Shown here: positions 1 through 64,000 of the stretch, one piece after another
Layout of the letters: each line of letters begins with the position of its first letter
Position numbering within the stretch: position 1 is the stretch's first letter
Source: Runella sp. MFBS21
GTDB lineage: Bacteria > Bacteroidota > Bacteroidia > Cytophagales > Spirosomataceae
Length of the DNA: 64,000 bases
Direction: 5' to 3'
Assembly: GCF_029433105.1 (NCBI RefSeq)
Contig: NZ_JARNTW010000002.1
Coordinates: forward strand, 475,744 to 539,743
Program-made: the position numbers and the translations under genes
Notes under the pieces: model-generated
Database searches by the model: none
What the model was told of the DNA's origin: nothing
Seen by the model: only the letters and a program-made list of their open reading frames with translations

Positions 1-2102
1 TTGACAAAACCAGGGTCGAGGTGGCGCAGGCAAAGCTTCGTAATTTCGTTGTCGGTATTGCCCTTCATAATAGTGAGGAGAGCATTGGATTTTTCGACGG
101 CACCGGGATTGAAATCAAACGCTCTAAAATACCGCAAACGCTCCTGCAAAGGCACTTTTGAATCGGCGGCAAGAGAGGCTAACAGAGGCACTGAGGTTGC
201 AGTACGAGCGCGCCAAATGATATCGCGACCCTTGGCGGTAGCTGTGGCGTTGGTGCCTCCCATTTTGAGCCAAGTACCAAAAAACTTATCCCATTGTCCA
301 TCGGCAGATACTCCCAAAGCTTCGAGGTACCAGCGGTCTTGTCCATCGTAACGGTTGGCCAATTGTACCCAAATATCCGCTGCCAAATCATCGTTGATAT
401 GGCGTATAGCAAGGGCTATTTCGCGGCGTACCTGCGGGTCGGGGTCGTTGGCTAAAGTATTCAGATGATGAATAGAAAGCGGTAAAATCCCTTTGGCGGT
501 GATTTGACGCGCGGCTCTGATGCCCGTAATTCGAATATCAGGATTGGCGTCGGTAAGGGCAGTTTCTACATAAGTACTGCCATTAGGTAATTTGCTCAAA
601 AGCCACAATGCCCGTGCTTTCATACGTGGACTGGGGGCTGATTGGTACATTTTCACGAGTTCACCTTCTGCACTTTGGCCTAGGCTTCGGATTTTGTTCC
701 AAGCCATGTATCTTACTGATACATTTGGACTTTGGATGGCTTTCAAAGCGCCCGAAAGTGTATTGAAATCATTTGTAGGAACTTTGTAAGACGTATTGGG
801 CGGCGTCACTCTGTAGATACGCCCGCGGTTCAAATCGCCCGCTTGGTGGCCACCCACACCAGGGTCGTACCAATCGGCGGCAAACAAAGAACCGTCAGGC
901 GCCACACATACATCCGACGGGCGAAACCATTGATTGCGTTTGCCGTGGAGTACGTTGACGATAGTTGCTTTATAACCTGCACCATTTTTTTCTACTGGAT
1001 ATGCTCTTACTACATTGGGGCCAGCGTCGCAGTGAATCATTTGATTTTGAAATACTTTGGGCAACATATCACCTTCATAAATGACCATACCTGTGGGTGA
1101 GCCTGCGCCTGTTTGGAGTAGGTTGGGAACTACCCCGGGATCATTGAGATGCCAATGCCGCAGCGGAATTTCAGATTCGATATTGGTACGATTGGCCGAC
1201 CAACTTGCGCCGGTCATTTCGTCGGCATAGCCATAATTGCCGTATTCCATGACATAGTTGATACGGACGCCTTTGTTCCCATCGTCGTCGTTGTCAGATT
1301 GCCACATGCTGCCGTAGCTATCTACTGCCACTTCGTAGTTGTTGCGGAAATTGTGCCCTAATACTTCTACGTTTTTGAAATCAGGGTCACACCTGAAAAC
1401 CATGCCTTGTTTGTATTTTTTACGGTCGATAGGTACTCCATCTTGGTCAAGTACGGGTTGTCCTTTGCCGTCGAGGAGTTGATTGCCTTCGTTGCCAAAA
1501 TTAAAATACAATTTTCCGTCAGGACCAAAAGTAAAGGCGTGCATTCCGTGGTCGTGCTGCTCACCTTTGATACCTTGAAAAATAATCTCTTTTTTGTCAG
1601 CTTTATCGTCACCGTTTTCATCGGTAAACAACCATACGTAAGGGCTTTGCGAAACCAGCACCCGATTTCCCATGACCAAAATTCCCAAGGGCGCATTGAC
1701 CTCAGGGCCTTGATAAAATACTTTACTGGCATCTGCTTTGCCGTCGCCGTTGGTATCTTCCAAAATCAAGATGCGATCCCCCTCGCCGTGGGTAGGGTTG
1801 CCAGTAATGTGAGGACGATAGTTGTAAGCTTCAAGCACCCATACCCGCCCTTTGTGGTCGATGTCGATATTGGTAGGATTGGTAATCATCGGCTCAGAAG
1901 CAAACAAATTAGCTTCCAGTCCTTCGGCTACTTCCAATGCCCCAACGGCATATTTGAGGTCATGTTTTTGTTCTTGTGTAAGCGTAGCATACACACTATC
2001 GAGTGTATTGGAGGTGGCGCGACTTGGGTTGTCGTTTTGATAAGAAGCTGCCAATCCGCAGGTAAGAGCGATGCCGCCTAGCCCCCAGAGGTATTTTTTC
2101 AT
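1..2102 (-). CDS. PVC-type heme-binding / PQQ-dehydrogenase-like propeller with HEAT repeats, partial
   Basis: The frame is open from ATG 2102 to the left window edge (700 codons), so the C-terminus is missing. It begins with a signal peptide (MKKYLWGLGGIALTCGLAAS). A soluble glucose-dehydrogenase-like beta-propeller follows, roughly residues 45-420, with phrases such as NIDIDHKGRVWVLEAYNYRP, LILEDTNGDGKAD and WFRPSDVCVAPDGSLFAADW. HEAT-like helical repeats follow from about residue 430 (SVRYMAWNKIRSLG, DPQVRREIALAIRHIND). This order is typical of Bacteroidota and Planctomycetota proteins annotated as PVC-type heme-binding CxxCH proteins; the cytochrome c motif would lie beyond the edge and is not seen. 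The protein is probably periplasmic and its substrate cannot be inferred. The family call is fairly secure. Confidence 0.85.
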   Translation of the reverse strand, partial: MKKYLWGLGGIALTCGLAASYQNDNPSRATSNTLDSVYATLTQEQKHDLKYAVGALEVAEGLEANLFASEPMITNPTNIDIDHKGRVWVLEAYNYRPHITGNPTHGEGDRILILEDTNGDGKADASKVFYQGPEVNAPLGILVMGNRVLVSQSPYVWLFTDENGDDKADKKEIIFQGIKGEQHDHGMHAFTFGPDGKLYFNFGNEGNQLLDGKGQPVLDQDGVPIDRKKYKQGMVFRCDPDFKNVEVLGHNFRNNYEVAVDSYGSMWQSDNDDDGNKGVRINYVMEYGNYGYADEMTGASWSANRTNIESEIPLRHWHLNDPGVVPNLLQTGAGSPTGMVIYEGDMLPKVFQNQMIHCDAGPNVVRAYPVEKNGAGYKATIVNVLHGKRNQWFRPSDVCVAPDGSLFAADWYDPGVGGHQAGDLNRGRIYRVTPPNTSYKVPTNDFNTLSGALKAIQSPNVSVRYMAWNKIRSLGQSAEGELVKMYQSAPSPRMKARALWLLSKLPNGSTYVETALTDANPDIRITGIRAARQITAKGILPLSIHHLNTLANDPDPQVRREIALAIRHINDDLAADIWVQLANRYDGQDRWYLEALGVSADGQWDKFFGTWLKMGGTNATATAKGRDIIWRARTATSVPLLASLAADSKVPLQERLRYFRAFDFNPGAVEKSNALLTIMKGNTDNEITKLCLRHLDPGFV

Positions 2103-2213
2103 TTGTATCAGTGGTTTAGTACAAGTCGTCAGAATAATTAAATGTTAAAGCAAAATGTTTAGTATTTATAATGCCTTGAAGACGACGTAAAAAAAGGAGG
2201 TAAAAGAAGAGGG

Positions 2214-3278
2214 TTATCGGCGGGCATAATACATTGCGATATTCCTTAGTCTATACCAATGTTTTGTGGAGACCCAAGGATATTTTGTTTGCGCTAAAGG
2301 AATCATGTCCGATTCCGCAATTTCGCCATTGAGTTCTTTATTACCGAGTTCATACATGTAATATTCGGCTTCTTTGCAGTACTTCTGAAGCTTTTCGGCC
2401 AGAATCTCATCAATCCAAGGATATTTTGCTTGTAATCTTTCAAAGATAGGTTTTTGAAAATTGGGGCCCCATTCGGTGGTCAAAGCCAACGCTTCGTTGA
2501 GGATGCCGTCATTGACGCCCATATTGGTAGAGGTGAGGACTTGGATGCCCATTTTGATGAGGTCAAATCCAATTTCTTGAAGAGGAGTAAATGAAGCGGG
2601 AGTGCGAGAGGGTATGGGTTGAGCAGTAAGTTGATAAAATCGCTCTTTTAGATAATCAGGATAATGTTTGATAAGGTCGATGCTGTAACACCAGCCATTG
2701 GTAAACTGAACCTGAATCTCATAAAATCCAAAAGGAAGGTGGCCAAACTCACAGCCCACCGTCCAGCGATATTCGTGCCGATTGAGATGAGGAGATAGGT
2801 AATTTTCTACTTCTAGTTGTTTGGTTTTGTTGAAAACGACGATTTGGGCTACTTGAAAATTTTTGTGAAGTACATCAACTACAATGTGTTGATAATGAAG
2901 GTTATGTAGAATTTGAATATGATTCTTGCCAAAAATTCCTACGGGTGTATGAGAGGGTGTGGGGTACTCCGGAAATCGGATACTTTTTGTGCGGGCTTTG
3001 GTGATTTCAATTTCTCCTTTGAGAGGAGAGATATTTTCTGAGAAGGGTGGGCAAAGCACTACTTTTTCTTTTGGAATAAGGTCCCGTACTCCGTCGCCTC
3101 GGTCGGGTAGGAGGTAGCCTTGAGTGGTGTATTCCCAATCCGCAATCTCCTGTCTTTTTTCGTTGCTAGCTCCGCTGATTTGGGTATGACTATAAAGTTG
3201 GTTTTCAAGCTCAAAAAGTGTCCCGTCGGGAAAATGAGCCACATTTCTTAAGAAAAATAATTGGTAAGGAGAGTTCAT
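2214..3278 (-). CDS. Hypothetical protein, 354 aa
   Basis: I do not recognise this protein. It starts at ATG 3278, has no signal peptide or membrane segment, and is rich in aromatic residues. The N-terminal half (residues 1-210) reads as beta-rich, with phrases such as FGFYEIQVQFTNGWCYSIDL. Residues 230-354 look helical, with two similar short pieces, LQAKYPWIDEILAEKLQKYC and PLAQTKYPWVSTKHWYRLRN, which suggest an internal duplication around a KYPWxx core. It lies alone between the propeller gene on the same strand and the divergent ABC exporter. Codon use looks like that of its neighbours. It is probably a real cytoplasmic protein; no function is proposed. Confidence 0.75.
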   Translation of the reverse strand: MNSPYQLFFLRNVAHFPDGTLFELENQLYSHTQISGASNEKRQEIADWEYTTQGYLLPDRGDGVRDLIPKEKVVLCPPFSENISPLKGEIEITKARTKSIRFPEYPTPSHTPVGIFGKNHIQILHNLHYQHIVVDVLHKNFQVAQIVVFNKTKQLEVENYLSPHLNRHEYRWTVGCEFGHLPFGFYEIQVQFTNGWCYSIDLIKHYPDYLKERFYQLTAQPIPSRTPASFTPLQEIGFDLIKMGIQVLTSTNMGVNDGILNEALALTTEWGPNFQKPIFERLQAKYPWIDEILAEKLQKYCKEAEYYMYELGNKELNGEIAESDMIPLAQTKYPWVSTKHWYRLRNIAMYYARR

Positions 3279-3414
3279 GGCCTTTTTAGGACAAAATTAC
3301 TGGAAATGAGCATTTGGCGAGAGGTAGGTTTATTATTCGGCACTTTTTTAGGATAGACTCTGTTTTTCTACCATTCTAATGATATTTGGCTAATTATCAG
3401 CTGTTAATATTTCT

Positions 3415-5238
3415 ATGCCTCCTACAAATAAGCAACCTCAGCCTTCCCTCAAAGACCGTTTTCAGGCACTTCAATATTTGCCACCTTTTTTCAAGGAAAT
3501 TTGGCACACCCAACCTTGGATGACAGCCACCAATGTTTTTTTGCGTTTGCTACGGTCGGCGATTCCATTTCTGACGCTCTACGTAGGCAAGCTCATCATC
3601 GACGAAGTGGTAATGTTGCTCAATGAACACTCTCAGGATACGGCTCATTTGATTTTGCTTATTGGTACTGAGTTGGCGTTGGCATTGAGTGCCGATATGC
3701 TCAATCGAGCCACTGCTTTGCTTGATTCGCTTTTAGGAGATTTGCACGCCAATCGTTCCTCTATCCAAATCATGCAGCATGCCGCTACGCTAGATTTAGC
3801 GCAGTTTGAAGAACCGGTTTTTTATGATAAACTCGAACGCGCTCGCCAACAAACCGTAGGCCGAACGGCGCTACTGTCGCAGTCATTGACGCAAGTACAG
3901 GATATCATCACTATCGGTTTTTTGGGCGCAGGTTTGGCGATATTTAGCCCTTGGCTGATTTTGATTTTGGTATTGAGTATTATTCCCGCCTTTTTGGGGG
4001 AGTTTTATTTCAATTCGGAAAGTTATGCCCTCTCTTATCAGTGGACGCCTCAACGCCGTGAACTAGATTATTTGCGATACGTAGGAGCGAGTAATGTCAA
4101 CGCCAAAGAAGTAAAACTCTTCAATTTGTCGGGCTTTCTGACGGAGCGTTTTCGGGAAGTGTCGTCGGCTTATTATGAGCAAAACAAAAAATTGGCGATA
4201 CGGCGGGCTTTTTGGGGAGCTGTGTTGACGGCTGTTGGGACGGCGGGTTACTATGGCGCTTATGCTTTTATTGGGGTGGAAACCGTCAAAGGGGCGATTA
4301 CTATCGGAAGTCTTACCTTCTTAGTGGGGTCGTTTAGGCAGCTTAAATCTTCGCTAGAAGGGATTTTGAATCGTTTTACGAGTATTTCACAAGGGGCGTT
4401 GTACCTCAAAGATTTCTTCCAATTTTTTGATTTAAAACCAGAAGTAGCTTCTCCTGCTACGCCTTTGCCTTTCCCTAATCCTATTCGAGAAGGATTTGTG
4501 TTTGAAAATGTGGGATTTCGTTATCCAAGTAGTCAAAAATGGGTATTTCAACATCTTAATTTTAAACTGAATGCGGGTGAAAAACTGGCGATAGTGGGTG
4601 AAAATGGCGCGGGGAAAACGACGCTTGTTAAGCTCCTCACGCGTCTTTATGACCCTACGGAAGGGCGTATCTTACTCGACGGGCGTGATTTAAGAGAATA
4701 TGATTTAACCGAACTTCAACGGCATATTGGGGTGATTTTTCAAGATTACATTCGCCTGATGATGACCGTGCAGAGCAATATCGCCGTAGGAGATATCAAT
4801 CAAATCAATAACCTCGACCGCATCGCCACGGCATCCGAACGGAGTTTGGCGGCGGCTTTGATTGGACGCTTGCCCAATGGTTTTCAACAAGTATTGGGGC
4901 GGCATTTCAACGGTGGCACGGAGCTATCGGGTGGAGAATGGCAAAAAATCGCTTTGGCACGGGCCTACATGCGCGATTCGGAATTGCTCATTTTGGATGA
5001 ACCTACGGCGGCTCTGGATGCGCGCGCTGAGTATGAGGTATTTCAGCGATTTGCGGAGCTGACAAGAGGCAAAATGGCTTTACTGATTTCGCACCGCTTT
5101 TCGACTGTTCGCATGGCCGACCGTATTGTCGTCATCGAAAATGGACAATTGATTGAATCAGGAAGTCATGAAACCTTGATGGCAAAACAAGGACGTTATG
5201 CGGAGTTGTTTCAATTGCAAGCGCGAGGATATGTATGA
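3415..5238 (+). CDS. ABC exporter, fused permease and ATPase (607 aa)
   Basis: This is a half-transporter of the ABCB/MsbA-like exporter type. The transmembrane domain covers about residues 20-340 (for example DIITIGFLGAGLAIFSPWLI). The nucleotide-binding domain covers about residues 360-600. It has Walker A GENGAGKTT, a Q-loop in GVIFQDY, the signature LSGGEWQKIALARAY, Walker B LLILDEPTAALD and the H-loop SHRF, so it should be ATPase-competent. No N-terminal C39 peptidase is present. It should act as a homodimer in the inner membrane, or as a heterodimer with a partner encoded elsewhere, since no second half-transporter is adjacent. The substrate cannot be told from sequence. It is a single gene with ATG 3415. 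Confidence 0.92.
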   Translation: MPPTNKQPQPSLKDRFQALQYLPPFFKEIWHTQPWMTATNVFLRLLRSAIPFLTLYVGKLIIDEVVMLLNEHSQDTAHLILLIGTELALALSADMLNRATALLDSLLGDLHANRSSIQIMQHAATLDLAQFEEPVFYDKLERARQQTVGRTALLSQSLTQVQDIITIGFLGAGLAIFSPWLILILVLSIIPAFLGEFYFNSESYALSYQWTPQRRELDYLRYVGASNVNAKEVKLFNLSGFLTERFREVSSAYYEQNKKLAIRRAFWGAVLTAVGTAGYYGAYAFIGVETVKGAITIGSLTFLVGSFRQLKSSLEGILNRFTSISQGALYLKDFFQFFDLKPEVASPATPLPFPNPIREGFVFENVGFRYPSSQKWVFQHLNFKLNAGEKLAIVGENGAGKTTLVKLLTRLYDPTEGRILLDGRDLREYDLTELQRHIGVIFQDYIRLMMTVQSNIAVGDINQINNLDRIATASERSLAAALIGRLPNGFQQVLGRHFNGGTELSGGEWQKIALARAYMRDSELLILDEPTAALDARAEYEVFQRFAELTRGKMALLISHRFSTVRMADRIVVIENGQLIESGSHETLMAKQGRYAELFQLQARGYV

Positions 5239-5314
5239 AATTTTAAGAAATAGAATACTTGCTTGATAATCAGCGGGATATTGTTTGTTTTTTTAGGGAT
5301 TAAAGGATTGCACA

Positions 5315-5346
5315 GTTGGTAAATTGAGAGACCAAAGTTTACCAAC
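5315..5346. terminator. Hairpin between convergent genes (possible terminator)
   Basis: A perfect 9-bp inverted repeat (GTTGGTAAA / TTTACCAAC, loop 14 nt) lies between the stop of the ABC exporter and the stop of the convergent sialidase-like gene. Neither side has a strong T tract. It is placed like a terminator, but the call rests on position and symmetry only. Confidence 0.4.
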
Positions 5347-5359
5347 CGTGGTAAGATGG

Positions 5360-6523
5360 TCAAGGTTTACTCTTCTGAAATTTTTTGATTCGGTGGAAAG
5401 TCAGATAATTGGCGTCGTGGTTGTTGTGGGCGCCGCCTTGACCGTCTTCATAAGCCGTACGCGAAAGAAAAATGATATTGTTTTTTCCTTCAAAAAGCCA
5501 ATCTACGTACTGAAAGCCATGCTTGATGATGTCGGGATGCTGGAGTAATATTTGACGTAAATCCCAATTGCGCAAATCTTTAGAACTAAACAAGGCTTGT
5601 GTGTTGCGAATGCTCGCTGGATTTCGTCCTTTGTTAGCCACTTTGATTTCGTCTGGAATGTAATTGGTGATAGTCCAATAAAGTTTGGATTTGCGATCAT
5701 AACGAATACTGAATTTTTTGCTACCACCCGGAAACTTTACAAAATCAACCTCACGGTCAAAAGTGGCGGTTTTGCCGTCGGCGGTAATTTTTACGAAAGC
5801 GGCTTTTTCTTCTAAAGTAGATTTATCATCCACGCGTAATACGTCCCACAGTTGGCCGTTGGGATCTACTACGGCATTGCCTTCAATCCACCCTCCAAAA
5901 TTACCCCCTAATAGCGTCGAGTCATGTCTCAGTACATTACTGCTTGTCCAGTTGGCGGCTTTCATAGGATCGGCACCCAGCGGAATCGACATCATAAAAG
6001 CTCCGTAGCGCTTTCCCCATTTTTTGATAGGCCCCATTGCATCTTCCATAGCGCGCCAAAGCTTGCCGTCATGCTCAATCAGTGGCATAGGTGCGCAGTG
6101 GTACTCGCCCGCAAGTAGTAAGCCATTTTCGGCGTCGGTTGGTTCAGACCAAGTGTTGCCGTTGTCGGTCGATTTACGGATGATAGTATTGCCGTGATGT
6201 TTGCTGGTTCCCATAAAATACAGTCCTTTTTCGTGCACAAAGAGTTTAGACCAAAACTGCCCGTTGATGTCGGCTACATGTGTCCAAGTTTTGCCTTTGT
6301 CTTGGGATCGGTAGATTTTTGAAATAGGTTTTTCAAATTCGTTGGACTTAGGGCCAAACAAATCGTGAGAGGCTAGATAGTCGCCATTGGGGAGAATACA
6401 CACACTTGGCGAACCAATATACAAGCCCGATGAAGCAGGGCTGTAAGCTACTACGCTGCCTGGGACTTGAGCCCCCACAATCTGGTATAAGAAAAGGCAA
6501 AGAAATAAGGCGTATTTTTTCAT
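5360..6523 (-). CDS. Secreted sialidase-like (BNR/Asp-box) protein, 387 aa
   Basis: I chose ATG 6523 because it gives a clean signal peptide (MKKYALFLCLFLYQIVGAQ); the open frame runs further upstream but would overlap the purB promoter region. Two Asp-box motifs are visible, SQDKGKTW and STDNGNTW, within a repeated beta-propeller pattern, plus SPSVCILPNGDYLASHD near the N-terminus, typical of the sialidase superfamily. The protein is probably periplasmic or surface exposed and may act on glycans. Members of this fold include exo-sialidases but also many uncharacterised glycan-binding proteins, and I could not confirm the Arg triad of true sialidases. It is divergent from purB and convergent with the ABC exporter. 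Confidence 0.8.
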   Translation of the reverse strand: MKKYALFLCLFLYQIVGAQVPGSVVAYSPASSGLYIGSPSVCILPNGDYLASHDLFGPKSNEFEKPISKIYRSQDKGKTWTHVADINGQFWSKLFVHEKGLYFMGTSKHHGNTIIRKSTDNGNTWSEPTDAENGLLLAGEYHCAPMPLIEHDGKLWRAMEDAMGPIKKWGKRYGAFMMSIPLGADPMKAANWTSSNVLRHDSTLLGGNFGGWIEGNAVVDPNGQLWDVLRVDDKSTLEEKAAFVKITADGKTATFDREVDFVKFPGGSKKFSIRYDRKSKLYWTITNYIPDEIKVANKGRNPASIRNTQALFSSKDLRNWDLRQILLQHPDIIKHGFQYVDWLFEGKNNIIFLSRTAYEDGQGGAHNNHDANYLTFHRIKKFQKSKP

Positions 6524-6665
6524 CGATAAAGACTTAAAGGATGATAGCAGGTTTAGAATCAAGAATAATAAAAGGCAACAGAATCGCTCCCAAAAGGAAG
6601 AAAAGAGATTCTTATTATAAAAGCATTTTCGCGGGTTTTCTACCAAATCTTTGCCAAGGATGGCG

Positions 6666-6673
6666 TATCTTTG
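6666..6673 (+). promoter_or_regulatory. Bacteroidota -7 box upstream of purB
   Basis: TATCTTTG fits the Bacteroidota sigma-ABfr -7 consensus TAnnTTTG and lies 18 nt before the ATG of purB. A TTTG occurs at 6650-6653, but the 12-nt gap is shorter than the usual 19-21, so the -33 element is doubtful. The very short leader implied would be unusual but not rare in this phylum. Confidence 0.45.
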
Positions 6674-6691
6674 TGTTTTAGAACCCATACT

Positions 6692-8035
6692 ATGCAACTA
6701 AATACGCTCACTGCCATATCTCCCGTTGACGGTCGCTACCGTCGTCAAGTTGAAAAACTAGCTCCTTATTTTTCTGAATTTGGGCTGATTCGTTACCGCA
6801 TTTTGATTGAAGTCGAATATTTCATTGCCTTGTGTGAGCTGCCATTGCCTCAGCTCAAAGATTTTGACAAAACGCTCTATACAGATTTAAGGGCGCTTTA
6901 CGGGGAGTTTTCGGAGGTAGATGCCCGCATGATTAAAGAAATAGAATCGGTGACTAATCATGACGTGAAAGCGGTTGAGTATTTTATCAAAGAAAAACTC
7001 AAAAACAAGCAATTAGAGTCTTTTTTGGAGTTCATTCACTTTGGTCTTACTTCACAAGACGTAAATAATACGTCGATTCCATTGTCTTTGAAAGATGCGC
7101 TTCAAGCCGAAATGATTCCTTTGTTTGAAGAAGTGATTACAAAACTAAAGGCGCTTGCCGAAGAGTGGAAGCATATTCCGATGCTAGCTCGTACGCACGG
7201 ACAACCCGCTTCACCTACTCGTTTGGGAAAAGAGCTAGGGGTATTTGTAGAAAGACTCGAAAAACAACTTTCGATGCTCAAAGTAGTGCCTTTTGCGGCT
7301 AAGTTTGGCGGAGCTACGGGGAATTTCAATGCCCACCACGTGGCTTATCCCGACATAGATTGGGTGGCTTTTGGCAATCAATTTGTTAATGAAACGCTCG
7401 GTTTGTCGCGTAGCCAACTCACCACGCAGATTGAACATTATGATATGTTGGCGGCATTGATGGATACCTTCAAAAGGCTCAATACCATCCTGATAGACCT
7501 TGATAGAGACGTATGGACATATGTGTCTATGGAGTATTTCAAACAAAAAATCAAAGCGGGAGAGGTGGGCTCTTCGGCAATGCCACACAAAGTAAACCCC
7601 ATTGACTTTGAAAACTCAGAAGGTAATTTGGGGATTGCCAATGCTGTATTTGAGCATTTGGCTGCCAAGCTTCCGATTTCGCGTTTACAGAGAGATTTGA
7701 CCGATTCTACCGTGTTGCGCAATTTGGGTGTTCCTTTGGGGCATACAGTTATTGGGCTTAAGGCATTGCTTCGTGGCTTGGGCAAACTTGAGTTGAATGA
7801 GCAGGCGTTTTACGCAGATTTGGATAACAATTGGGCCGTAGTAGCAGAAGCGATTCAGACGATTTTGCGCCGTGAAGCTTACCCGCAGCCTTATGAAGCC
7901 CTTAAGGCATTGACGCGTAAAAACGAAAAGATTACTTCTAATACCATTGCGGAGTTTATTGATGGCCTTGACGTATCAGATAGTATCAAAGAAGAACTGA
8001 GAGCGATTTCACCTTTTAGTTATACTGGTAGTTAG
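6692..8035 (+). CDS. purB: Adenylosuccinate lyase
   Basis: Adenylosuccinate lyase catalyses two steps of purine synthesis: SAICAR to AICAR plus fumarate, and adenylosuccinate to AMP plus fumarate. The fumarase/aspartase superfamily signature is clear (GSSAMPHKVNPIDFENSEG), as are the N-terminal SPVDGRY, the histidine region in ARTHGQPASPTRLG and TSQDVNNTS. The length of 447 aa and these motifs fit the E. coli PurB subgroup. I chose ATG 6692 rather than the in-frame TTG 6671 because the protein then begins MQLNTLTAISPVDGRY, as in the family, and because the TTG sits inside the -7 box. The enzyme is cytoplasmic. The gene appears monocistronic and is followed by a strong hairpin. Confidence 0.97.
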   Translation: MQLNTLTAISPVDGRYRRQVEKLAPYFSEFGLIRYRILIEVEYFIALCELPLPQLKDFDKTLYTDLRALYGEFSEVDARMIKEIESVTNHDVKAVEYFIKEKLKNKQLESFLEFIHFGLTSQDVNNTSIPLSLKDALQAEMIPLFEEVITKLKALAEEWKHIPMLARTHGQPASPTRLGKELGVFVERLEKQLSMLKVVPFAAKFGGATGNFNAHHVAYPDIDWVAFGNQFVNETLGLSRSQLTTQIEHYDMLAALMDTFKRLNTILIDLDRDVWTYVSMEYFKQKIKAGEVGSSAMPHKVNPIDFENSEGNLGIANAVFEHLAAKLPISRLQRDLTDSTVLRNLGVPLGHTVIGLKALLRGLGKLELNEQAFYADLDNNWAVVAEAIQTILRREAYPQPYEALKALTRKNEKITSNTIAEFIDGLDVSDSIKEELRAISPFSYTGS

Positions 8036-8040
8036 GCTTA

Positions 8041-8086
8041 GACTTTCCAAGTTTGTAAATCAATAAGTTTACAAACTTGGAAAGTC
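8041..8086 (+). terminator. purB terminator hairpin (19-bp perfect stem)
   Basis: A perfect 19-bp inverted repeat with an 8-nt loop begins 6 nt after the purB stop and is followed by TCCTTTAATTT. The stem is unusually long. It may act in both directions, because the next gene converges on it. Confidence 0.75.
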
Positions 8087-8139
8087 TCCTTTAATTTGGC
8101 GTAGTTGAGTAGGATATGCCTTCAGGATGTTAAAAGTCA

Positions 8140-8188
8140 GGCTAAAGCCCAAAAAATTCTGCCTCTTTCTTTTCCCCAGCCTAAAGGC
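8140..8188. repeat. Pair of short GGCTAAAGCC / GCCTAAAGGC palindromes
   Basis: Two small palindromes, GGCTAAAGCC (8140-8149) and GCCTAAAGGC (8179-8188), flank a pyrimidine-rich stretch just downstream of the PbfA-like gene. They look like the remains of a dispersed intergenic repeat or a weak terminator for the minus-strand gene. I have no second full copy in the window to confirm a repeat family. Confidence 0.3.
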
Positions 8189-8189
8189 G

Positions 8190-9548
8190 TCATTTCATTT
8201 CTGCTTTTATTGCCTCTTCAATCGTGTTTACGATAAACTCGCATTGGTCTTGACTCAACACCAAAGACGGGCGTAGCGTAATTACATTACCTTCGATGAT
8301 TTTGAAAGCCAATCCTCGCTCCATGCAGCGATACATGATGCGTTCGGCTTCTTCGTAGGCGCGCTCTTTGGTATGAGAGTCTTTCACTAAATCAATCCCT
8401 ATATGAAATCCTCGCCCTGCTACATTGCCGATGATAGGATATTTTTCTTGCATCTCCCGAAAGGCATTCATCAAATATTCCCCTTTTTGGGCGGCGTTTT
8501 CTACGAGGTTGTTTTCTTCGATGTATTCGATTTTGGCCAATCCTGCGGCACAGCAGAGTGGATTTTTTTCGTGGGTAAAATGTCCAATCGAGCTATCTTG
8601 TAAAATATTGTACTTTGATTTAGAGACAATTCCTGCCAAGGGAAGCATACCTCCTCCCAATGATTTTCCTAACACAAGCACATCAGGAGTGACATAATGT
8701 TCACTCGCAAACATTTTTCCAGTTCGTCCGAATCCTTCGATGATTTCATCAAAAATGAGAAAAATACCTTCGCGGTCGCAGATGTCACGGATTTGTTGCC
8801 AATAATAAGCCGAAGGCACCATGGGCGTAGAAGAAATAGGCTCGGCCACAATCGCCGCAATATCAGGCTCATTACGAAGTAAAAGTTTGATTTGGCGCAA
8901 ATATTCATCGTCAATTGCCCTTTGGTCTGTCCAATTCCAAGGGTTACGGTAGTAGTTAGGAAACTCTACATGTAATGCCCCAGGTACCATTGGGCCGTTG
9001 CCTTTTAAAAAATGCGCTTGACCGCTCACGGCGGAAGCTTGGTAGCCTGTGCCGTGGTAAGCATCCCAAAACGAAATTGTTTTCCACTTACCCGTTATTT
9101 GTTTGGCAAGCATTACGGCCATTTCAATCGCTTCGGAGCCACCGGGACAGAAAAGCACCCTGTCTAGTCCCAAAGGCGTAATCTCCGCCAATTTTTTGGC
9201 AAGTTGGATTGCGGGAATGTTGGTGTATCGTCGTGGGGTAAAAGCCAATGATTCGTTCATTTGGCGCATCATCGCTTCTACTACTTTGGGATTATTAAAA
9301 CCTGCATTATGTACGCCATTGCCATGCATGTCGAGGTACTTTTTGCCATTTAGGTCATAGATGTAAGGGCCTTCTGTTTTAGAAAGAACATTCATTACGG
9401 GCGTAGAAAGGGCTTGATGAAAGAAGTATTTGGCATCTTCTTCTAGCCAATACCGCGTTTCGTTATCGAGAGATTGATGATATAGGAGGCGTTGTTGGGA
9501 AGAGTTAATATCTCCTTGGTCTTCCGAGATGGTATTTTCTTTGTGCAT
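8190..9548 (-). CDS. Class III PLP-dependent aminotransferase-fold enzyme, PbfA-like
   Basis: This 452-aa protein is of the ornithine/GABA-aminotransferase fold (class III). Visible features are the N-terminal DLNGKKYLDMHGNGVHNAGF, the cofactor-phosphate loop CPGGSEAIEMA, the PLP aspartate in LIFDEIIEGFGRTG and the Schiff-base lysine in DVLVLGKSLGGGMLP (about residue 294). ATG 9548 is chosen over 9599 because the family N-terminus is short. The phrase MHGNGVH resembles PbfA, the (R)-1-hydroxy-2-aminoethylphosphonate ammonia-lyase that yields phosphonoacetaldehyde. The presence of PhnX-like and PhnZ-like genes 30-39 kb away fits that role. The fold is certain; the PbfA call is an inference, and an ordinary omega-aminotransferase remains possible. 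The gene stands alone. Confidence 0.85.
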   Translation of the reverse strand: MHKENTISEDQGDINSSQQRLLYHQSLDNETRYWLEEDAKYFFHQALSTPVMNVLSKTEGPYIYDLNGKKYLDMHGNGVHNAGFNNPKVVEAMMRQMNESLAFTPRRYTNIPAIQLAKKLAEITPLGLDRVLFCPGGSEAIEMAVMLAKQITGKWKTISFWDAYHGTGYQASAVSGQAHFLKGNGPMVPGALHVEFPNYYRNPWNWTDQRAIDDEYLRQIKLLLRNEPDIAAIVAEPISSTPMVPSAYYWQQIRDICDREGIFLIFDEIIEGFGRTGKMFASEHYVTPDVLVLGKSLGGGMLPLAGIVSKSKYNILQDSSIGHFTHEKNPLCCAAGLAKIEYIEENNLVENAAQKGEYLMNAFREMQEKYPIIGNVAGRGFHIGIDLVKDSHTKERAYEEAERIMYRCMERGLAFKIIEGNVITLRPSLVLSQDQCEFIVNTIEEAIKAEMK

Positions 9549-9668
9549 TTTTAGAAAAGGGTAGAAGGGGTTGTTTCTTTTTCCAAAATACAAAAGCACT
9601 TCATAAATTCCAAAAGGGAATTCAGCAAGGTTTTGAGTAATACTAATTTAGAAATAGCTACCCAAAAT

Positions 9669-9709
9669 AAATCCCGTTACCCTGAAAATCAAACAGGACA
9701 ACGGGATTT
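9669..9709 (-). terminator. Terminator of the nuo operon
   Basis: A 10-bp perfect stem (AAATCCCGTT / AACGGGATTT) with an inner CCTG/CAGG pairing lies just downstream of the nuoJ stop. On the minus strand it runs into TTATTTTGGG. It marks the end of the nuo transcript after nuoJ and argues that nuoK-N are not co-transcribed here. Confidence 0.65.
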
Positions 9710-9732
9710 GGTAAATGTATGAAAATGAGTGC

Positions 9733-10278
9733 TTAGAAGTGTCTATCTCCTGCCTCACGACGGCCAAGCATGACCGCTCCTACCATGGCGACCAAAAATA
9801 ATATGGAGACCAATTCGAATGGGAGCAGATAGTCACTATATAAAATCTCTCCGAGACTTTCAACCATTCCTATCTGAGAATCAAATGAATAGGGGTTGTA
9901 TGTACCTAGTTGAGCTTTGCGCAAAACAGCCACAAAAATCAAGAACAAAGTACCACCTACTATCATTGCCGCAATTTTGACCAGGTTGGTTTTTGATTCT
10001 TCGTCTTCTTTTTTAAGGTTCAAAAACATGATTACAAACAGGAACAATACCATGATAGCACCAGCGTAAACGATGATATTGACCGCCGCCAAAAACTGGG
10101 CATTGAGCAATATATAATGACCTGAAAGACAAAAAAATGTTGCAATTAGATACAACACACTATGAATAGGGTTTTTGGCAAGTACTACCATTAAACCACA
10201 TAAGATGGTCAAAAATGATAGGGCATAAAAGATACTCGTAGAAGGAGTAAGATTGGCAAATAAATTTGAAAAATTCAT
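9733..10278 (-). CDS. nuoJ: NADH-quinone oxidoreductase subunit J
   Basis: This is the ND6-like membrane subunit of complex I, an inner-membrane protein. It has five hydrophobic segments across about residues 15-170 and the family region IHSVLYLIATFFCLSGHYILLNAQFLAAVNIIVYAGAIMVLFLFVIMFLN (quoted only as a landmark: the key part is VNIIVYAGAIMVLFLF, including the pi-bulge region). The length of 181 aa is normal. It is the last gene of the nuoA-J operon and a terminator follows. The usual next gene, nuoK, is missing. Confidence 0.95.
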   Translation of the reverse strand: MNFSNLFANLTPSTSIFYALSFLTILCGLMVVLAKNPIHSVLYLIATFFCLSGHYILLNAQFLAAVNIIVYAGAIMVLFLFVIMFLNLKKEDEESKTNLVKIAAMIVGGTLFLIFVAVLRKAQLGTYNPYSFDSQIGMVESLGEILYSDYLLPFELVSILFLVAMVGAVMLGRREAGDRHF

Positions 10279-10288
10279 AGAGGTAGTA

Positions 10289-10302
10289 AGTAGCGAGCTA
10301 CT
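10289..10302 (-). other. Small hairpin in nuoI-nuoJ junction
   Basis: AGTAG-cgag-CTACT lies just before nuoJ. It is short and could be chance, but it is one of five nuo junctions carrying an inverted repeat. Confidence 0.3.
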
Positions 10303-10383
10303 GTTATCTGTTAAATGTTATCTGTTGACCATGTGGTAAACATAAGATTTTGCATCACCTGCACTTGTTTCCAAGCCCTCCAT

Positions 10384-10962
10384 TTACAATTGAGTTCTGG
10401 GCTTGGCATCGATACCCTTAATATCTTGCTCACGGGCTTCTTCTTTGGTCCAAGCTTTGCGTAGGTAGCGATTGTTCATGTTTTCGGCCAAAAGGTCTTT
10501 TCCCCAAATCACTTGGTCGCGCTCCGTAAATACGGGAACAAACTCATCGTGACGAAGGTAAATCGCTTGTTTAGGACAGGCTTCTTCGCATAGCCCACAG
10601 AAAATACAACGTAGCATATTGATTTCGTACACTGCGGCGTATTTTTCTTCGCGATAAAGATTCTCTTCTCCTTTTTGACGCTCGGCTGCTACCATCGAAA
10701 TAGCTTCGGCTGGACAAGCCACCGCACACAGACCACAAGCCGTGCAGCGCTCGCGACCTTGGTCATCGCGCTTAAGAACGTGCCGACCCCGAAATACGGG
10801 TCCTAGATTCTTTTTAACTTCAGGATACTGAATCGTTACTTTCTTTTGGAAGAAATGTTTGATGGTAATACCCAAACCTGTCGCGATTGCTGGCAGATAA
10901 ATCCGCTCTGCAAAGGTCATTTGTTTATTACTAACTTGCTTCGAACGATTTGTAAGTTGCAT
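10384..10962 (-). CDS. nuoI: NADH-quinone oxidoreductase subunit I (2x4Fe-4S)
   Basis: This peripheral-arm subunit of complex I carries clusters N6a and N6b, which pass electrons towards NuoB. Two ferredoxin motifs are intact: CTACGLCAVACP and CIFCGLCEEACP. The length of 192 aa is in the family range. I kept ATG 10962 (MQLTNRSKQ); a second in-frame ATG at 10920 (MTFAERIYLP) is possible. It lies between nuoH and nuoJ on the minus strand. Confidence 0.96.
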   Translation of the reverse strand: MQLTNRSKQVSNKQMTFAERIYLPAIATGLGITIKHFFQKKVTIQYPEVKKNLGPVFRGRHVLKRDDQGRERCTACGLCAVACPAEAISMVAAERQKGEENLYREEKYAAVYEINMLRCIFCGLCEEACPKQAIYLRHDEFVPVFTERDQVIWGKDLLAENMNNRYLRKAWTKEEAREQDIKGIDAKPRTQL

Positions 10963-11023
10963 ATTTTTATAGTTTTAGATTGGGACTTGTGAGCCTTCAC
11001 TGGCATCAGAACAAAAACCTAAT

Positions 11024-12127
11024 CTATTTCAGAAAAGACATAACCAAAGGTTTTAAAAACAAGATCGCTCCGCCTGTTAGGACGATGTTGACAATCGCGA
11101 GAGGAATCAATCCTTTCCACCCTAAATTCATCAACTGGTCATAACGGAAACGGGGGAGTGTCCAACGTACCCACATATAGAAAAATACGAAAAACAATGA
11201 CTTGCCAAAAAATACCAAGAATCCAATCAAAGTAGCCACATTGTGACCCGCAATTTCGCCCAATGAGCCAATTAACTGGGCTTGTACCCAATCCATGCCC
11301 GGATAATTATAACCCCCAAAATAAAGGCTAGAAATCATGGCAGAAGATACAAACATGTTGATGTATTCGGCAAAAAGGTAAAAACCTAGCTTCATAGAGC
11401 TATATTCGGTATGATATCCACCAATAAGTTCCGTTTCGCATTCGGGCAAATCGAAAGGAGTACGGTTACATTCGGCAAAAGCACAAGTAATAAAGATAAT
11501 AAAACCGAGTGGTTGATAGAAAATATTCCAGTTACCACCGTGTTGTTGTTCTACAATATGACGAATCGAAAGAGAGCCTGTCATCATCAAAATCGCGATG
11601 ATAGCTAAACCCATAGAGATTTCATAGCTGATGTTTTGGGAAGCAGCACGAATAGCACCCAACAATGAAAACTTATTGTTGGAAGCCCAACCTCCCACCA
11701 TGATTCCATATACTCCTAGTGATACTACTCCAAAAACATACAAAATACCGATGTTGACATCAATAGCCTGTACAGGTACATCCCATACTTTGCCGGGGGC
11801 GGCTTCGTATTTGATGCTATCTCCAAATGGAATCACGGCGCTAGTCATCAGAGCAGTAAGCATCGAAAGACAAGGACCTAAGATAAATAGCCACTTGCTA
11901 GATTGAGCGGGAATAAAATCTTCTTTGAAAAACATTTTGACAGCATCGGCCAATGGTTGGAGCAAACCAAATGGTCCGGCACGATTGGGGCCAATACGGT
12001 CTTGCATAAAAGCCGCCACTTTGCGCTCTCCGTATGTAGAGTACATGGCCACCAAAAGCGTAATACCAAATATTAGCAAGATGATGATGGCCTTGATAAT
12101 GAAAGCTACGTCGATAGTAAATGTCAT
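11024..12127 (-). CDS. nuoH: NADH-quinone oxidoreductase subunit H
   Basis: This is the ND1-like membrane subunit that forms much of the quinone site. The family signatures YGERKVAAFMQDRIGPNRAG and FAECNRTPFDLPE are present, and about eight membrane helices can be seen. I chose ATG 12127 (MTFTIDVAF) because the longer frame from 12229 would translate the 15-bp hairpin and add an atypical 34-residue N-terminus. The resulting 367 aa fit the family. The protein acts in the inner membrane with the other Nuo subunits. Confidence 0.96.
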   Translation of the reverse strand: MTFTIDVAFIIKAIIILLIFGITLLVAMYSTYGERKVAAFMQDRIGPNRAGPFGLLQPLADAVKMFFKEDFIPAQSSKWLFILGPCLSMLTALMTSAVIPFGDSIKYEAAPGKVWDVPVQAIDVNIGILYVFGVVSLGVYGIMVGGWASNNKFSLLGAIRAASQNISYEISMGLAIIAILMMTGSLSIRHIVEQQHGGNWNIFYQPLGFIIFITCAFAECNRTPFDLPECETELIGGYHTEYSSMKLGFYLFAEYINMFVSSAMISSLYFGGYNYPGMDWVQAQLIGSLGEIAGHNVATLIGFLVFFGKSLFFVFFYMWVRWTLPRFRYDQLMNLGWKGLIPLAIVNIVLTGGAILFLKPLVMSFLK

Positions 12128-12143
12128 AGATGTGAGGTCGTTA

Positions 12144-12179
12144 GAAAAAGAATTTGAGTGGATGCTCAAATTCTTTTTC
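12144..12179 (-). other. Perfect 15-bp hairpin between nuoG and nuoH
   Basis: A perfect 15-bp inverted repeat with a 6-nt loop (arms 12144-12158 and 12165-12179) lies in the 61-bp nuoG-nuoH gap. On the transcribed strand the 3' arm ends TTCTTTTTC, so the structure could act as a weak attenuator, an RNase-processing site or an mRNA stabiliser. It falls inside an operon where full termination would not make sense. Confidence 0.7.
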
Positions 12180-12188
12180 AATGATATA

Positions 12189-13298
12189 TCAGTTGTTCTC
12201 AGCCAACGAACGTTGGTTGGCTTTTGCATTGTTTTCTTTGCTTAATTCCCGAATGGTATTGTTGTCGGTCACAAAAGGACGAGAGTCATCAATTTGTTTG
12301 TACTGAGCCGCGGCTACTTTCAATCCAAAATCAGGCTTTTTAAGGTCAGCGCGGTATTTGTTGGCCATAATTACCGAATGACGAGATACCGTGGTAGGTC
12401 CTTCAATGACCCAATCACTGGTTTTTTTACGTTCAAAACGGCAAGTATTGCAAATAAATTCTTTTACTTCTCCCCATTCGTTTTTGCGGGCAGTAACGCG
12501 AATTACTTCGTCACCACGGTACCAAAGTGTCACATTACCACTGCATTTTTCGCAATCACAGTGTGCTTCAACGGGTTTTGTAAACCACACACGATTTTTG
12601 AAACGATAGGTTTTGTCGGTCAAAGCTCCCACAGGGCATACATCTATGACATTGCCCGAGAAGTCATTATCGATTGCTTTTTCGATATAAGTACTGATTT
12701 CGGCATGGTCGCCTCGGTTCAAGACCCCATGAACGCGCTTATTCGTAATTTGGTCAGCCGTAAATACACAACGATAACACAACACACAGCGTGTCATGTG
12801 AAGTTGGATGTATGGACCAATGTCTTGCTTCTCAAATGTACGGCGTTCTTCTTCATAGCGAGTACTGACGCGGCCATGTTCGAAAGCAAAATCTTGCAAG
12901 TGGCACTCACCTGCTTGGTCACAAATAGGACAGTCGAGAGGGTGATTGATAAGCAAAAACTCTACGATTCCACGGCGTGTTTCGAGTACTGCTTCATTGG
13001 TTGTATTTTCGACTACCATACCGTCTTGCACAGTTGTGATACACGATGGCACTAACTTTGGCATGGGGCGAGGGTCTTTGGCAGAGCCTGCTGTCACTTT
13101 GACCAAGCAAGCCCGACATTTTCCACCCGAGCCTTTGAGAGGTTCGTAGTAGCACATAGCAGGCGGAGCGAGATGACTTTTGGTCGCATCGGCTTCGGCG
13201 ATTTTACGCGCTGCTTGCATGATGGTTGTCCCCGGCGGCACTTCGATTTCGATACCGTCAAAAGTAATTTTGAATAACTGGGGTGCGGTATTTTCCAT
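12189..13298 (-). CDS. nuoG: NADH-quinone oxidoreductase subunit G, short form
   Basis: This is the iron-sulfur subunit of the NADH arm. The N-terminal 2Fe-2S ferredoxin domain has cysteines at CYY...GGKCRACLV and further on. Next come the N3-region motif HPLDCPICDQAGECHLQ, the N4 ligands CVLCYRC, and a further Cys cluster CDCEKCSGN. The protein is only 369 aa and stops before the large molybdopterin-oxidoreductase-like domain of E. coli NuoG (about 900 aa). This short form is usual in Bacteroidota, so it is not a truncation. It follows nuoF with a 33-bp gap. Confidence 0.93.
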   Translation of the reverse strand: MENTAPQLFKITFDGIEIEVPPGTTIMQAARKIAEADATKSHLAPPAMCYYEPLKGSGGKCRACLVKVTAGSAKDPRPMPKLVPSCITTVQDGMVVENTTNEAVLETRRGIVEFLLINHPLDCPICDQAGECHLQDFAFEHGRVSTRYEEERRTFEKQDIGPYIQLHMTRCVLCYRCVFTADQITNKRVHGVLNRGDHAEISTYIEKAIDNDFSGNVIDVCPVGALTDKTYRFKNRVWFTKPVEAHCDCEKCSGNVTLWYRGDEVIRVTARKNEWGEVKEFICNTCRFERKKTSDWVIEGPTTVSRHSVIMANKYRADLKKPDFGLKVAAAQYKQIDDSRPFVTDNNTIRELSKENNAKANQRSLAENN

Positions 13299-13331
13299 AT
13301 GTTAGGTCAAGTTCCTTTTTTGATTCTTATA

Positions 13332-14672
13332 TTATACCAACTCCATTGCACCAGGATATACAGCTCCTGGCTTGGTAGCTTCGTGGGGATGTGTCACGTG
13401 CCATTCAAATTCATCACGGAAGTGACGAATCGCCGCAGCTACAGGCCAAGCGGCCGCATCGCCTAGGGGGCAAATGGTATTTCCCTCGATTTTTTTTGCA
13501 ACATCAACAAGTAAGTCAATGTCACGCATATTTCCTTTGCCGTTTTCGATTCTTTCCAAAACTTTGTCCATCCAGCCAGTTCCTTCACGGCAAGGCGAAC
13601 ATTGTCCGCAAGATTCGTGGTGATAAAAACGAGCAAAAGTCCAAGTATTGCGTACAATACAAGTCGTTTCGTCCATCACAATAAAGCCTCCTGACCCTAG
13701 CATGGTGCCGGTGGCAAAACCACCGTCAGAGAGCGATTCATAAGTCATGAGACGTTTGTCTCCGTTTGTTAAATTCAAAATAAGATTAGCTGGCAAGATA
13801 GGTACTGATGATCCACCTGCTACTACAGCTTTGAGATGATGCCCTGGACGAATACCGCCGCACCATTCGTCGGCATAAATAAAATCTTCGACGCTGATAC
13901 CGAGTGGAATTTCATAAACGCCGGGTTTGTTGATGTGACCCGAAGCCGAAATCAACTTTGTACCTGTACTACGTCCAACGCCCAAAGCTGCATAAGCTTC
14001 GCCGCCATTGTTGACAATCCAAGGTGTATTAGAAATAGATTCTACATTGTTTACTACGGTGGGTGACTGGTAGAGCCCTTTTACTGCTGGAAAAGGGGGT
14101 TTGTTGCGTGGGTTGCCGCGTTTTCCCTCAAGAGATTCCAAAAGGGCAGTTTCTTCACCGCAAATGTAGGCACCTCCACCAGGCTGAACTACTAGCTCAA
14201 GATCATAGCCCGAGCCTAATATATTTTTTCCTAAAAAGCCCGCTGCTTTGGCTTCTTCAATGGCTTTTTCTAGGATTTTGACTACATACATCAATTCTCC
14301 CCGTACGTAGATGAAGGATTTGTTGGCTCCTAACGCATAGCTAGAAACAATCATTCCCTCTATCAAAAGGTGGGGAATTTCACGCATCAAATAGTGGTCT
14401 TTAAACGTGCCTGGCTCAGACTCGTCGGCATTGCAGACCAAATAGCGAGGTACTCCCTCGGGTTTTGCCAAAAAACTCCACTTCATACCCATCGGGAATC
14501 CGGCACCACCGCGTCCGCGTACGCCTGATTTCTTGACTTCTTCGACAATTTCTTCAGGAGTCATTTTTTTCAACGCCTTTTCGACAGCGGTATATCCGCC
14601 TTTTTTGCGGTAGACCTCGAAGGTATTGATACCTGGTTCGTTGATATGTTCGGTGAGAATTTTTACTGCCAT
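13332..14672 (-). CDS. nuoF: NADH-quinone oxidoreductase subunit F (NADH/FMN site)
   Basis: This subunit binds NADH and FMN and carries cluster N3. The FMN/NADH glycine-rich motif RGRGGAGFPMGMKW, the second glycine loop GGGAYICGEETAL and the 4Fe-4S ligands CGQCSPCREGTGW with the later NTICPLGDAA are all intact. The length of 446 aa is normal. Its presence shows that this operon encodes a full NADH-oxidising module, not the 11-subunit ferredoxin type. Confidence 0.97.
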   Translation of the reverse strand: MAVKILTEHINEPGINTFEVYRKKGGYTAVEKALKKMTPEEIVEEVKKSGVRGRGGAGFPMGMKWSFLAKPEGVPRYLVCNADESEPGTFKDHYLMREIPHLLIEGMIVSSYALGANKSFIYVRGELMYVVKILEKAIEEAKAAGFLGKNILGSGYDLELVVQPGGGAYICGEETALLESLEGKRGNPRNKPPFPAVKGLYQSPTVVNNVESISNTPWIVNNGGEAYAALGVGRSTGTKLISASGHINKPGVYEIPLGISVEDFIYADEWCGGIRPGHHLKAVVAGGSSVPILPANLILNLTNGDKRLMTYESLSDGGFATGTMLGSGGFIVMDETTCIVRNTWTFARFYHHESCGQCSPCREGTGWMDKVLERIENGKGNMRDIDLLVDVAKKIEGNTICPLGDAAAWPVAAAIRHFRDEFEWHVTHPHEATKPGAVYPGAMELV

Positions 14673-14686
14673 GGTTCAAGTGATAA

Positions 14687-14708
14687 ACCTCAACAATTTC
14701 ATTGAGGT
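14687..14708 (-). other. Hairpin in nuoE-nuoF junction
   Basis: ACCTCAA (14687-14693) and TTGAGGT (14702-14708) form a 7-bp stem with an 8-nt loop in the 54-bp gap. It is one of several intercistronic hairpins of this operon. Confidence 0.4.
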
Positions 14709-14726
14709 AGTTTATTATTCAAGCTC

Positions 14727-15224
14727 TTACTTTGAGAGTTCTTCAATGATTTCGTCCACCTTTTGATTGGTCAGATTCATGTAATACTTTTCACGAATCT
14801 GAAATACCGGCCCCCATCCACAAGCTGCTAGGCATTCTACTTCTTTAAGCGTAAACTTACCGTCAGAGGTGGTTTCGCCCGTATCAATTCCTAACTTTTG
14901 CTTTAAATGCGTGTACACATCTTCTCCACCCATCAAGCAGCAAGGGCCAGTCCGACAGTATTCGATGACGTGATTACCGACCGGTTCCAAATGGAACATG
15001 GTATAGAAAGTAGCTACTTCATATACCTCAATGGGTAATATATTTAGCAATCCCGCTACGTAGTCCATTACTTCCTCACTTACCCAGCCGTATTGTTCTT
15101 GGGCAAGGTGAAGCAGTGGCAAAAGCGCCGATTTTTGTTTGCCTTCAGGATAACGGGCGATGATTTCCTGCGCTTTCGCGAAGCGTTCGGGAGTAAAAGC
15201 TATTTTTTCAGCAATATTTGACAT
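14727..15224 (-). CDS. nuoE: NADH-quinone oxidoreductase subunit E
   Basis: This 2Fe-2S (N1a) thioredoxin-fold subunit partners NuoF. The ligands are visible as CRTGPCCLMGG and CLAACGWGP. The helical N-terminus (PLLHLAQEQYGWVSEEVMDY) is typical. The length of 165 aa is normal. It lies between nuoD and nuoF on the minus strand with gaps of 54-68 bp. Confidence 0.96.
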   Translation of the reverse strand: MSNIAEKIAFTPERFAKAQEIIARYPEGKQKSALLPLLHLAQEQYGWVSEEVMDYVAGLLNILPIEVYEVATFYTMFHLEPVGNHVIEYCRTGPCCLMGGEDVYTHLKQKLGIDTGETTSDGKFTLKEVECLAACGWGPVFQIREKYYMNLTNQKVDEIIEELSK

Positions 15225-15241
15225 ACTATCTTCTAATTGGA

Positions 15242-15262
15242 CATCGACGGTAATCGTCGATG
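15242..15262 (-). other. Hairpin in nuoD-nuoE junction
   Basis: CATCGACG / CGTCGATG form a perfect 8-bp stem with a 5-nt loop in the 68-bp gap. It is GC-richer than the others and probably stable as RNA. Confidence 0.45.
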
Positions 15263-15292
15263 GTAAAATCTAAGTATTGAACTGACCAGCGA

Positions 15293-16525
15293 CTAGGCGT
15301 CTAATTCTCCTGCAATTACATTTAAGCTACTCATCGTAACAATCGCGTCCGAAATGGTGCTACCCACACACATTTCAGGATATGCCTGATAATAGATAAA
15401 GCATGGGCGTCGGAAGTGCAAACGATAAGGAGTACGTCCTCCATCGCTAATGAGGTAGAAACCTAGCTCTCCATTTCCACCTTCTACGGCATGATAAACC
15501 TCTCCAATAGGGGCGTCGATTTCGCCCATTACTATTTTGAAATGGTAAATCAACGCTTCCATATTGCGATATACTTCTTGCTTAGGAGGCAAGTAGAACT
15601 CGGGCGCGTCTGCATAGTAAGGTCCTTCTGGCAAGTTTTTCATGGCTTGCTCGATGATGCGAAGACTTTGCCACATTTCTTCGTTGCGAACCATGAAACG
15701 ATCGTAGGTATCGCCATGTTGACCTACTGGAATATCGAATTCAAAATCCTCATAAGAGGAGTAAGGACTCATAACACGCACATCATAATCAACCCCCGCT
15801 GCTCGTAGGTTAGGACCCGTAAAACCATAACTCATGGCTCTTTCGGCCGAAATGCCCCCCACTCCAATCGTACGATCCATAAAAATACGATTGCGATTAA
15901 AGAGTCTTTCAAATTCTTTGAGTACTGGCGGGAAAGATTTCAAAAATTCATTGATTTTGTTGATAGCCGTGCTGTTGAGATCTCGCTCCATGCCACCTAC
16001 GCGGCCCATGTTAGTAGTAAGACGAGCACCGCATATTTCTTCGTATATTTCATAGATTTCTTCGCGTTTTTCATAAACGTACAAGAATCCTGTGAAAGCC
16101 CCAGTATCTACTCCCAAAATCCCATTGCAGATGATGTGGTCAGCGATACGAGCTAGCTCCATCAAAATAACTCTGATGTACTGAGCACGTTTAGGAACTT
16201 CGATACTCAAAAGTTTTTCGACTGTCATGTGCCACCCAAAATTGTTGATAGGGGAGGAGCAGTAATTCATGCGGTCGGTAAGGGTAGTGATTTGATAAAA
16301 AGGCCGACGTTCGGCTATTTTTTCAAATGCCCGGTGAATATACCCTACAGTTTGCTCACCAGCGACGATTTTTTCGCCATCCATGGTAAGGATGTTCTGA
16401 AAAATACCGTGTGTAGCGGGGTGCGTTGGCCCGAGGTTAAGGGTAGTAAGTTCGTTGACGTACTGTACTTGGTCGCCTTTGGCGAGGTCTGCATTATTTT
16501 GTGGGGCAACTGAGGTTTCTGTCAT
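15293..16525 (-). CDS. nuoD: NADH-quinone oxidoreductase subunit D
   Basis: This 49-kDa subunit forms the quinone-binding pocket with NuoB. Family motifs are present: LNLGPTHPATHG at the N-terminus, GYIHRAFEK, MNYCSSPINN, and the C-terminal RLHFRRPCF. ATG 16525 (MTETSVAPQN) is preferred over 16552. The length of 410 aa is normal. nuoC and nuoD are separate genes here, unlike the fused nuoCD of E. coli. Confidence 0.97.
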   Translation of the reverse strand: MTETSVAPQNNADLAKGDQVQYVNELTTLNLGPTHPATHGIFQNILTMDGEKIVAGEQTVGYIHRAFEKIAERRPFYQITTLTDRMNYCSSPINNFGWHMTVEKLLSIEVPKRAQYIRVILMELARIADHIICNGILGVDTGAFTGFLYVYEKREEIYEIYEEICGARLTTNMGRVGGMERDLNSTAINKINEFLKSFPPVLKEFERLFNRNRIFMDRTIGVGGISAERAMSYGFTGPNLRAAGVDYDVRVMSPYSSYEDFEFDIPVGQHGDTYDRFMVRNEEMWQSLRIIEQAMKNLPEGPYYADAPEFYLPPKQEVYRNMEALIYHFKIVMGEIDAPIGEVYHAVEGGNGELGFYLISDGGRTPYRLHFRRPCFIYYQAYPEMCVGSTISDAIVTMSSLNVIAGELDA

Positions 16526-16553
16526 TTTTATGAAACTTTGGGGTCTGAGCATC

Positions 16554-16577
16554 GAATGTAAATAGCAACATACATTC
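16554..16577 (-). other. Hairpin in nuoC-nuoD junction
   Basis: GAATGTA / TACATTC form a 7-bp stem with a 10-nt loop in the 75-bp gap between nuoC and nuoD. It is AT-rich and weak alone, but it repeats the pattern of other nuo junctions. Confidence 0.35.
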
Positions 16578-16600
16578 TTATCATGCTCAAACGGGATACA

Positions 16601-17164
16601 TTATCTTCCAAACAAAGCATCGATTTTGTCCTGACGAGTAGGATCTTCGAGCGGGTATTCTTTGCGCATGGGGTGATAATCCATTTCCTCCATATTGAGA
16701 ATACGCTTCAAATTGGGATGGCCATCAAAGATGATTCCAAACAAATCAAAGGTCTCTCTTTCCATCCAGTTAGCTGAAGCCCACAACCCTACAGCAGTAG
16801 GAATGTGTACATCCGCGTCAGGAAGGTAGACTTTTATACGGATACGGAAGTTGTTAATGAAGCTATGGGTATGATACACCACGCAAAACTCTTGTCCTAG
16901 GGCATCAGGATAATGAATGGCGGTAATATCTGTTAAAAAATTGATATTGAATTGAGGGTGCGATTTTAGATATTCCAACAAAGGAATAATTTGCTCGCGA
17001 GTAGTGGTGAAAGTAAGCATTCCGAAGGGCTCTTCGAAATCAAATACATCATCACCAAACTTTTTTACAATCTCTTCGGCTACAGATTGGTTCGTTAGCA
17101 TATGGATGAGAGGTGTTGTTGTGATAAACTCAGTAGGAAGCCCCAATAAGTCATTAACAAACAA
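16601..17164 (-). CDS. nuoC: NADH-quinone oxidoreductase subunit C
   Basis: This is the 30-kDa subunit of the connecting fragment. The C-terminal signature ERETFDLFGIIFDGHPNLKR, followed by HPMRKEYPLE, is clear. The length of 187 aa is normal. It starts 13 bp after nuoB, so the two are probably translated together. Confidence 0.96.
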   Translation of the reverse strand: MFVNDLLGLPTEFITTTPLIHMLTNQSVAEEIVKKFGDDVFDFEEPFGMLTFTTTREQIIPLLEYLKSHPQFNINFLTDITAIHYPDALGQEFCVVYHTHSFINNFRIRIKVYLPDADVHIPTAVGLWASANWMERETFDLFGIIFDGHPNLKRILNMEEMDYHPMRKEYPLEDPTRQDKIDALFGR

Positions 17165-17177
17165 CGATTAACGTTCA

Positions 17178-17723
17178 TTATTGGATGTTGTAAGAGGCCA
17201 ACAAGGCTTGGTACTCAGACGAATTGCGACGACGCAACGATTCGTTGTGAGTTAGTTCTCTAACTTGCAAAATACCTTCGAGAATTTGCTCAGGACGGGG
17301 AGGGCAGCCTGGTACATATACATCTACCGGAATCACGCGGTCAATACCTTGAAGTACGCTATAAGTATCAAAGATACCACCACTTGAAGCACAAGCTCCA
17401 ATCGCAATTACCCAGCGAGGTTCGGCCATTTGAAGGTACACTTGCTTCAAAACCGGGGCCATTTTTTTTGCGATAGTACCGGCTACCAAAAGCATATCTG
17501 CTTGGCGGGGAGAAAAACTAGGGCGCTCAGAACCAAAACGCGCCAAGTCATAGCGTGCTGCCATAGTCGACATAAACTCGATTCCGCAGCAAGAGGTGGC
17601 AAAAGGCAAAGGCCACAAGGAATGGCTACGTGCCAAACCTACTACTTTGTCGAATGAAGTGGCAAAAAAGCCAGAGCCTTGGTAGCCGTCTGGAGCTTCT
17701 ACTATTTTTACGTCAGTTGTCAT
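17178..17723 (-). CDS. nuoB: NADH-quinone oxidoreductase subunit B
   Basis: This subunit carries cluster N2, the last iron-sulfur centre before quinone. The tandem cysteines in [12 protein letters not shown], then GACASSGG and [10 protein letters not shown], give the four ligands. The length of 181 aa is normal. It is the second gene of the operon. Confidence 0.97.
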
Positions 17724-17771
17724 GATTTCTCTTGGTAAATAATTGTTTTTAGTGGGGAACGTAGCAATGCC

Positions 17772-18140
17772 TTATTTCTCCCACTCCAAAACCCCTTTGC
17801 GAATGATGTAATAAAAGCCTGATAGCAACAAGCCCATAAACACGATCATTTCTACAAATCCAAATACGCCTAGTTTAAGAAAATTGACAGCCCAAGGATA
17901 CATAAAAATAACCTCTACGTCAAAAAGTACAAAAAGAATAGCGACCAAGAAGTATTTGATAGAAATAGGTGTGCGAGCATCACCTTTTACTTCGATACCA
18001 CACTCAAATGGATCGTCTTTTTGTTTACTATTGCGTTTTGGACCAATAGAGTGGGTAACAAGCATCGTGCCCACTATAAAAGCCAATGCCAAGCCAAGTT
18101 GAATAAGAATTGGCAAATAATCGGCGGGTTGATAATTCAT
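17772..18140 (-). CDS. nuoA: NADH-quinone oxidoreductase subunit A
   Basis: This is the small ND3-like membrane subunit, with three predicted helices. The conserved loop DPFECGIEVKGDAR contains the family cysteine that gates the quinone site, and FLVAILFVLFDVEVIF carries the conserved acidic residues. The length of 122 aa is normal. It is the first gene of the operon, with a well-formed promoter upstream. Confidence 0.96.
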   Translation of the reverse strand: MNYQPADYLPILIQLGLALAFIVGTMLVTHSIGPKRNSKQKDDPFECGIEVKGDARTPISIKYFLVAILFVLFDVEVIFMYPWAVNFLKLGVFGFVEMIVFMGLLLSGFYYIIRKGVLEWEK

Positions 18141-18180
18141 TCTGTTAGGAGGTTGGTTGATGTAGATTTACTCTAGTACC

Positions 18181-18212
18181 CAAAATTACTACTGTCACCT
18201 CATCTAACCAAA
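18181..18212 (-). promoter_or_regulatory. Promoter of the nuo operon
   Basis: On the minus strand, TTTG (18212-18209) is followed by a 20-nt spacer and TAATTTTG (18188-18181). This matches the Bacteroidota consensus TTTG-N19-21-TAnnTTTG in both elements and spacing. It lies about 40 nt upstream of the nuoA ATG, so it is the likely start of the nuoA-J transcript. Confidence 0.65.
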
Positions 18213-18258
18213 TGTTTGGCATATGGTTTTGAAATGACTTCGCAAAATTAGCAAGAAA

Positions 18259-18281
18259 GGCTTCTGCACGAAGCAGAAGCC
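18259..18281 (-). terminator. Terminator of the sialate-esterase-like gene
   Basis: A 9-bp stem (GGCTTCTGC / GCAGAAGCC) with a 5-nt TTCGT loop lies just after the stop at 18291 and is followed on the minus strand by TTTCTTGC. It separates this gene from the nuo promoter. Confidence 0.6.
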
Positions 18282-18290
18282 CAAAAAATA

Positions 18291-20462
18291 TCATTTATCA
18301 ATCAAAATTCTTTTGGCTTGATTGAGGGTAGCCGATTTTACTTTGAAAATATACGCTCCCTCATTTAGCCCTGAAAGGTCAATTTCTTGGCGGATATTGA
18401 GGGTAGGCATTACTTTACGATATACTACCTGCCCCGTAAGCCCTACTACTGTGATTTCTACGTCTTTCAAATCTTCCAACGTTTCGACCGCAATTTTTCT
18501 GCTACGAGTAGGATTGGGATATAAAATTAGCCCATCTTCTGTCGTTCCCGTGGGCCGATATTCTACTGTATTTGAAAAAGGAGACAAGCACGTGCGCAAG
18601 CTTCCCCCCGATTGAGCCTCAAAAGTGACGCGTGAGCGGGTGCTATATGTACTGATTGTGGTTGCTTTGATTGCTGATTCTTTGAAGGGCAAGACACGCC
18701 CGCCTTGCATCCATTCCCAAGTAATGTTTGAGACTTTGGTATCAGTAAAAGCAAATATCGTGCTATCAGGAACAGCCTGTACGCTGTAGGGACCTGATTG
18801 AAATACTGTAGGAGCTTTAATATTGATTGTTTTGATGGTGACGGGGGCTGAGGCGGCGGCAGCACTACATCCATAAATATTGCTAACTGTGGCAGTATAA
18901 TTTCCCGGATTTCGGACAGAAATAGTCCGTCCTACGAAGCCATTACTCCAACGTACGATATTGGCAGTCGAAACATTGACCGACAAAGTAATAGAAGAGT
19001 CGGCACAGATGATTTGTTCTCCGCTAGGTGAAATTACGGGGTTAGCTACCTGTACACTTGGGTCATTGATGACCAATGTAGGAGTGAGGTAAGTATTACC
19101 AGCGTTGTCTTTCATCGTAGCTTGATAATTACCTTGACCAGTCACTGTAATAGTTTGGGTAGTTTGGCCATTGCTCCAGCGATAAGACGCAAAACCATCA
19201 GCAGCTCTTAGGTTAATACTTACTCCGGGAGTATTGCAAGTTACGGTTATTGGAACTACCGAACGCGGTTTTACTGGTACAACTGTAGCAAAAAAGCTAG
19301 GAGGCAAAGAATTATCCCAAGCACGGGCCAAGTCTACCAGACCTTGGCCCTGAAAATGTACCCCGTCTTCTTGGCCATTTACAGGGTTTGTAGCAGGCCT
19401 TGGCACCTGAATATTGTCTGTATAAGGGCCGCCGTAACTTTTATTGAAAGGAATGTTAATGACGGCATTTTGTCCATCTATAATAGCCTGTGATACCAAA
19501 GATACGCCGTTGATGGCATATCGAGAAGTACGAGCAAACACCCAAGGAAGCGAAGACAATACCTCCCCTTGCTCAATACGAGCTACATTGATTAAGCCTT
19601 GGAGAGAATTTTGATAAGCTTCTTTGTTGACGCGAGCAGCGGCGTCGTTTTCACCTTGAAGCCAAAGCACCGCTCTTAGTCCTAGGATAGAACCATAGTA
19701 TTGCAAAGAGGCTTTGAGGTTGGCATAAGGCATACCAGCGGGAAGGTTTTCGCCTAATCTATTTTGAACAGGCTTGCCTTGTGCAGCATCTAACCAGTTT
19801 TGGGTAGAAGTATCAAACCACGCAGCATTCATAAAAAGAACGGGCACGTTGAGCTTTCTCGCTAATAAATCACCTAAAGGCCCCCAGCACCATGCGCTAC
19901 GTCCACGAGGTCCAATGAGCGTCTCGGCAGTGAGCTGTGCAAATGATAGTGTAGGATTGTTGGTATTGTTTGAGTTTTGATTGTCCCAAGTCACTGTATT
20001 GACACGGTCTTCGGTAGCACCTGTGGCACCAAAACCGAAGAAGCCTTGGGCATTAGATTGCCCTGCTACCAAAAAAACTTCCCCTATCCCTACTCGGGCG
20101 ACTCTATCAGTGGCGATTTGATTGTTGCTAAAAAAGGCTCGTACTTCTAAAGTATACCATCCGCCGCGGCCCGTGAGGCTACCCAAAAAAACACCTCCTT
20201 GAGGATTTTGCTGAATAACGGTCCAATCAGTAGCTTGTCCTTGAGCTGGTAATACAGGTACAAGACGAGCTTCCACACGGTCTACGCCTTCTGTATAATA
20301 CCCGCCAATCGAAATAGTAGCTTGGTTTGCATTGTCACGCTGAAAGATGGCTCGCTCTACGGGAAAGGTAATCTTGATTTGAGCCCTCAACGTACCTACC
20401 GATAAAAATATACTCAGAATCACATACAAACAGCACCAATAGGTAGTTGTTTTTTGCTTCAT
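18291..20462 (-). CDS. Secreted SASA/CE6-type esterase with Ig-like repeats and T9SS tail
   Basis: This 723-aa secreted protein has a signal peptide ending at LRAQ. At about residues 125-400 lies a sialate O-acetylesterase-like SGNH hydrolase domain: VFLVAGQSNAQGF carries the nucleophile Ser block, LWLQGENDA block III, and EDGVHFQGQG the catalytic Asp-x-x-His. Residues 410-640 hold two or three Ig/PKD-like beta domains (ASYRWSNGQTTQTITVTGQG and a similar IVRWSNGFVGRTISV). The last ~80 residues are a type A T9SS sorting domain (LYPNPTRSRKIAVE, LSGLNEGAYIFKV). It is therefore exported across the outer membrane and removes acetyl groups from glycans. The exact substrate is unknown. Confidence 0.88.
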   Translation of the reverse strand: MKQKTTTYWCCLYVILSIFLSVGTLRAQIKITFPVERAIFQRDNANQATISIGGYYTEGVDRVEARLVPVLPAQGQATDWTVIQQNPQGGVFLGSLTGRGGWYTLEVRAFFSNNQIATDRVARVGIGEVFLVAGQSNAQGFFGFGATGATEDRVNTVTWDNQNSNNTNNPTLSFAQLTAETLIGPRGRSAWCWGPLGDLLARKLNVPVLFMNAAWFDTSTQNWLDAAQGKPVQNRLGENLPAGMPYANLKASLQYYGSILGLRAVLWLQGENDAAARVNKEAYQNSLQGLINVARIEQGEVLSSLPWVFARTSRYAINGVSLVSQAIIDGQNAVINIPFNKSYGGPYTDNIQVPRPATNPVNGQEDGVHFQGQGLVDLARAWDNSLPPSFFATVVPVKPRSVVPITVTCNTPGVSINLRAADGFASYRWSNGQTTQTITVTGQGNYQATMKDNAGNTYLTPTLVINDPSVQVANPVISPSGEQIICADSSITLSVNVSTANIVRWSNGFVGRTISVRNPGNYTATVSNIYGCSAAAASAPVTIKTINIKAPTVFQSGPYSVQAVPDSTIFAFTDTKVSNITWEWMQGGRVLPFKESAIKATTISTYSTRSRVTFEAQSGGSLRTCLSPFSNTVEYRPTGTTEDGLILYPNPTRSRKIAVETLEDLKDVEITVVGLTGQVVYRKVMPTLNIRQEIDLSGLNEGAYIFKVKSATLNQAKRILIDK

Positions 20463-20574
20463 AATCTTGTTTGACTTTTCTGGTTACTTGTGGTTTTATC
20501 GCGCAAATTTAAAATTATAACAGTACTTTTCACACAGGATATTAAAGTTATTATGCTTTGAGCGCATCATTCAC

Positions 20575-20582
20575 TAAATTTG
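20575..20582 (+). promoter_or_regulatory. -7 box upstream of ffh
   Basis: TAAATTTG matches TAnnTTTG and lies 26 nt before the ffh ATG. The nearest TTTG (20557-20560) is only 14 nt upstream, so the -33 element is uncertain. Confidence 0.4.
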
Positions 20583-20608
20583 TCCCCTCATTTTACTAGC
20601 ATTAGATT

Positions 20609-21922
20609 ATGTTTGAAAGCTTACAAGACAAATTGAACAAAGCGATTCGGACTCTTAAAGGGAAAGATCGCATCACAGATATCAACGTTGCTGCTACAAC
20701 CAAGGAAGTGCGAAGAGCGCTGGTAGATGCCGATGTTAACTTCAAAGTTGCTAAAGAAATTACGGATAAAATAAAAGATAAAGCCCTTGACCAGAAGATT
20801 CTGATTGCGGTGGAGCCTGGGCAAATGTTTGTGAAGATTGTCCACGAAGAGCTCACAGAGCTTATGGGAGGGCAAGCTGAAAGCATTAATATTAAAGGAG
20901 AACCGGCTGTTATTCTTATTGCAGGTTTGCAAGGTTCGGGTAAGACCACTTTTTCAGGTAAACTCGCTAATATGCTTAAGCGACAAGGACGCCAAGTATT
21001 GTTGGCGGCTTGTGATATTTACCGCCCTGCGGCGATTGACCAGCTAAAAGTATTGGGTACTCAAATAGGCGTGGACGTATACGCCGAGCCTGAAAATAAA
21101 AATGCCGTAGAAATTGCCCAAAATGCCGTAGCCCACGCCAAAAAAACGGGTAAGAAAATTGTGATTGTGGATACGGCTGGGCGTTTGGCGGTGGATGAGG
21201 TGATGATGAAAGAAGTCGAAAACATCAAAGCTTCTATCAAACCTAGCGAAATATTGTTTGTGGTAGATTCGATGACAGGGCAAGACGCCGTCAATACTGC
21301 CAAGACATTCAACGATCGCCTCAATTTTGACGGGGTGGTATTGACCAAATTAGACGGTGATGCTCGCGGTGGTGCGGCTCTTTCGATTCGTCAGATTGTA
21401 GATAAACCGATTAAGTTTATTTCAACGGGCGAAAAAATGGAAGCACTTGATAGCTTCTATCCCGACAGGATGGCGAGCCGGATTTTGGGAATGGGCGATG
21501 TGCTTTCGTTGGTAGAGCGTGCTCAGCAAGCATTTGACGAAGATGAAGCCAAACGAATCAATGCCAAAATGCGGCAAAATAAGTTTGACTTTGATGACTT
21601 CTTGGGTCAGCTTCAACAAATCAAAAAAATGGGGAATGTCAAAGACCTACTAGGGATGATTCCTGGTATGGGTTCTGCCATGAAAGATTTGGATATTGAC
21701 AATGATTCCTTCAAGCCTATCGAAGCGATTATACATTCGATGACACCTAAAGAACGAGCCACTCCTGACCTTATCGATAGTAGTCGCAAAAAACGCATTG
21801 CTGCTGGAAGCGGAACATCTTTACAGCAAGTCAATAACCTCATCAAGCAGTTTGATGAAATGCGTAGAATGATGAAAAAGATGAATACCATGGAGAAAGC
21901 CGGTAAACTAAAAATACGCTAA
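20609..21922 (+). CDS. ffh: Signal recognition particle GTPase Ffh
   Basis: Ffh binds 4.5S RNA and targets nascent inner-membrane proteins to FtsY. The N domain lies at residues 1-90. The G domain has GLQGSGKTT (G1), DTAGRLAVDE (G3), TKLDGDARGG (G4 region) and the closing FISTGEKMEALDSFYPDR. A methionine-rich M domain (residues 325-437) includes MIPGMGSAM and the C-terminal MRRMMKKMNTM. The length of 437 aa is normal. It is a housekeeping gene and the divergent neighbour is unrelated. Confidence 0.98.
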   Translation: MFESLQDKLNKAIRTLKGKDRITDINVAATTKEVRRALVDADVNFKVAKEITDKIKDKALDQKILIAVEPGQMFVKIVHEELTELMGGQAESINIKGEPAVILIAGLQGSGKTTFSGKLANMLKRQGRQVLLAACDIYRPAAIDQLKVLGTQIGVDVYAEPENKNAVEIAQNAVAHAKKTGKKIVIVDTAGRLAVDEVMMKEVENIKASIKPSEILFVVDSMTGQDAVNTAKTFNDRLNFDGVVLTKLDGDARGGAALSIRQIVDKPIKFISTGEKMEALDSFYPDRMASRILGMGDVLSLVERAQQAFDEDEAKRINAKMRQNKFDFDDFLGQLQQIKKMGNVKDLLGMIPGMGSAMKDLDIDNDSFKPIEAIIHSMTPKERATPDLIDSSRKKRIAAGSGTSLQQVNNLIKQFDEMRRMMKKMNTMEKAGKLKIR

Positions 21923-21954
21923 GCAATCTACTCTCTCATAAAAGATTTGAAAGG

Positions 21955-22443
21955 ATGCTCAAGATAGAAGTTAAAAATCTTTTCCCCGGTCAAAAGCACA
22001 TTTGGTCGGGGCTTTTTATAGTAATGATTTTTGTTGGCAGCAAAACCCAAGCCCAATCAGTAGGATATTATCCTTGGAATGGACTGATGTCGGTGAGTAC
22101 CAACCCTTATCGTCCTGTTTGGCTCGATTTTCGTTTACAAACCAATACGCTTTTTGGAAGCTTAAGTACAGAGGTTTTACCAATGGTAAATCTAAAACAA
22201 AAGGAAAGCTTTCAATTGTACTTAGGCGGCGGAGTAAGATTTAATTTTATTGGGGTATTGGCCAACCAAACCAAAAATCTAGTAGAAGGGTATCAGCTCA
22301 ATGTAGGAACCCGCGTGGCTCCTTTTAAAAGTGTACCACAAGTAAGAGTCGCGTTTGAATTGGCTCCGTATGTCCAACGAAAATTAGATTCAGGTATTTT
22401 GAAAAGTAATTTTGGGGTGATATACACTTTTGGCCACAAGTGA
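21955..22443 (+). CDS. Hypothetical secreted protein, 162 aa
   Basis: I do not recognise this protein. The start at ATG 21955 gives a long n-region, a hydrophobic core (SGLFIVMIFVG) and a cleavage-like KTQAQS, so it is probably exported. The rest alternates polar and hydrophobic residues, as in a small beta-barrel (FQLYLGGGVRFNFIGV, VRVAFELAPYVQRK), and ends near a barrel-like strand NFGVIYTFGHK. A hairpin with a T tract lies within its first codons and could instead be the ffh terminator. Its stop is 3 bp before the NuoJ-like gene, so the two probably form an operon. Confidence 0.65.
   Translation: MLKIEVKNLFPGQKHIWSGLFIVMIFVGSKTQAQSVGYYPWNGLMSVSTNPYRPVWLDFRLQTNTLFGSLSTEVLPMVNLKQKESFQLYLGGGVRFNFIGVLANQTKNLVEGYQLNVGTRVAPFKSVPQVRVAFELAPYVQRKLDSGILKSNFGVIYTFGHK
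21981..22014 (+). terminator. Terminator-like hairpin downstream of ffh, inside the next coding start
   Basis: CCCCGGTCA pairs with TGGTCGGGG (two G-U pairs) over a short loop, followed directly by CTTTTTATA. Position and T tract fit a rho-independent terminator for ffh. It overlaps the first ~20 codons of the next open frame, so either the hairpin regulates that gene or the annotated start is too early. Confidence 0.45.
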
Positions 22444-22446
22444 TTA

Positions 22447-22986
22447 ATGATTATGACACTTGCAGAAATTGCTTTTTTCGGGTTTTCGGCGTTGGCAATT
22501 GGAGCCTCGCTAGCTATTTTGTGGACGCGCAATGTCATGTATGCAGCTCTTTGTCTTTTTGTAGGCCTGCTGGGAGTCGCTGCATTGTACGTACTGGCAG
22601 GGGCAGATTTTTTGGCCATTACCCAAATCCTCATCTATGTAGGAGGGGTATTGGTACTCTTGATTTTCGGAATTATGCTTACCCATCGGGCCGAACGAGA
22701 TAGTAATCAAAAAATGAATTTTGTACTTACTACGCATCTTAATCGTTTTTGGGGGACGGTGATTTCATTGAGCATTTTTGGGATATTGTTTTGGCTTATT
22801 CTTCATACTCAGTTTTTGATAATTGGGTCTTACTCCGTAGCAGAGCCTCTCCCTAGTCGCTCATCGTTGCGAGGTATCGGGATGCATCTTATGACTACCC
22901 ATGTGTGGGCTTTTGAGGTAGCGGGGGTTTTGCTTTTGGTGGCTTTGGTAGGAGCGGCTTATTTGGCAGTCCAGAAAGAAAAATGA
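22447..22986 (+). CDS. Second NuoJ-like (complex I chain 6) membrane protein
   Basis: This 179-aa membrane protein with about five helices contains the ND6/NuoJ core DFLAITQILIYVGGVLVLLIFGIMLTHR (landmark: TQILIYVGGVLVLLIFG). It is clearly a paralogue or a divergent homologue of the operon nuoJ at 9733-10278, from which it differs at most positions. It is not next to nuoK-N or any other complex I gene; it follows the small secreted protein by 3 bp. It may serve an alternative complex I or a hydrogenase/Mrp-like assembly. The homology is certain; the role is open. Confidence 0.85.
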   Translation: MIMTLAEIAFFGFSALAIGASLAILWTRNVMYAALCLFVGLLGVAALYVLAGADFLAITQILIYVGGVLVLLIFGIMLTHRAERDSNQKMNFVLTTHLNRFWGTVISLSIFGILFWLILHTQFLIIGSYSVAEPLPSRSSLRGIGMHLMTTHVWAFEVAGVLLLVALVGAAYLAVQKEK

Positions 22987-23056
22987 GCTTTAGTAGCGAC
23001 TTGTATTTTAGAGGCGTTCCTAAAAAAATATAATAAACCTTTAATTTTTTTATTAA

Positions 23057-23965
23057 GTGAATAGACCTCCTTTTTTGCAAACGGGTGATTGTGTAGGCGT
23101 TCTGGCCTTGGCAAGCCAAGTGCCTTATGCAACCTTAAAAGAAGGGTTGCGGATTTTGAGAGAGGATTGGAAGCTAGAAGTGATAGAAGGGAAAACGCTT
23201 CACACAAGCTATCATCAATTTTCGGGAACGGATGAAGAGCGCCGACAAGATTTTCAACAAATGCTCGACGACCCTCGTATCAAAGTTATTTTTTCGGCAC
23301 GAGGAGGCTATGGTAGCTCAAAAATCATTGACAAACTCAGTTTTCGAAAGTTTAAAAAATATCCTAAATGGATAGTTGGCTTTAGTGACATTACGGCAGT
23401 CCATGCCCATCTTCATAAACTAGGATTTGAGAGTTTACATGCTACAATGCCCAAATTGTTTGGACAAGATGGAGCGGTATTTGCCCTTCAAACCCTCCGA
23501 AAGGCATTGTACGGAGAAAATCTTAGGTATGAGATAGCATCTCATCCTTTCAACAGAATAGGAAGCGCAAGTGGACAAGTAGTAGGAGGAAACCTGTGTC
23601 TACTTGCTCATCTGATAGGCTCACGTTCAGAACTTGATACCCGTGGGAAAATCCTGTTTTTGGAAGACGTAGAAGAATACTACTATAATCTTGACCGAAT
23701 GATGGTGCAGCTCCAAAGGGCTGGTAAGTTATCACAATTGGCAGGGTTGGTAGTGGGACAGTTTACGGACTTGAAAGATAACGAAGCTATCAAGTTTGGC
23801 AAGAGTGCTTACGAAATTATTGCCGAATATGTGGCACCTTATGATTATCCCGTTTGCTTTGATTTTCCAGTTGGTCACGTCGCCGACAATCGTGCTATGA
23901 TAGTAGGTAGGCAGGCGCAATTGTCAGTGACTCATGAAGGAGTACAGCTTTTTTATTTTCATTAA
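23057..23965 (+). CDS. S66 family LD-carboxypeptidase
   Basis: S66 peptidases (LdcA / MccF family) cleave the L,D bond between meso-DAP and D-Ala in cytoplasmic murein tetrapeptides during cell-wall recycling. The nucleophile elbow SARGGYGSSKI (Ser after GGYG), the glutamate region FLEDVEEYYYNLDRM and the histidine in FPVGHVADNRA give the Ser-Glu-His triad. The length of 302 aa is normal. The start is GTG 23057, and there is no signal peptide, which fits a cytoplasmic enzyme. MccF-like hydrolysis of peptide-nucleotide antibiotics is an alternative activity. Confidence 0.9.
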   Translation: MNRPPFLQTGDCVGVLALASQVPYATLKEGLRILREDWKLEVIEGKTLHTSYHQFSGTDEERRQDFQQMLDDPRIKVIFSARGGYGSSKIIDKLSFRKFKKYPKWIVGFSDITAVHAHLHKLGFESLHATMPKLFGQDGAVFALQTLRKALYGENLRYEIASHPFNRIGSASGQVVGGNLCLLAHLIGSRSELDTRGKILFLEDVEEYYYNLDRMMVQLQRAGKLSQLAGLVVGQFTDLKDNEAIKFGKSAYEIIAEYVAPYDYPVCFDFPVGHVADNRAMIVGRQAQLSVTHEGVQLFYFH

Positions 23966-24058
23966 AATTTTTGTTTAAAGGAGTTCAAGGAAGTTATCTT
24001 AATCTCTAGGTATCTCCTGATTCTCAATGATTTTTAGTATTAACTATTCATATAATTT

Positions 24059-25027
24059 ATGAAAAATTACTTCTTAATTATCGTCCTATTGATAGGAGGA
24101 AGGTGTGTTCAGGCGCAAGAAAAATCTGGAAATCCTGTCTTTGAAGGTTGGTATGCCGACCCTGAGGGTATCGTTTTTGGGAAAAAGTATTGGATATATC
24201 CTACCTTCTCTGCTCCTTACAATAAGCAGGTGTTTTTTGATGCTTTTTCTTCCCCCGATTTAGTGCATTGGACCAAACATGCCAATATCTTGGATACGGC
24301 CCGTGTCAAATGGGCCAAAAGAGCGATGTGGGCGCCTTCTATCATCGAGAAAGGCGGTAAATATTACTTGTTTTTTGGCGCAAATGATATTCAGAATGAC
24401 AAGGAAGTAGGAGGAATAGGAGTGGCAGTAGCCAATCGCCCCGAAGGTCCTTATCAAGATTATCTGAAAAAACCATTGATTGATAAATTTCACAATGGTG
24501 CACAGCCGATTGACCAGTTTGTTTTTAAAGACAAAAACCAATATTATCTGATATATGGAGGGTGGCGTCATTGCAATATCGCCAAACTCAAAGATGATTT
24601 TACAGGTTTTGTGCCTTTTGAAGACGGTACTATTTTCAAAGAGATTACGCCAGAAAACTACGTAGAAGGGCCTTTTATGTTTACCAAAAATGGCAAATAT
24701 TATTTTATGTGGTCAGAAGGTGGCTGGACTGGACCCAACTACAGCGTAGCGTATGCCATTGCAGATTCTCCTTTTGGGCCTTTCAAAAGGGTAGGCAAAA
24801 TTCTCCAACAAGACCCTAAAGTAGCTACGGGAGCTGGGCATCATTCGGTGATTCACCATCCCAAAGACGATGCTTGGTATATTGTTTATCACCGCCGTCC
24901 GTTGGGACAAACCGATGGTAATTCGCGGGTGACTTGTATTGACCAAATGTTTTTTGATGAAAATGGTTTGATCAAACCTGTCGTAATTACCAACGAAGGA
25001 GTAAAGAAACATACCATAGGCAAGTAA
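24059..25027 (+). CDS. Secreted glycoside hydrolase family 43 enzyme
   Basis: This 322-aa secreted protein (signal peptide to VQAQ) has a five-bladed GH43 propeller. The catalytic base Asp lies in WYADPEGIVFGKKYWIYPT, the pKa-modulating Asp probably in GAQPIDQFVF, and the catalytic acid Glu in NYVEGPFMFTKNGKYY. Typical activities are arabinofuranosidase, xylosidase or galactosidase, and none can be chosen from sequence. It stands immediately upstream of a large sensor kinase, which suggests, but does not prove, that plant- or algal-glycan sensing controls it. Confidence 0.9.
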   Translation: MKNYFLIIVLLIGGRCVQAQEKSGNPVFEGWYADPEGIVFGKKYWIYPTFSAPYNKQVFFDAFSSPDLVHWTKHANILDTARVKWAKRAMWAPSIIEKGGKYYLFFGANDIQNDKEVGGIGVAVANRPEGPYQDYLKKPLIDKFHNGAQPIDQFVFKDKNQYYLIYGGWRHCNIAKLKDDFTGFVPFEDGTIFKEITPENYVEGPFMFTKNGKYYFMWSEGGWTGPNYSVAYAIADSPFGPFKRVGKILQQDPKVATGAGHHSVIHHPKDDAWYIVYHRRPLGQTDGNSRVTCIDQMFFDENGLIKPVVITNEGVKKHTIGK

Positions 25028-25098
25028 TATTTTTTTCCGTAACTTGCTTTCATTACTTGATGGGAATGAATAAGTTGGGCTAAAATTTTACTCGTGTT

Positions 25099-28000
25099 TT
25101 GTACAAACTCATCGTCTTCATATTAGCATTTGGTGTGAATACAGGGCTACAAGCTCAAGACTACCGCCTAGAGCATATTGGGGTAGAGAAGGGGCTGTCG
25201 CAGGGGTCACCTTATCATATGCTCAAAGACTCGCGGGGGTTTATGTGGTTTGGTACTCAAGATGGTGTAAACAGATATGACGGGCATACTTTCAAAGTAT
25301 ATAAAACAGACATTAGCAATCCTTATGCCTTGCAAGGGGTCAATATTGCGGGATTAATAGAAGACCGACAAGGGAATATTTGGCTCGGTACGGAAGAGGG
25401 ACTCAACTGTTATGAAAGAGCCACTGACCGCTTTAAGTTGGTCGTAGATGAGACCCAAAAAGGAATAAAAAAACGAACAGCTCCTTTTTATTGTGATCGA
25501 GAAGAGCTCTGGTATATACGAGAAGGAGAGGGTATTTTTTCGTATCATTTTCGTACCCACAAACACCAGGAAGTTGCCCCGAAGGTGTTTATTACCCAAG
25601 ACTTTGATTATATCGATTGGACTACTCGCACCCCCAAAGGCGATGTGTGGATGATAGGTACCAAAGGCGTAGTGAGGTATGATATCAAAGAAAAAAAATA
25701 CCATTATTATTTTAGTGATGTACCTGAGAATGAGCTTGGTTATCCCCTCAATATCATCTGCTTGTACGTAGATGCTCAAAACCAAGTTTGGTTAGGGTCA
25801 TTGGAAGGGCTGATACGCCTCGACTACACTTGTCGGGAATTTCAATTTTTTGAGAAAAATGCGTATGGTCAATCATTGGGGGCAGTTTATAGCATTGCAG
25901 AGGGTTTCAATGATAACTTATGGATTGGTACTCAGCGCAACGGCTTCTGGACATTTAGTAAAAAAACGTACAAGCTCAAAACTTTAGTGTTGCCGTTTGT
26001 CACTCCTCGTAGTCTTGATAATTACGAAATTACGCGTATTTATATTGATAATAGAGGAATCATTTGGGCTAATGTAGATCCCGATGGCCTTCTCAAAATC
26101 ATTCCCAATGCTTCTGTACTAAAGAAAGTAACTGATTCGCCAGGTATTCAAGCCAACAAAAAGCTTGATAATTTTTCGGTGCGATGTATGATTCAAGCCC
26201 CTGATGGCAATATGTGGATTGGTACAGAGGGAGGCGTAGCGGTGTATCAGCCCAAAACACGTATTATTGTTGAGCGATATTTGAGTAAATCATCCTCTCC
26301 CACTTTGCCCTCCGTCAACTTCATTAAGTCTTTTTTGAGAGATAAGCAGCAACAAATGTGGGTAGGTACTTACGGTGGTCTTATGCGTTTTGATGCTAAG
26401 GAAAAGACATTTAAGCTTTTTCAATTTGATGAAAATCCCTCCCGAAACAATTATACCCGCAATATGCTGGAATTGCCAGATGGGCGGATTTTCTTGGGAA
26501 CCCCGCTAGGACCTTGGATTTTTAATCCCAAAAATGAACACTTTGAAAGGCCTTCAATTCTGGAAAACAAGAATGTTTTCTCGGTGTTTCAATCCCAAGA
26601 TAGTACTATTTGGATGGCGGCGTACTTTGAAGGTTTATATGGATTCAAATACAAAAACCGCCGCTGGAAGCAGGTATATTGTGGTATGAAATACTTCAAT
26701 ATCAATGTGATAAGAGAAGATACGGTAAGTCATAAACTCTGGATAGGCAGCGAAAAAGGATTGATAGAGCTGGACCCTCGTACTCGAAGTTATCATTTTT
26801 ATAATCATCGCAATGGCCTCCGAAACTCTTATGTGTATGGGGTGGTGATTGATAAAGAACGTCAAGTATGGCTCAGCACTAATCATGGTATATCGCAATT
26901 TGATCAAAAAACGCGTGAATTTCGAAACTTTGACCTTGCTGACGGCATTCAAGGCTATGAATACAATGGCAATGCTTTTGCGACTACCCACGATGGAGAA
27001 ATCTATTTTGGCGGAGTAAAGGGGTTCAATAGTTTTTATCCTGAGCGTTTACCAAAAATCTCTTTTAGACCCCGTATTCATTTTTATGATTTTAAGGTAA
27101 ATGAAGTGCCTTTTTTTACTGGAAAACAAATCAATGAAACCGATATGGTGCGTCTCAATCACGATGAGAATACCTTCTCATTGGAGTTTGCAGCGATTGA
27201 TTTTTATAGCAATGGCCGTAACGAGTATCGGTATAGATTGGAAGGACAAGACCCCGATTGGGTCTATAGCAACGACCGTAATTATGTACGCTATGCCAAT
27301 CTAGATCCGGGTAAGTATGTGTTTAAAGTAATGGCAGCCAACCGAGACGGCGTATGGAGTGATGAACAAAAAAGGTTGTATATTTCCATAGAGCCACCTT
27401 TTTGGCGCACGTGGTGGTTTTATATTTTTTGCACAGGGTTGTTTGGTTATGTGGCTTTTGTGACTGGCAAAAACCGCCTGATAAGGCTAAAACAAAAAGA
27501 ACAAGAACGTCTGAAAATTGCGTTGGATGCGCAAGAACAAGAGCGGCGTCAAATCGCGCAAGATTTGCACGATGAAGTGGGAGCAAGGCTTGCGACGCTC
27601 AAGCTATACGCTTCGTCGCTCACAAAATATCTTTCCAAAAAACCAGAAGGACAAGAGTTGAAGAAAAAGACCCTGGAGATTATCAATGATTCTATTGTGG
27701 ATATTCGGCGGATGCTTCGGGAGCTAAGTCCCAGAATGCTAGAACAATACGGATATGCTGCTGCCATTGAAGAACTTGCCAAAAAAATCAGACATTCGGG
27801 AGTGGTAGAGGTGGAACTTGACGCATCACTGCTCCCCGAAAGACTGCCCGCCGAAATAGAAACGGGCTTGTATCGCATCACCCAAGAATTGATGAACAAC
27901 ACCCTCAAACATGCCGAAGCAAGCAAAATCACTATCCGAGTTCATCAAGATGAAGATGATGATGTGATTCACTTTGACTATTTTGACGATGGTAAAGGCT

Positions 28001-28209
28001 TCGAATATAGCCGTGCTACACAGGGGTTGGGAATTGGCAATATCGAATCGCGGGTGGCTGTATTGCGTGGGCAAATCGTCTGGACTCCCAAAGTAGGGGA
28101 GGGAAATGCCGTTTTTATTGAGATTCCCCTTTATCCCAAATTCCCTTATTTGCCCCTCCCAGATTTTGAAGAGTGGATTGCGCTTTTTCGTACTCGTTTT
28201 AAAATATAG
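25099..28209 (+). CDS. Two-component sensor histidine kinase with Reg_prop propellers, Y_Y_Y and HisKA_3
   Basis: This 1036-aa protein starts at TTG 25099, directly giving a signal peptide (MYKLIVFILAFGVNTGLQAQ). Residues 20-660 are two periplasmic propellers of Reg_prop repeats (SRGFMWFGTQDGVNRYDG, GNIWLGTEEGL, QVWLGSLEGLIR, GNMWIGTEGGV). A Y_Y_Y domain follows at about 700-763 and one membrane helix at about 768-790. The kinase is of the HisKA_3/NarX type, with phospho-acceptor His824 in QDLHDEVG and an HATPase domain with ELMNNTLKHAEA, DDGKGF and GLGIGNIESR. It lacks the receiver and AraC parts of hybrid HTCS sensors. It should signal to a LuxR-type regulator, and none is adjacent. Confidence 0.92.
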   Translation: MYKLIVFILAFGVNTGLQAQDYRLEHIGVEKGLSQGSPYHMLKDSRGFMWFGTQDGVNRYDGHTFKVYKTDISNPYALQGVNIAGLIEDRQGNIWLGTEEGLNCYERATDRFKLVVDETQKGIKKRTAPFYCDREELWYIREGEGIFSYHFRTHKHQEVAPKVFITQDFDYIDWTTRTPKGDVWMIGTKGVVRYDIKEKKYHYYFSDVPENELGYPLNIICLYVDAQNQVWLGSLEGLIRLDYTCREFQFFEKNAYGQSLGAVYSIAEGFNDNLWIGTQRNGFWTFSKKTYKLKTLVLPFVTPRSLDNYEITRIYIDNRGIIWANVDPDGLLKIIPNASVLKKVTDSPGIQANKKLDNFSVRCMIQAPDGNMWIGTEGGVAVYQPKTRIIVERYLSKSSSPTLPSVNFIKSFLRDKQQQMWVGTYGGLMRFDAKEKTFKLFQFDENPSRNNYTRNMLELPDGRIFLGTPLGPWIFNPKNEHFERPSILENKNVFSVFQSQDSTIWMAAYFEGLYGFKYKNRRWKQVYCGMKYFNINVIREDTVSHKLWIGSEKGLIELDPRTRSYHFYNHRNGLRNSYVYGVVIDKERQVWLSTNHGISQFDQKTREFRNFDLADGIQGYEYNGNAFATTHDGEIYFGGVKGFNSFYPERLPKISFRPRIHFYDFKVNEVPFFTGKQINETDMVRLNHDENTFSLEFAAIDFYSNGRNEYRYRLEGQDPDWVYSNDRNYVRYANLDPGKYVFKVMAANRDGVWSDEQKRLYISIEPPFWRTWWFYIFCTGLFGYVAFVTGKNRLIRLKQKEQERLKIALDAQEQERRQIAQDLHDEVGARLATLKLYASSLTKYLSKKPEGQELKKKTLEIINDSIVDIRRMLRELSPRMLEQYGYAAAIEELAKKIRHSGVVEVELDASLLPERLPAEIETGLYRITQELMNNTLKHAEASKITIRVHQDEDDDVIHFDYFDDGKGFEYSRATQGLGIGNIESRVAVLRGQIVWTPKVGEGNAVFIEIPLYPKFPYLPLPDFEEWIALFRTRFKI

Positions 28210-28220
28210 GATATTTTGTT

Positions 28221-29996
28221 TTATCCTTCAAACAAACCTTTGATTTCGGTGGCATACTTGGTTTGGATGATTCGGCGTTTGGGCTTGAGCGTGGGTGTTA
28301 GCTCGCCATTTTCTACTGAAAACGCCTGTGGCAACAAATGATATTTTTTGATTCGTTCATAAGGGGGCAAATCGCGGTTGGCTACTTCTACTTCGGCGCG
28401 GAGTTTGGTTTTTACTTTGTCGTTTTTGAGGATTTCGGCATCGGAGGTGTAAGTGATGTTTTCGACCCTACAAAATTCTTTGAGGGCATCAAAAGAAGGT
28501 ACAATCAAGGCTGCAGCGTATTTTTGTCCGTCGCCTACTACTACCGCTTGTTCGATAAAAAACGACTCTTTCAGGGTAGATTCTACCGCTTGGGGAGCGA
28601 CGTATTTACCCGCTGAGGTTTTAAACATCTCTTTTTTTCGATCCGTAATTTTTAGAAATTTTCCCTCTATCCATTCGCCAATATCGCCCGTGTGAAACCA
28701 CCCATCTGAAGATATTACTTCGGACGTGAGCTCCGGCTTGAGGTAATATCCTTTCATAACATTGGGACCTTTGACCAAAATCTCGCCATCGTCGGCAAGT
28801 TTTACTTCTACGCCATCAATCACCAACCCTACCGTACCGATACGGACTTGGGGCTGTGGAAAGAGGCGGTTGAACGAGATAACGGGCGAGGTTTCGGTGA
28901 GTCCATACCCTTCGCAAACGGGGATTTCGGCGGCCCAAAACACCCGTGCAATGCGAGGCGGAGTAGCTGCTGCACCCGCTACAATCATCTCTAGCTTACC
29001 GCCCAATGCCTCTTTCCATTTACTAAAGACAAGCTTACGCGCCAAATTGAGCTGAGTGTTGTACCACCATCCTTTGTCTTGAGAGGGGTCAAATTGTAAC
29101 CCCAATTCCAAAGCCCATAAGAAGATATTTCGCGCGATTCGGGGCTGTTCGTAGCCTTTGGCGATAATTTTGTCATACACTTTTTCGAGCAAACGTGGTA
29201 CGGTCGATAGCACTGTGGGCTGTACCTCTTTGAGGTTTTCGGCAATAGTAGCGACGCTTTCGGCATAGTAAATCGAAATACTAGATTTGAGATAGACATA
29301 TTGTACCATCCGTTCAAAAACGTGATTGAGTGGTAAAAAACTCAGCGCCCGTGCTTTGTGCGGAAAAGCAATCAACTTGCAGCCTTCTTCTACATTGCTC
29401 AACAAATTTCGGTGGGTAAGCATCACACCTTTGGGATTGCCTGTGGTGCCAGAAGTGTAAATAATGCTCAACAAATCTTCACTGCTGATAGCACCTTTTC
29501 GTTTTTGTAATAAATCCAAATCAGCGTCGTTGGCCAAAGCCACAACTGATGACCAATGTTTAGCACTTTTGACGGTATCAAATGTAAACATTTCTTCGAC
29601 CGTCGGAGCGGTAGCTACTACATCAATAAGTTTACGGAATAGACCTCCGTCTCCCACAAAAACAAACTTGACTTTTGCTTCGTGAAAAATATATTCAAAA
29701 TCTTCGAGCGTAAGGGTAGGATAGATAGGTACCGACACTCCACCCACTTGCTGGATTCCAAAGTCTAGGATATTCCATTCGGGGCGACCATCGGAGACGA
29801 TTGCGATACGGTCGCCGGCCTCGACCCCCATTTTGAGTAATCCTAAGCTGACTTTATCGACTTGGCTACAAAATTCGTCAGACGAAAAAGTAATCCATTC
29901 GCCTTGCCTTTTACAGGCTAAAACATCGGGCTTTTGACTAGGGCCGACGTTGAGAGTGAGTATATCGAAGACGCGTGTAGCAGAAGATTCTGTCAT
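28221..29996 (-). CDS. Long-chain acyl-CoA synthetase (AMP-forming)
   Basis: This enzyme activates fatty acids to acyl-CoA through acyl-AMP. The ANL-superfamily motifs are clear: IIYTSGTTGNPKGVMLTHRN (P-loop), EGYGLTETSPVISFN, GWFHTGDIGEW and DRKKEMFKTSAGKYVAP with the hinge and catalytic region. The length of 591 aa and the domain order fit the FadD15 / long-chain group common in Bacteroidota. It is cytoplasmic or membrane-associated. It is convergent with the sensor kinase with only 11 bp between stops. Confidence 0.93.
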   Translation of the reverse strand: MTESSATRVFDILTLNVGPSQKPDVLACKRQGEWITFSSDEFCSQVDKVSLGLLKMGVEAGDRIAIVSDGRPEWNILDFGIQQVGGVSVPIYPTLTLEDFEYIFHEAKVKFVFVGDGGLFRKLIDVVATAPTVEEMFTFDTVKSAKHWSSVVALANDADLDLLQKRKGAISSEDLLSIIYTSGTTGNPKGVMLTHRNLLSNVEEGCKLIAFPHKARALSFLPLNHVFERMVQYVYLKSSISIYYAESVATIAENLKEVQPTVLSTVPRLLEKVYDKIIAKGYEQPRIARNIFLWALELGLQFDPSQDKGWWYNTQLNLARKLVFSKWKEALGGKLEMIVAGAAATPPRIARVFWAAEIPVCEGYGLTETSPVISFNRLFPQPQVRIGTVGLVIDGVEVKLADDGEILVKGPNVMKGYYLKPELTSEVISSDGWFHTGDIGEWIEGKFLKITDRKKEMFKTSAGKYVAPQAVESTLKESFFIEQAVVVGDGQKYAAALIVPSFDALKEFCRVENITYTSDAEILKNDKVKTKLRAEVEVANRDLPPYERIKKYHLLPQAFSVENGELTPTLKPKRRIIQTKYATEIKGLFEG

Positions 29997-30184
29997 CGGA
30001 AGAGGTATAAATAGTGAGCTGAGATTCGAAAGCTATGTATTTATCAGACAATAGCTCCTCGAAGCAGTGAAAAGTATAAAAGTGATTTGAATTATGCAAA
30101 TTTCAAGTCCTAATGCGTTTTGAGAAAAAATAAACTTCCGTGATTATGGCATAGACTTTCAACATTCAAACCCCCGATTTTGTG

Positions 30185-30192
30185 TACCTTTG
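30185..30192 (+). promoter_or_regulatory. -7 box upstream of MFS gene
   Basis: TACCTTTG matches TAnnTTTG and lies 7 nt upstream of ATG 30200, implying a nearly leaderless transcript. The -33 element is unclear (TTTC at 30157-30160). Confidence 0.4.
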
Positions 30193-30199
30193 CGGTGCT

Positions 30200-31441
30200 A
30201 TGTTACAGAAAACAGCCACTCTTTATCGAAACGCCTACGGAGGTATCTCTCGCGAAATTTGGCTTCTCGCCTTTGTGATGTTTATCAATCGTTCGGGGAC
30301 GATGGTCATCCCTTTTATGAGCGTATACCTGACCCAAGCCCTCCATTTTAGTTTGGCACAAGCTGGCCTTGTGGTGAGTTGCGCAGGTGCAGGTGGGATA
30401 TTGGGGGTCTATTTGGGCGGGAAACTGACTGACAAACTAGGTCATTATTACGTACAAATGGCAAGTTTGGCATTAGGTGGAAGCATGTTTTTTGTATTGA
30501 TGCACATGCGTACCATGCCTACTTTATGCCTTACTACCTTTGCTTTAAGCTTAGTGGGCGAGGCGTTTCGTCCGGCCAATTCTACCTCAATTGCTTACTA
30601 TAGTACGCCCGAAAATCGCACGCGTGCCTATGCTATCAATCGCTTAGCTATCAATATCGGTTGGGCTATTGGCCCCGCTTTGGGGGGCTTTTTTGCGACT
30701 ATTGGCTATCAATATTTGTTTATTGCTGACGGCATTACCAATATATCGGCGGCTTTGGTGTTGTTGTTATTGGTCAAAAATCGTACCCAAGATAGCTCTT
30801 CCGAAAACCATAAAACTACCCAAAACCCAATGCCGCAGTCGGCATTTCGGGATGTGGTTTATATGCGGTTTGTGCTCTTTACGACCTTGTTTGCCGTTGG
30901 TTTTATGCAGTTTTTTAGCATGGTACCTGTTTTCTGGAAAACCCAACTGCACGTGAGCGAATTTTACATCGGATTGCTCCTCGGCACCAACGGCCTCCTC
31001 GTGGCAGCCTTTGAAATGATACTGATTTATCACATTGAGCCGCTGCGTCATAAGCTTGTTTTTATCAGTTGGGGCGTGCTTTTTTGTGGGTTGAGTTATT
31101 CGCTGTTTGTCGTTTTTCAGGGAATTGTATGGATATTACCATTGGCAGTAGTTACCATTACCCTAAGCGAAATGCTTGCAATGCCTTTCATGACCTCCTT
31201 CTCGATTGAGCGTTCGACGCCCCAAACACGCGGTCAGTATTCGGCTTTGTATTCGATGTGCTATTCGATTGCGCAAGTTGCCGCTCCTACTTTAGGAGGG
31301 CAAATTGCTACTCGTTTTGGCTATTATGTACTTTGGGGCGTGATTGTGGGTTTGATGCTTGTGGCGGCGGTGGGTTTTCGTTGGGTCAAAAATTTGTTAG
31401 AAAAAGAAACGTTTTCAACCTCCCCTCCCTCTTTATCATAA
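30200..31441 (+). CDS. MFS transporter, 413 aa
   Basis: This is a 12-helix major facilitator. The loop 2-3 signature is visible as GVYLGGKLTDKLGHY, and a matching region in the C-half is RHKLVFISWG. PNSTSIAYYSTPENRTRAYAINRLAINIGWA (landmark: PENRTRAYAINR) is typical of the drug/MdtH-like exporters. I took ATG 30200 (MLQKTATLYR); the upstream GTG would overlap the -7 box. The probable role is drug or metabolite efflux; the substrate is unknown. It is convergent with the outer-membrane gene at 31456. Confidence 0.88.
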   Translation: MLQKTATLYRNAYGGISREIWLLAFVMFINRSGTMVIPFMSVYLTQALHFSLAQAGLVVSCAGAGGILGVYLGGKLTDKLGHYYVQMASLALGGSMFFVLMHMRTMPTLCLTTFALSLVGEAFRPANSTSIAYYSTPENRTRAYAINRLAINIGWAIGPALGGFFATIGYQYLFIADGITNISAALVLLLLVKNRTQDSSSENHKTTQNPMPQSAFRDVVYMRFVLFTTLFAVGFMQFFSMVPVFWKTQLHVSEFYIGLLLGTNGLLVAAFEMILIYHIEPLRHKLVFISWGVLFCGLSYSLFVVFQGIVWILPLAVVTITLSEMLAMPFMTSFSIERSTPQTRGQYSALYSMCYSIAQVAAPTLGGQIATRFGYYVLWGVIVGLMLVAAVGFRWVKNLLEKETFSTSPPSLS

Positions 31442-31455
31442 AAGCTTTAAGCCTC

Positions 31456-32589
31456 CTAAAATCCAATCGCGACTCTCAAGCCCGGCTGTATGTTTTTGAA
31501 GAACCCATTCCAATAAATCTCTGGCATGACCGTGATACGCTTATAAGTGGTAAACGCCGACGAAAAACGCCAAGTATGGGGTTGAAAATGCCCGTCTTCT
31601 TTGCCTTGATTATAGCCGAGTTGGAGCGAACCCACGCGCAAGTGTTTGGAGGTTGTTCCCCAAAGCCGCTGTTCGATTTTTTTGCCACGGTCATAAAAAT
31701 TAATCCCCACGGTATAAAACGTGCTTCGTTGGGCTGTGAAATTGTCGGTTTGGGTTTTGTTGAAAGATACCGCCATTTCTACGCCTAAGTTTAGTCCTAA
31801 AATACTGTTTTTATAAAGGTACGTAAAGTCGCCACCAATCGTAGTGTAAGGGCGACCTGCGTAGAAACCTAAGCTAGTTTGTGCCCAAATAAGACTCATA
31901 CTTGCTTTCCAAGATTTAGCTACTTCTGTCTTAACATTGAAGCGTTCGGGGCCAAATACCCGAAACGTCATCTCGCCTGCGTTGTGGCGGTCATAAGTTT
32001 TGGTCTTTTTCAATTGCTCCAATGTACTGGCCAAACGCTCGTTCAATTGTGTTATTTGCATTATTTCATCAGCATTGTTGAGGAGAAAATAAATCCCAAA
32101 CCAATGTCCGTAGCGATTGTAGCGGTATTCGTTGTGGAGTTCGCCATGGAGAGCTTGGATTTGGTCGGGAGCCATTTGGTCGAGGGGTGGGATATTGTCA
32201 GGGTGCGGAATCCACTTTTCAATCACAATGGTATCTTGTTTTTGTTTGACTAGCATCGGCTCCGAAAAATTTTGAAAAATAAAACTATTCTGAGTTTGTG
32301 GATAAGCTTTAATGTGCAGTTGCCTACCTTTGGAATTGAGGGTGTATTGGAGTTTGTATGCAGTGGTGGGGTTGGAAATACTATCTTTTACTTTTTGATA
32401 ATCTTCCACAAAAAGCCGCACCAACGAATCGAGGTTTTTAAATTTTTCAAAATCATCCCACCTATTGCCTGCTACCACCACCCGATTGGAGGTAGAAAGT
32501 GGAATCGTGATTTGGTACTGTTCTGTTTGGGCAAAAAGAGGGCTTAAGGTGCTGGTCGTCAGCACCCAAAAAAGCATGAGATGTTTCAT
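31456..32589 (-). CDS. Putative outer-membrane protein of an ECF-sigma operon, 377 aa
   Basis: The protein has a signal peptide (MKHLMLFWVLTTSTLSPLFAQ). A soluble part of ~190 residues contains a possible coiled-coil (MQITQLNERLASTLEQLKK). A C-terminal barrel-like half (residues 215-377) has alternating strands such as SILGLNLGVEMAVSFNK and ends in VAIGF with the terminal Phe typical of outer-membrane barrels. I do not recognise a named family. Its start is 4 bp after the anti-sigma-like gene, so it is the third gene of the sigma operon and could be the controlled or sensed component. Confidence 0.75.
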   Translation of the reverse strand: MKHLMLFWVLTTSTLSPLFAQTEQYQITIPLSTSNRVVVAGNRWDDFEKFKNLDSLVRLFVEDYQKVKDSISNPTTAYKLQYTLNSKGRQLHIKAYPQTQNSFIFQNFSEPMLVKQKQDTIVIEKWIPHPDNIPPLDQMAPDQIQALHGELHNEYRYNRYGHWFGIYFLLNNADEIMQITQLNERLASTLEQLKKTKTYDRHNAGEMTFRVFGPERFNVKTEVAKSWKASMSLIWAQTSLGFYAGRPYTTIGGDFTYLYKNSILGLNLGVEMAVSFNKTQTDNFTAQRSTFYTVGINFYDRGKKIEQRLWGTTSKHLRVGSLQLGYNQGKEDGHFQPHTWRFSSAFTTYKRITVMPEIYWNGFFKNIQPGLRVAIGF

Positions 32590-32593
32590 GGGG

Positions 32594-33244
32594 TTATTTT
32601 ATTTTGATGGTAAACAAATGGGTTTGCTGGGCGTATTCGGAAGGCGAATGACGTTTTTTTGTACTGATTTGTTCATGAATCCGTTCCATAGGATCGGTTT
32701 GTAGCTCATTGGCATGTACTACTTTCCAAGTTCGTTTTGTGGGATTATTAGTCGATACTTTGGCAGAAGGAGGGTTTTCTATCGTGGCGGCTACTCTATT
32801 TGAGTCAGGAGAATGTAATATGATTTTTTCAAGTTCTAAGATAGGTGTTGAAGGAACAAGCGGTGTAGAAATCGTACTTGTTTCACCTTGTATTTTGGCT
32901 ATAGAAGGCGTTGGTAGTACTTGTTTCTTTTTTGATTTTACTTTACTGACTAGTATTGGTTTTTCTGAACTGATTTTGAGGGATTTTTGAAGATTGGAGG
33001 GTTTGGGAGGCGTTGGTGTAGCCGATAGCTGTACCGTAGTAGGCGGATTTTGACTTACCCAAATTCCTACAGAAATTAGCATTAGTAGAAGAGAGGCGGC
33101 TATGCCATATCCCCAATAAGTACGTTTTTTTGGGGTGATTTGAGGCTGTAGTTGTTGCCAAAAAGCCTCAGTATCAAAATTTACTTGGGGGGGCAGCGAC
33201 TCGTCTAATGTCTCAAGGAGCTGCTTTATGTTTTTATCATTCAT
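32594..33244 (-). CDS. Anti-sigma-factor-like single-pass membrane protein
   Basis: This 216-aa protein has an N-terminal cytoplasmic region (MNDKNIKQLLETLDESLPPQ), one membrane helix at about residues 45-65 (YGIAASLLLMLISVGIWV) and a Pro/Ser/Thr-rich periplasmic tail. The layout and the gene order directly after an ECF sigma factor indicate an anti-sigma regulator. The start ATG 33244 overlaps the sigma stop (ATGAATGA), which points to translational coupling; an ATG 9 nt further upstream (33253) is also possible. No zinc-binding anti-sigma motif (HxxxCxxC) is present. Confidence 0.75.
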   Translation of the reverse strand: MNDKNIKQLLETLDESLPPQVNFDTEAFWQQLQPQITPKKRTYWGYGIAASLLLMLISVGIWVSQNPPTTVQLSATPTPPKPSNLQKSLKISSEKPILVSKVKSKKKQVLPTPSIAKIQGETSTISTPLVPSTPILELEKIILHSPDSNRVAATIENPPSAKVSTNNPTKRTWKVVHANELQTDPMERIHEQISTKKRHSPSEYAQQTHLFTIKIK

Positions 33245-33779
33245 TTGTGCCATAGCGATAACCTTGTTTTTGAAGCCACAATCGCAGCAGCGCTTTGGCT
33301 TTGTGAAGTTGGCTTTTGGAAGTACTTTCAGTAATGTTGAGTTGGTGCGCAATTTCGGCGTGCAAATACCCCTCTACTACATACATATTGAATACTGTTC
33401 GGTAGCCGTCGGGTAGCTGAGTAATAGCGGCATAGAGAATTTCGGCATCTATCTCAGGGGAATTGTCGGTTTCGATTTCATATTCTATGGATTCGTCCAA
33501 TGTCAACCACGAAATGCGCTGCTTGCGGAGGTGCATCAGGCATTCGTTGACCATGATTTTGTGTAAATAAGGGGCAATAGGATGCGTATCGTCGAGCTGA
33601 TGAATGTTGTTGAAAAACTTCAAAAAACCATTCATCAGTACTTCTTGGGCATCTTGCGTATCACGCACATAGCGCACACACACCCTCATCAGGCGGTTGA
33701 CGTAGGTATCGTACACCCTACGTTGGGCAAAAGGGCTACCTTTTTTGAGTTCTTTGATGAGGGTTTGTTCCATCTTCAA
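33237..33779 (-). CDS. ECF RNA polymerase sigma factor
   Basis: This is a 180-aa group 4 sigma-70 factor. Region 2 is seen in RRVYDTYVNRLMRVCVRYVRDTQDAQEVLMNGFLKFF (landmark: DAQEVLMNGFLKFF). Region 4 is seen in ITQLPDGYRTVFNMYVVEGYLHAEIAHQLNITESTSKSQLHKAK (landmark: HAEIAHQLNITESTSKSQL), a helix-turn-helix for the -35 element. It directs transcription when released from its anti-sigma. It is the first gene of a three-gene operon with the anti-sigma-like and outer-membrane proteins. Confidence 0.93.
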   Translation of the reverse strand: MKMEQTLIKELKKGSPFAQRRVYDTYVNRLMRVCVRYVRDTQDAQEVLMNGFLKFFNNIHQLDDTHPIAPYLHKIMVNECLMHLRKQRISWLTLDESIEYEIETDNSPEIDAEILYAAITQLPDGYRTVFNMYVVEGYLHAEIAHQLNITESTSKSQLHKAKALLRLWLQKQGYRYGTNE

Positions 33780-34089
33780 TGTGCTTTCAAGGGTTATTAT
33801 GCAGATGGAACGCTGAGGGTTGCCTAGGGGGAGGTAATTTTTCCCTAAAATTAAATCTATAATTAAACTTGGCTTCTAAAATCCCTACTGTGATGCGAGA
33901 ATTTTTTTACCTAATAAGAGATTAGCGACTTGGGCACTGACGACTCTACTCGGTGCGGGGAGAAGTAGGTGGCTTGGTGGTGGTATCTGATATAGTATGA
34001 ATATGTCTCCTATGTTTGAGAATAGTTATTGGAATGGCATTGATTTAGGATAGTTGTTCAAAAAGCGTTTTGGATGAGTTTTGTAAGGA
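33780..34089. other. Intergenic region without recognised feature
   Basis: This 310-bp gap lies between the sigma operon start and the end of the propeller gene. I see no open frame, tRNA or strong hairpin. It must contain the sigma operon promoter, but I could not find a full TTTG/TAnnTTTG pair. It may hold remnants of the neighbouring toxin island. Confidence 0.5.
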
Positions 34090-35142
34090 TTATTCAGTGG
34101 ATGATTCTTTTTCAAAAATGTGTAAAGTACCACCACTGTCTAAGACATAAAGTCTATCGCCGTCTACTTGGGGGGCTTGGTGAAAACTAACATAAGAATA
34201 TGCATCTAAACGAGGCATTGTTAGATATTCTAGCCAGTCTATAGTAAGCGACAAACGATTGAAAGTTCCCAGGATTTCTATTCCCAATTCGCTACCTAAT
34301 GCAATAAAATACACATACTCATCGGTGTAGCAACAGTGGGTGATACTATAAGACTCTTCTGGATTTTTCCATAGTATTTTTACCTCTTGGGTAGTTAAGT
34401 CTATCTCAAAATAATACAAGTATTTGAGTAAATAGAGTTTATGGTTTTGAATATTCCAATAATAAGAACCAGTAAACCATTTTGTAATGTGAAAATAGGG
34501 GGCAAAATCAATTTTCCACAATACTTTTCCTGTTGCGACATCTAATCCTAATAATTGCTCACCTGCCATCCAAACCAAAAGTATATTTTCTGAAATTCCA
34601 ATAATTTGCTGAATCTGAGCAGGTTTTGGGCCATCAAATTGATGCCACTTGTAAGGAGATAGGTCAGACTGCCATACTTGCTCTCCATTATGTAAAATTT
34701 GACTTATCGAATGAAATGAATAGATGAAAATAGCCACAGATGAAAAGAATATATTATCGAATTCATATTCTTTTTTCCACACATATTGTTTTGTTGGAAT
34801 ATCAAACCATGCTAAATATTTGTTTTGATAATTGTCACTTATAACTCTACTGATTATGGTGTTATGTATTAGGATTGCATTGCTATCTCTTAGAGTTTTT
34901 ATTTGCTCTAAATTAAAGTTTTCTTCAAGATATAATATTGTCTTTTCTCCTTGAAAATTATTATTAACTAATAAAATATTTTCATATATATTGCAGTTAA
35001 TGATATTAGAAAACTCTAATTCTATAATATTTTCATTGGATAATTTATTTAAAATAGATATCTTATTATTGGTTAATAATATATCATATTTTTTAGATAT
35101 GACTATGCCTGTTTTCTGTGTATTATTAATATGTTTAAACAT
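34090..35142 (-). CDS. PQQ-like beta-propeller protein, possible immunity protein
   Basis: This 350-aa protein has no signal peptide and a sequence notably richer in Asn, Ile and Lys than its neighbours (AT-rich DNA). The C-terminal half has PQQ-type propeller repeats (LLGLDVATGKVLWKIDFAP, LYLLKYLYYFEIDLTTQEV, DGDRLYVLDSGGTLHIFEK). It begins 3 bp after the stop of a nuclease-toxin-like fragment, which is the usual place of an immunity gene in polymorphic toxin loci. Immunity function is an inference from position and composition. A stand-alone propeller of other function is possible. Confidence 0.65.
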   Translation of the reverse strand: MFKHINNTQKTGIVISKKYDILLTNNKISILNKLSNENIIELEFSNIINCNIYENILLVNNNFQGEKTILYLEENFNLEQIKTLRDSNAILIHNTIISRVISDNYQNKYLAWFDIPTKQYVWKKEYEFDNIFFSSVAIFIYSFHSISQILHNGEQVWQSDLSPYKWHQFDGPKPAQIQQIIGISENILLVWMAGEQLLGLDVATGKVLWKIDFAPYFHITKWFTGSYYWNIQNHKLYLLKYLYYFEIDLTTQEVKILWKNPEESYSITHCCYTDEYVYFIALGSELGIEILGTFNRLSLTIDWLEYLTMPRLDAYSYVSFHQAPQVDGDRLYVLDSGGTLHIFEKESSTE

Positions 35143-35145
35143 GCT

Positions 35146-35697
35146 TTATTTTGTGTTTATAAAGATAGTGTATTCATTAAACCAACTCGTGTTATTTAAT
35201 CTTGCTAAGAACTCTTCGGGGTCTTGAGTGTTAAACAATTGTTGACATTTAGTTAACCCAATACCTCCATTTATTATTTCTTGGAATATTGCAAAAGCTT
35301 TACCCTGAAACATTGTTTTGAAAATATTTTTTACGTAAGCATCTGGGTCTGGTACGCCATGTTTTATCAACTTTTCTTTATCAAAAAAGTATCTTAATTG
35401 GCTCAAAGAGTTGATATTTCGTAAATAACATAAAAATTGTCCATAACTGCCGCAGCCAATCGAGAAATTGTAGAAAGAAGATTTGGAGCGATCACATTTT
35501 AATGGCCAATCTTCTTCATCTTCATCATTATCACGAGGTGTCCAGCTTTTAAATTCCACAATAATATCACCAGGCATCCGTACATCCAGTTGGCAACCAC
35601 CAATTCTTTGTTCAAAATCTTGTACGTTAAGGTATTCCGCATTAATGATTTTGATTGCATATGCCGAAGGCTCCAGAACTCTTGTTGTCGAATTAGT
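35146..35697 (-). pseudogene. C-terminal remnant of a polymorphic toxin with PD-(D/E)xK-like nuclease domain
   Basis: The frame is open from the TAA at 35700-35698 to the stop at 35146, but the first ATG (35577) falls inside the domain. The residues before it read on naturally (AYAIKIINAEYLNVQDFEQR, GGCQLDV). The core QLDVRMPGDIIVEFKSW has the D...ExK arrangement of PD-(D/E)xK nucleases, a pattern familiar from the C-termini of Rhs/polymorphic toxins of Bacteroidota. No delivery domain or signal peptide exists upstream. I read it as an orphan toxin tip or decayed gene. If translated from 35577 it would lack the first catalytic acid. Confidence 0.6.
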
Positions 35698-35758
35698 TTA
35701 TTAAATTCTTTGAAACACTCACAAGACACTCGTGTAAAGAGCCGTTTTCAAAACCCAT

Positions 35759-35788
35759 AAAAAATGCCGACTCCTGGTGGAATCGGCA
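35759..35788 (-). terminator. Rho-independent terminator of the PspC gene
   Basis: On the minus strand a 10-bp stem (TGCCGATTCC / GGAGTCGGCA, one G-U) with an ACCA tetraloop is followed by TTTTTTA. It lies 36 nt after the PspC stop and is the cleanest intrinsic terminator in the window. Confidence 0.85.
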
Positions 35789-35824
35789 CTGTTGGTGCAA
35801 ACACTAAAATAGAGATGGATAAGA

Positions 35825-36052
35825 CTAAAGCCTGATGACGTTTGTATCGGTCGTTTCTTTGATAGCTTTAGGCAAAAAAGCCCAAAGTAAAATATAAATA
35901 AAGCCCACAGGAATACCCGCTGAAAAGAAAAACGCGAGCACAAACAAAATCCTCATCAAAGCGCGGTCGATACCGAAATAATGAGCAACGCCTGCGGCTA
36001 CTCCTCCCAAAACTGACTGATTAGTGATGCGATATAATCTGTTTGTTTCCAT
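35825..36052 (-). CDS. PspC domain protein, 75 aa
   Basis: This is a small inner-membrane protein with the PspC motif: RLYRITNQSVLGGVAAGVAHYFGID, then RILFVLAFFFSAGIPVGFIYILLWAFLPK with two hydrophobic stretches (only landmarks given). PspC proteins take part in envelope-stress sensing. ATG 36052 (METNRLYR) is preferred, since upstream residues to 36145 do not fit the family. The gene stands alone, and no pspA or pspB is nearby. Confidence 0.88.
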   Translation of the reverse strand: METNRLYRITNQSVLGGVAAGVAHYFGIDRALMRILFVLAFFFSAGIPVGFIYILLWAFLPKAIKETTDTNVIRL

Positions 36053-36376
36053 GGCTATTAGATTTTTAAATTTTATTACTAGCAAAAAGGCTGTTGTTTT
36101 ATGGCTGTTTTTGAATTGATGTGATAAAGGTACTAGGCAATACACACTACATCCAATCGATTCTAAGCTAATGGATGTAAGACTGGATAAGTGGATGGTT
36201 TTGGGGATGATATTTGTATTAAATAGGTATTGTTTCTCACAAACACAACAAATTATGCGTCACCCAACTATATTTGCAGCCAAACAAAACAAAGCATAGC
36301 GCTATAACTTTGAAATCTCAAAGGATAGAGACTCAGAAGAAGGCGCTTTCGAGGCATTATAAACGATTGACTGTCA
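36053..36376. promoter_or_regulatory. Divergent intergenic region between pspC-like gene and thrA, with a -7 box
   Basis: This 324-bp gap separates two divergent genes. TATATTTG at 36269-36276 matches TAnnTTTG and would give thrA a leader of about 95 nt. I looked for a Thr-rich leader peptide or a clear attenuator hairpin in that leader and found none. Confidence 0.4.
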
Positions 36377-38839
36377 ATGAAAGTTCTTAAGTTTGGCGGT
36401 ACTTCATGTGGTACTGTAGAAAGTATAAAGCAGCTTATTAAGATTCTTGAAAACAACATTGCCCAAGGTGAAAAAATAGCAGTTGTGTATTCGGCTATGG
36501 GTGGCGTCACCAATCAGCTGATTGAAATCGGAAAAATGGCGGCCCAAGGCAATCCTGATTATTTGGATATGTGTAGGACATTGGAGGAGCGTCATTTTGG
36601 GGCCGTGAGAGGGTTGATTGACATCAAAAATCAATCAAGTGCCATCGCCAAAGTGCGCGGATTGGTCAACGAACTAGAGGATTTGCTACGCGGGATTTCG
36701 CTCATTCGGGAGCTTTCGGCGCGTACACTCGACCTGCTAATGTCGTTTGGAGAGCGACTTTCTACCACCGTCATTACCGAAGCAGTCAAAGCAAAAAGTT
36801 TGAAGGCCGAGTTTTGTGATGCTCGTAAGCTTATTCGTACAGATGACCACTTTGGCTATGCAGAAGTGGATTTTGAAATTACCAATGCCCAAATCAAAGC
36901 TCATTTTGAAGAAAGAGAAGCTCTTCAGTGCATTACGGGGTTTATTGGTTCTACCGCCGAAGGCATCACTACGACCCTTGGTCGTGGTGGTTCTGATTAT
37001 ACAGGGTCGATTTTTGGGGCGGCCTTGGATGCTGAAGTGATTGAAATATGGACTGACGTAGACGGAATGATGACAGCCGACCCACGCAAAGTATCTACTG
37101 CCTTTACGATTCCGACTATCACATATGCAGAAGCAATGGAATTAAGTCACTTTGGGGCCAAGGTGATTTATCCGCCAAGTTTACAGCCTGCTTTTGTCAA
37201 AAATATACCTATTAAAGTACTCAATACCTTCAATGTATCCTCTGAAGGTACTACTGTGCATACTATCCCGTATGATTCTCCTTACGCGATTACGGGCATT
37301 AGCTCCATTGACGACATTGCTTTGGTCAATGTCCAAGGAAGTGGTTTGATTGGGGTGGCAGGGGTATCGGCTCGGTTGTTCACGGCTTTGTCGAGACACC
37401 GAATCAGCGTTATTTTGATTTCACAGGCATCGTCAGAGCATTCGATTTGCTTTGCTATCGACCCCCGAAATTCTGATAGAGCCAAAGAAGTATTGGAGCA
37501 GACATTCGCCCCCGAAATCAGTGCTGGGGATATCGACCGTGATGGCATTCAGATTCAGAAAAATGTATCAATCATTGCCATAGTAGGAGAGGGAATGCGC
37601 CGAAATACGGGTATTTCGGGTAAATTGTTTACGGCTTTGGGCAAAAATGGTATCAATGTAGTAGCTACCGCTCAGGGCTCTTCGGAATTGAATATATCGG
37701 TGGTGATTCAAAAAAATGACCTTTCCAAAGCACTCAATGCGATTCATGGCGTGTTTTTTCAGTCAGAAGTCAGAAACCTCAATTTGTTTATTGTAGGTAC
37801 GGGCTTGATTGGAAGTACGTTTATGAAGCAATTGGCGGCGCAGTCAGATTATTTGGCTAAAGAAAAGCTGCTAAAAATCAACGTAGTAGGACTAGCTCGT
37901 AGCAAAAAAATGTGGCTCAATCCCGAAGGTATTAGCCTTAACAACTGGAAAGATGAATTAGACGAAAATGGCAAAATGACGAGTTTGCCCGCATTTGTGC
38001 AGCGCATTCGCGAATTCAACTTGCCCAACAGCGTTTTCATCGATTGTACGTCCGACAAAGATATTATCCAATATTATCATCCCTTGCTTGACGCAAGTGT
38101 ATCAGTAGTGACGCCCAACAAAGTGGCTAACTCAAGTGCTTATTCGGAGTATTTACGTCTACAACAAACGGCGGTTAGGAAAGGAGTGAAGTTTTTGTAC
38201 GAGACCAACGTGGGTGCGGGCTTGCCAATCATCAATACCATTCAGGGATTAATGGCGAGTGGGGATAAATTCGTGAAAATAGAAGCGATTTTATCAGGAA
38301 CTTTGTCCTTTATCTTCAATAGTTTTGTACCCGGAACTCGCTTTGTGGATATTGTGCGGGAAGCTAAAGCCAAAGGCTATACAGAACCCGATCCTCGCGA
38401 CGATTTGAGTGGTCTTGATGTAGCTCGTAAAATCTTGATTTTGGCCCGTGAAACGGGCGTAGGCCTTGAAATGAGCGATATCCAAATTGACCCTATTTTA
38501 CCTGACAATTGCCTTCAAGCTCCTACCGTTGATGACTTCTTTGTAGAATTGGAAAACTCGGATGCCTACTTTGCGGAACTGCTACAAGCGGCTACCGAAA
38601 AAGGAGAGAAGCTGCGGTATATCGCTACGCTCGAAAATGGCCGCGCTACGCTAGAGCTTAAAACGGTAGACGGAGAGCATCCGTTTTATTCGCTTTCAGG
38701 AGCTGACAATATCGTTTCGTTTACTACTGAGCGTTACAATACTCGTCCGCTTGTAGTCAAAGGCCCTGGCGCAGGAGCAGAAGTGACTGCCTCAGGGGTA
38801 TTTGCGGATGTGATGAGTATCAGTAGTTATTTGGCGTAG
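36377..38839 (+). CDS. thrA: Bifunctional aspartokinase I / homoserine dehydrogenase I
   Basis: This enzyme catalyses the first and third steps from aspartate to homoserine, feeding Thr, Met and (first step) Lys/DAP. The kinase domain (1-~290) starts KFGGTSCG (the family usually has KFGGTSVG) and has GRGGSDYTGSIFGAALDA. Two ACT domains (~310-450) give feedback control, probably by threonine. The dehydrogenase domain (~465-815) has the Rossmann loop VGTGLIGSTF, VVTPNKVA and LSGLDVARKILILARE. The length of 820 aa is like E. coli ThrA. thrB and thrC do not follow. Confidence 0.96.
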   Translation: MKVLKFGGTSCGTVESIKQLIKILENNIAQGEKIAVVYSAMGGVTNQLIEIGKMAAQGNPDYLDMCRTLEERHFGAVRGLIDIKNQSSAIAKVRGLVNELEDLLRGISLIRELSARTLDLLMSFGERLSTTVITEAVKAKSLKAEFCDARKLIRTDDHFGYAEVDFEITNAQIKAHFEEREALQCITGFIGSTAEGITTTLGRGGSDYTGSIFGAALDAEVIEIWTDVDGMMTADPRKVSTAFTIPTITYAEAMELSHFGAKVIYPPSLQPAFVKNIPIKVLNTFNVSSEGTTVHTIPYDSPYAITGISSIDDIALVNVQGSGLIGVAGVSARLFTALSRHRISVILISQASSEHSICFAIDPRNSDRAKEVLEQTFAPEISAGDIDRDGIQIQKNVSIIAIVGEGMRRNTGISGKLFTALGKNGINVVATAQGSSELNISVVIQKNDLSKALNAIHGVFFQSEVRNLNLFIVGTGLIGSTFMKQLAAQSDYLAKEKLLKINVVGLARSKKMWLNPEGISLNNWKDELDENGKMTSLPAFVQRIREFNLPNSVFIDCTSDKDIIQYYHPLLDASVSVVTPNKVANSSAYSEYLRLQQTAVRKGVKFLYETNVGAGLPIINTIQGLMASGDKFVKIEAILSGTLSFIFNSFVPGTRFVDIVREAKAKGYTEPDPRDDLSGLDVARKILILARETGVGLEMSDIQIDPILPDNCLQAPTVDDFFVELENSDAYFAELLQAATEKGEKLRYIATLENGRATLELKTVDGEHPFYSLSGADNIVSFTTERYNTRPLVVKGPGAGAEVTASGVFADVMSISSYLA

Positions 38840-38862
38840 GTTTTTGATGAAATTTTAAAAAA

Positions 38863-38887
38863 GAGGCTGTCCTACAAAGGCAGCCTC
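38863..38887 (-). terminator. Bidirectional terminator between thrA and the FAD oxidoreductase gene
   Basis: GAGGCTG / CAGCCTC form a 7-bp GC-rich stem with an 11-nt loop. On the minus strand it is followed by TTTTTTAAAATTT, a strong T tract. On the plus strand it is followed by CTTTGTTT. It can end both convergent transcripts. Confidence 0.75.
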
Positions 38888-38893
38888 CTTTGT

Positions 38894-40039
38894 TTAGAAG
38901 ATAGACGCAATGGTTTCTTCAGAATAGCCTCCACTTGAGGTCATGCCTTTGCCCCCAATCCCGGTGATGATTCGGATGTGGTCATCTATCTGATGTTCGT
39001 ATATTTCGTCGGTGGTTTGGCTATAAAAGCCCGCCCAACTTGTCTGGATTTTTTCTACTGGAAAACTCACGATTCGCTTGGCTTCCTCAATCATCAATTG
39101 ATTGATATAATCGCTCAGATGATAGCCCAAATCGTCCACGTTTTGGGCACCTGCATATTCGTGCGAATCTCCCACCACAATTGAGCCATCCAAAGCCTGC
39201 TTAAATAGGATATGAATACCCCATTTTTTGAGTTCTTCCAAATGCGGTGGCGTCGTAAGACTTGCATAAGAAGGACATTGCTGAAACGACTCGTAGCGTC
39301 TGATGGTAAGTCCCGTAAGAATATTGCCCTTCATTGCTATTGCTGGAAAAGGGATGGTTTGGAGCATTTGGAGTTTGCTTACCACCAATCCACTTTGCGC
39401 AAACAAATCAGGATACAACATCCGAAATTCGTGACCATTGCAAATCAGCACCTGTTCGGCTTCAAATTGTTTACGATTTGTCAAAGTGACCTGTGCTTTT
39501 CCATTGGTGCTTTCACAATTGGTAACGGTAGCGTTGTTAAGATAAGTTACCCCCGTTTGTGTAGCACAATACGCCAAAAATCGCTGCATTAGAAGAGGCG
39601 AATCGACGGTTACTTCCTCAGGAAAAAAAATCGCCCCTACGGGATATTCATTTCTCAAATAAGGGTATTGGGCAAGGCAAGCTTCTCGACTCAATAGCTC
39701 ACACGGATAGCCTATTCCTACATAATAATCATACAGCTCGTTGGCAACCTGCCACTCGTCGGCATCAGAGGCAATATAGACTGAGCCGTTTTTCCGAATG
39801 GTCAAATCAGTTTTTGATTGTAAATCATGATACAGCTCCAAGCTTCGTTTGCCATACGTAAACCATCGTCCGGCAAGGCCGGAAGGTACTACTTGCCCAA
39901 AATTGCGAACTGTAGCTCCTACAGGGAAGTTGTCTTTTTCAAGAAGCAATACTGATTTGTTGCGTTTGGCGGCATGATAGGCGTGAAAAGTCCCCATAAT
40001 ACCCCCTCCTACCACAATCAAGTCAAAATGTGTTTTCAT
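38894..40039 (-). CDS. FAD-dependent oxidoreductase, TIGR03364-type (aminophosphonate-linked)
   Basis: This 381-aa enzyme is of the glycine-oxidase/DadA (DAO) fold. The N-terminal Rossmann motif is VVGGGIMGTFHAYHAAK. The segment GATVRNFGQVVPSG is characteristic of the TIGR03364 clade, and the C-terminal second dinucleotide loop is ITGIGGKGMTSSGG. That clade is known to occur beside PhnX-like hydrolases and phosphonate transporters and is proposed to oxidise an aminophosphonate close to 2-aminoethylphosphonate, releasing the aldehyde. Here it lies 49 bp downstream of exactly such a PhnX-like gene. The fold and clade are well supported; the substrate is an inference. Confidence 0.85.
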   Translation of the reverse strand: MKTHFDLIVVGGGIMGTFHAYHAAKRNKSVLLLEKDNFPVGATVRNFGQVVPSGLAGRWFTYGKRSLELYHDLQSKTDLTIRKNGSVYIASDADEWQVANELYDYYVGIGYPCELLSREACLAQYPYLRNEYPVGAIFFPEEVTVDSPLLMQRFLAYCATQTGVTYLNNATVTNCESTNGKAQVTLTNRKQFEAEQVLICNGHEFRMLYPDLFAQSGLVVSKLQMLQTIPFPAIAMKGNILTGLTIRRYESFQQCPSYASLTTPPHLEELKKWGIHILFKQALDGSIVVGDSHEYAGAQNVDDLGYHLSDYINQLMIEEAKRIVSFPVEKIQTSWAGFYSQTTDEIYEHQIDDHIRIITGIGGKGMTSSGGYSEETIASIF

Positions 40040-40088
40040 GTGTATAAATACTAAATCTGAATGCCTATTCTTGTAACAAAAATCTAGG

Positions 40089-40826
40089 TTAAATTTTTAC
40101 TTTGGCATCTTCTAAAATATTGATGATCTCATCCACTGACCCAAGCAAGGCATCGTGGGGATGAGACACAAGTTGCTCCATGGTATGAGTGCCATTGATG
40201 ACCCCTAAATTTAGGTATACTCCTGCGGCAGCACCAGATTGCAAATCAGAAGGGGTATCGCCGATGTTGATAACTCGCTTGGTGTCTGTAACACCTAGTA
40301 GACGCATCGCTTTCTGAATCATCAGGGGAGCGGGGCGGCCTTTTTCTACTTCATCGCTGGCAATAGAAGCTTGGATGATGGTAGCGTTGGTGCCTACTCG
40401 GTTTTCGTCGAGTCCTTCAAGCCAGCCTAGCTTTTCCAAAATAATATCAGTTACAACTCTGTAAAACCCTGTTGTCAAAGCGACTTTAATGCCTTGATTT
40501 TTAAGGTAATCAAACAGCTCAAGGCATCCTTTTGTTGGAAAAACGGGTTGTGTGCGATAATGCTCTTCTAGTACTTCTTTAAAAATAGCATACGATTCAT
40601 CGACTTTGGTCTGAATATCTGGATGACCTTCGCCAAGGTTTTGGGTCCAAAACATTTCAAAAACAAATCTTTTAGCCAAGCCTTGGGCGGCTAAGATTTC
40701 TTCATCAGAGGCTTTCAATCCCGACATCTTAGCTGCTTTGGCAAAACAAGCCTCTACCTCGTGTTGGTCTGTAACGGTGGTACCCGCCATATCAAAGACC
40801 ACTAGCTCAATTGGTTGCTGCTGCAT
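40089..40826 (-). CDS. PhnX-like phosphonatase (HAD superfamily, TIGR03351-type)
   Basis: This 245-aa hydrolase is the closest type of HAD protein to phosphonoacetaldehyde hydrolase. The nucleophile motif is DMAGTTV (Asp12; DxAGT is typical of phosphonatases). Lys52 in QGLAKRF sits where PhnX has its Schiff-base lysine. EKGRPAPLMIQKA carries Arg in place of the usual HAD lysine, and GDTPSDLQSGAAAG supplies the metal acids. These features indicate C-P bond cleavage of phosphonoacetaldehyde or its 1-hydroxy form. ATG 40826 is chosen over 40856 to match the family N-terminus. It is the first gene of a two-gene operon with the FAD oxidoreductase. No PhnW is present, as is usual for this clade. 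Confidence 0.87.
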   Translation of the reverse strand: MQQQPIELVVFDMAGTTVTDQHEVEACFAKAAKMSGLKASDEEILAAQGLAKRFVFEMFWTQNLGEGHPDIQTKVDESYAIFKEVLEEHYRTQPVFPTKGCLELFDYLKNQGIKVALTTGFYRVVTDIILEKLGWLEGLDENRVGTNATIIQASIASDEVEKGRPAPLMIQKAMRLLGVTDTKRVINIGDTPSDLQSGAAAGVYLNLGVINGTHTMEQLVSHPHDALLGSVDEIINILEDAKVKI

Positions 40827-41113
40827 ATGGTTTATTTCAACTTTAGAATGATACAATGGTAATATTTTTCAAAGGCAAAGTTAACAAACTTCAAATTAAA
40901 GTTTAGCTAAAATATACTTTTTGTTGCAAAATTTATAAACCTAAAAGCGGTTTTGGGTGATTTTTAATGCGTTGAGAAGTGTTTAGTTATATTAAAAAAA
41001 ATATTAATAATTACTTCACTATTAGTTAACTATTTATTAATTTCACTAAACTTAATTTGCATTGAGTTTAGTATGTCTATGTTCTTCATTTTCCACGTAA
41101 ACCAATCAAAGTT
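40827..41113. promoter_or_regulatory. Divergent control region between PhnX-like and SusC-like genes
   Basis: This 287-bp, very AT-rich gap must hold promoters for both directions of the phosphonate locus. Visible items are an AAACTT / AAGTTT inverted repeat near 40889-40907, a perfect TAGTTAACTA palindrome (41023-41032) and TTAATTTG (41052-41059), one base off TAnnTTTG. I could not identify a Pho box with confidence. Confidence 0.4.
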
Positions 41114-44100
41114 ATGCATTCTTTTTTACCTCAAAAACGCTGGAGGAATCCTTGGGTGTCAGTATTTCTATTGGCATTTTTATTGAGCACTACTATACTT
41201 GCACAAGAAGTAACGCTGCAAGGGACAATTACAGATGCCGACAACAATACCCCTCTACCGGGAGTAAGTATTGTGGTGAAAGGTACTAATCAGGGTACCA
41301 ATACCGATGCCAACGGCAAATACCGTATTAATACCTCTTCTTCGGCTACTTTGGTTTTTTCGTTTGTTGGGTATAGTGCCCAAGAAGTGGCGGTGGGCAA
41401 TCGCACTACGATTGATTTGAAAATGAGCCAAGACCTCAAGCAACTTCAAGAAGTAGTAGTAACCGCACTTGGGATTCAGAAAGAAAAGAAAACATTGGCC
41501 TTTGCTACTCAAAGTGTCAAAGGTTCTGACCTTATCAAAGCCCGCGAACCCAACCCTATCAACTCGCTTGTGGGTAAAGTAGCAGGCTTAAACGTAGGGG
41601 CAAGTGCGGAGCTTCTGCGCGCACCTCAGGTATCCCTCCGTGGGGGAGCACCCTTGTACGTAGTAGACGGGATTCCTATCAACTCCGATACTTGGAATAT
41701 CAGCCCTGATGATATCGAATCAATGGACGTTTTGAAAGGGCCTTCTGGTACGGCTTTGTATGGCTTCCGTGCTCAAAATGGGGTCATCATGATTACGACC
41801 AAAAAAGGTTCTAAAGACAAAAGAGGCTTCTCAGTAGATGTCAATTCATCTACCATGTTTGATAAAGGATTTATTGCTATTCCCAAGGTACAAGACCAAT
41901 ACGGCCCCGGCGACCACGGCAAATATGCGTTTGTGGATGGCCGTGGTGGTGGAGTAAACGACGGAGATTACGACATCTGGGGGCCTCCATTGGATGGTCG
42001 TCTTTTGCCTCAGTATGACAGTCCTATCGACCCTGCCACCGGCAAAAGAATTCCTACTCCTTGGCTGCCAAGAGGTAAAGATAATTTGACTCGATTTATC
42101 CAAACAGGGATATTGTCAAACAACAACGTGTCGGTAGCAGCAAGCAATGACAAAGCGGATATTCGGGTGTCGCTTTCGCACCAATACCAACGCGGCGTAA
42201 TTCCTAATACTCAGCTCAATATCACCAACCTCAACACTTCTTTGGGCTATAATTTTTCCAATAAACTGCGTTTTGAGAGTACGGTCAACTATAGCCGTCA
42301 ATATACTCCCAATATCCCTGATGTAGATTATGGTCCCAACTCCCTTATCTACAACTCTATCATCTGGGGAGGCGCCGACTGGAATGTAGATGATATGAAA
42401 CAACTATGGCAGCCTGGTAAGGAAGGAATCCAGCAAATCTATGCGGAGTATCAACGCTACAACAACCCCTGGTTTGTGGTAAAAGAGTGGTTGCGTGGAC
42501 ATTACAAAAACGATATTTATGCGTACGCTTTGGGTAAATACAAAATCAACGATTTCTTGAATGCTCAGTTGCGTACTCAAGTCACTACTTACGACATCCT
42601 TCGCACCGAAAAAATGCCTTATTCCGCTACTTCTTACGGACGTGAAGAAGCGCGTGGCGATTACCGCGAAGACCGTCGTAATTTGTGGGAAAACAATACC
42701 GACCTTTTGATAAATTTTGATAAAGAAATCGTTAAAAACATTACGTTGAAAGCTTCGGTAGGGGGAAGTATGCGTCTTTTTAGATACACCTCCAACTTCG
42801 CCTCTACCGATTATCTCAACGTGCCTGGCGTCTATAGTTTTTCCAACTCTCGCAATCCTGTACAAGCCTACAATTTCCAGTCTTACATGCGCGTGATGAG
42901 TGGCTACTATGCTGCCGACTTGTCTCTTAGTAAATATGCCAATATTTCACTGACAGGCCGTTGGGACAAAACTTCTACGCTTCCTTCTGGTCGTAATGTC
43001 GGATTTTATCCATCAGTGGGAGTGACTAGCGTTATCTCAGATTATGTAAAACTACCAGACGCGATTACTTTTTTGAAAGTGCGGGCGTCGTTTGCACGGG
43101 TAAAAGAGGCATTTACCCAAGCTAATATTGGGGTTCCGCCGGGTGCTCCTGTTTATTATGGTGCCAATTACAACTCTTCGTATGACGGGCCAAGTTACGG
43201 AACTACAGTGGCTTATAACATTTCGCGTCCTTACAACAACGAAGCCGCCGCTTACTATTCTAGCAGCTTGATTGATCCCAACATCCAGCCTTCGAGCCGT
43301 ACCAACTACGAAGGGGGTGTGGAAATGAAGTTTTTGAACAACCGTCTTGGATTAGACGTGACTTATTTTAGCTACTTAGACGGTCCTCGTATTTTTGGAT
43401 TGACGCTACCCGAATCTACGGGTTATGGAAGTTTGACCACCAACGGTATCAAGTCTCAGCGCAAAGGATTGGAGATAGCTGTTAGTGGCAACGTCATCAA
43501 AAATGCCAATGGATTTAACTGGGATGTGCTCGCCAACTGGTCTACTTGGCAAGAAACGCTGCGGGAGATTTATGGCAACCAAACCCGCTTGAACCAATTC
43601 TATAAAATCGGTGACCGCCTAGATGCTTATTATGGAACGGCTTTTGTGCGTACGCAAGATGGGCAGATTGTAAACGATGCGAGTGGGCGTCCTATCTACA
43701 ATCCCGTTTCACAGTTTTTAGGTTATACCAATCCTGATTGGACGTTTGGCTTCCAAAACAAATTCAGCTACAAAAACTTCAATTTTAGCTTCCAGTTTGA
43801 CGGACGTATCGGGGGTGTCATCGAAAATTATATCCAAAAACAAACCTTCCGTGGTGGGCGTCATATTGCCACCGTTCAAGGAGATATGGGCGTGGCTCGT
43901 TTGGCCGACACCGAAGGCCGTAAGACTTGGGTAGGCCCAGGCGTAGTATTGACAGGTGGCACGATTAGCTACGACCCAGATGGCAAAATTTTAAACTATG
44001 GCGAATTGAAATTCACCCCTATGTCGACTACCTATGCTACTTATCTCCAAGACTGGATTAGCCGCTATTACAACTCGACGGAAGGAAATATCATGAACCG

Positions 44101-44329
44101 TACCTTTGTAAAACTCAGAGAAGTTCAGGTGGGATACTCATTACCAGCAGGGCTTTTGGGTAAAAACATCCGCCAAGCCACTATTTCTTTGGTAGGTCGT
44201 AATTTGCTGTACTTTGCTCATTCAAAAGACCTTGATGTGGAGCAATTTGTCAACTATAGCAACCGCTCTTCGTCACTACAAACACCTACGTTGCGTCGTT
44301 ATGGTATCAATATCAACTTCACCTTCTAA
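41114..44329 (+). CDS. SusC/RagA-type TonB-linked outer-membrane transporter
   Basis: This is a 1071-aa outer-membrane barrel. A signal peptide ends near TTILAQ. A carboxypeptidase-regulatory-like domain lies at ~35-110 (LQGTITDADNNTPLPGVSIVV, GTNTDANGKYRI). The TonB-box-like region LQEVVVTALG is followed by a plug with APLYVVDGIPIN and ESMDVLKGPSGTALYG, and a barrel ends YGININFTF. With the SusD-like lipoprotein 12-51 bp downstream it forms a pedal-bin importer. Such pairs usually take up glycans or peptides; here the flanking genes point to a phosphonate-bearing ligand. No ECF sigma-dependent signalling extension is present. Confidence 0.93.
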   Translation: MHSFLPQKRWRNPWVSVFLLAFLLSTTILAQEVTLQGTITDADNNTPLPGVSIVVKGTNQGTNTDANGKYRINTSSSATLVFSFVGYSAQEVAVGNRTTIDLKMSQDLKQLQEVVVTALGIQKEKKTLAFATQSVKGSDLIKAREPNPINSLVGKVAGLNVGASAELLRAPQVSLRGGAPLYVVDGIPINSDTWNISPDDIESMDVLKGPSGTALYGFRAQNGVIMITTKKGSKDKRGFSVDVNSSTMFDKGFIAIPKVQDQYGPGDHGKYAFVDGRGGGVNDGDYDIWGPPLDGRLLPQYDSPIDPATGKRIPTPWLPRGKDNLTRFIQTGILSNNNVSVAASNDKADIRVSLSHQYQRGVIPNTQLNITNLNTSLGYNFSNKLRFESTVNYSRQYTPNIPDVDYGPNSLIYNSIIWGGADWNVDDMKQLWQPGKEGIQQIYAEYQRYNNPWFVVKEWLRGHYKNDIYAYALGKYKINDFLNAQLRTQVTTYDILRTEKMPYSATSYGREEARGDYREDRRNLWENNTDLLINFDKEIVKNITLKASVGGSMRLFRYTSNFASTDYLNVPGVYSFSNSRNPVQAYNFQSYMRVMSGYYAADLSLSKYANISLTGRWDKTSTLPSGRNVGFYPSVGVTSVISDYVKLPDAITFLKVRASFARVKEAFTQANIGVPPGAPVYYGANYNSSYDGPSYGTTVAYNISRPYNNEAAAYYSSSLIDPNIQPSSRTNYEGGVEMKFLNNRLGLDVTYFSYLDGPRIFGLTLPESTGYGSLTTNGIKSQRKGLEIAVSGNVIKNANGFNWDVLANWSTWQETLREIYGNQTRLNQFYKIGDRLDAYYGTAFVRTQDGQIVNDASGRPIYNPVSQFLGYTNPDWTFGFQNKFSYKNFNFSFQFDGRIGGVIENYIQKQTFRGGRHIATVQGDMGVARLADTEGRKTWVGPGVVLTGGTISYDPDGKILNYGELKFTPMSTTYATYLQDWISRYYNSTEGNIMNRTFVKLREVQVGYSLPAGLLGKNIRQATISLVGRNLLYFAHSKDLDVEQFVNYSNRSSSLQTPTLRRYGININFTF

Positions 44330-44380
44330 GCGTCGCTTCTTGTGAATGTTTTTTTCAAAATGACAAAACACTTTAAGACA

Positions 44381-45949
44381 ATGAAAAATAAAAACATATA
44401 TACCGTTTTTGTCTTTGGGCTAGTACTGTTATTGAGCAGTTGCCAAAGTTTCCAAGAACTCGAAGTAAACCCCAACGTACCCGTAAGTTCTCCCCCAAAC
44501 TTGGTACTGAATGCTGTTCAGAATAGTTTCAATGAGCGTCCTTGGGGTAAAGAAACCCGCTGGAATCAATTTTATACCATTAATTACAACTATTACGGCA
44601 ACAACGAATACGACTGGACTACCTCAGGTACTTACTTTGATGCGCTCAAAAATGTAATCAAGATGGAAGAAGAAGCCAAGAAAGTGACTGGAAAAGACCT
44701 GAATCCTTATTCGGCTTTGGGTAAGTTTTTCAAGGCGTATTTCTTTGTATGGATGACCCAACGCCTCGGTGATCTTCCTATGAACGACGCCCTCAAAGGC
44801 ACCGAAAATATGACTCCTAAATACAATTCGCAAAAAGAGGTATATCTCCAATCGCTCAAGTGGCTCGACGAAGCTAACGACGATATGGGCAAATTGATTG
44901 CCTCAGGAGATGTGTTTTTTCAGGGAGACATCTATCTTGGCAACAACCTCCGCCAATGGCAAAAAGTCGTGAATACGTTTAAACTTCGGGTATTGGTGTC
45001 GTTAAGTAAAAAAGAAAGCGATGCCGATCTCAATATCAAGACGCGTTTTGCGGAAGTGCTCAACAACCCCACCAAGTTTCCAATCATGGCAAGTATGAGC
45101 GATAATTTGGCTTATAAGTACAACAATACTTATAACAAATATCCTCTCAATCCCGACAACTTTGGTTTTGACGCCACTCGTCAGCAGATGTCCTCTACCA
45201 ATATCGACATTCTGAAAAGTATCCAAGACCCGCGCATTTTTTATATAGCCGAGCCCGCCGAAGCCCAAATCAAAAAGGGCCTCGCGCAAACAGATTTTGC
45301 GGCTTTTGTAGGAGCTAGCCCCGCCGAAAGCTTAGACGATATGTCAACGAAAGCGCTAAATGGTCAATATTCGTTTATCAATCGCAATCGTTATTATCGC
45401 AACTATACCCCCGAAAATACGATTCAAATTGGCTACATCGAAATGTGCTTCAATATCGCCGAAGCCCTCAACCGTGGTTGGGCAGCTGGTACGGCCGAAG
45501 AGTGGTATGTGAAAGGCATTCAGGCTTCGCAAGGTTTCTTTGACATCAAAAATGGTGACAATACCGTAGTACTCGAAACCCGTAATGGCGCCAATGCCTC
45601 TTCGGCAAGCTATACAGTGAAGTTCAATTGGGCTGATTTTTATGCGCAAGCAGCTGTTAAATATGCCGGTAACAACGCCAAAGGTCTGGAACAAATCCTT
45701 ACTCAAAAGTACTTGGGCTTCTTTATGAACTCTGGCATGGAAGCTTTTTACAACTGGCGCCGCACAGGCTACCCTGCCAATTTTGCCAAAGGTGGGCCTG
45801 GTACGGGAAATTCGGGCGTCATCCCGCGTCGGTGGTTGTATCCCAACTCTGAGCGGATTTACAACGAAACCAATTATAAAGTTTCTGTCCAATCGCAGTT
45901 TGGCAAAGCAAGTGAATCTGTCAATGATGAACTATGGATTTTAAAGTAG
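44381..45949 (+). CDS. SusD/RagB-like lipoprotein (SusD-like_2 type)
   Basis: This outer-membrane surface lipoprotein has signal peptide MKNKNIYTVFVFGLVLLLSSC with lipobox LSSC. In-frame starts at 44360 and 44342 are possible but only lengthen the n-region. The mature part is helix-rich with TPR-like segments (YSALGKFFKAYFFVWMTQRLGDLPM, ILTQKYLGFFMNSGMEAFYNWRRTG, landmarks only), the hallmark of the SusD-like_2 group. It should cap the SusC barrel and bind the substrate. A terminator follows, so later genes have their own promoter or rely on read-through. Confidence 0.9.
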   Translation: MKNKNIYTVFVFGLVLLLSSCQSFQELEVNPNVPVSSPPNLVLNAVQNSFNERPWGKETRWNQFYTINYNYYGNNEYDWTTSGTYFDALKNVIKMEEEAKKVTGKDLNPYSALGKFFKAYFFVWMTQRLGDLPMNDALKGTENMTPKYNSQKEVYLQSLKWLDEANDDMGKLIASGDVFFQGDIYLGNNLRQWQKVVNTFKLRVLVSLSKKESDADLNIKTRFAEVLNNPTKFPIMASMSDNLAYKYNNTYNKYPLNPDNFGFDATRQQMSSTNIDILKSIQDPRIFYIAEPAEAQIKKGLAQTDFAAFVGASPAESLDDMSTKALNGQYSFINRNRYYRNYTPENTIQIGYIEMCFNIAEALNRGWAAGTAEEWYVKGIQASQGFFDIKNGDNTVVLETRNGANASSASYTVKFNWADFYAQAAVKYAGNNAKGLEQILTQKYLGFFMNSGMEAFYNWRRTGYPANFAKGGPGTGNSGVIPRRWLYPNSERIYNETNYKVSVQSQFGKASESVNDELWILK

Positions 45950-45977
45950 TATTTTCACATAGGTTTAAAATTGAAGA

Positions 45978-46010
45978 TAAAAGTGGGAGTAGATTTCTCT
46001 CCCACTTTAT
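45978..46010 (+). terminator. Terminator after the SusCD pair
   Basis: AAAGTGGGAG / CTCCCACTTT form a 10-bp stem with a 9-nt loop, extended by A/T pairs, followed by ATTCTATTTTTG. It begins 30 nt after the SusD stop. Confidence 0.75.
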
Positions 46011-46076
46011 TCTATTTTTGAAGAAGGCGTGTAATGTGTTGTTTAGCAATCACTTACGGTTAACGGATAACGAACA

Positions 46077-46089
46077 ACCGTGCTTTAGT
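46077..46089. repeat. Copy 1 of shared 13-mer ACCGTGCTTTAGT
   Basis: This 13-mer occurs here, 48 nt before the phosphatase-like gene, and again at 47979-47991, upstream of the next TonB-type gene. It could be a shared control element or a fragment of a dispersed repeat. Confidence 0.35.
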
Positions 46090-46136
46090 ACTTAATTTCT
46101 TAAACCCAACTCTCTCTAAAACCCTCCTGTATGCTT

Positions 46137-47222
46137 ATGAAAAAAGTGTTATTAAGTATTTCTTTCTTTTGGGTGTTTACAGTAGCTTATACCCAACGCC
46201 AAACCGAAAATATCATCTTAATCACCACCGACGGCTTGCGATGGCAAGAGGTGTTTGGGGGAGCTGACTCTAGTCTTTTATTTGATGCGACTTATACAAG
46301 CGATACGGCCAAACTCAAAAAACAATTTTGGGCTAATACTCCCCAAGAACGCCGTCAAAAATTGTTGCCTTTTTTTTGGGAAACAATCGCCAAACAAGGC
46401 CAACTCTACGGCAATCGCTGGAATGACAGCCGCATGAATATTTCCAATACTTACTGGTTTAGTTATCCAGGCTACAGCGAAATATTGTGTGGCTATGTAG
46501 ATGACCAAATCAACTCCAACGATAGCAAAGACAACCCCAACACGACTGTTTTGGAATTTATCAATCAACAACCCAAGTACAAAGGGAAAGTGGCTGGCTA
46601 TGCTACTTGGGATGTGATTCCGCATATTGTCAATGAAAAAAGAAGCGGTATCCCCGTCAATGCAGGCCATGAAGCCGTAAGTGGTACGAACCTTACCGAG
46701 CGAGAAAAATTATTGAACGAAATCCAAGAAAAACTGCCCAGCCCTTGGGGGATGACTCGTCAAGATTTCATTACGTACTATATGGCCAAAGAATATATTC
46801 AAAAAAATAAACCCAAGGTATTTTTCTTATCTTTCGACGAAACTGACGACTATGCTCACGCCGGGAAATATGATAACTATCTCCAAACCGCTCATATGGT
46901 AGATGCTTTTATCGCAGATTTGTGGCAATACCTCCAATCCCAACCTCAGTATAAAGGCAAAACTACTATTGTGCTTACAACCGACCACGGTCGTGGACAT
47001 ACCCCCAAAGCGCGCTGGAAAGACCACGGCACCAAAACCCCCGATTGTTTTCAGATATGGATGGGTGCTATGGGGCCTGATACCCCCGCATTGGGCGAAG
47101 TAAAAACCGAAAAAGTATTGTTTCAAAATCAAATAGCCCAAACTTTGGCGCACTTTTTAGGATTAGATTTCAAATGTGAACACCCCGTAGGAGAAGCAAT
47201 TCCCACGGTTTTAAAAAAGTAA
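46137..47222 (+). CDS. Secreted alkaline-phosphatase-superfamily hydrolase
   Basis: This 361-aa protein has a signal peptide (MKKVLLSISFFWVFTVAYTQ) and a fold of the alkaline phosphatase / phosphodiesterase / phosphopentomutase superfamily. Metal-ligand regions are visible: LITTDGLRW near the N-terminus, SFDETDDYAHAGKYDNY (Asp, His), VLTTDHGRG (Asp-His) and KDHGTK (His). The candidate nucleophile is the Ser or Tyr region in SYPGYSEILCG. It could remove phosphate or a phosphonate headgroup from a larger ligand outside the inner membrane, fitting between the SusCD importer and the PhnZ-like gene, which starts only 5 bp after it. The substrate is unknown; sulfatase or phosphonoacetate-hydrolase-like activity is not excluded. 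Confidence 0.82.
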   Translation: MKKVLLSISFFWVFTVAYTQRQTENIILITTDGLRWQEVFGGADSSLLFDATYTSDTAKLKKQFWANTPQERRQKLLPFFWETIAKQGQLYGNRWNDSRMNISNTYWFSYPGYSEILCGYVDDQINSNDSKDNPNTTVLEFINQQPKYKGKVAGYATWDVIPHIVNEKRSGIPVNAGHEAVSGTNLTEREKLLNEIQEKLPSPWGMTRQDFITYYMAKEYIQKNKPKVFFLSFDETDDYAHAGKYDNYLQTAHMVDAFIADLWQYLQSQPQYKGKTTIVLTTDHGRGHTPKARWKDHGTKTPDCFQIWMGAMGPDTPALGEVKTEKVLFQNQIAQTLAHFLGLDFKCEHPVGEAIPTVLKK

Positions 47223-47227
47223 ATAAT

Positions 47228-47791
47228 ATGACACCTACTACCTCTCTCGACGAAATACGTCGCTTATTTGAAGCACAAGGCGATGAGCAATACTATGGCG
47301 AAGATGTAAGCCAACTCGAACATGCGGCCCAAGGAGCAGACCTCGCCCGTAAAGCAGGCTACGATAAAGAAGTACAAGTAGCGGCGTTTTTGCACGATAT
47401 TGGGCATCTTATGCCAGCCGCACAAGAAGAAGAACTTATGGCTATATACGGTCGCAAAGACCACGAGGAAGTGGCCGCCGATTGGCTACGTGACCAAGGC
47501 TTTCCCGAAAAAGTATGCGTGCTGGTGGCCAACCACGTAAATGCCAAGCGGTATTTGACTTACAAAAATCCAAAATACTTTGCAGGATTGTCGGAAGCAA
47601 GCCGTAAAACTTTGGAATTTCAAGGAGGACCAATGCAAGCAGAAGAGGCTACACAGTTTGAACAGAATCCTTATTTTGAGCTAATCATTCAGATGCGGCG
47701 GTGGGATGAAGCCGCTAAAGTAACAGGCCTAGCCAAGCCCGATTTAGAAAAATATCTATCGCTGTGCGAAGAGGTGTTAGGCCAATCTTAG
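47228..47791 (+). CDS. PhnZ-like HD-domain mixed-valent di-iron oxygenase
   Basis: PhnZ cleaves (R)-1-hydroxy-2-aminoethylphosphonate to glycine and phosphate. This 187-aa protein keeps the PhnZ pattern throughout: Tyr22 and Glu25 in YYGEDVSQLEH with His32, the HD pair His56-Asp57 with His60 in LHDIGH, His79, His103 and Lys107 in NHVNAKRYL, the stretch LSEASRKTLEFQGGPM, and Asp160 in MRRWDEAAK. By comparison with the PhnZ sequence as I remember it, these correspond to Y24, E27, H34, H58-D59-H62, H80, H104, K108 and D161. It is cytoplasmic. The companion 2-oxoglutarate dioxygenase PhnY is not in the window. This is the strongest single indicator of phosphonate catabolism here. Confidence 0.9.
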   Translation: MTPTTSLDEIRRLFEAQGDEQYYGEDVSQLEHAAQGADLARKAGYDKEVQVAAFLHDIGHLMPAAQEEELMAIYGRKDHEEVAADWLRDQGFPEKVCVLVANHVNAKRYLTYKNPKYFAGLSEASRKTLEFQGGPMQAEEATQFEQNPYFELIIQMRRWDEAAKVTGLAKPDLEKYLSLCEEVLGQS

Positions 47792-48115
47792 TTCTTATTT
47801 CAACTTAGTAAAATACCCAGACCACTAATAGCTCGACCCGATTCATTGTTTGGGTCGAGCTGTGAAAACCATCGAAAAACAAAACCTTTGACGAGGTATT
47901 GCTACCTCGCTTTCTTCTTTTATTCCCTAAAATATACATAGTATTGGTTTGTGGAGAAGGATAATATTTTCTGTTAGCACCGTGCTTTAGTCCATTTAGC
48001 TTTATCGGTAAATACTCCCAAGGTCGTCGGTATTCTTGGCTGTTTCATCGCTTTTCGGTAGATGTGGGCTAAACCTTTTGCTATTTTATTTTTCAAAGGA
48101 AAAATACCATACACC
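47792..48115. other. Intergenic region with two hairpins and a repeated 13-mer
   Basis: This 324-bp gap holds a perfect 10-bp hairpin (47830-47861, AGCTCGACCC / GGGTCGAGCT), a second 7-bp hairpin (47892-47909, CGAGGTA / TACCTCG) followed by CTTTCTTCTTTT, and the second ACCGTGCTTTAGT at 47979-47991. The second hairpin with its pyrimidine tract is a likely terminator for the PhnZ-like gene. Confidence 0.55.
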
Positions 48116-50947
48116 ATGTATATATCACGCATACTCTATTTATTCCTCGGTGTGATTGTAAGCACCACCTCATTATTAGCCCAAAACGTAGATGTAAAAG
48201 GCCGCGTTGTGGATGGCAGTGACCAATCTGCCCTTATTGGCGCCAATGTTTTATTGGTCAGTCGTGCCGACTCCACCGTTCGGTTCGGAACAGTCGCCGA
48301 CACCGTGGGGGCCTTTACTTTTAGAAATATTCCGACAGCCAGCTATCGCTTGATGGTTTCGTTTATTGGCTATACCAATCATGACCAACAGATAAATCTT
48401 CGCCGAACAAGCCCCGATTTAGGCAAAATTGAAATGAAAGCCGACGGGCAGCTCCTCAATGATGTGATTGTGAAGGGCATGGCCGAGCGGGTGGTGCAAA
48501 AAGGAGATACTACTATCTATAATGCGAGTGCTTTCAAGACCAATCGCGATGCTTCGGCGCAAGATTTGATTGAAAAAATGCCCAACATTACCATCGAAAA
48601 TGGGCAAGTAAAAGCCCAAGGCGAAAATGTACAACGCGTAACAGTAGACGGACGCGAGTTCTTTGGAGATGATGCCACATTGGCGCTCAAAAACCTACCT
48701 GCCGAAGTGATTGATAAAATTCAGGTATTTGACCGCTTGAGCGACCAAGCGCAGTTTACGGGTTTTGATGATGGCCAAACTACCAAAACCATCAATATCG
48801 TCACGCGCTCTGACCGAAATAATGGGCAGTTTGGGAAACTATATGCAGGCTACGGAACCGACGGCCGCTACATGGCGGGCGGTAGTACCAATTACTTCAA
48901 GAAAGACACGCGTATTTCGCTCATCGGTATGACCAACAACATCAACCAGCAAAACTTTGGTAGTGAAGATTTACTAGGCGTTTTGGGCGGTTCTGGCGGC
49001 GGTGGTGGCGGCAATCGTGGCGGCGGTGGCAATCGCGGTGGTGGTGGCAACCGTGGCGGCGGCGGCGGTAATTTTGGCGGCGGAAATGCTAGCTCAAATT
49101 TCTTGTCGGGACAGCAAGGAGGTATCAACAAAACCCACGCAATAGGTCTCAATTATTCTGACAATTGGGGTAAAAAATGGAAAGTAACGGGAAGTTATTT
49201 TTTCAATGATGCCAACAACAACAACGAGAGCCAATTAGCTCGTACTTTTTTCTCCACCCAAGGTACTGGACAATTGTATAACGAAGATTATTTTTCGGCT
49301 AGCAACAACACCAATCACCGTTTTAATGCCCGTTTAGAATATACTATCAATACCAAAAACTCAATCATTTTCACTCCTCGTTTGAGTTTCCAAGACAATA
49401 CCTCTTATAATACCCTTTTTGGCGCTAATAGCTTGGCTGGACAGCCTTTGAGCCAAACTCAGACTGACAATCAGGCCAATACCAAAGGCTATAATTTCAA
49501 TAATAACATTTTGTGGAGACACCGTTTTGGTAAAATTGGCCGCACGCTTTCGGTAGGTCTTACTACTTCGGCCAATGACCGTAATGGAGAGTCATCTCTC
49601 GAATCAGTCAATCGCTATTTTGGGCGTTTGACGTCAGATTCTTTGCAGATTACAGATCAGAAAACAGAGACTTCTGGCAGCGGCTATACGATTTCGGGTA
49701 ATATTTCCTTGACCGAAAATGTGGGTCGCGGTGGGCAATTGCAGTTGAATTATGTGCCTAGTTATACCAAAAACTACTCTAGTCGTAATACTTATAATTA
49801 TGACCAAAGTACCAGCGAATACAGTACGCCTGATTTGAGACTTTCTAATGAGTTTGACAATACTTATATCACCAATCGTATTGGAGGAAGCTACCGGATG
49901 CGTATCAAAAAAACAATGGTGACCGCCGAATTAAATTATCAAAATGCGCAACTTAGTGGAATGCAAAACTTCCCACAGAAGTTTGAAACAGTGCGTAGTT
50001 TCAACAATATCTTACCTTCGGCGATGTTGATGTATCGTGGAACCGACGGAAAAAGCCTGCGTATTTTTTATCGCACTTCTACCAATGCACCTTCTATCAG
50101 CCAATTGCAAAACGTAGTGGATAATTCAAATCCATTGTTTCTCAAAACAGGGAATCCTGATTTGAAACAAGAATACAACCACAATATGTCGGTTCGGTAT
50201 GGTTTGACAAACGCCAAAAAAGCACAGAGTTTCTTTATCAATGTCAATGGGTCGTTTACCCAAAACAATATCAGCAATACCACCTTCATTGCCACTAAAG
50301 ATACGGTAGTAGCAGGTTTTCCGCTGAAAATAGGCTCGCAGTTTAGCCAGCCTGTAAACGTAAACGGCAACTGGAACATTCGTTCGTTTATCACTTATGG
50401 ATTACCCGTAAAATCGTTGAAAAGTAACCTAAACTTTAATCTAGGAACGGGCTATACACGTACGATTGGGTTGATCAATTATGCCCAAAATACTTCCAAT
50501 ACTCACTCTATTACGGGAGGATTGGTGTTGAGTAGCAATATCAGCGAACAACTTGATTTTACTTTATCGGTCAATGGAAACTACAATACCGTCACTAACA
50601 CCCTTCAGCCTGCTTCCAACGGAACTTATTATTATCAAAATAGTAACTTCAAACTCAACTGGCTGACCAAAGCAGGTTTCTTTGTCAATACCAACCTCAA
50701 CCATACCTTTTACACAGGTTTGGGACAAGATTTCAATCTCAACTTTACATTGTGGAATGCGGCGGTGGGTTATAAATTCTTGAAAAACCAAGCAGGAGAG
50801 TTGAAACTAAGCACTTTTGATGTATTAGGTCAAAACAATAGTATTAGTCGTAACGTCACCGAAACCTATATCGAAGACCTCAAAACTCGAGTATTGCAGC
50901 GTTATTATATGGTAACTTTCACTTACACTTTGCGTAATTTTCGGTAA
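48116..50947 (+). CDS. TonB-dependent-receptor-type outer-membrane protein with Gly-rich insert
   Basis: This 943-aa protein starts at ATG 48116 (MYISRILYLFLGVIVSTTSLLAQ signal). A carboxypeptidase-regulatory-like domain (VKGRVVDGSDQSALIGANVLL) is followed by a plug (NITIENGQVKAQGENVQRVTVDGREFFGDD) and an OMP_b-brl_3-type barrel ending TFTYTLRNFR (landmarks only). Residues ~291-325 (48986-49087) are a run of GGGGNRG units, which may form an exposed loop. No SusD partner follows. Such receptors import siderophores, peptides or metals, or serve in signalling; the ligand is unknown. Hairpins upstream and downstream suggest a single-gene transcript. Confidence 0.9.
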   Translation: MYISRILYLFLGVIVSTTSLLAQNVDVKGRVVDGSDQSALIGANVLLVSRADSTVRFGTVADTVGAFTFRNIPTASYRLMVSFIGYTNHDQQINLRRTSPDLGKIEMKADGQLLNDVIVKGMAERVVQKGDTTIYNASAFKTNRDASAQDLIEKMPNITIENGQVKAQGENVQRVTVDGREFFGDDATLALKNLPAEVIDKIQVFDRLSDQAQFTGFDDGQTTKTINIVTRSDRNNGQFGKLYAGYGTDGRYMAGGSTNYFKKDTRISLIGMTNNINQQNFGSEDLLGVLGGSGGGGGGNRGGGGNRGGGGNRGGGGGNFGGGNASSNFLSGQQGGINKTHAIGLNYSDNWGKKWKVTGSYFFNDANNNNESQLARTFFSTQGTGQLYNEDYFSASNNTNHRFNARLEYTINTKNSIIFTPRLSFQDNTSYNTLFGANSLAGQPLSQTQTDNQANTKGYNFNNNILWRHRFGKIGRTLSVGLTTSANDRNGESSLESVNRYFGRLTSDSLQITDQKTETSGSGYTISGNISLTENVGRGGQLQLNYVPSYTKNYSSRNTYNYDQSTSEYSTPDLRLSNEFDNTYITNRIGGSYRMRIKKTMVTAELNYQNAQLSGMQNFPQKFETVRSFNNILPSAMLMYRGTDGKSLRIFYRTSTNAPSISQLQNVVDNSNPLFLKTGNPDLKQEYNHNMSVRYGLTNAKKAQSFFINVNGSFTQNNISNTTFIATKDTVVAGFPLKIGSQFSQPVNVNGNWNIRSFITYGLPVKSLKSNLNFNLGTGYTRTIGLINYAQNTSNTHSITGGLVLSSNISEQLDFTLSVNGNYNTVTNTLQPASNGTYYYQNSNFKLNWLTKAGFFVNTNLNHTFYTGLGQDFNLNFTLWNAAVGYKFLKNQAGELKLSTFDVLGQNNSISRNVTETYIEDLKTRVLQRYYMVTFTYTLRNFR

Positions 50948-50968
50948 GAAGGTTATCAATTAAACACT

Positions 50969-50976
50969 TATCTTTG
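50969..50976 (+). promoter_or_regulatory. -7 box TATCTTTG upstream of the rfbD-like gene
   Basis: TATCTTTG matches TAnnTTTG and lies 62 nt before ATG 51038. No good -33 TTTG is seen at the expected distance. The hairpin at 50995-51022 would lie in the leader of this transcript. Confidence 0.35.
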
Positions 50977-50994
50977 TGGGTCTTTGCTAATATG

Positions 50995-51022
50995 ACTGCC
51001 AAGTTCGGAGGAGCTTGGCAGT
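50995..51022 (+). terminator. Hairpin with T tract upstream of the rfbD-like gene
   Basis: ACTGCCAAG / CTTGGCAGT form a perfect 9-bp stem with a 10-nt loop followed by TTTTTAATAATT. It is most likely the terminator of the upstream TonB-type gene. Because a -7 box lies just before it, it could also sit in the leader of the next gene. Confidence 0.6.
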
Positions 51023-51037
51023 TTTTAATAATTCACC

Positions 51038-51937
51038 ATGAAAAAAATTCTTATTACGGGTTCTAACGGACTTTTAGGGCAAAAGTTGGTAGAATTGCTC
51101 CTCAAACAGCCCCATGTTCAGTGTATTGCTACGGCACGCGGTGCCAATCGCCTCCCTTTCACCGAAGGATATGCGTATTATTCAATGGATATTACCGACC
51201 GCGAACAGGTAAATGACGTAATGGCACAGGTAAAGCCCGACGTCGTAGTGCATGGTGCTGCTATGACCAACGTAGACCAATGCGAGTTTGAAAAGGAAAA
51301 CTGTTGGGCTCAAAATGTGAAAGCGGTAGAATATATCGTAGAGGCTTGTCAGCAGCACAATATATTCCTTTGTCATGTATCCACCGATTTTATCTTTGAT
51401 GGTACATCTGGCCCTTACACCGAAGAAGGCGAGGCAAATCCACTGAGTTTTTATGGCTGGAGCAAATATGCTGCCGAAAAAGTAGTCGAACATTCCAAAC
51501 TTCGGTGGGCGATTGCGCGCACGGTGCTTGTGTACGGGATTGCGTATGATATGTCTCGCTCCAACATTATTTTATGGGTAAAAAAATCGCTTGAAGAAAA
51601 GAAGAATATCAAAGTTGTAACAGATCAGTGGCGCACCCCTACTTTAGCCGAAGATTTGGCAATGGGCTGCTTCCTGATTGCAGACCAAGAAGCTGAAGGG
51701 GTTTTCAATATTTCGGGTAAAGATTTACTGACCCCTTATGAAATGGCCATCATGACGGCTGAGTATTTCGGGCTCGACAAATCACTCATTGCCCAGGCTG
51801 ACTCTACCACTTTCACCCAGCCAGCCAAACGCCCCGCTCGTACGGGCTTCGTATTGGATAAATCACAAACAATACTCGGTTATGCTCCCCATACTTTTAC
51901 TGAAGGAATTGCCATTTTGGCAGGGCAATTGCAGTAA
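51038..51937 (+). CDS. dTDP-4-dehydrorhamnose-reductase-like SDR (RmlD family)
   Basis: This 299-aa extended SDR enzyme has the NADP-binding loop ITGSNGLLGQKLVELL, the serine in CHVSTDFIFDG, the YxxxK pair in YGWSKYAAEK and a C-terminal LDKSQTILGYAPH typical of RmlD proteins. The likely role is reduction of a nucleotide sugar for surface glycans, in line with the glycan cluster that follows. rmlA, B and C are not adjacent, so a generic sugar reductase or methionine-adenosyltransferase-beta-like role is possible. Confidence 0.85.
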   Translation: MKKILITGSNGLLGQKLVELLLKQPHVQCIATARGANRLPFTEGYAYYSMDITDREQVNDVMAQVKPDVVVHGAAMTNVDQCEFEKENCWAQNVKAVEYIVEACQQHNIFLCHVSTDFIFDGTSGPYTEEGEANPLSFYGWSKYAAEKVVEHSKLRWAIARTVLVYGIAYDMSRSNIILWVKKSLEEKKNIKVVTDQWRTPTLAEDLAMGCFLIADQEAEGVFNISGKDLLTPYEMAIMTAEYFGLDKSLIAQADSTTFTQPAKRPARTGFVLDKSQTILGYAPHTFTEGIAILAGQLQ

Positions 51938-51942
51938 CGCTG

Positions 51943-52020
51943 AACGCTGCCAGCCTTTCGAAGGCTGGTAGCGTTGTTTGGTGTAACCAAGCGCTGGCGG
52001 CCTTCTGAAGGCCGCCAGCG
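51943..52020. repeat. Two tandem related palindromes (REP-like)
   Basis: Unit 1 (51943-51975) has 15-nt arms with one mismatch around TCG. Unit 2 (51992-52020) has perfect 13-bp arms around CTG. Both share the pattern CGCTGsCrGCCTT-loop-AAGGC. They fill almost the whole gap between convergent stop codons. The pair resembles a REP/BIME-type mobile palindrome and may also act as a bidirectional terminator. Confidence 0.7.
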
Positions 52021-52025
52021 TTGCG

Positions 52026-53477
52026 TTAAAACTGGAAGTAAATAAATTGATTGGAACCAAATACCCCAAAGAAATAAGTGACAATCGTAAGGCCAATGAA
52101 CAGCATCCAGAATGTAGAGTCTTTACGGGTAGGAATGTGTAATACGTAGTGTTCTTTTATTAATAAGAATAGAATCAATAAAATACAAAACCACATCTCG
52201 GTGGTATTGAGCGCCGATTGAAGGGTATCCGACAATGACAAGTGAGCGATTTTGTTGAGAATCAAAAATGAACTTCTTACTTCTTCTCCTACGGTAAGGT
52301 CGGGGCGGTCGCCTACTGCAAAGAACACCCACGTAAACATGACAAGCAAAAATGTAAGAATGACTTGTAAATAACCATACCAAGTGGTTTGGGGAAGGGT
52401 GATGTTCCAGCGTTTGAAGAATTTGTCACGAATAGCAGCCGCTACTAAGTACAACCCATGTAAAAATCCCCAAATAATAAAGTTCCAACTAGCACCATGC
52501 CACAGCCCACTCACCATAAATACCGTGAATCGGTTGAAATAAGCCCTTGCTTCTGGCACCCGATTTCCGCCCATAGGAATATATAAATAATCCCTAAACC
52601 AAGAAGAAAGAGAAATGTGCCATCTTCCCCAAAACTCGGCAATAGACCTCGAAAAATAAGGCGTTCGGAAGTTTTCCATCAGCTTGAATCCCATCACCTG
52701 TGCCGAGCCAAGGGCAATATCAGAATAGCCCGAAAAATCGCAATAAATCCGAAACGTATAAAAAAAAGTAGCCACCAAGAGAGTCAGGCCATTGTGATGA
52801 GTAGGGTCGAAGTAGGCAGGGTCAGCCATGAGAGCGAGGCGGTCGGCCACTACCGATTTTTTGAAAAAACCAAAAGCCATTCGCATTAAGCCTGCTTTTA
52901 CGTTTTCCCAATCGTAAGCATGATTTTCGTGAAACTGATGTAGCACATTTTGAGGACGCTCAATCGGCCCTGCTACCAATTGTGGATAAAACATCACATA
53001 CAGCGCATAGATACCAAAATGCCGCTCAGGCTGCTGATTGCCACGATATACTTCAATCGTATAGCTCATGGCCTGAAATGTGTGAAACGACAACCCAATC
53101 GGGAAAATAAAATCGGTGTAAACATGCTTCAGGATAGGAAGACTCCACTCAAGACCTATTTTCCAACTAATGGCGTTGAAGTTTTCGGCAAAGAAATCGA
53201 AATATTTGAAAATCGCTAAAATCCCGACATTGGTCACAATACTGAGTACCAATAGCAACTTTCGCCGGCTACCGGTATGATTGGCTATCCAAATTCCCGC
53301 AAAGTAATCGATGACAATCGTAAGCAGTAATATGAGAATATAAATAGGCTTGAAAACCATGTAGAAATAACAACTCGCCATCAATAAAAGAAGCCATCGA
53401 CTTCTCCAACGAAGGCTGTAATAAGCGAGTGTTACGACAATAAAAAACAGTAAAAACTGAACAGAAACGAATATCAT
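52026..53477 (-). CDS. MBOAT-family O-acyltransferase (AlgI/DltB-like)
   Basis: This 483-aa polytopic inner-membrane protein has about ten helices. The MBOAT hallmarks are GRWHISLSSWFRDYLYIPMGGNR and the catalytic His in GLWHGASWNFIIWG. FPQLVAGPIER-like MFYPQLVAGPIERPQNV is also present. It transfers acyl groups, usually acetyl, across the membrane to surface polysaccharides. The AlgJ/AlgX-type partner is not adjacent. It is the last gene of the minus-strand glycan cluster. Confidence 0.93.
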   Translation of the reverse strand: MIFVSVQFLLFFIVVTLAYYSLRWRSRWLLLLMASCYFYMVFKPIYILILLLTIVIDYFAGIWIANHTGSRRKLLLVLSIVTNVGILAIFKYFDFFAENFNAISWKIGLEWSLPILKHVYTDFIFPIGLSFHTFQAMSYTIEVYRGNQQPERHFGIYALYVMFYPQLVAGPIERPQNVLHQFHENHAYDWENVKAGLMRMAFGFFKKSVVADRLALMADPAYFDPTHHNGLTLLVATFFYTFRIYCDFSGYSDIALGSAQVMGFKLMENFRTPYFSRSIAEFWGRWHISLSSWFRDYLYIPMGGNRVPEARAYFNRFTVFMVSGLWHGASWNFIIWGFLHGLYLVAAAIRDKFFKRWNITLPQTTWYGYLQVILTFLLVMFTWVFFAVGDRPDLTVGEEVRSSFLILNKIAHLSLSDTLQSALNTTEMWFCILLILFLLIKEHYVLHIPTRKDSTFWMLFIGLTIVTYFFGVFGSNQFIYFQF

Positions 53478-53515
53478 ACCCGATGATTCTTTGGAATCTA
53501 AAAAAAGTAATGAGG

Positions 53516-54466
53516 TTATTTCCTTAAAACTTCTTTCTCAATAATTTCTTCTTTTACGATGTATAGAGGACGACTTTTGGCTTGAAAAAAGATTCTTAAA
53601 ACATACTCCCCAATAATTCCCAAGGCAATAAGCTGTACGCCACTAAACAAGATAATGACAAACAATAAAGCGGTAAAACCCTCAATAATATCTTCAAAAA
53701 ATAATTTTTTAATCACCACCGTGACAAAGTATATCAATGCAATGCAAATTGCCGTACCTCCTGCCCATGACATGAATTTGATAGGAAATTCGCTGAAATT
53801 AAAAATACCATTATAAGCCAGTCGGAAAAGCTGTTTAAATGAATATTTGGACTCTCCTGCCATGCGTTCGCTTCTTTCGTACTCAATCCCCACTTGCTTA
53901 AAACCTATCCATGAGCGCATACCTCGTAGGTAGCGACTCTCTTCGGGCATTTGATTCATAATATCCGCTACACGACGGCTGATGAGCGCAAAATCCCCAC
54001 TATCAAGTGGAATATCTACGTAAGAAATAGATTTGAGAAGGCGATAAAACAAATAATAACCACTACGCTTGATGAAATTTTCTTTACGTTTTCGCCGAAC
54101 GGCATATACGACGTCATACCCTTCTTGGAGTTTTTTATAAAAATCTTCAAGCAATTCGGGCGGGTCTTGCAAATCACCATCAATGATAAACAACGCCTCC
54201 GTGCCTCTTGCTGCCGCCAAGCCTGCTGTTAAGGCCAGCTGATGACCATGATTTCGTGATAAAAATACACAATGATAACGCGCATCGGTAAGCGCTATTT
54301 GGCGCATTTGCAGCGGCGTATCGTCGCGACTACCGTCATCAATGAGCACTACTTCTACGCGCAGTGACAAGCTATCCATTAGACGATTGAGTCTTTCTAT
54401 GAGATGTGGAAGCGAAGCTGACTCGTTGTATAAAGGTGCTACAATGGAAATTTGAGGGAGATTCAA
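53516..54466 (-). CDS. GT2 polyprenyl-phosphate glycosyltransferase (GtrB/DPM1-like)
   Basis: The GT-A domain has IVAPLYNESASLPHLIERLN, VVLIDDGSRDDT, DGDLQDPPELL (DxD-type) and GESKYSFKQLFRLAYNG, followed by two C-terminal helices (GGTAICIALIYFVTVVI and ALLFVIILFSGVQLIALGIIGEY, landmarks). It moves a sugar from a nucleotide donor to undecaprenyl phosphate at the inner membrane. The in-frame TTG 54466 gives a normal N-terminus (MNLPQISIV); a TTG at 54508 would add 14 residues. It is 13-55 bp from the next membrane gene. Confidence 0.9.
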   Translation of the reverse strand: MNLPQISIVAPLYNESASLPHLIERLNRLMDSLSLRVEVVLIDDGSRDDTPLQMRQIALTDARYHCVFLSRNHGHQLALTAGLAAARGTEALFIIDGDLQDPPELLEDFYKKLQEGYDVVYAVRRKRKENFIKRSGYYLFYRLLKSISYVDIPLDSGDFALISRRVADIMNQMPEESRYLRGMRSWIGFKQVGIEYERSERMAGESKYSFKQLFRLAYNGIFNFSEFPIKFMSWAGGTAICIALIYFVTVVIKKLFFEDIIEGFTALLFVIILFSGVQLIALGIIGEYVLRIFFQAKSRPLYIVKEEIIEKEVLRK

Positions 54467-54521
54467 GGTGAAGCGATTGATTTGTGTTGAAAAAACAAAA
54501 ATAGACAAAAGTGAGTGAATA

Positions 54522-56237
54522 TCAGGGAAAGGTTACGGATTGTTGGGTATTCCAAAGTTGATTCCCGTTTTTTTGTACCACCCAAAGACCCACGCGATAG
54601 ATCTCATTTTCGATTACGCCTTTTGGACAATTGATTCTGAAACCTTTTTGGGTGCGAGAACGAGGAATGAGGGGTTCTGCCGAAAATACGTAAAAATGAG
54701 CTGGCGAAGTTAAAGTCACAAATACCCCTTCTTCTTTACTGTTTACAAACTCAAAAGAATCGTTATATACCTCAAGACCGTAGGAGAGCATTTCTGTCTT
54801 TACGTTTACTCCTGTCTGTTGAGTACTATCACGAAATAGCGCTTCAAGCCGAGATTCTTGAGATGAAATAAGCGGCTGAGGAAATTGATAAAAACCATGA
54901 GATTTACTTCTTTCAAAAGTATTGACTACAAACTCCGCAAAAGCTGACTTTTTTTCGGCTCCCAAGCCCACACCGTTGCGTTGTTGGTTAAGGGCAAATG
55001 CAAGACGTTGTTTGCGGTCTTGGGTTACTTGCGGCACAAAATGCCAATAGGAAGAAGCCCAAGAGGCAAGCGAACTGCCTATAAATATAACTAGGAGTAG
55101 AGAATACCACCGGCCACGGAAGATTTGCAAACTCAATAAACACGTCATTGCCATCAAAGTACCAGGATAGATTTTATAGGTAGCCCAAAGTACTAACTGA
55201 TAATCGAAGCGAGTACGAAAAAATACGACTAAAGCACTATTAATAAATAAATACACAAAACAACTCACCCAAAATGCGGCCCATGGTGAGGAAAGTTGCT
55301 GAAAATAGCCGTTTTGCTCATAATGCTTTCGAGCAAAAGCAGGCACGATTCGTTGCCAACGCGTCGATATACTGAGGGCTCCTAGTACATAATAAATGAA
55401 AAAGCTGACAATCGTGATGCCACCTATCACTGGTAAAAGCATTCGTTTTTCGAAGGTAATGCGTGGAAACCAATCCAAAATCCCGCCCGTAAACGCAAAA
55501 AAACCTATAATGACCTTAAAGGGATGATTAAAGAAATAGATAAACCCTTCATCATTGCCTTGCACAAAAGCATAGCCAGAGAAGTAACCCACAATCGCCA
55601 AAACTCCCGTAATAATCCATACAATGAGACGGTTCCATTGACCAAGATACAATAAGAACAAAGTCCCCGCTGGCCACCCCATGACCCCGTTTCCCATGCT
55701 GTAAGTACCCACTATTGCTACAAGAATAGCACCCGCAAACGCACTTTTGGAGGGTTTGGTCAGTAAATAAAAACTAAGAAAAACTTCAAAAATGATAAGC
55801 TGATACTGCAATGACATGATAGTCATGAAGGTCATGCTATAAAATTGCAGATTGAATATAAAAAAGGCCGCCGGAATCAGCCCATAGAGTACGCCTTTGT
55901 GCTTGAGATAAGCCCGCGAAATCACCAGAAAAATACCCAAAACGGTGAGATTTCCAATGAAATTTAGGGTTCTGAAATTAATGGTATTAGTAAAGAGATA
56001 TTGTAGATATACAATCAACCGAGCGGATAAAACCCGGTGCTCGTTGTTGGGGCGAAGCAAGGCTGCTGCCTTGCCATACCAAGAGGGTGCATCGAGATAT
56101 TGGGCTAAAAAGTAAGGGATATTTTCGATGTCATCAAACCACGGGACATTGATAGAATAGCCAATGCTAAAGCCGTAAAAAACGACAATAGGGACTAAAA
56201 TAACGGCAAAAATGATATATCGCTTGCTAGAACTCAA
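54522..56237 (-). CDS. Polytopic membrane protein of the glycan cluster, 571 aa
   Basis: I cannot name the family. About ten hydrophobic segments occupy residues 5-400. An early acidic pair in VPWFDDIENIPYFLAQYLD, just after the first helix, resembles the catalytic loop of GT-C glycosyltransferases. A soluble periplasmic tail of about 170 residues follows. Placed between two GtrB-like genes, it is a good candidate for the GT-C enzyme that uses the polyprenyl-linked sugar to decorate a surface polymer. That role is inferred from topology and context. Confidence 0.75.
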   Translation of the reverse strand: MSSSKRYIIFAVILVPIVVFYGFSIGYSINVPWFDDIENIPYFLAQYLDAPSWYGKAAALLRPNNEHRVLSARLIVYLQYLFTNTINFRTLNFIGNLTVLGIFLVISRAYLKHKGVLYGLIPAAFFIFNLQFYSMTFMTIMSLQYQLIIFEVFLSFYLLTKPSKSAFAGAILVAIVGTYSMGNGVMGWPAGTLFLLYLGQWNRLIVWIITGVLAIVGYFSGYAFVQGNDEGFIYFFNHPFKVIIGFFAFTGGILDWFPRITFEKRMLLPVIGGITIVSFFIYYVLGALSISTRWQRIVPAFARKHYEQNGYFQQLSSPWAAFWVSCFVYLFINSALVVFFRTRFDYQLVLWATYKIYPGTLMAMTCLLSLQIFRGRWYSLLLVIFIGSSLASWASSYWHFVPQVTQDRKQRLAFALNQQRNGVGLGAEKKSAFAEFVVNTFERSKSHGFYQFPQPLISSQESRLEALFRDSTQQTGVNVKTEMLSYGLEVYNDSFEFVNSKEEGVFVTLTSPAHFYVFSAEPLIPRSRTQKGFRINCPKGVIENEIYRVGLWVVQKNGNQLWNTQQSVTFP

Positions 56238-56266
56238 TGGATGAATATCTAAGTGAACAGAATGAT

Positions 56267-57697
56267 TTAGGGTTTAGACTCGTTGGAGGGTTTAAGTACC
56301 ACTGCTTTTTTACCAAAATATCCTCCGATACACCTACTCCAAAGATGATCAGGATTAGGATTGGCATCATCTAAATAAAGTGAAAGAGGCTTTGAATGAA
56401 GTGGCTCTACATATACCGTATCGGTGGCACTTTGCTCTATAAAAGCATAGCGTTCTTTAAGTTCGGTATCATAAGCTGCCGCTCTCCCCTTGAGCCAATC
56501 GCCGTATATCATTCGTAAGTTGGGACTAAAAAGAGCACTCACCAAAATCAATGACGCCAATACAGCTTTGATAGAAGGTGGGAAATACCATTTTTTTGCA
56601 CTTAGCCAGTTTTTTTGCACCACATAGTGTACCATCACTGCTAACATATAAAACCACCCTAGCAAGAAAAAAAAGTAGATGGAATTGACCACGCGAGGTG
56701 CCGGCTCAATTCCAATTCCATAATAAGAGGGGAAAATTTGTACAAACAAAATTCCAAAATAAGCAATCAAAACAACCCACAAGGGCACTGACAAGAGGCG
56801 GTTGAAGGATTGATTTCCGAAAGTTTTGCTCAAAAAAACAATCCATAAACTAGAAAATACAAGCAAAGGTGTACGCAAAACCCAGTCTATACCTAGCTTT
56901 ATCAATTTTTTGATAGACTCAATTGCCGAGAAAGGGATATTACGGCCTTCGGGATTGCCACTCATACGGAGCTGATTGCCCGGAGAACTAAAAAAAAGAT
57001 AACAAGAAAAAACACAAACCCCAATAAGAATAAAAGCAAACCAATCCCAACGGCGATTGATAATCAGCTGATATCCCCACCAGCCTACCACTAATAAAAT
57101 GATGATAGTGAGATTGGTCTCACTACTCCCTATAACTGCAAAAACCAAAAAACTGGCTAGTACCGCTGTTAAGGTCTTGAGGGTGCCTTGAGGGAGTTGA
57201 TACCAACGTATCATTACCACAATCCAAGTGAGGGTAAGAATATTGGGAACTGTGTAAGTCACAAAAGCGGCCATCCAATAAAACGCCTCTGCAATACTCG
57301 ACATTCTTAATACATACAAAAAAGTAAGTCCTCCTATAAGCCCCCAAAGACTCAATTTTGACCATTTTGGAAATATTTCTTTGGCAAGTAAGTACAAAAC
57401 ATATGTTTGCCACAAAATCAATAAAAAAGACAAAAGTTTGAAACCACTTGCCCACTTGACCACGAGCGGATTGGAGTGGTTGAGAAGAATACCAAAGTAC
57501 CTACCCGTCCATCCTGTATAGTAAGCATTCATTGCTTCAAAATACCCAAACTTAAATACCGTGTCGATATAACAATAGTCGTCGATAGGTGAAGGATGAT
57601 TGTACAACGACAGTACCAATAAAGGAAGCAGCCCTACTACCAACAAACCAACATTGAAAAGGTCCTGAAAAATGGGTTTTTGTAAGGTTTTAAACAT
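56267..57697 (-). CDS. Polytopic membrane protein of the glycan cluster, 476 aa
   Basis: This protein has about ten to twelve helices. The motif SPIDDYCYIDTVFKFG lies after helix 1, with GWTGRYFG shortly after; the Asp-Asp pair suits a GT-C-like site and resembles DUF6056-type proteins. It shares topology, but little visible sequence, with the preceding 571-aa protein. It ends in a short soluble tail. Paired with the GT2 gene 68 bp upstream it looks like a GtrB plus GtrC-type unit. The function is inferred. Confidence 0.75.
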   Translation of the reverse strand: MFKTLQKPIFQDLFNVGLLVVGLLPLLVLSLYNHPSPIDDYCYIDTVFKFGYFEAMNAYYTGWTGRYFGILLNHSNPLVVKWASGFKLLSFLLILWQTYVLYLLAKEIFPKWSKLSLWGLIGGLTFLYVLRMSSIAEAFYWMAAFVTYTVPNILTLTWIVVMIRWYQLPQGTLKTLTAVLASFLVFAVIGSSETNLTIIILLVVGWWGYQLIINRRWDWFAFILIGVCVFSCYLFFSSPGNQLRMSGNPEGRNIPFSAIESIKKLIKLGIDWVLRTPLLVFSSLWIVFLSKTFGNQSFNRLLSVPLWVVLIAYFGILFVQIFPSYYGIGIEPAPRVVNSIYFFFLLGWFYMLAVMVHYVVQKNWLSAKKWYFPPSIKAVLASLILVSALFSPNLRMIYGDWLKGRAAAYDTELKERYAFIEQSATDTVYVEPLHSKPLSLYLDDANPNPDHLWSRCIGGYFGKKAVVLKPSNESKP

Positions 57698-57764
57698 TTA
57701 AGTACAGAGTCGTTATCAGTGATTAGTTAATGAATAGGGTTGTCTTATCGCGACATTGCAAGCT

Positions 57765-58727
57765 TTAAGGATGGATTTGATCTTTGACTATTTTTTCAAT
57801 AATATATCGTGGGCGGCCTTTTACTTCTTCATATATCTTACCCACATACTCTCCGATAAGCCCTAATGCGATCATATTGGCTCCACTAAAAAAAGTCATC
57901 GGTAGTACAATCGACGTCCAGCCGGGGACGGTACTTCCAAACAAATAAGAAAAACCAATATAACCCGCAATCAATAAAGCGATAAAAAAATTGAACGCAC
58001 CAAAGTACAGCACCAATCGCATCGGAAAAGTACTGAAAGAGGTGATGCCGTTCCAAGCGAAAAGCAGCATTTTACTAAGTGGGTATTTTGTTTCGCCCGC
58101 TTCTCTTTCCAAACGTTTATAAAAAACCTTTTCGGAACGGAAACCAATCAAAGGAATGATACCCCTCAAAAATAAATTTACTTCTTTGAAACTCTGAAAC
58201 TCTTCCAAAATACGACGGTCCATCAACCTAAAATCAGCGTGATTGAATACCACAGGGACGCCCATCCAATGCATAAGCTTGTAAAATGATTCTGCAGTAG
58301 TGCGTTTAAACCAGCTATCACTGCTACGATCGTCGCGTACGCCATACACCACCATAGCTCCCTCTTGGTGCTGAACTATCATTTTGCCGATGGCCTCTAT
58401 ATCATCCTGCAAATCGGCATCAATTGTGATAAAACAGTCAAACTCTGAAATATGCTCCATCAAGCCTGCAAGGATAGCACTCTGATGGCCAAAATTTCGC
58501 GATAGTTTGACCCCAATACTTGTAGGGTCTTTTTCGCAAATGGCTTCGATGATTTTCCAAGTACGGTCTCGGCTTCCGTCGTTGACAAAACAGATTTTAC
58601 TTTCTGATGAAATTTGATTTTCGGCTACCAAACGAGCGCAATAGTCGCGAAGGGTATGATGGGTTTTGGCCAGTATTTCTTCTTCGTTATAGCACGGTAC
58701 AACAAGCAGTAACTTAGTAGGCAGCAT
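57765..58727 (-). CDS. GT2 polyprenyl-phosphate glycosyltransferase (GtrB-like)
   Basis: This 320-aa protein has LLLVVPCYNEEEIL, KICFVNDGSRDRTW, TIDADLQDDIEA (DxD), GETKYPLSKMLLFAWNG and two C-terminal helices. It is a paralogue of the GT2 at 53516-54466 with the same domain order. It is the first gene of the minus-strand cluster. It should load a sugar on undecaprenyl phosphate for use by one of the downstream membrane proteins. Confidence 0.92.
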   Translation of the reverse strand: MLPTKLLLVVPCYNEEEILAKTHHTLRDYCARLVAENQISSESKICFVNDGSRDRTWKIIEAICEKDPTSIGVKLSRNFGHQSAILAGLMEHISEFDCFITIDADLQDDIEAIGKMIVQHQEGAMVVYGVRDDRSSDSWFKRTTAESFYKLMHWMGVPVVFNHADFRLMDRRILEEFQSFKEVNLFLRGIIPLIGFRSEKVFYKRLEREAGETKYPLSKMLLFAWNGITSFSTFPMRLVLYFGAFNFFIALLIAGYIGFSYLFGSTVPGWTSIVLPMTFFSGANMIALGLIGEYVGKIYEEVKGRPRYIIEKIVKDQIHP

Positions 58728-58970
58728 TGATTATTGTTTTCAGTATCGGGCAAAAATACGGCACTTTCCATAACCGAACGTTATTTAAGGCATAGATTTT
58801 ATTTTTGGGTAGACTTTAGGCGTTGTTTTTACTACTTATAAGAAAAAAAGAAACCAATATTTTTGGTATATATTCATGATTATATTTAAAGATTTTAATA
58901 TCTTGTACTACGATTTCTAGGAAATGTTTAACTTTCGGCCTCAAATGTTAGGTATAAAGAATCCAATAGC

Positions 58971-59915
58971 ATGTTTCTGCATCAGGTCGGTCACTATTTA
59001 CCCGAACAAGTAGTTGACAACGAACATTTTACAAAATTAAACGGGCTTTCCGACGAGTGGATAGTACAACGTACCGGCATCCAATTACGACGCAAGGCGG
59101 CTTCTGCTGAAAACTCACACACGATGGGAGTAGAAGCAGTCAAAGCTTTAACGGACAATATTCAAGTAGATATCAAAGAAGTAGATTTAATAGTAGGGGC
59201 TACCTATACGGCTTATGATACTATTGTGACTTTGGGGCACGCCGTACAGCATTATCTCGAAATTCCCAATATTCCAGTAGTCACTATTTCATCGGCTTGT
59301 TCGTCGTTGCTCAATGCCGTCGAAATCGTAGAGGGTTATTTTGCCCTGAACAAAGCCACCAAAGCATTGGTGATTGCTTCGGAGCACAATACTGGCTACT
59401 ACAACGAAACCGACACCGTGTCGGGGCATTTGTGGGGAGATGGAGCTGCTGCACTGCTCATCACGAAAGAGCGCCTTTACGAAGGTGACATGGAAATAAA
59501 GGCATTGTTGACGGGTGGAGCAGCCACTAGTGGCAAGGCTATCGAAGCCGTGGTATTGCGTCCCAACGAGCGAGGCGTAATCATGCCTTTTGGTAGAGAT
59601 GTATTCATCAACGCCTGTACTTACATGCCCAAAGCCAGCCTAGAAGTGCTAGAACGCTGCGGCCTCACGATAGAAGATGTGAGCTATGTACTGCCTCATC
59701 AAGCCAATTTGCGTATCAGTGTCAATGTCATGAATACGCTGGGCTTACCAGAAGATAAACTGATTTCCAACATCCAATACCTTGGCAATACTGGCTGCGC
59801 AGGATGTGCCATTGGGCTTTCAGAACACTGGAATCGATTCCAAAAAGGAGACCGCATCATCATTACTGTGTTTGGAGGCGGATATTCGTACGGAGCGATG
59901 CTGCTAGAAAAATAA
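58971..59915 (+). CDS. Beta-ketoacyl-ACP synthase III-like (FabH family)
   Basis: This is a 314-aa thiolase-fold condensing enzyme. The active-site Cys lies in TISSACSSLLNAVE, the His in LPHQANLRI and the Asn in YLGNTGCAGCAIG, giving the Cys-His-Asn triad. The last motif reads GNTGCAG where FabH usually has GNTSAAS, so it is a divergent member. It has the N-terminal YLPEQVVDN and DEWIVQRTGI of the family. No acp, fabD or plsX is nearby, so it may prime a special fatty acid or act in secondary metabolism rather than be the housekeeping FabH. Confidence 0.85.
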   Translation: MFLHQVGHYLPEQVVDNEHFTKLNGLSDEWIVQRTGIQLRRKAASAENSHTMGVEAVKALTDNIQVDIKEVDLIVGATYTAYDTIVTLGHAVQHYLEIPNIPVVTISSACSSLLNAVEIVEGYFALNKATKALVIASEHNTGYYNETDTVSGHLWGDGAAALLITKERLYEGDMEIKALLTGGAATSGKAIEAVVLRPNERGVIMPFGRDVFINACTYMPKASLEVLERCGLTIEDVSYVLPHQANLRISVNVMNTLGLPEDKLISNIQYLGNTGCAGCAIGLSEHWNRFQKGDRIIITVFGGGYSYGAMLLEK

Positions 59916-59925
59916 GGGGATTTAA

Positions 59926-59983
59926 AAACCCCAACCACAAGAGGCTATTTGACTTACTAAATAGCCTCTTGTGGTTGGGGTTT
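59926..59983. terminator. Perfect 25-bp hairpin between convergent genes
   Basis: Arms 59926-59950 and 59959-59983 are exact reverse complements over 25 bp with an 8-nt loop, ending in TTTGTTGT on the plus strand. It lies between the FabH-like and the convergent lipoprotein stop codons and should be a strong bidirectional terminator. Confidence 0.8.
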
Positions 59984-59997
59984 GTTGTAAGTGGTAT

Positions 59998-60816
59998 CTA
60001 TTGTAAAGCTGTCGTAGAGGCATTGTAGACAGGCCATACCCCTGGACGAGGAACACTCACTCCTTTTGTAGAGCCTTTGGCATTGTTGTCTAAGCCAAAA
60101 TAATAAAGAGGGTGCCCTCTAAATACAAGCTGTTTGCGACCAAATACGTCAATCACCGTAAAATCACTAGCCGACAAATTGCTAGGCAAATTGCTAGGAA
60201 TGGCGATTTCAGCTATAGGCCAAGTAGCGTTATTGCTAAAATCAGATTTAGTATAAGCGTTTGTATTTTTTTTATCAGGCACATATCCATACAATGTTCT
60301 GCCTGCGGCATCCACAAGATAGACTGTCTTACCATCACCAACGGTATAGTCTGCTAGGTAATTTTTACCGTCATTACCTACCAATTGGGCATTGGCAAAA
60401 AACAATGAATAGTTAGTTTTGGCCACAAACCATACATTATTAGCTTTTTCGCCAGTTATATCGCCCGCTTTGGTATCGCCCGAATAGTAATATAGTGGCC
60501 AACCTTTGTAGGTAGTTTGTTTGGTACCGTCACTGCGTGTGATTGTTCCAAAATCAGCGGCGGCCAAGTCAGTACTTAGGGTGGGAGATTCTTTGTAAAA
60601 CACGGGCCAATTCGTCAAACAATTGCCAGTGCATTGGGATTGACCCGAAATATCTGACGCAAAGAAATACAGCGTTTTACCGTTTGCGCCAGTAAGCACC
60701 TGCCCCAAGGTGGTCTGACCAAGTGATACGTCAAAAGTAGGGGTGTTATCTGTTTTGGTACAAGCTGCTATAAACAACATAACCCCAAGACTGAGTAATA
60801 AAGATGATTTTTTCAT
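59998..60816 (-). CDS. Secreted-repeat lipoprotein (Lipoprotein_15 / COG4315 type)
   Basis: This 272-aa protein has a lipoprotein signal (LLLSLGVMLFIAACTK, lipobox IAAC). It contains copies of the secreted repeat of unknown function: LGQVLTGANGKTLYFFASD with CTGNCLTNWPVF at ~40-80, then KTVYLVDAAGRTLYGYVPD with NNATWPI at ~165-205, plus smaller pieces (GWPLYYYSGD, GHPLYYFGLD). Related proteins are exported and of unknown role. The gene stands alone. Confidence 0.85.
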   Translation of the reverse strand: MKKSSLLLSLGVMLFIAACTKTDNTPTFDVSLGQTTLGQVLTGANGKTLYFFASDISGQSQCTGNCLTNWPVFYKESPTLSTDLAAADFGTITRSDGTKQTTYKGWPLYYYSGDTKAGDITGEKANNVWFVAKTNYSLFFANAQLVGNDGKNYLADYTVGDGKTVYLVDAAGRTLYGYVPDKKNTNAYTKSDFSNNATWPIAEIAIPSNLPSNLSASDFTVIDVFGRKQLVFRGHPLYYFGLDNNAKGSTKGVSVPRPGVWPVYNASTTALQ

Positions 60817-61067
60817 GAAAGTAACAGAAGATTTGATTGTTTAATGCCCATACGGACAAACAAACATGAAGGTTGCGTCAGTTGAGAAGAGATGTGAAAA
60901 GAGGAGAAAGCTAGCTAACCTTAAAATCTATTTGGAGTAAAGGATTCTCGCAAGGTTTAAGCTCATCGAGAATTAATTGTCATTATGTTTTATAGTCAAT
61001 AATTTAATTAGATGAGGGCTTTTAGTTTTAAAACTAGAATTATATTGCAACTCAATTCTTAATAGTT

Positions 61068-64000
61068 ATGATAAAACACGCCATTTTTTTTATTCTATTT
61101 GTAATAGTTAAAAGCTTATATGCACAGGACCAAATTTCAAACATCTCCCATCGTGCGAGTGCTTATTCTAATCCTAGAGCTTTCCATAAATTAGGAGATA
61201 AATTATTGTTTATTGCAAATACCGAAGCCCATGGTGCTGAGTGGTGGGTCAGTGATGGTTCTGATGCTGGTACTTATCTTCTCAAAGATATTACTCCTGG
61301 TCCAGAGAGTAGCTTAGTTCGTTTTTTGGATACATTCTTTTCCATGTCAGTCGAAGCCAGTACCGTTGTCGCAAATGGAAAGCTGTATTTTTTAACAAAA
61401 AACAGGGCAAATCAATCTGAAATTTGGCAAACAGATGGCACCGCCGAAAATACCCAAAAAGTATATACCCATGATGGGGAAATTGAGCGATTTAGACCCA
61501 ATGCCCAAGGGAATAAGTTTTTTATCATTGAATTTAAAGGCTTATATATTGCTGACATTGTCAACAATACCAAAACTTTTATAACGCCCAACTTTGGTGC
61601 CTTAAAATTTGTACTGCCAGATGTGGTCTTAAGCCAAGAGACACCTTCGGTTCTGGATTATCAGTTGTATTTTATATACAACGAAAACGGAGATTACGAA
61701 CTGTGGAGCTCTAATGGGAGCAAAGCAGGTACTTATAAGCTATTTGGTCTACGCATGCTTCATGGCCTGCCACTTTATAATGTATACAAAGGAGATGTGT
61801 ACGTTTATACCACTAATAATGAGAAGATTATTCTCAAAACGAAGGGTACTCCTGCTACTACCAAACTCCTTTATTCGGCAGTGGAGGGATTTCCTTCCAC
61901 CAATACCGAGCGTTTTCGAGCTATGACTTCACGAATCATTGATAATACCTTACAGTTTATCGAATACCCCTCTCATATATCTTCAGTAGTCAATAGGCTC
62001 ATTGTTCGTAACACCGTTGATGGCGAAAACCTAAATACTGTACACAATAAACTTTTAGAGTCTACAACAAACCATGGTTTTGCGGCCATAAATGATAATT
62101 TATATTGGGGTACTAGCTCAGATATAGTTACTTTTAATTTAAGTACAGGTGAGGTTAAAAAAAACTATCTAAATATAACTAAATATAACCTCAGGGGATA
62201 TCTTAAGAAATTAAGTAACAACAATCTGACATATTTCTTTAATGAAAACTCTAAAAGTGAATTGTTTATACTTAATCCTTCCACTCAAGTAGTAAGTAAG
62301 AGAAGTTTTTATGCTACTGAAGTTTCTGAAATCAATGCTCATTTTATCTTAGCAGGAAGCCCTACTGCTACTGGAAATGTAAACTTATTTAAAGCATCTT
62401 TAGAAGGACAAAATATAAAACCATTGGGGATTTTAAATCCAGTAGCAGATAAGGACATTCCCCATTTTGTGATGGGCAATTATCTGTACTTCTTAGGAGA
62501 TTCTGATTTAAAAGATATTGCACTTTATAAAACTGACGGCTTTTCTAGCGAGAAAATCAGTAGACTAGACACCCTTGGCAATACAATCCCTAATGGTACT
62601 AAATCAGGACTTTTATATATAGAAAACAATCGCGCAGTTTTTTCTTTTATAGATCAAAATAGCAAAAGATATATTGGTGCTACTAACGGTACTACCGTAG
62701 GTACTAAAACTTTTTTTTCACTTACTAACATACCCACCGATCCCAAAGTTTTTTCGTTCAACAACCAAAATTTAGTGTGGTTTGGTACCGATAAATTTTA
62801 CAAATTTGATTTAGACAATTGGGTTACTAGAACCGCTACTGTCTTATCTGCCAATGAAACTAGAAGAGTAATAGAGCTTACTGATAAACTCTTGATTTAT
62901 AATAGCCAAGCCCTTATTCTTCTTGATGCTAATTTAAGGACTAAGTTGCTCGAAGTACAAAACTTATACGTGAAAGACTCTACAGTAGTTCCGTTGGGCA
63001 TCGGACCTCGATATTTTTATCTTAGAAAGAAAAACTCAGGACGCTTAGGTCTTGTTACAGGCAACGCTATGGATGATACCTCCCAAGAAATTGTTGAAAT
63101 AGCATCTGCCCAAGCTACTTTTAAGGTAGCAGATGGCATCTTTGTACACCGACGTGAGTCAGGTAAAAGTTGGGTCACTTTTGTAGATGCCAACGGTCAA
63201 AATATCCAAGAATTTGGCCCTTTGGATTTTGAAACTTTAAGAGGGGTGGAGAAAATGGGTAATTTATATGCTCTAGTAATAGCGACAAGTTCTAACCAAC
63301 TCAATGTAGGAATGCTTGATATTTCTACTAAGTCGTTTCGGATATTGAAAGGAAATGCGACCGATAAAAACTCACAAATCGTAAAATATGGGCTGAACAA
63401 TGTTATTGTAGGAAATAATATTTGGAGAATTACACCCGCTAAAGATTCACTTAGTCGCTTGTTGCCCGATAAAGTTTACCAAAATGCACGTTGGTTTGAG
63501 CAAAACCGTAAATTATACGTCTCATTTGCAGCTCCTTCGCCCGAAACTTGGGAAATAGACAGTTTAAAGACGGAAAAATTAGGTGATTTTTTTGTCTCTT
63601 CTACCCGTTTTTATAACCTAGGGGGAAAGAGGGGCTTTCAAGGATATGTACAAAACGGCACACAAATCACAAGAGGTATTTATATTAGTGAGTCTCAGGG
63701 AAAAGTAACCATGCTAAAAGCATTGACAGAAGCACGTATAATGCCTGAACAACCTTTTGCAGGGATGCTTCTTTTTACGGCGACGTCAGAAGAAAATGGG
63801 ACTGAATTATGGCTCACCGAAGGAAGCCCTGAACGAACTCGGCAATTGGCTGATATAAGGTCAGGAGTTTTGAGTTCTAATCCTAAAGACTTTAATATTA
63901 TTGGTGATAAAATCGTCCTTTGTTCGGCCTTAACCGCCGATAATGGTCGCCAATTTTGGAATATTACTCCTCCTATTTTGTCAATAGAGCCCTCTACACC
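61068..64000 (+). CDS. Very long secreted ELWxTDGT-type repeat protein, partial
   Basis: The frame is open from ATG 61068 to the right window edge (977 codons), so the C-terminus is missing. A signal peptide (MIKHAIFFILFVIVKSLYAQ) is followed by repeats of a propeller-like unit in which EWWVSDGSDAGTYLLKDI, EIWQTDGTAEN, ELWSSNGSKAGTYKL and ELWLTEGSPERTRQL recur. This is the ELWxTDGT repeat found in large secreted Bacteroidota proteins, usually with a T9SS sorting tail, which would lie beyond the edge. The DNA is AT-richer than the left part of the window. It is probably cell-surface or secreted; the function is unknown. Confidence 0.8.
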   Translation, partial: MIKHAIFFILFVIVKSLYAQDQISNISHRASAYSNPRAFHKLGDKLLFIANTEAHGAEWWVSDGSDAGTYLLKDITPGPESSLVRFLDTFFSMSVEASTVVANGKLYFLTKNRANQSEIWQTDGTAENTQKVYTHDGEIERFRPNAQGNKFFIIEFKGLYIADIVNNTKTFITPNFGALKFVLPDVVLSQETPSVLDYQLYFIYNENGDYELWSSNGSKAGTYKLFGLRMLHGLPLYNVYKGDVYVYTTNNEKIILKTKGTPATTKLLYSAVEGFPSTNTERFRAMTSRIIDNTLQFIEYPSHISSVVNRLIVRNTVDGENLNTVHNKLLESTTNHGFAAINDNLYWGTSSDIVTFNLSTGEVKKNYLNITKYNLRGYLKKLSNNNLTYFFNENSKSELFILNPSTQVVSKRSFYATEVSEINAHFILAGSPTATGNVNLFKASLEGQNIKPLGILNPVADKDIPHFVMGNYLYFLGDSDLKDIALYKTDGFSSEKISRLDTLGNTIPNGTKSGLLYIENNRAVFSFIDQNSKRYIGATNGTTVGTKTFFSLTNIPTDPKVFSFNNQNLVWFGTDKFYKFDLDNWVTRTATVLSANETRRVIELTDKLLIYNSQALILLDANLRTKLLEVQNLYVKDSTVVPLGIGPRYFYLRKKNSGRLGLVTGNAMDDTSQEIVEIASAQATFKVADGIFVHRRESGKSWVTFVDANGQNIQEFGPLDFETLRGVEKMGNLYALVIATSSNQLNVGMLDISTKSFRILKGNATDKNSQIVKYGLNNVIVGNNIWRITPAKDSLSRLLPDKVYQNARWFEQNRKLYVSFAAPSPETWEIDSLKTEKLGDFFVSSTRFYNLGGKRGFQGYVQNGTQITRGIYISESQGKVTMLKALTEARIMPEQPFAGMLLFTATSEENGTELWLTEGSPERTRQLADIRSGVLSSNPKDFNIIGDKIVLCSALTADNGRQFWNITPPILSIEPST

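Follow-up and report, generated by a model that had tools for sequence, protein, structure and literature searches.

We describe in Runella sp. MFBS21 a six-gene locus that, with a probability we place at roughly 0.6, is dedicated to the uptake and catabolism of bound aminophosphonates. It occupies positions 38894..47791 of the window (the whole 64,000-nucleotide stretch of DNA that was analysed) and combines a SusCD pair and a secreted phosphoesterase with three enzymes linked to phosphonate degradation (Table 1). The genes of the locus are both co-located and co-inherited. The functional tie between SusCD and phosphonate genes, central to the original prediction, is strongly supported because 44 of the 52 SusD relatives with at least 9 kb of sequence on both sides lie beside phosphonate genes, and because the PbfD-type oxidoreductase is found in 35/38 genomes carrying this SusD compared with 25/203 lacking it. 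All six predicted open reading frames were confirmed at the positions given beforehand; five belong to families whose profile cut-offs they exceed, while the PhnX-like protein falls below.

Table 1 Features of the Runella sp. MFBS21 locus, in window coordinates
Feature	Position	Strand	Remarks
PbfD-type FAD oxidoreductase (TIGR03364)	38894..40039	-	347.7 bits (curated cut-off 285.1)
PhnX-like HAD hydrolase	40089..40826	-	ATG at 40826; TTG at 40856 is a possible alternative start
Divergent intergenic region separating both arms	40827..41113	.	
Inverted repeat, possible operator	41045..41072	.	5' of susC
SusC TonB-dependent outer-membrane transporter	41114..44329	+	TIGR04056, 483.8 bits (cut-off 368.25); PF13715, PF07715
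SusD lipoprotein	44342..45949	+	PF12771 (SusD-like_2), 193.8 bits (cut-off 27); likely start residue 14 (44381)
Secreted alkaline-phosphatase-superfamily phosphoesterase, PafA/NPP-like	46131..47222	+	PF01663, 33.5 (cut-off 23); PF00884, 27.9 (25); PF01676, 27.4 (24.3)
PhnZ-like HD-domain di-iron oxygenase (TIGR03276, Phn-HD)	47228..47791	+	218.6 bits (cut-off 214.6)

The SusC and SusD genes are adjacent, and SusD, for which solved homologues exist, carries a lipobox whose Cys34 is, together with Met14, invariant across 18 sequences. The inverted repeat 5' of susC reads ACTAAACT-12 bp-AGTTTAGT. It is kept in the related locus L086 and, with one base changed in one arm, in L084; no copy was seen in L145 or L156, two loci with a different SusCD. 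L086 belongs to Runella zeae DSM 19591, in which the genes follow one another as here and encode proteins 96-99% identical. The repeat is a possible operator. Scans for sigma-70-type promoters and terminators gave no excess over shuffled sequence.

Each of the three C-P bond enzymes can be assigned a predicted reaction from its family. PbfD1 and PbfD2 are reported to oxidize N-methyl-2-aminoethylphosphonate (N-methyl-AEP) or 2-aminoethylphosphonate (AEP) to phosphonoacetaldehyde (PMC10590968), and the Runella PbfD is predicted to perform this oxidation on one or both substrates. The PhnX-like protein scores below the NCBIfam cut-offs, reaching 187.4 against 218.9 for TIGR03351 and 97.9 against 220 for true PhnX (TIGR01422); its Asp12 and Lys52 align with PhnX structures and are kept in 43/43 near-full-length relatives. 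We take these residues to be the nucleophile and the Schiff-base lysine, respectively, of a predicted phosphonoacetaldehyde hydrolase. The PhnZ-like oxygenase falls below the equivalog cut-offs of TmpB (152.9 against 300 bits) and PhnZ1 (144.9 against 300 bits). Its residues Y22, E25, H32, H56, D57, H60, H79, H103, K107 and D160 align with the PhnZ structure 4mlm, occur in 57/57 near-full-length relatives and presumably correspond to the residues with which PhnZ ligates its HD metals and contacts its substrate. Cleavage of (R)-1-hydroxy-2-aminoethylphosphonate is the predicted activity. As the PhnY* hydroxylase is absent from the locus, the oxygenase requires a ready-made 1-hydroxy substrate; eight PhyH-family matches lie elsewhere in the genome, and the hydroxylation step may therefore lie outside the locus. 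PhnZ homologues at times adjoin phnWX or phnWAY, as described in PMC8154272. For PhnW itself, the Runella genome gave 11 weak aminotransferase matches and none above cut-off.

A profile search of the genome that covered PEP mutase, PhnJ and PhnW returned no match to the first two, and phosphonate biosynthesis and C-P lyase in this genome were rejected on that basis. Since no PEP mutase match means no known route to phosphonate synthesis, it is highly improbable that the locus recycles the phosphonolipids or phosphonoglycans of the cell itself. Although 1-hydroxy-AEP is reported from the membrane lipids of Bdellovibrio stolpii (PMC8154272), the presence of an outer-membrane importer also suggests external substrates.

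The phosphoesterase has the fold and the two-metal ligand set of the PafA/NPP group within the alkaline phosphatase superfamily, and is likely to possess a two-metal site with Ser111 as nucleophile; a PDB sequence search yielded weak matches only, with NPP first. Its N-terminus is hydrophobic and signal-like by a crude hydrophobicity measure, which also flags 28/30 PbfD proteins and hence is no proof of secretion by itself. Judged against a reference set taken from the same loci as those counted, a phosphoesterase belonging to any of six kinds is found in 43/43 full-flank oxygenase loci under lax scoring and in 41/43 under strict scoring, compared with 1/8 full-flank loci without phosphonate genes. 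The metallophosphoesterase kind has a signal-like N-terminus, by the same crude measure, in only 3/19 cases. Trimming outside the inner membrane followed by C-P cleavage inside, as originally proposed, is compatible with this recurrent phosphoesterase and with the predicted protein locations.

The recurrence of the phosphoesterase also bears upon a different view of the transporter, namely that the ligands taken up by SusCD are small free aminophosphonates or phosphonopeptides while the phosphoesterase serves another purpose. A SusCD-type system, NanOU, does take up the small ligand sialic acid (PMC3969230) and AEP is described as the commonest natural phosphonate (PMC10590968); a free phosphonate, however, has no ester for the phosphoesterase to cut, and we consider this view improbable.

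The majority of SusCD pairs are linked to glycan use, and with approximately 53 SusD places in the Runella genome it could be supposed that an ordinary glycan utilisation locus adjoins the phosphonate genes by accident. The neighbourhoods leave this with only a very slight chance of being correct. SusD was present in 34/46 oxygenase neighbourhoods, against a chance expectation of ~12.6% per gene and 2/19 for control genes, both derived from the Runella genome; several of the 12/46 neighbourhoods without SusD lie on short contigs. Among the nearest 80 SusD relatives, 62 have at least one phosphonate gene alongside; all three are near 32 of the 52 full-flank relatives and none is near eight. Homologues of the SusCD pair beside glycoside hydrolases, named at the outset as an observation that would tell against a phosphonate role, were not encountered: no glycoside hydrolase or lyase domain occurs in the six genes or in the neighbours scanned, which form a part of all neighbours, and a glycan locus was rejected on this basis. 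The sugar-related matches among neighbours consisted of glycosyltransferases plus, close to a Dyadobacter exception, a single 3-keto-disaccharide-hydrolase-like domain.

Co-inheritance was surveyed across 241 genomes of the order Cytophagales. The oxygenase was detected in 47 of these at E <= 0.001 (24 above cut-off), and PbfD accompanies it in 46/47 genomes, as opposed to 14/194 others; the associated p-value (~1e-35) is uncorrected for kinship and is overstated because the genomes are related. Of seven exception genomes searched, in which a SusD relative has no phosphonate gene nearby, six possess PbfD elsewhere, against a base rate of 60/241. The five Dyadobacter among the eight full-flank SusD exceptions have no oxygenase in the genome at all. 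Chance co-location is disfavoured by the PbfD-oxygenase co-occurrence, the SusD neighbourhoods and the SusD-PbfD counts.

This pattern of inheritance must also be set against the notion of a general organophosphate-scavenging locus of the PUS type, which we hold to be unlikely but of some weight. Here lipid headgroups and other phosphate mono- and diesters would enter through SusCD, phosphate would be released by the phosphoesterase, and the phosphonate enzymes would lie nearby through a shared role in phosphate starvation. Flavobacterium PusCD loci with phosphatases that are induced by phosphate depletion (PMC8115612), the resemblance in fold of the phosphoesterase to PafA and NPPs, and a locus (L135) that has this SusCD and phosphoesterases with no phosphonate gene nearby all favour it. 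Nevertheless, SusD tracks PbfD across genomes even when the two are unlinked, whereas the kind of phosphoesterase varies, and a general scavenger presumably need not keep the tie to PbfD.

For a dedicated aminophosphonate locus, we infer the chemistry and the order of steps as follows. SusD, capping SusC at the outer membrane, would bind AEP, N-methyl-AEP or 1-hydroxy-AEP in ester linkage with a lipid, a sugar or some other moiety, with pieces of phosphonolipid or phosphonoglycan among the possible ligands. Import through SusC would be powered by TonB, as expected for its family. The secreted phosphoesterase, in the periplasm or at the cell surface, would cut the P-O-C ester to release free aminophosphonate, which an inner-membrane carrier would bring into the cytoplasm. 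There, going by the reactions of their families, PbfD would turn AEP or N-methyl-AEP into phosphonoacetaldehyde and the PhnX-like enzyme would hydrolyse this to acetaldehyde and phosphate, while the PhnZ-like oxygenase would provide a separate entry by converting (R)-1-hydroxy-AEP to glycine and phosphate.

The best candidate for the inner-membrane carrier is perhaps DUF5690, which adjoins phosphonate genes in many relatives, is unlinked in the Runella genome and is not named in the literature searched. Its structural model is nearest to an organophosphate antiporter. Profile comparison and a PDB profile search gave no support for kinship with the GlpT family, and DUF5690 as a clear GlpT relative was rejected. 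By eye only, a Y-x-x-R-K motif near its N-terminus resembles GlpT.

Bacteroidota have been proposed to move organic phosphorus via SusCD-like pairs (PMC8115612), and the literature searched, as far as its available text extends, contains no proven phosphonate ligand for a SusCD pair. If our reading is right, a widely conserved SusCD group gains a testable ligand class, DUF5690 gains a likely function, and the use of the oxidase-plus-phosphonatase route would extend from free to bound phosphonates. Phosphonolipids and phosphonoglycans, such as those of soil amoebae, would also have a bacterial sink. The amoebal source rests on a single statement in the available text of PMC8154272; that of PMC3964302 uses lipophosphonoglycan and AEP as terms for Acanthamoeba and offers nothing further.

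Several known systems invite comparison. The initial claim that no phosphonate SusCD locus had been described was too strong, as Lidbury et al. 2020 placed Flavobacterium PusCD loci beside phosphonate-degrading enzymes (PMC8115612). The Runella locus shares the gene content by which such loci are recognized, having a SusCD-like pair, a phosphoesterase and phosphonate enzymes. The two differ in that PusD1 and PusD2 of F. johnsoniae belong to PF07980/PF14322 (Table 1 of PMC8115612), and the available text of that paper names no PbfD, PhnX-like or PhnZ-like gene and reports no phosphonate growth test. What is new here is the conserved architecture, the exchangeable phosphoesterases, the two SusD lineages and DUF5690. 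That these define a new class of nutrient locus, with dedicated SusCD pairs of two separate SusD lineages importing ester-bound aminophosphonates, a phosphoesterase slot filled from six families and DUF5690 as inner-membrane carrier, is a tentative proposal, somewhat less likely than not.

In PbfD-PhnX clusters without phnW, a TIGR03364-type oxidase and PhnX replace the transaminase PhnW (Zangelmi et al. 2023, PMC10590968), and Runella likewise has no PhnW above cut-off. One difference is that the Runella PhnX-like protein lies below the family cut-offs; the available main text of PMC10590968 describes no outer-membrane importer or secreted phosphoesterase for them and contains neither SusC nor Bacteroid-. 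With the PhnY*/PhnZ pathway (PMC8154272) the locus shares a PhnZ-like di-iron oxygenase as a side entry for R-HAEP, but has no PhnY* and is partnered instead by PbfD and the PhnX-like enzyme. AepP, a GlpT-like AEP permease (PMC8316502), has the role proposed for DUF5690, which belongs to a separate Pfam family. Finally, polysaccharide utilisation loci similarly unite a SusCD pair and enzymes in a single locus, whereas the six Runella genes supply a phosphoesterase and C-P enzymes in place of a glycoside hydrolase or lyase.

All six genes that the original prediction assigned to an aminophosphonate locus were recovered in the window, at the positions listed in the table, with the TIGR03364 oxidase (PbfD), the PhnZ-like oxygenase, SusC and SusD scoring above their family cut-offs and the PhnX-like hydrolase below those of both profiles compared. 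Gaps of 49 bp, 12 bp and 5 bp separate, respectively, PbfD from the PhnX-like gene, SusC from SusD, and the AP-type phosphoesterase from the oxygenase. The genome (MFBS21 assembly, 7.88 Mb in 72 contigs) is Runella-like; the closest named relative among the fetched loci is that of Runella zeae DSM 19591 (L086), with 97% identity in SusD, 99% in SusC and 96-98% in the other four proteins. An inverted repeat upstream of susC (41045-41072) is almost unchanged in two relatives from Runella whose SusCD is of the window's type, and was not found in two that have a different SusCD. The locus is followed by an OMP_b-brl_3 outer-membrane protein (48062-50947), which is not a regular neighbour across 46 oxygenase loci.

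Genes of the aminophosphonate locus in the window
Feature	Position	Strand	Family match
TIGR03364 FAD oxidoreductase (PbfD)	38894-40039	-	over curated TIGR03364 cut-off
PhnX-like HAD hydrolase	40089-40826	-	under TIGR03351 and TIGR01422 cut-offs
SusC	41114-44329	+, divergent from PbfD/PhnX-like arm	over curated cut-off
SusD	44342-45949	+	over PF12771 cut-off
Secreted alkaline-phosphatase-superfamily protein (AP-type)	46131-47222	+	
PhnZ-like HD oxygenase	47228-47791	+	over curated TIGR03276 cut-off

The association recurs in related bacteria. Among the best 80 of at least 470 matches in named genomes to a profile from an 18-sequence SusD alignment, 62 loci hold at least one phosphonate gene (oxygenase in 60, PhnX-like in 40, PbfD in 39, all three in 36); where at least 9 kb is present on both sides, SusD is kept with a phosphonate gene in 44 of 52 loci and with all three in 32. 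The eight exceptions comprise five Dyadobacter, one Siphonobacter, one metagenome genome and a second copy in Terrimonas, whose locus has phosphoesterases. Ten neighbour proteins scanned from three of the eight included no glycoside hydrolase; they represent DNA polymerase I, prolyl oligopeptidase, trehalose-phosphate genes, a PAP2-type protein, a glycosyltransferase and similar, and one has a 3-keto-disaccharide-hydrolase-like domain. Those scanned from Dyadobacter are present again in all five Dyadobacter loci. In 18 of the 80 loci (L095, L096, L101 and L144 among them), SusCD has a PF13528 glycosyltransferase and a metallophosphoesterase nearby, similar to the genes for lipid remodelling at low phosphate listed in PMC8115612. 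One record, titled Flavobacterium sp. SUN052 (L099), contains a whole Spirosoma-like cluster with its SusD inside the Spirosoma relatives, reflecting either transfer or a mislabelled genome.

The link to PbfD also holds without physical proximity. PbfD over cut-off lies elsewhere in six of seven searchable exception genomes, including all five Dyadobacter; the oxygenase is over cut-off in none of the seven, with weaker matches in two (one 81 bp from PbfD) and no match of any strength in the five Dyadobacter genomes. Hence this SusCD type can accompany PbfD without the oxygenase. Across 241 Cytophagales genomes, window-type SusD (at least 363 bits) occurs in 38, with distant matches only in four more; PbfD is present in 35 of the 38 vs 25 of the 203 others, in genome sets where oxygenase and SusD carriers overlap and with p-values that ignore kinship. 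At 50% SusD identity or above, PbfD is present in 30 of 31. In one genus (g4), four genomes with window-type SusD (55-57% identity) all carry PbfD on another contig; G127, lacking window-type SusD, and G139 (48% identity) have no PbfD over cut-off. As three of the five Dyadobacter exception genomes have the g4 PbfD coordinates, these two tests overlap.

Viewed from the oxygenase, the same partners emerge. In the 241 genomes, TIGR03276 was matched in 47 at E ≤ 0.001 (24 over its cut-off), PbfD over cut-off in 60 and DUF5690, a family of unknown function (PF18943), in 57. The oxygenase and PbfD occur together in 46 genomes; DUF5690 co-occurs with the oxygenase in 35 and with PbfD in 43, and in 28 of these 43 the DUF5690 and PbfD genes are no more than 5 kb apart. 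Taking one oxygenase gene per genome, the window's own excepted, the 46 neighbourhoods contain SusD (34), a PhnX-like gene (31), PbfD (27), a phosphoesterase (27; four kinds, lax thresholds) and DUF5690 (24); several of the neighbourhoods lacking a SusD come from short contigs. By chance, a SusD would be expected within 10 kb in about 12.6% of cases, a figure that is based only on the 53 PF12771 places of the window's genome and may count too few SusDs of other types; among 19 control genes from that genome, 2 lie as close. An XRE-cupin protein, which may regulate phosphonate loci, is encoded near the oxygenase in 11 of the 46 (for example L032:9341-9919) and was not found among the ORFs flanking the locus in the window. 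Five oxygenase clusters (L031, L046, L052, L067, L075) include a PHP-family histidinol-phosphatase-like gene.

A phosphoesterase of variable type is a further regular partner. Beside the AP type, relatives encode YncE-propeller (PF04185), metallophosphoesterase (PF00149), NPP-like (PF01663), PhoA (PF00245) or GDPD (PF03009) proteins. With reference proteins taken from the loci counted, a phosphoesterase was found in 43/43 full-flank oxygenase loci at lax thresholds and 41/43 at strict, the two missed having NPP-like matches of 91 and 94 bits; full-flank loci without phosphonate genes have one in 1/8. Since a free phosphonate offers no ester to cut, this constancy suggests that the substrates are ester-bound. 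By a crude measure, the N-terminus is hydrophobic in 21/21 AP, 35/35 YncE and 3/19 metallophosphoesterase proteins; secretion is suggested for the AP and YncE types only.

Within Runella, the phosphoesterase and SusCD have each been replaced independently, with oxygenase and PbfD retained. Two loci (L084, L085) match the window in SusC (87%), SusD (82-83%) and oxygenase (89-90%) and hold a YncE-type protein in the AP position. Conversely, Runella defluvii (L156) matches in AP (80%), oxygenase (86%), PbfD and PhnX-like protein (both 77%), with SusC and SusD only 60% and 53% identical. Its SusD and that of L145, where the PhnX-like protein is of another type, stand apart from the window's in a tree built without any other SusD outgroup. 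Nine oxygenase-linked SusDs (27-31% identity) form a second group, and both SusCD types stand in tandem inside one phosphonate cluster in L089 (L089:15194) and L091 (L091:9432).

PbfD enzymes convert N-methyl-AEP, and some also 2-aminoethylphosphonate (AEP), to phosphonoacetaldehyde and can replace PhnW (PMC10590968); PhnZ converts R-1-hydroxy-AEP to glycine and phosphate, and its homologues sometimes accompany phnWX or phnWAY clusters (PMC8154272). Because of these reactions and the lack of any PhnW over cut-off in the window's genome, one importer could feed two cytoplasmic exits, by PbfD and by the PhnZ-like oxygenase, for two related headgroups. That genome has no match to PEP mutase or PhnJ. 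DUF5690 recurs beside PbfD/PhnX genes (L166-L169, L175-L177, L180) and may be the inner-membrane aminophosphonate carrier; in the window's genome it is unlinked to the locus (L164:9836-11140), and it is not named in the literature searched.

That literature, outside which subscription journals mostly lie, yielded no description of the six-gene set. The original prediction knew of no phosphonate SusCD locus, which is too strong: Lidbury et al. (2020) describe Flavobacterium PusCD pairs that are induced by phosphate depletion and, according to the authors, share their loci with genes for phosphatases, phosphodiesterases and enzymes of phosphonate degradation (PMC8115612). The name PusCD is also used in PMC8812569. 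The Flavobacterium PusCD loci and the window locus thus both combine a SusCD-like pair with phosphonate-degrading enzymes.
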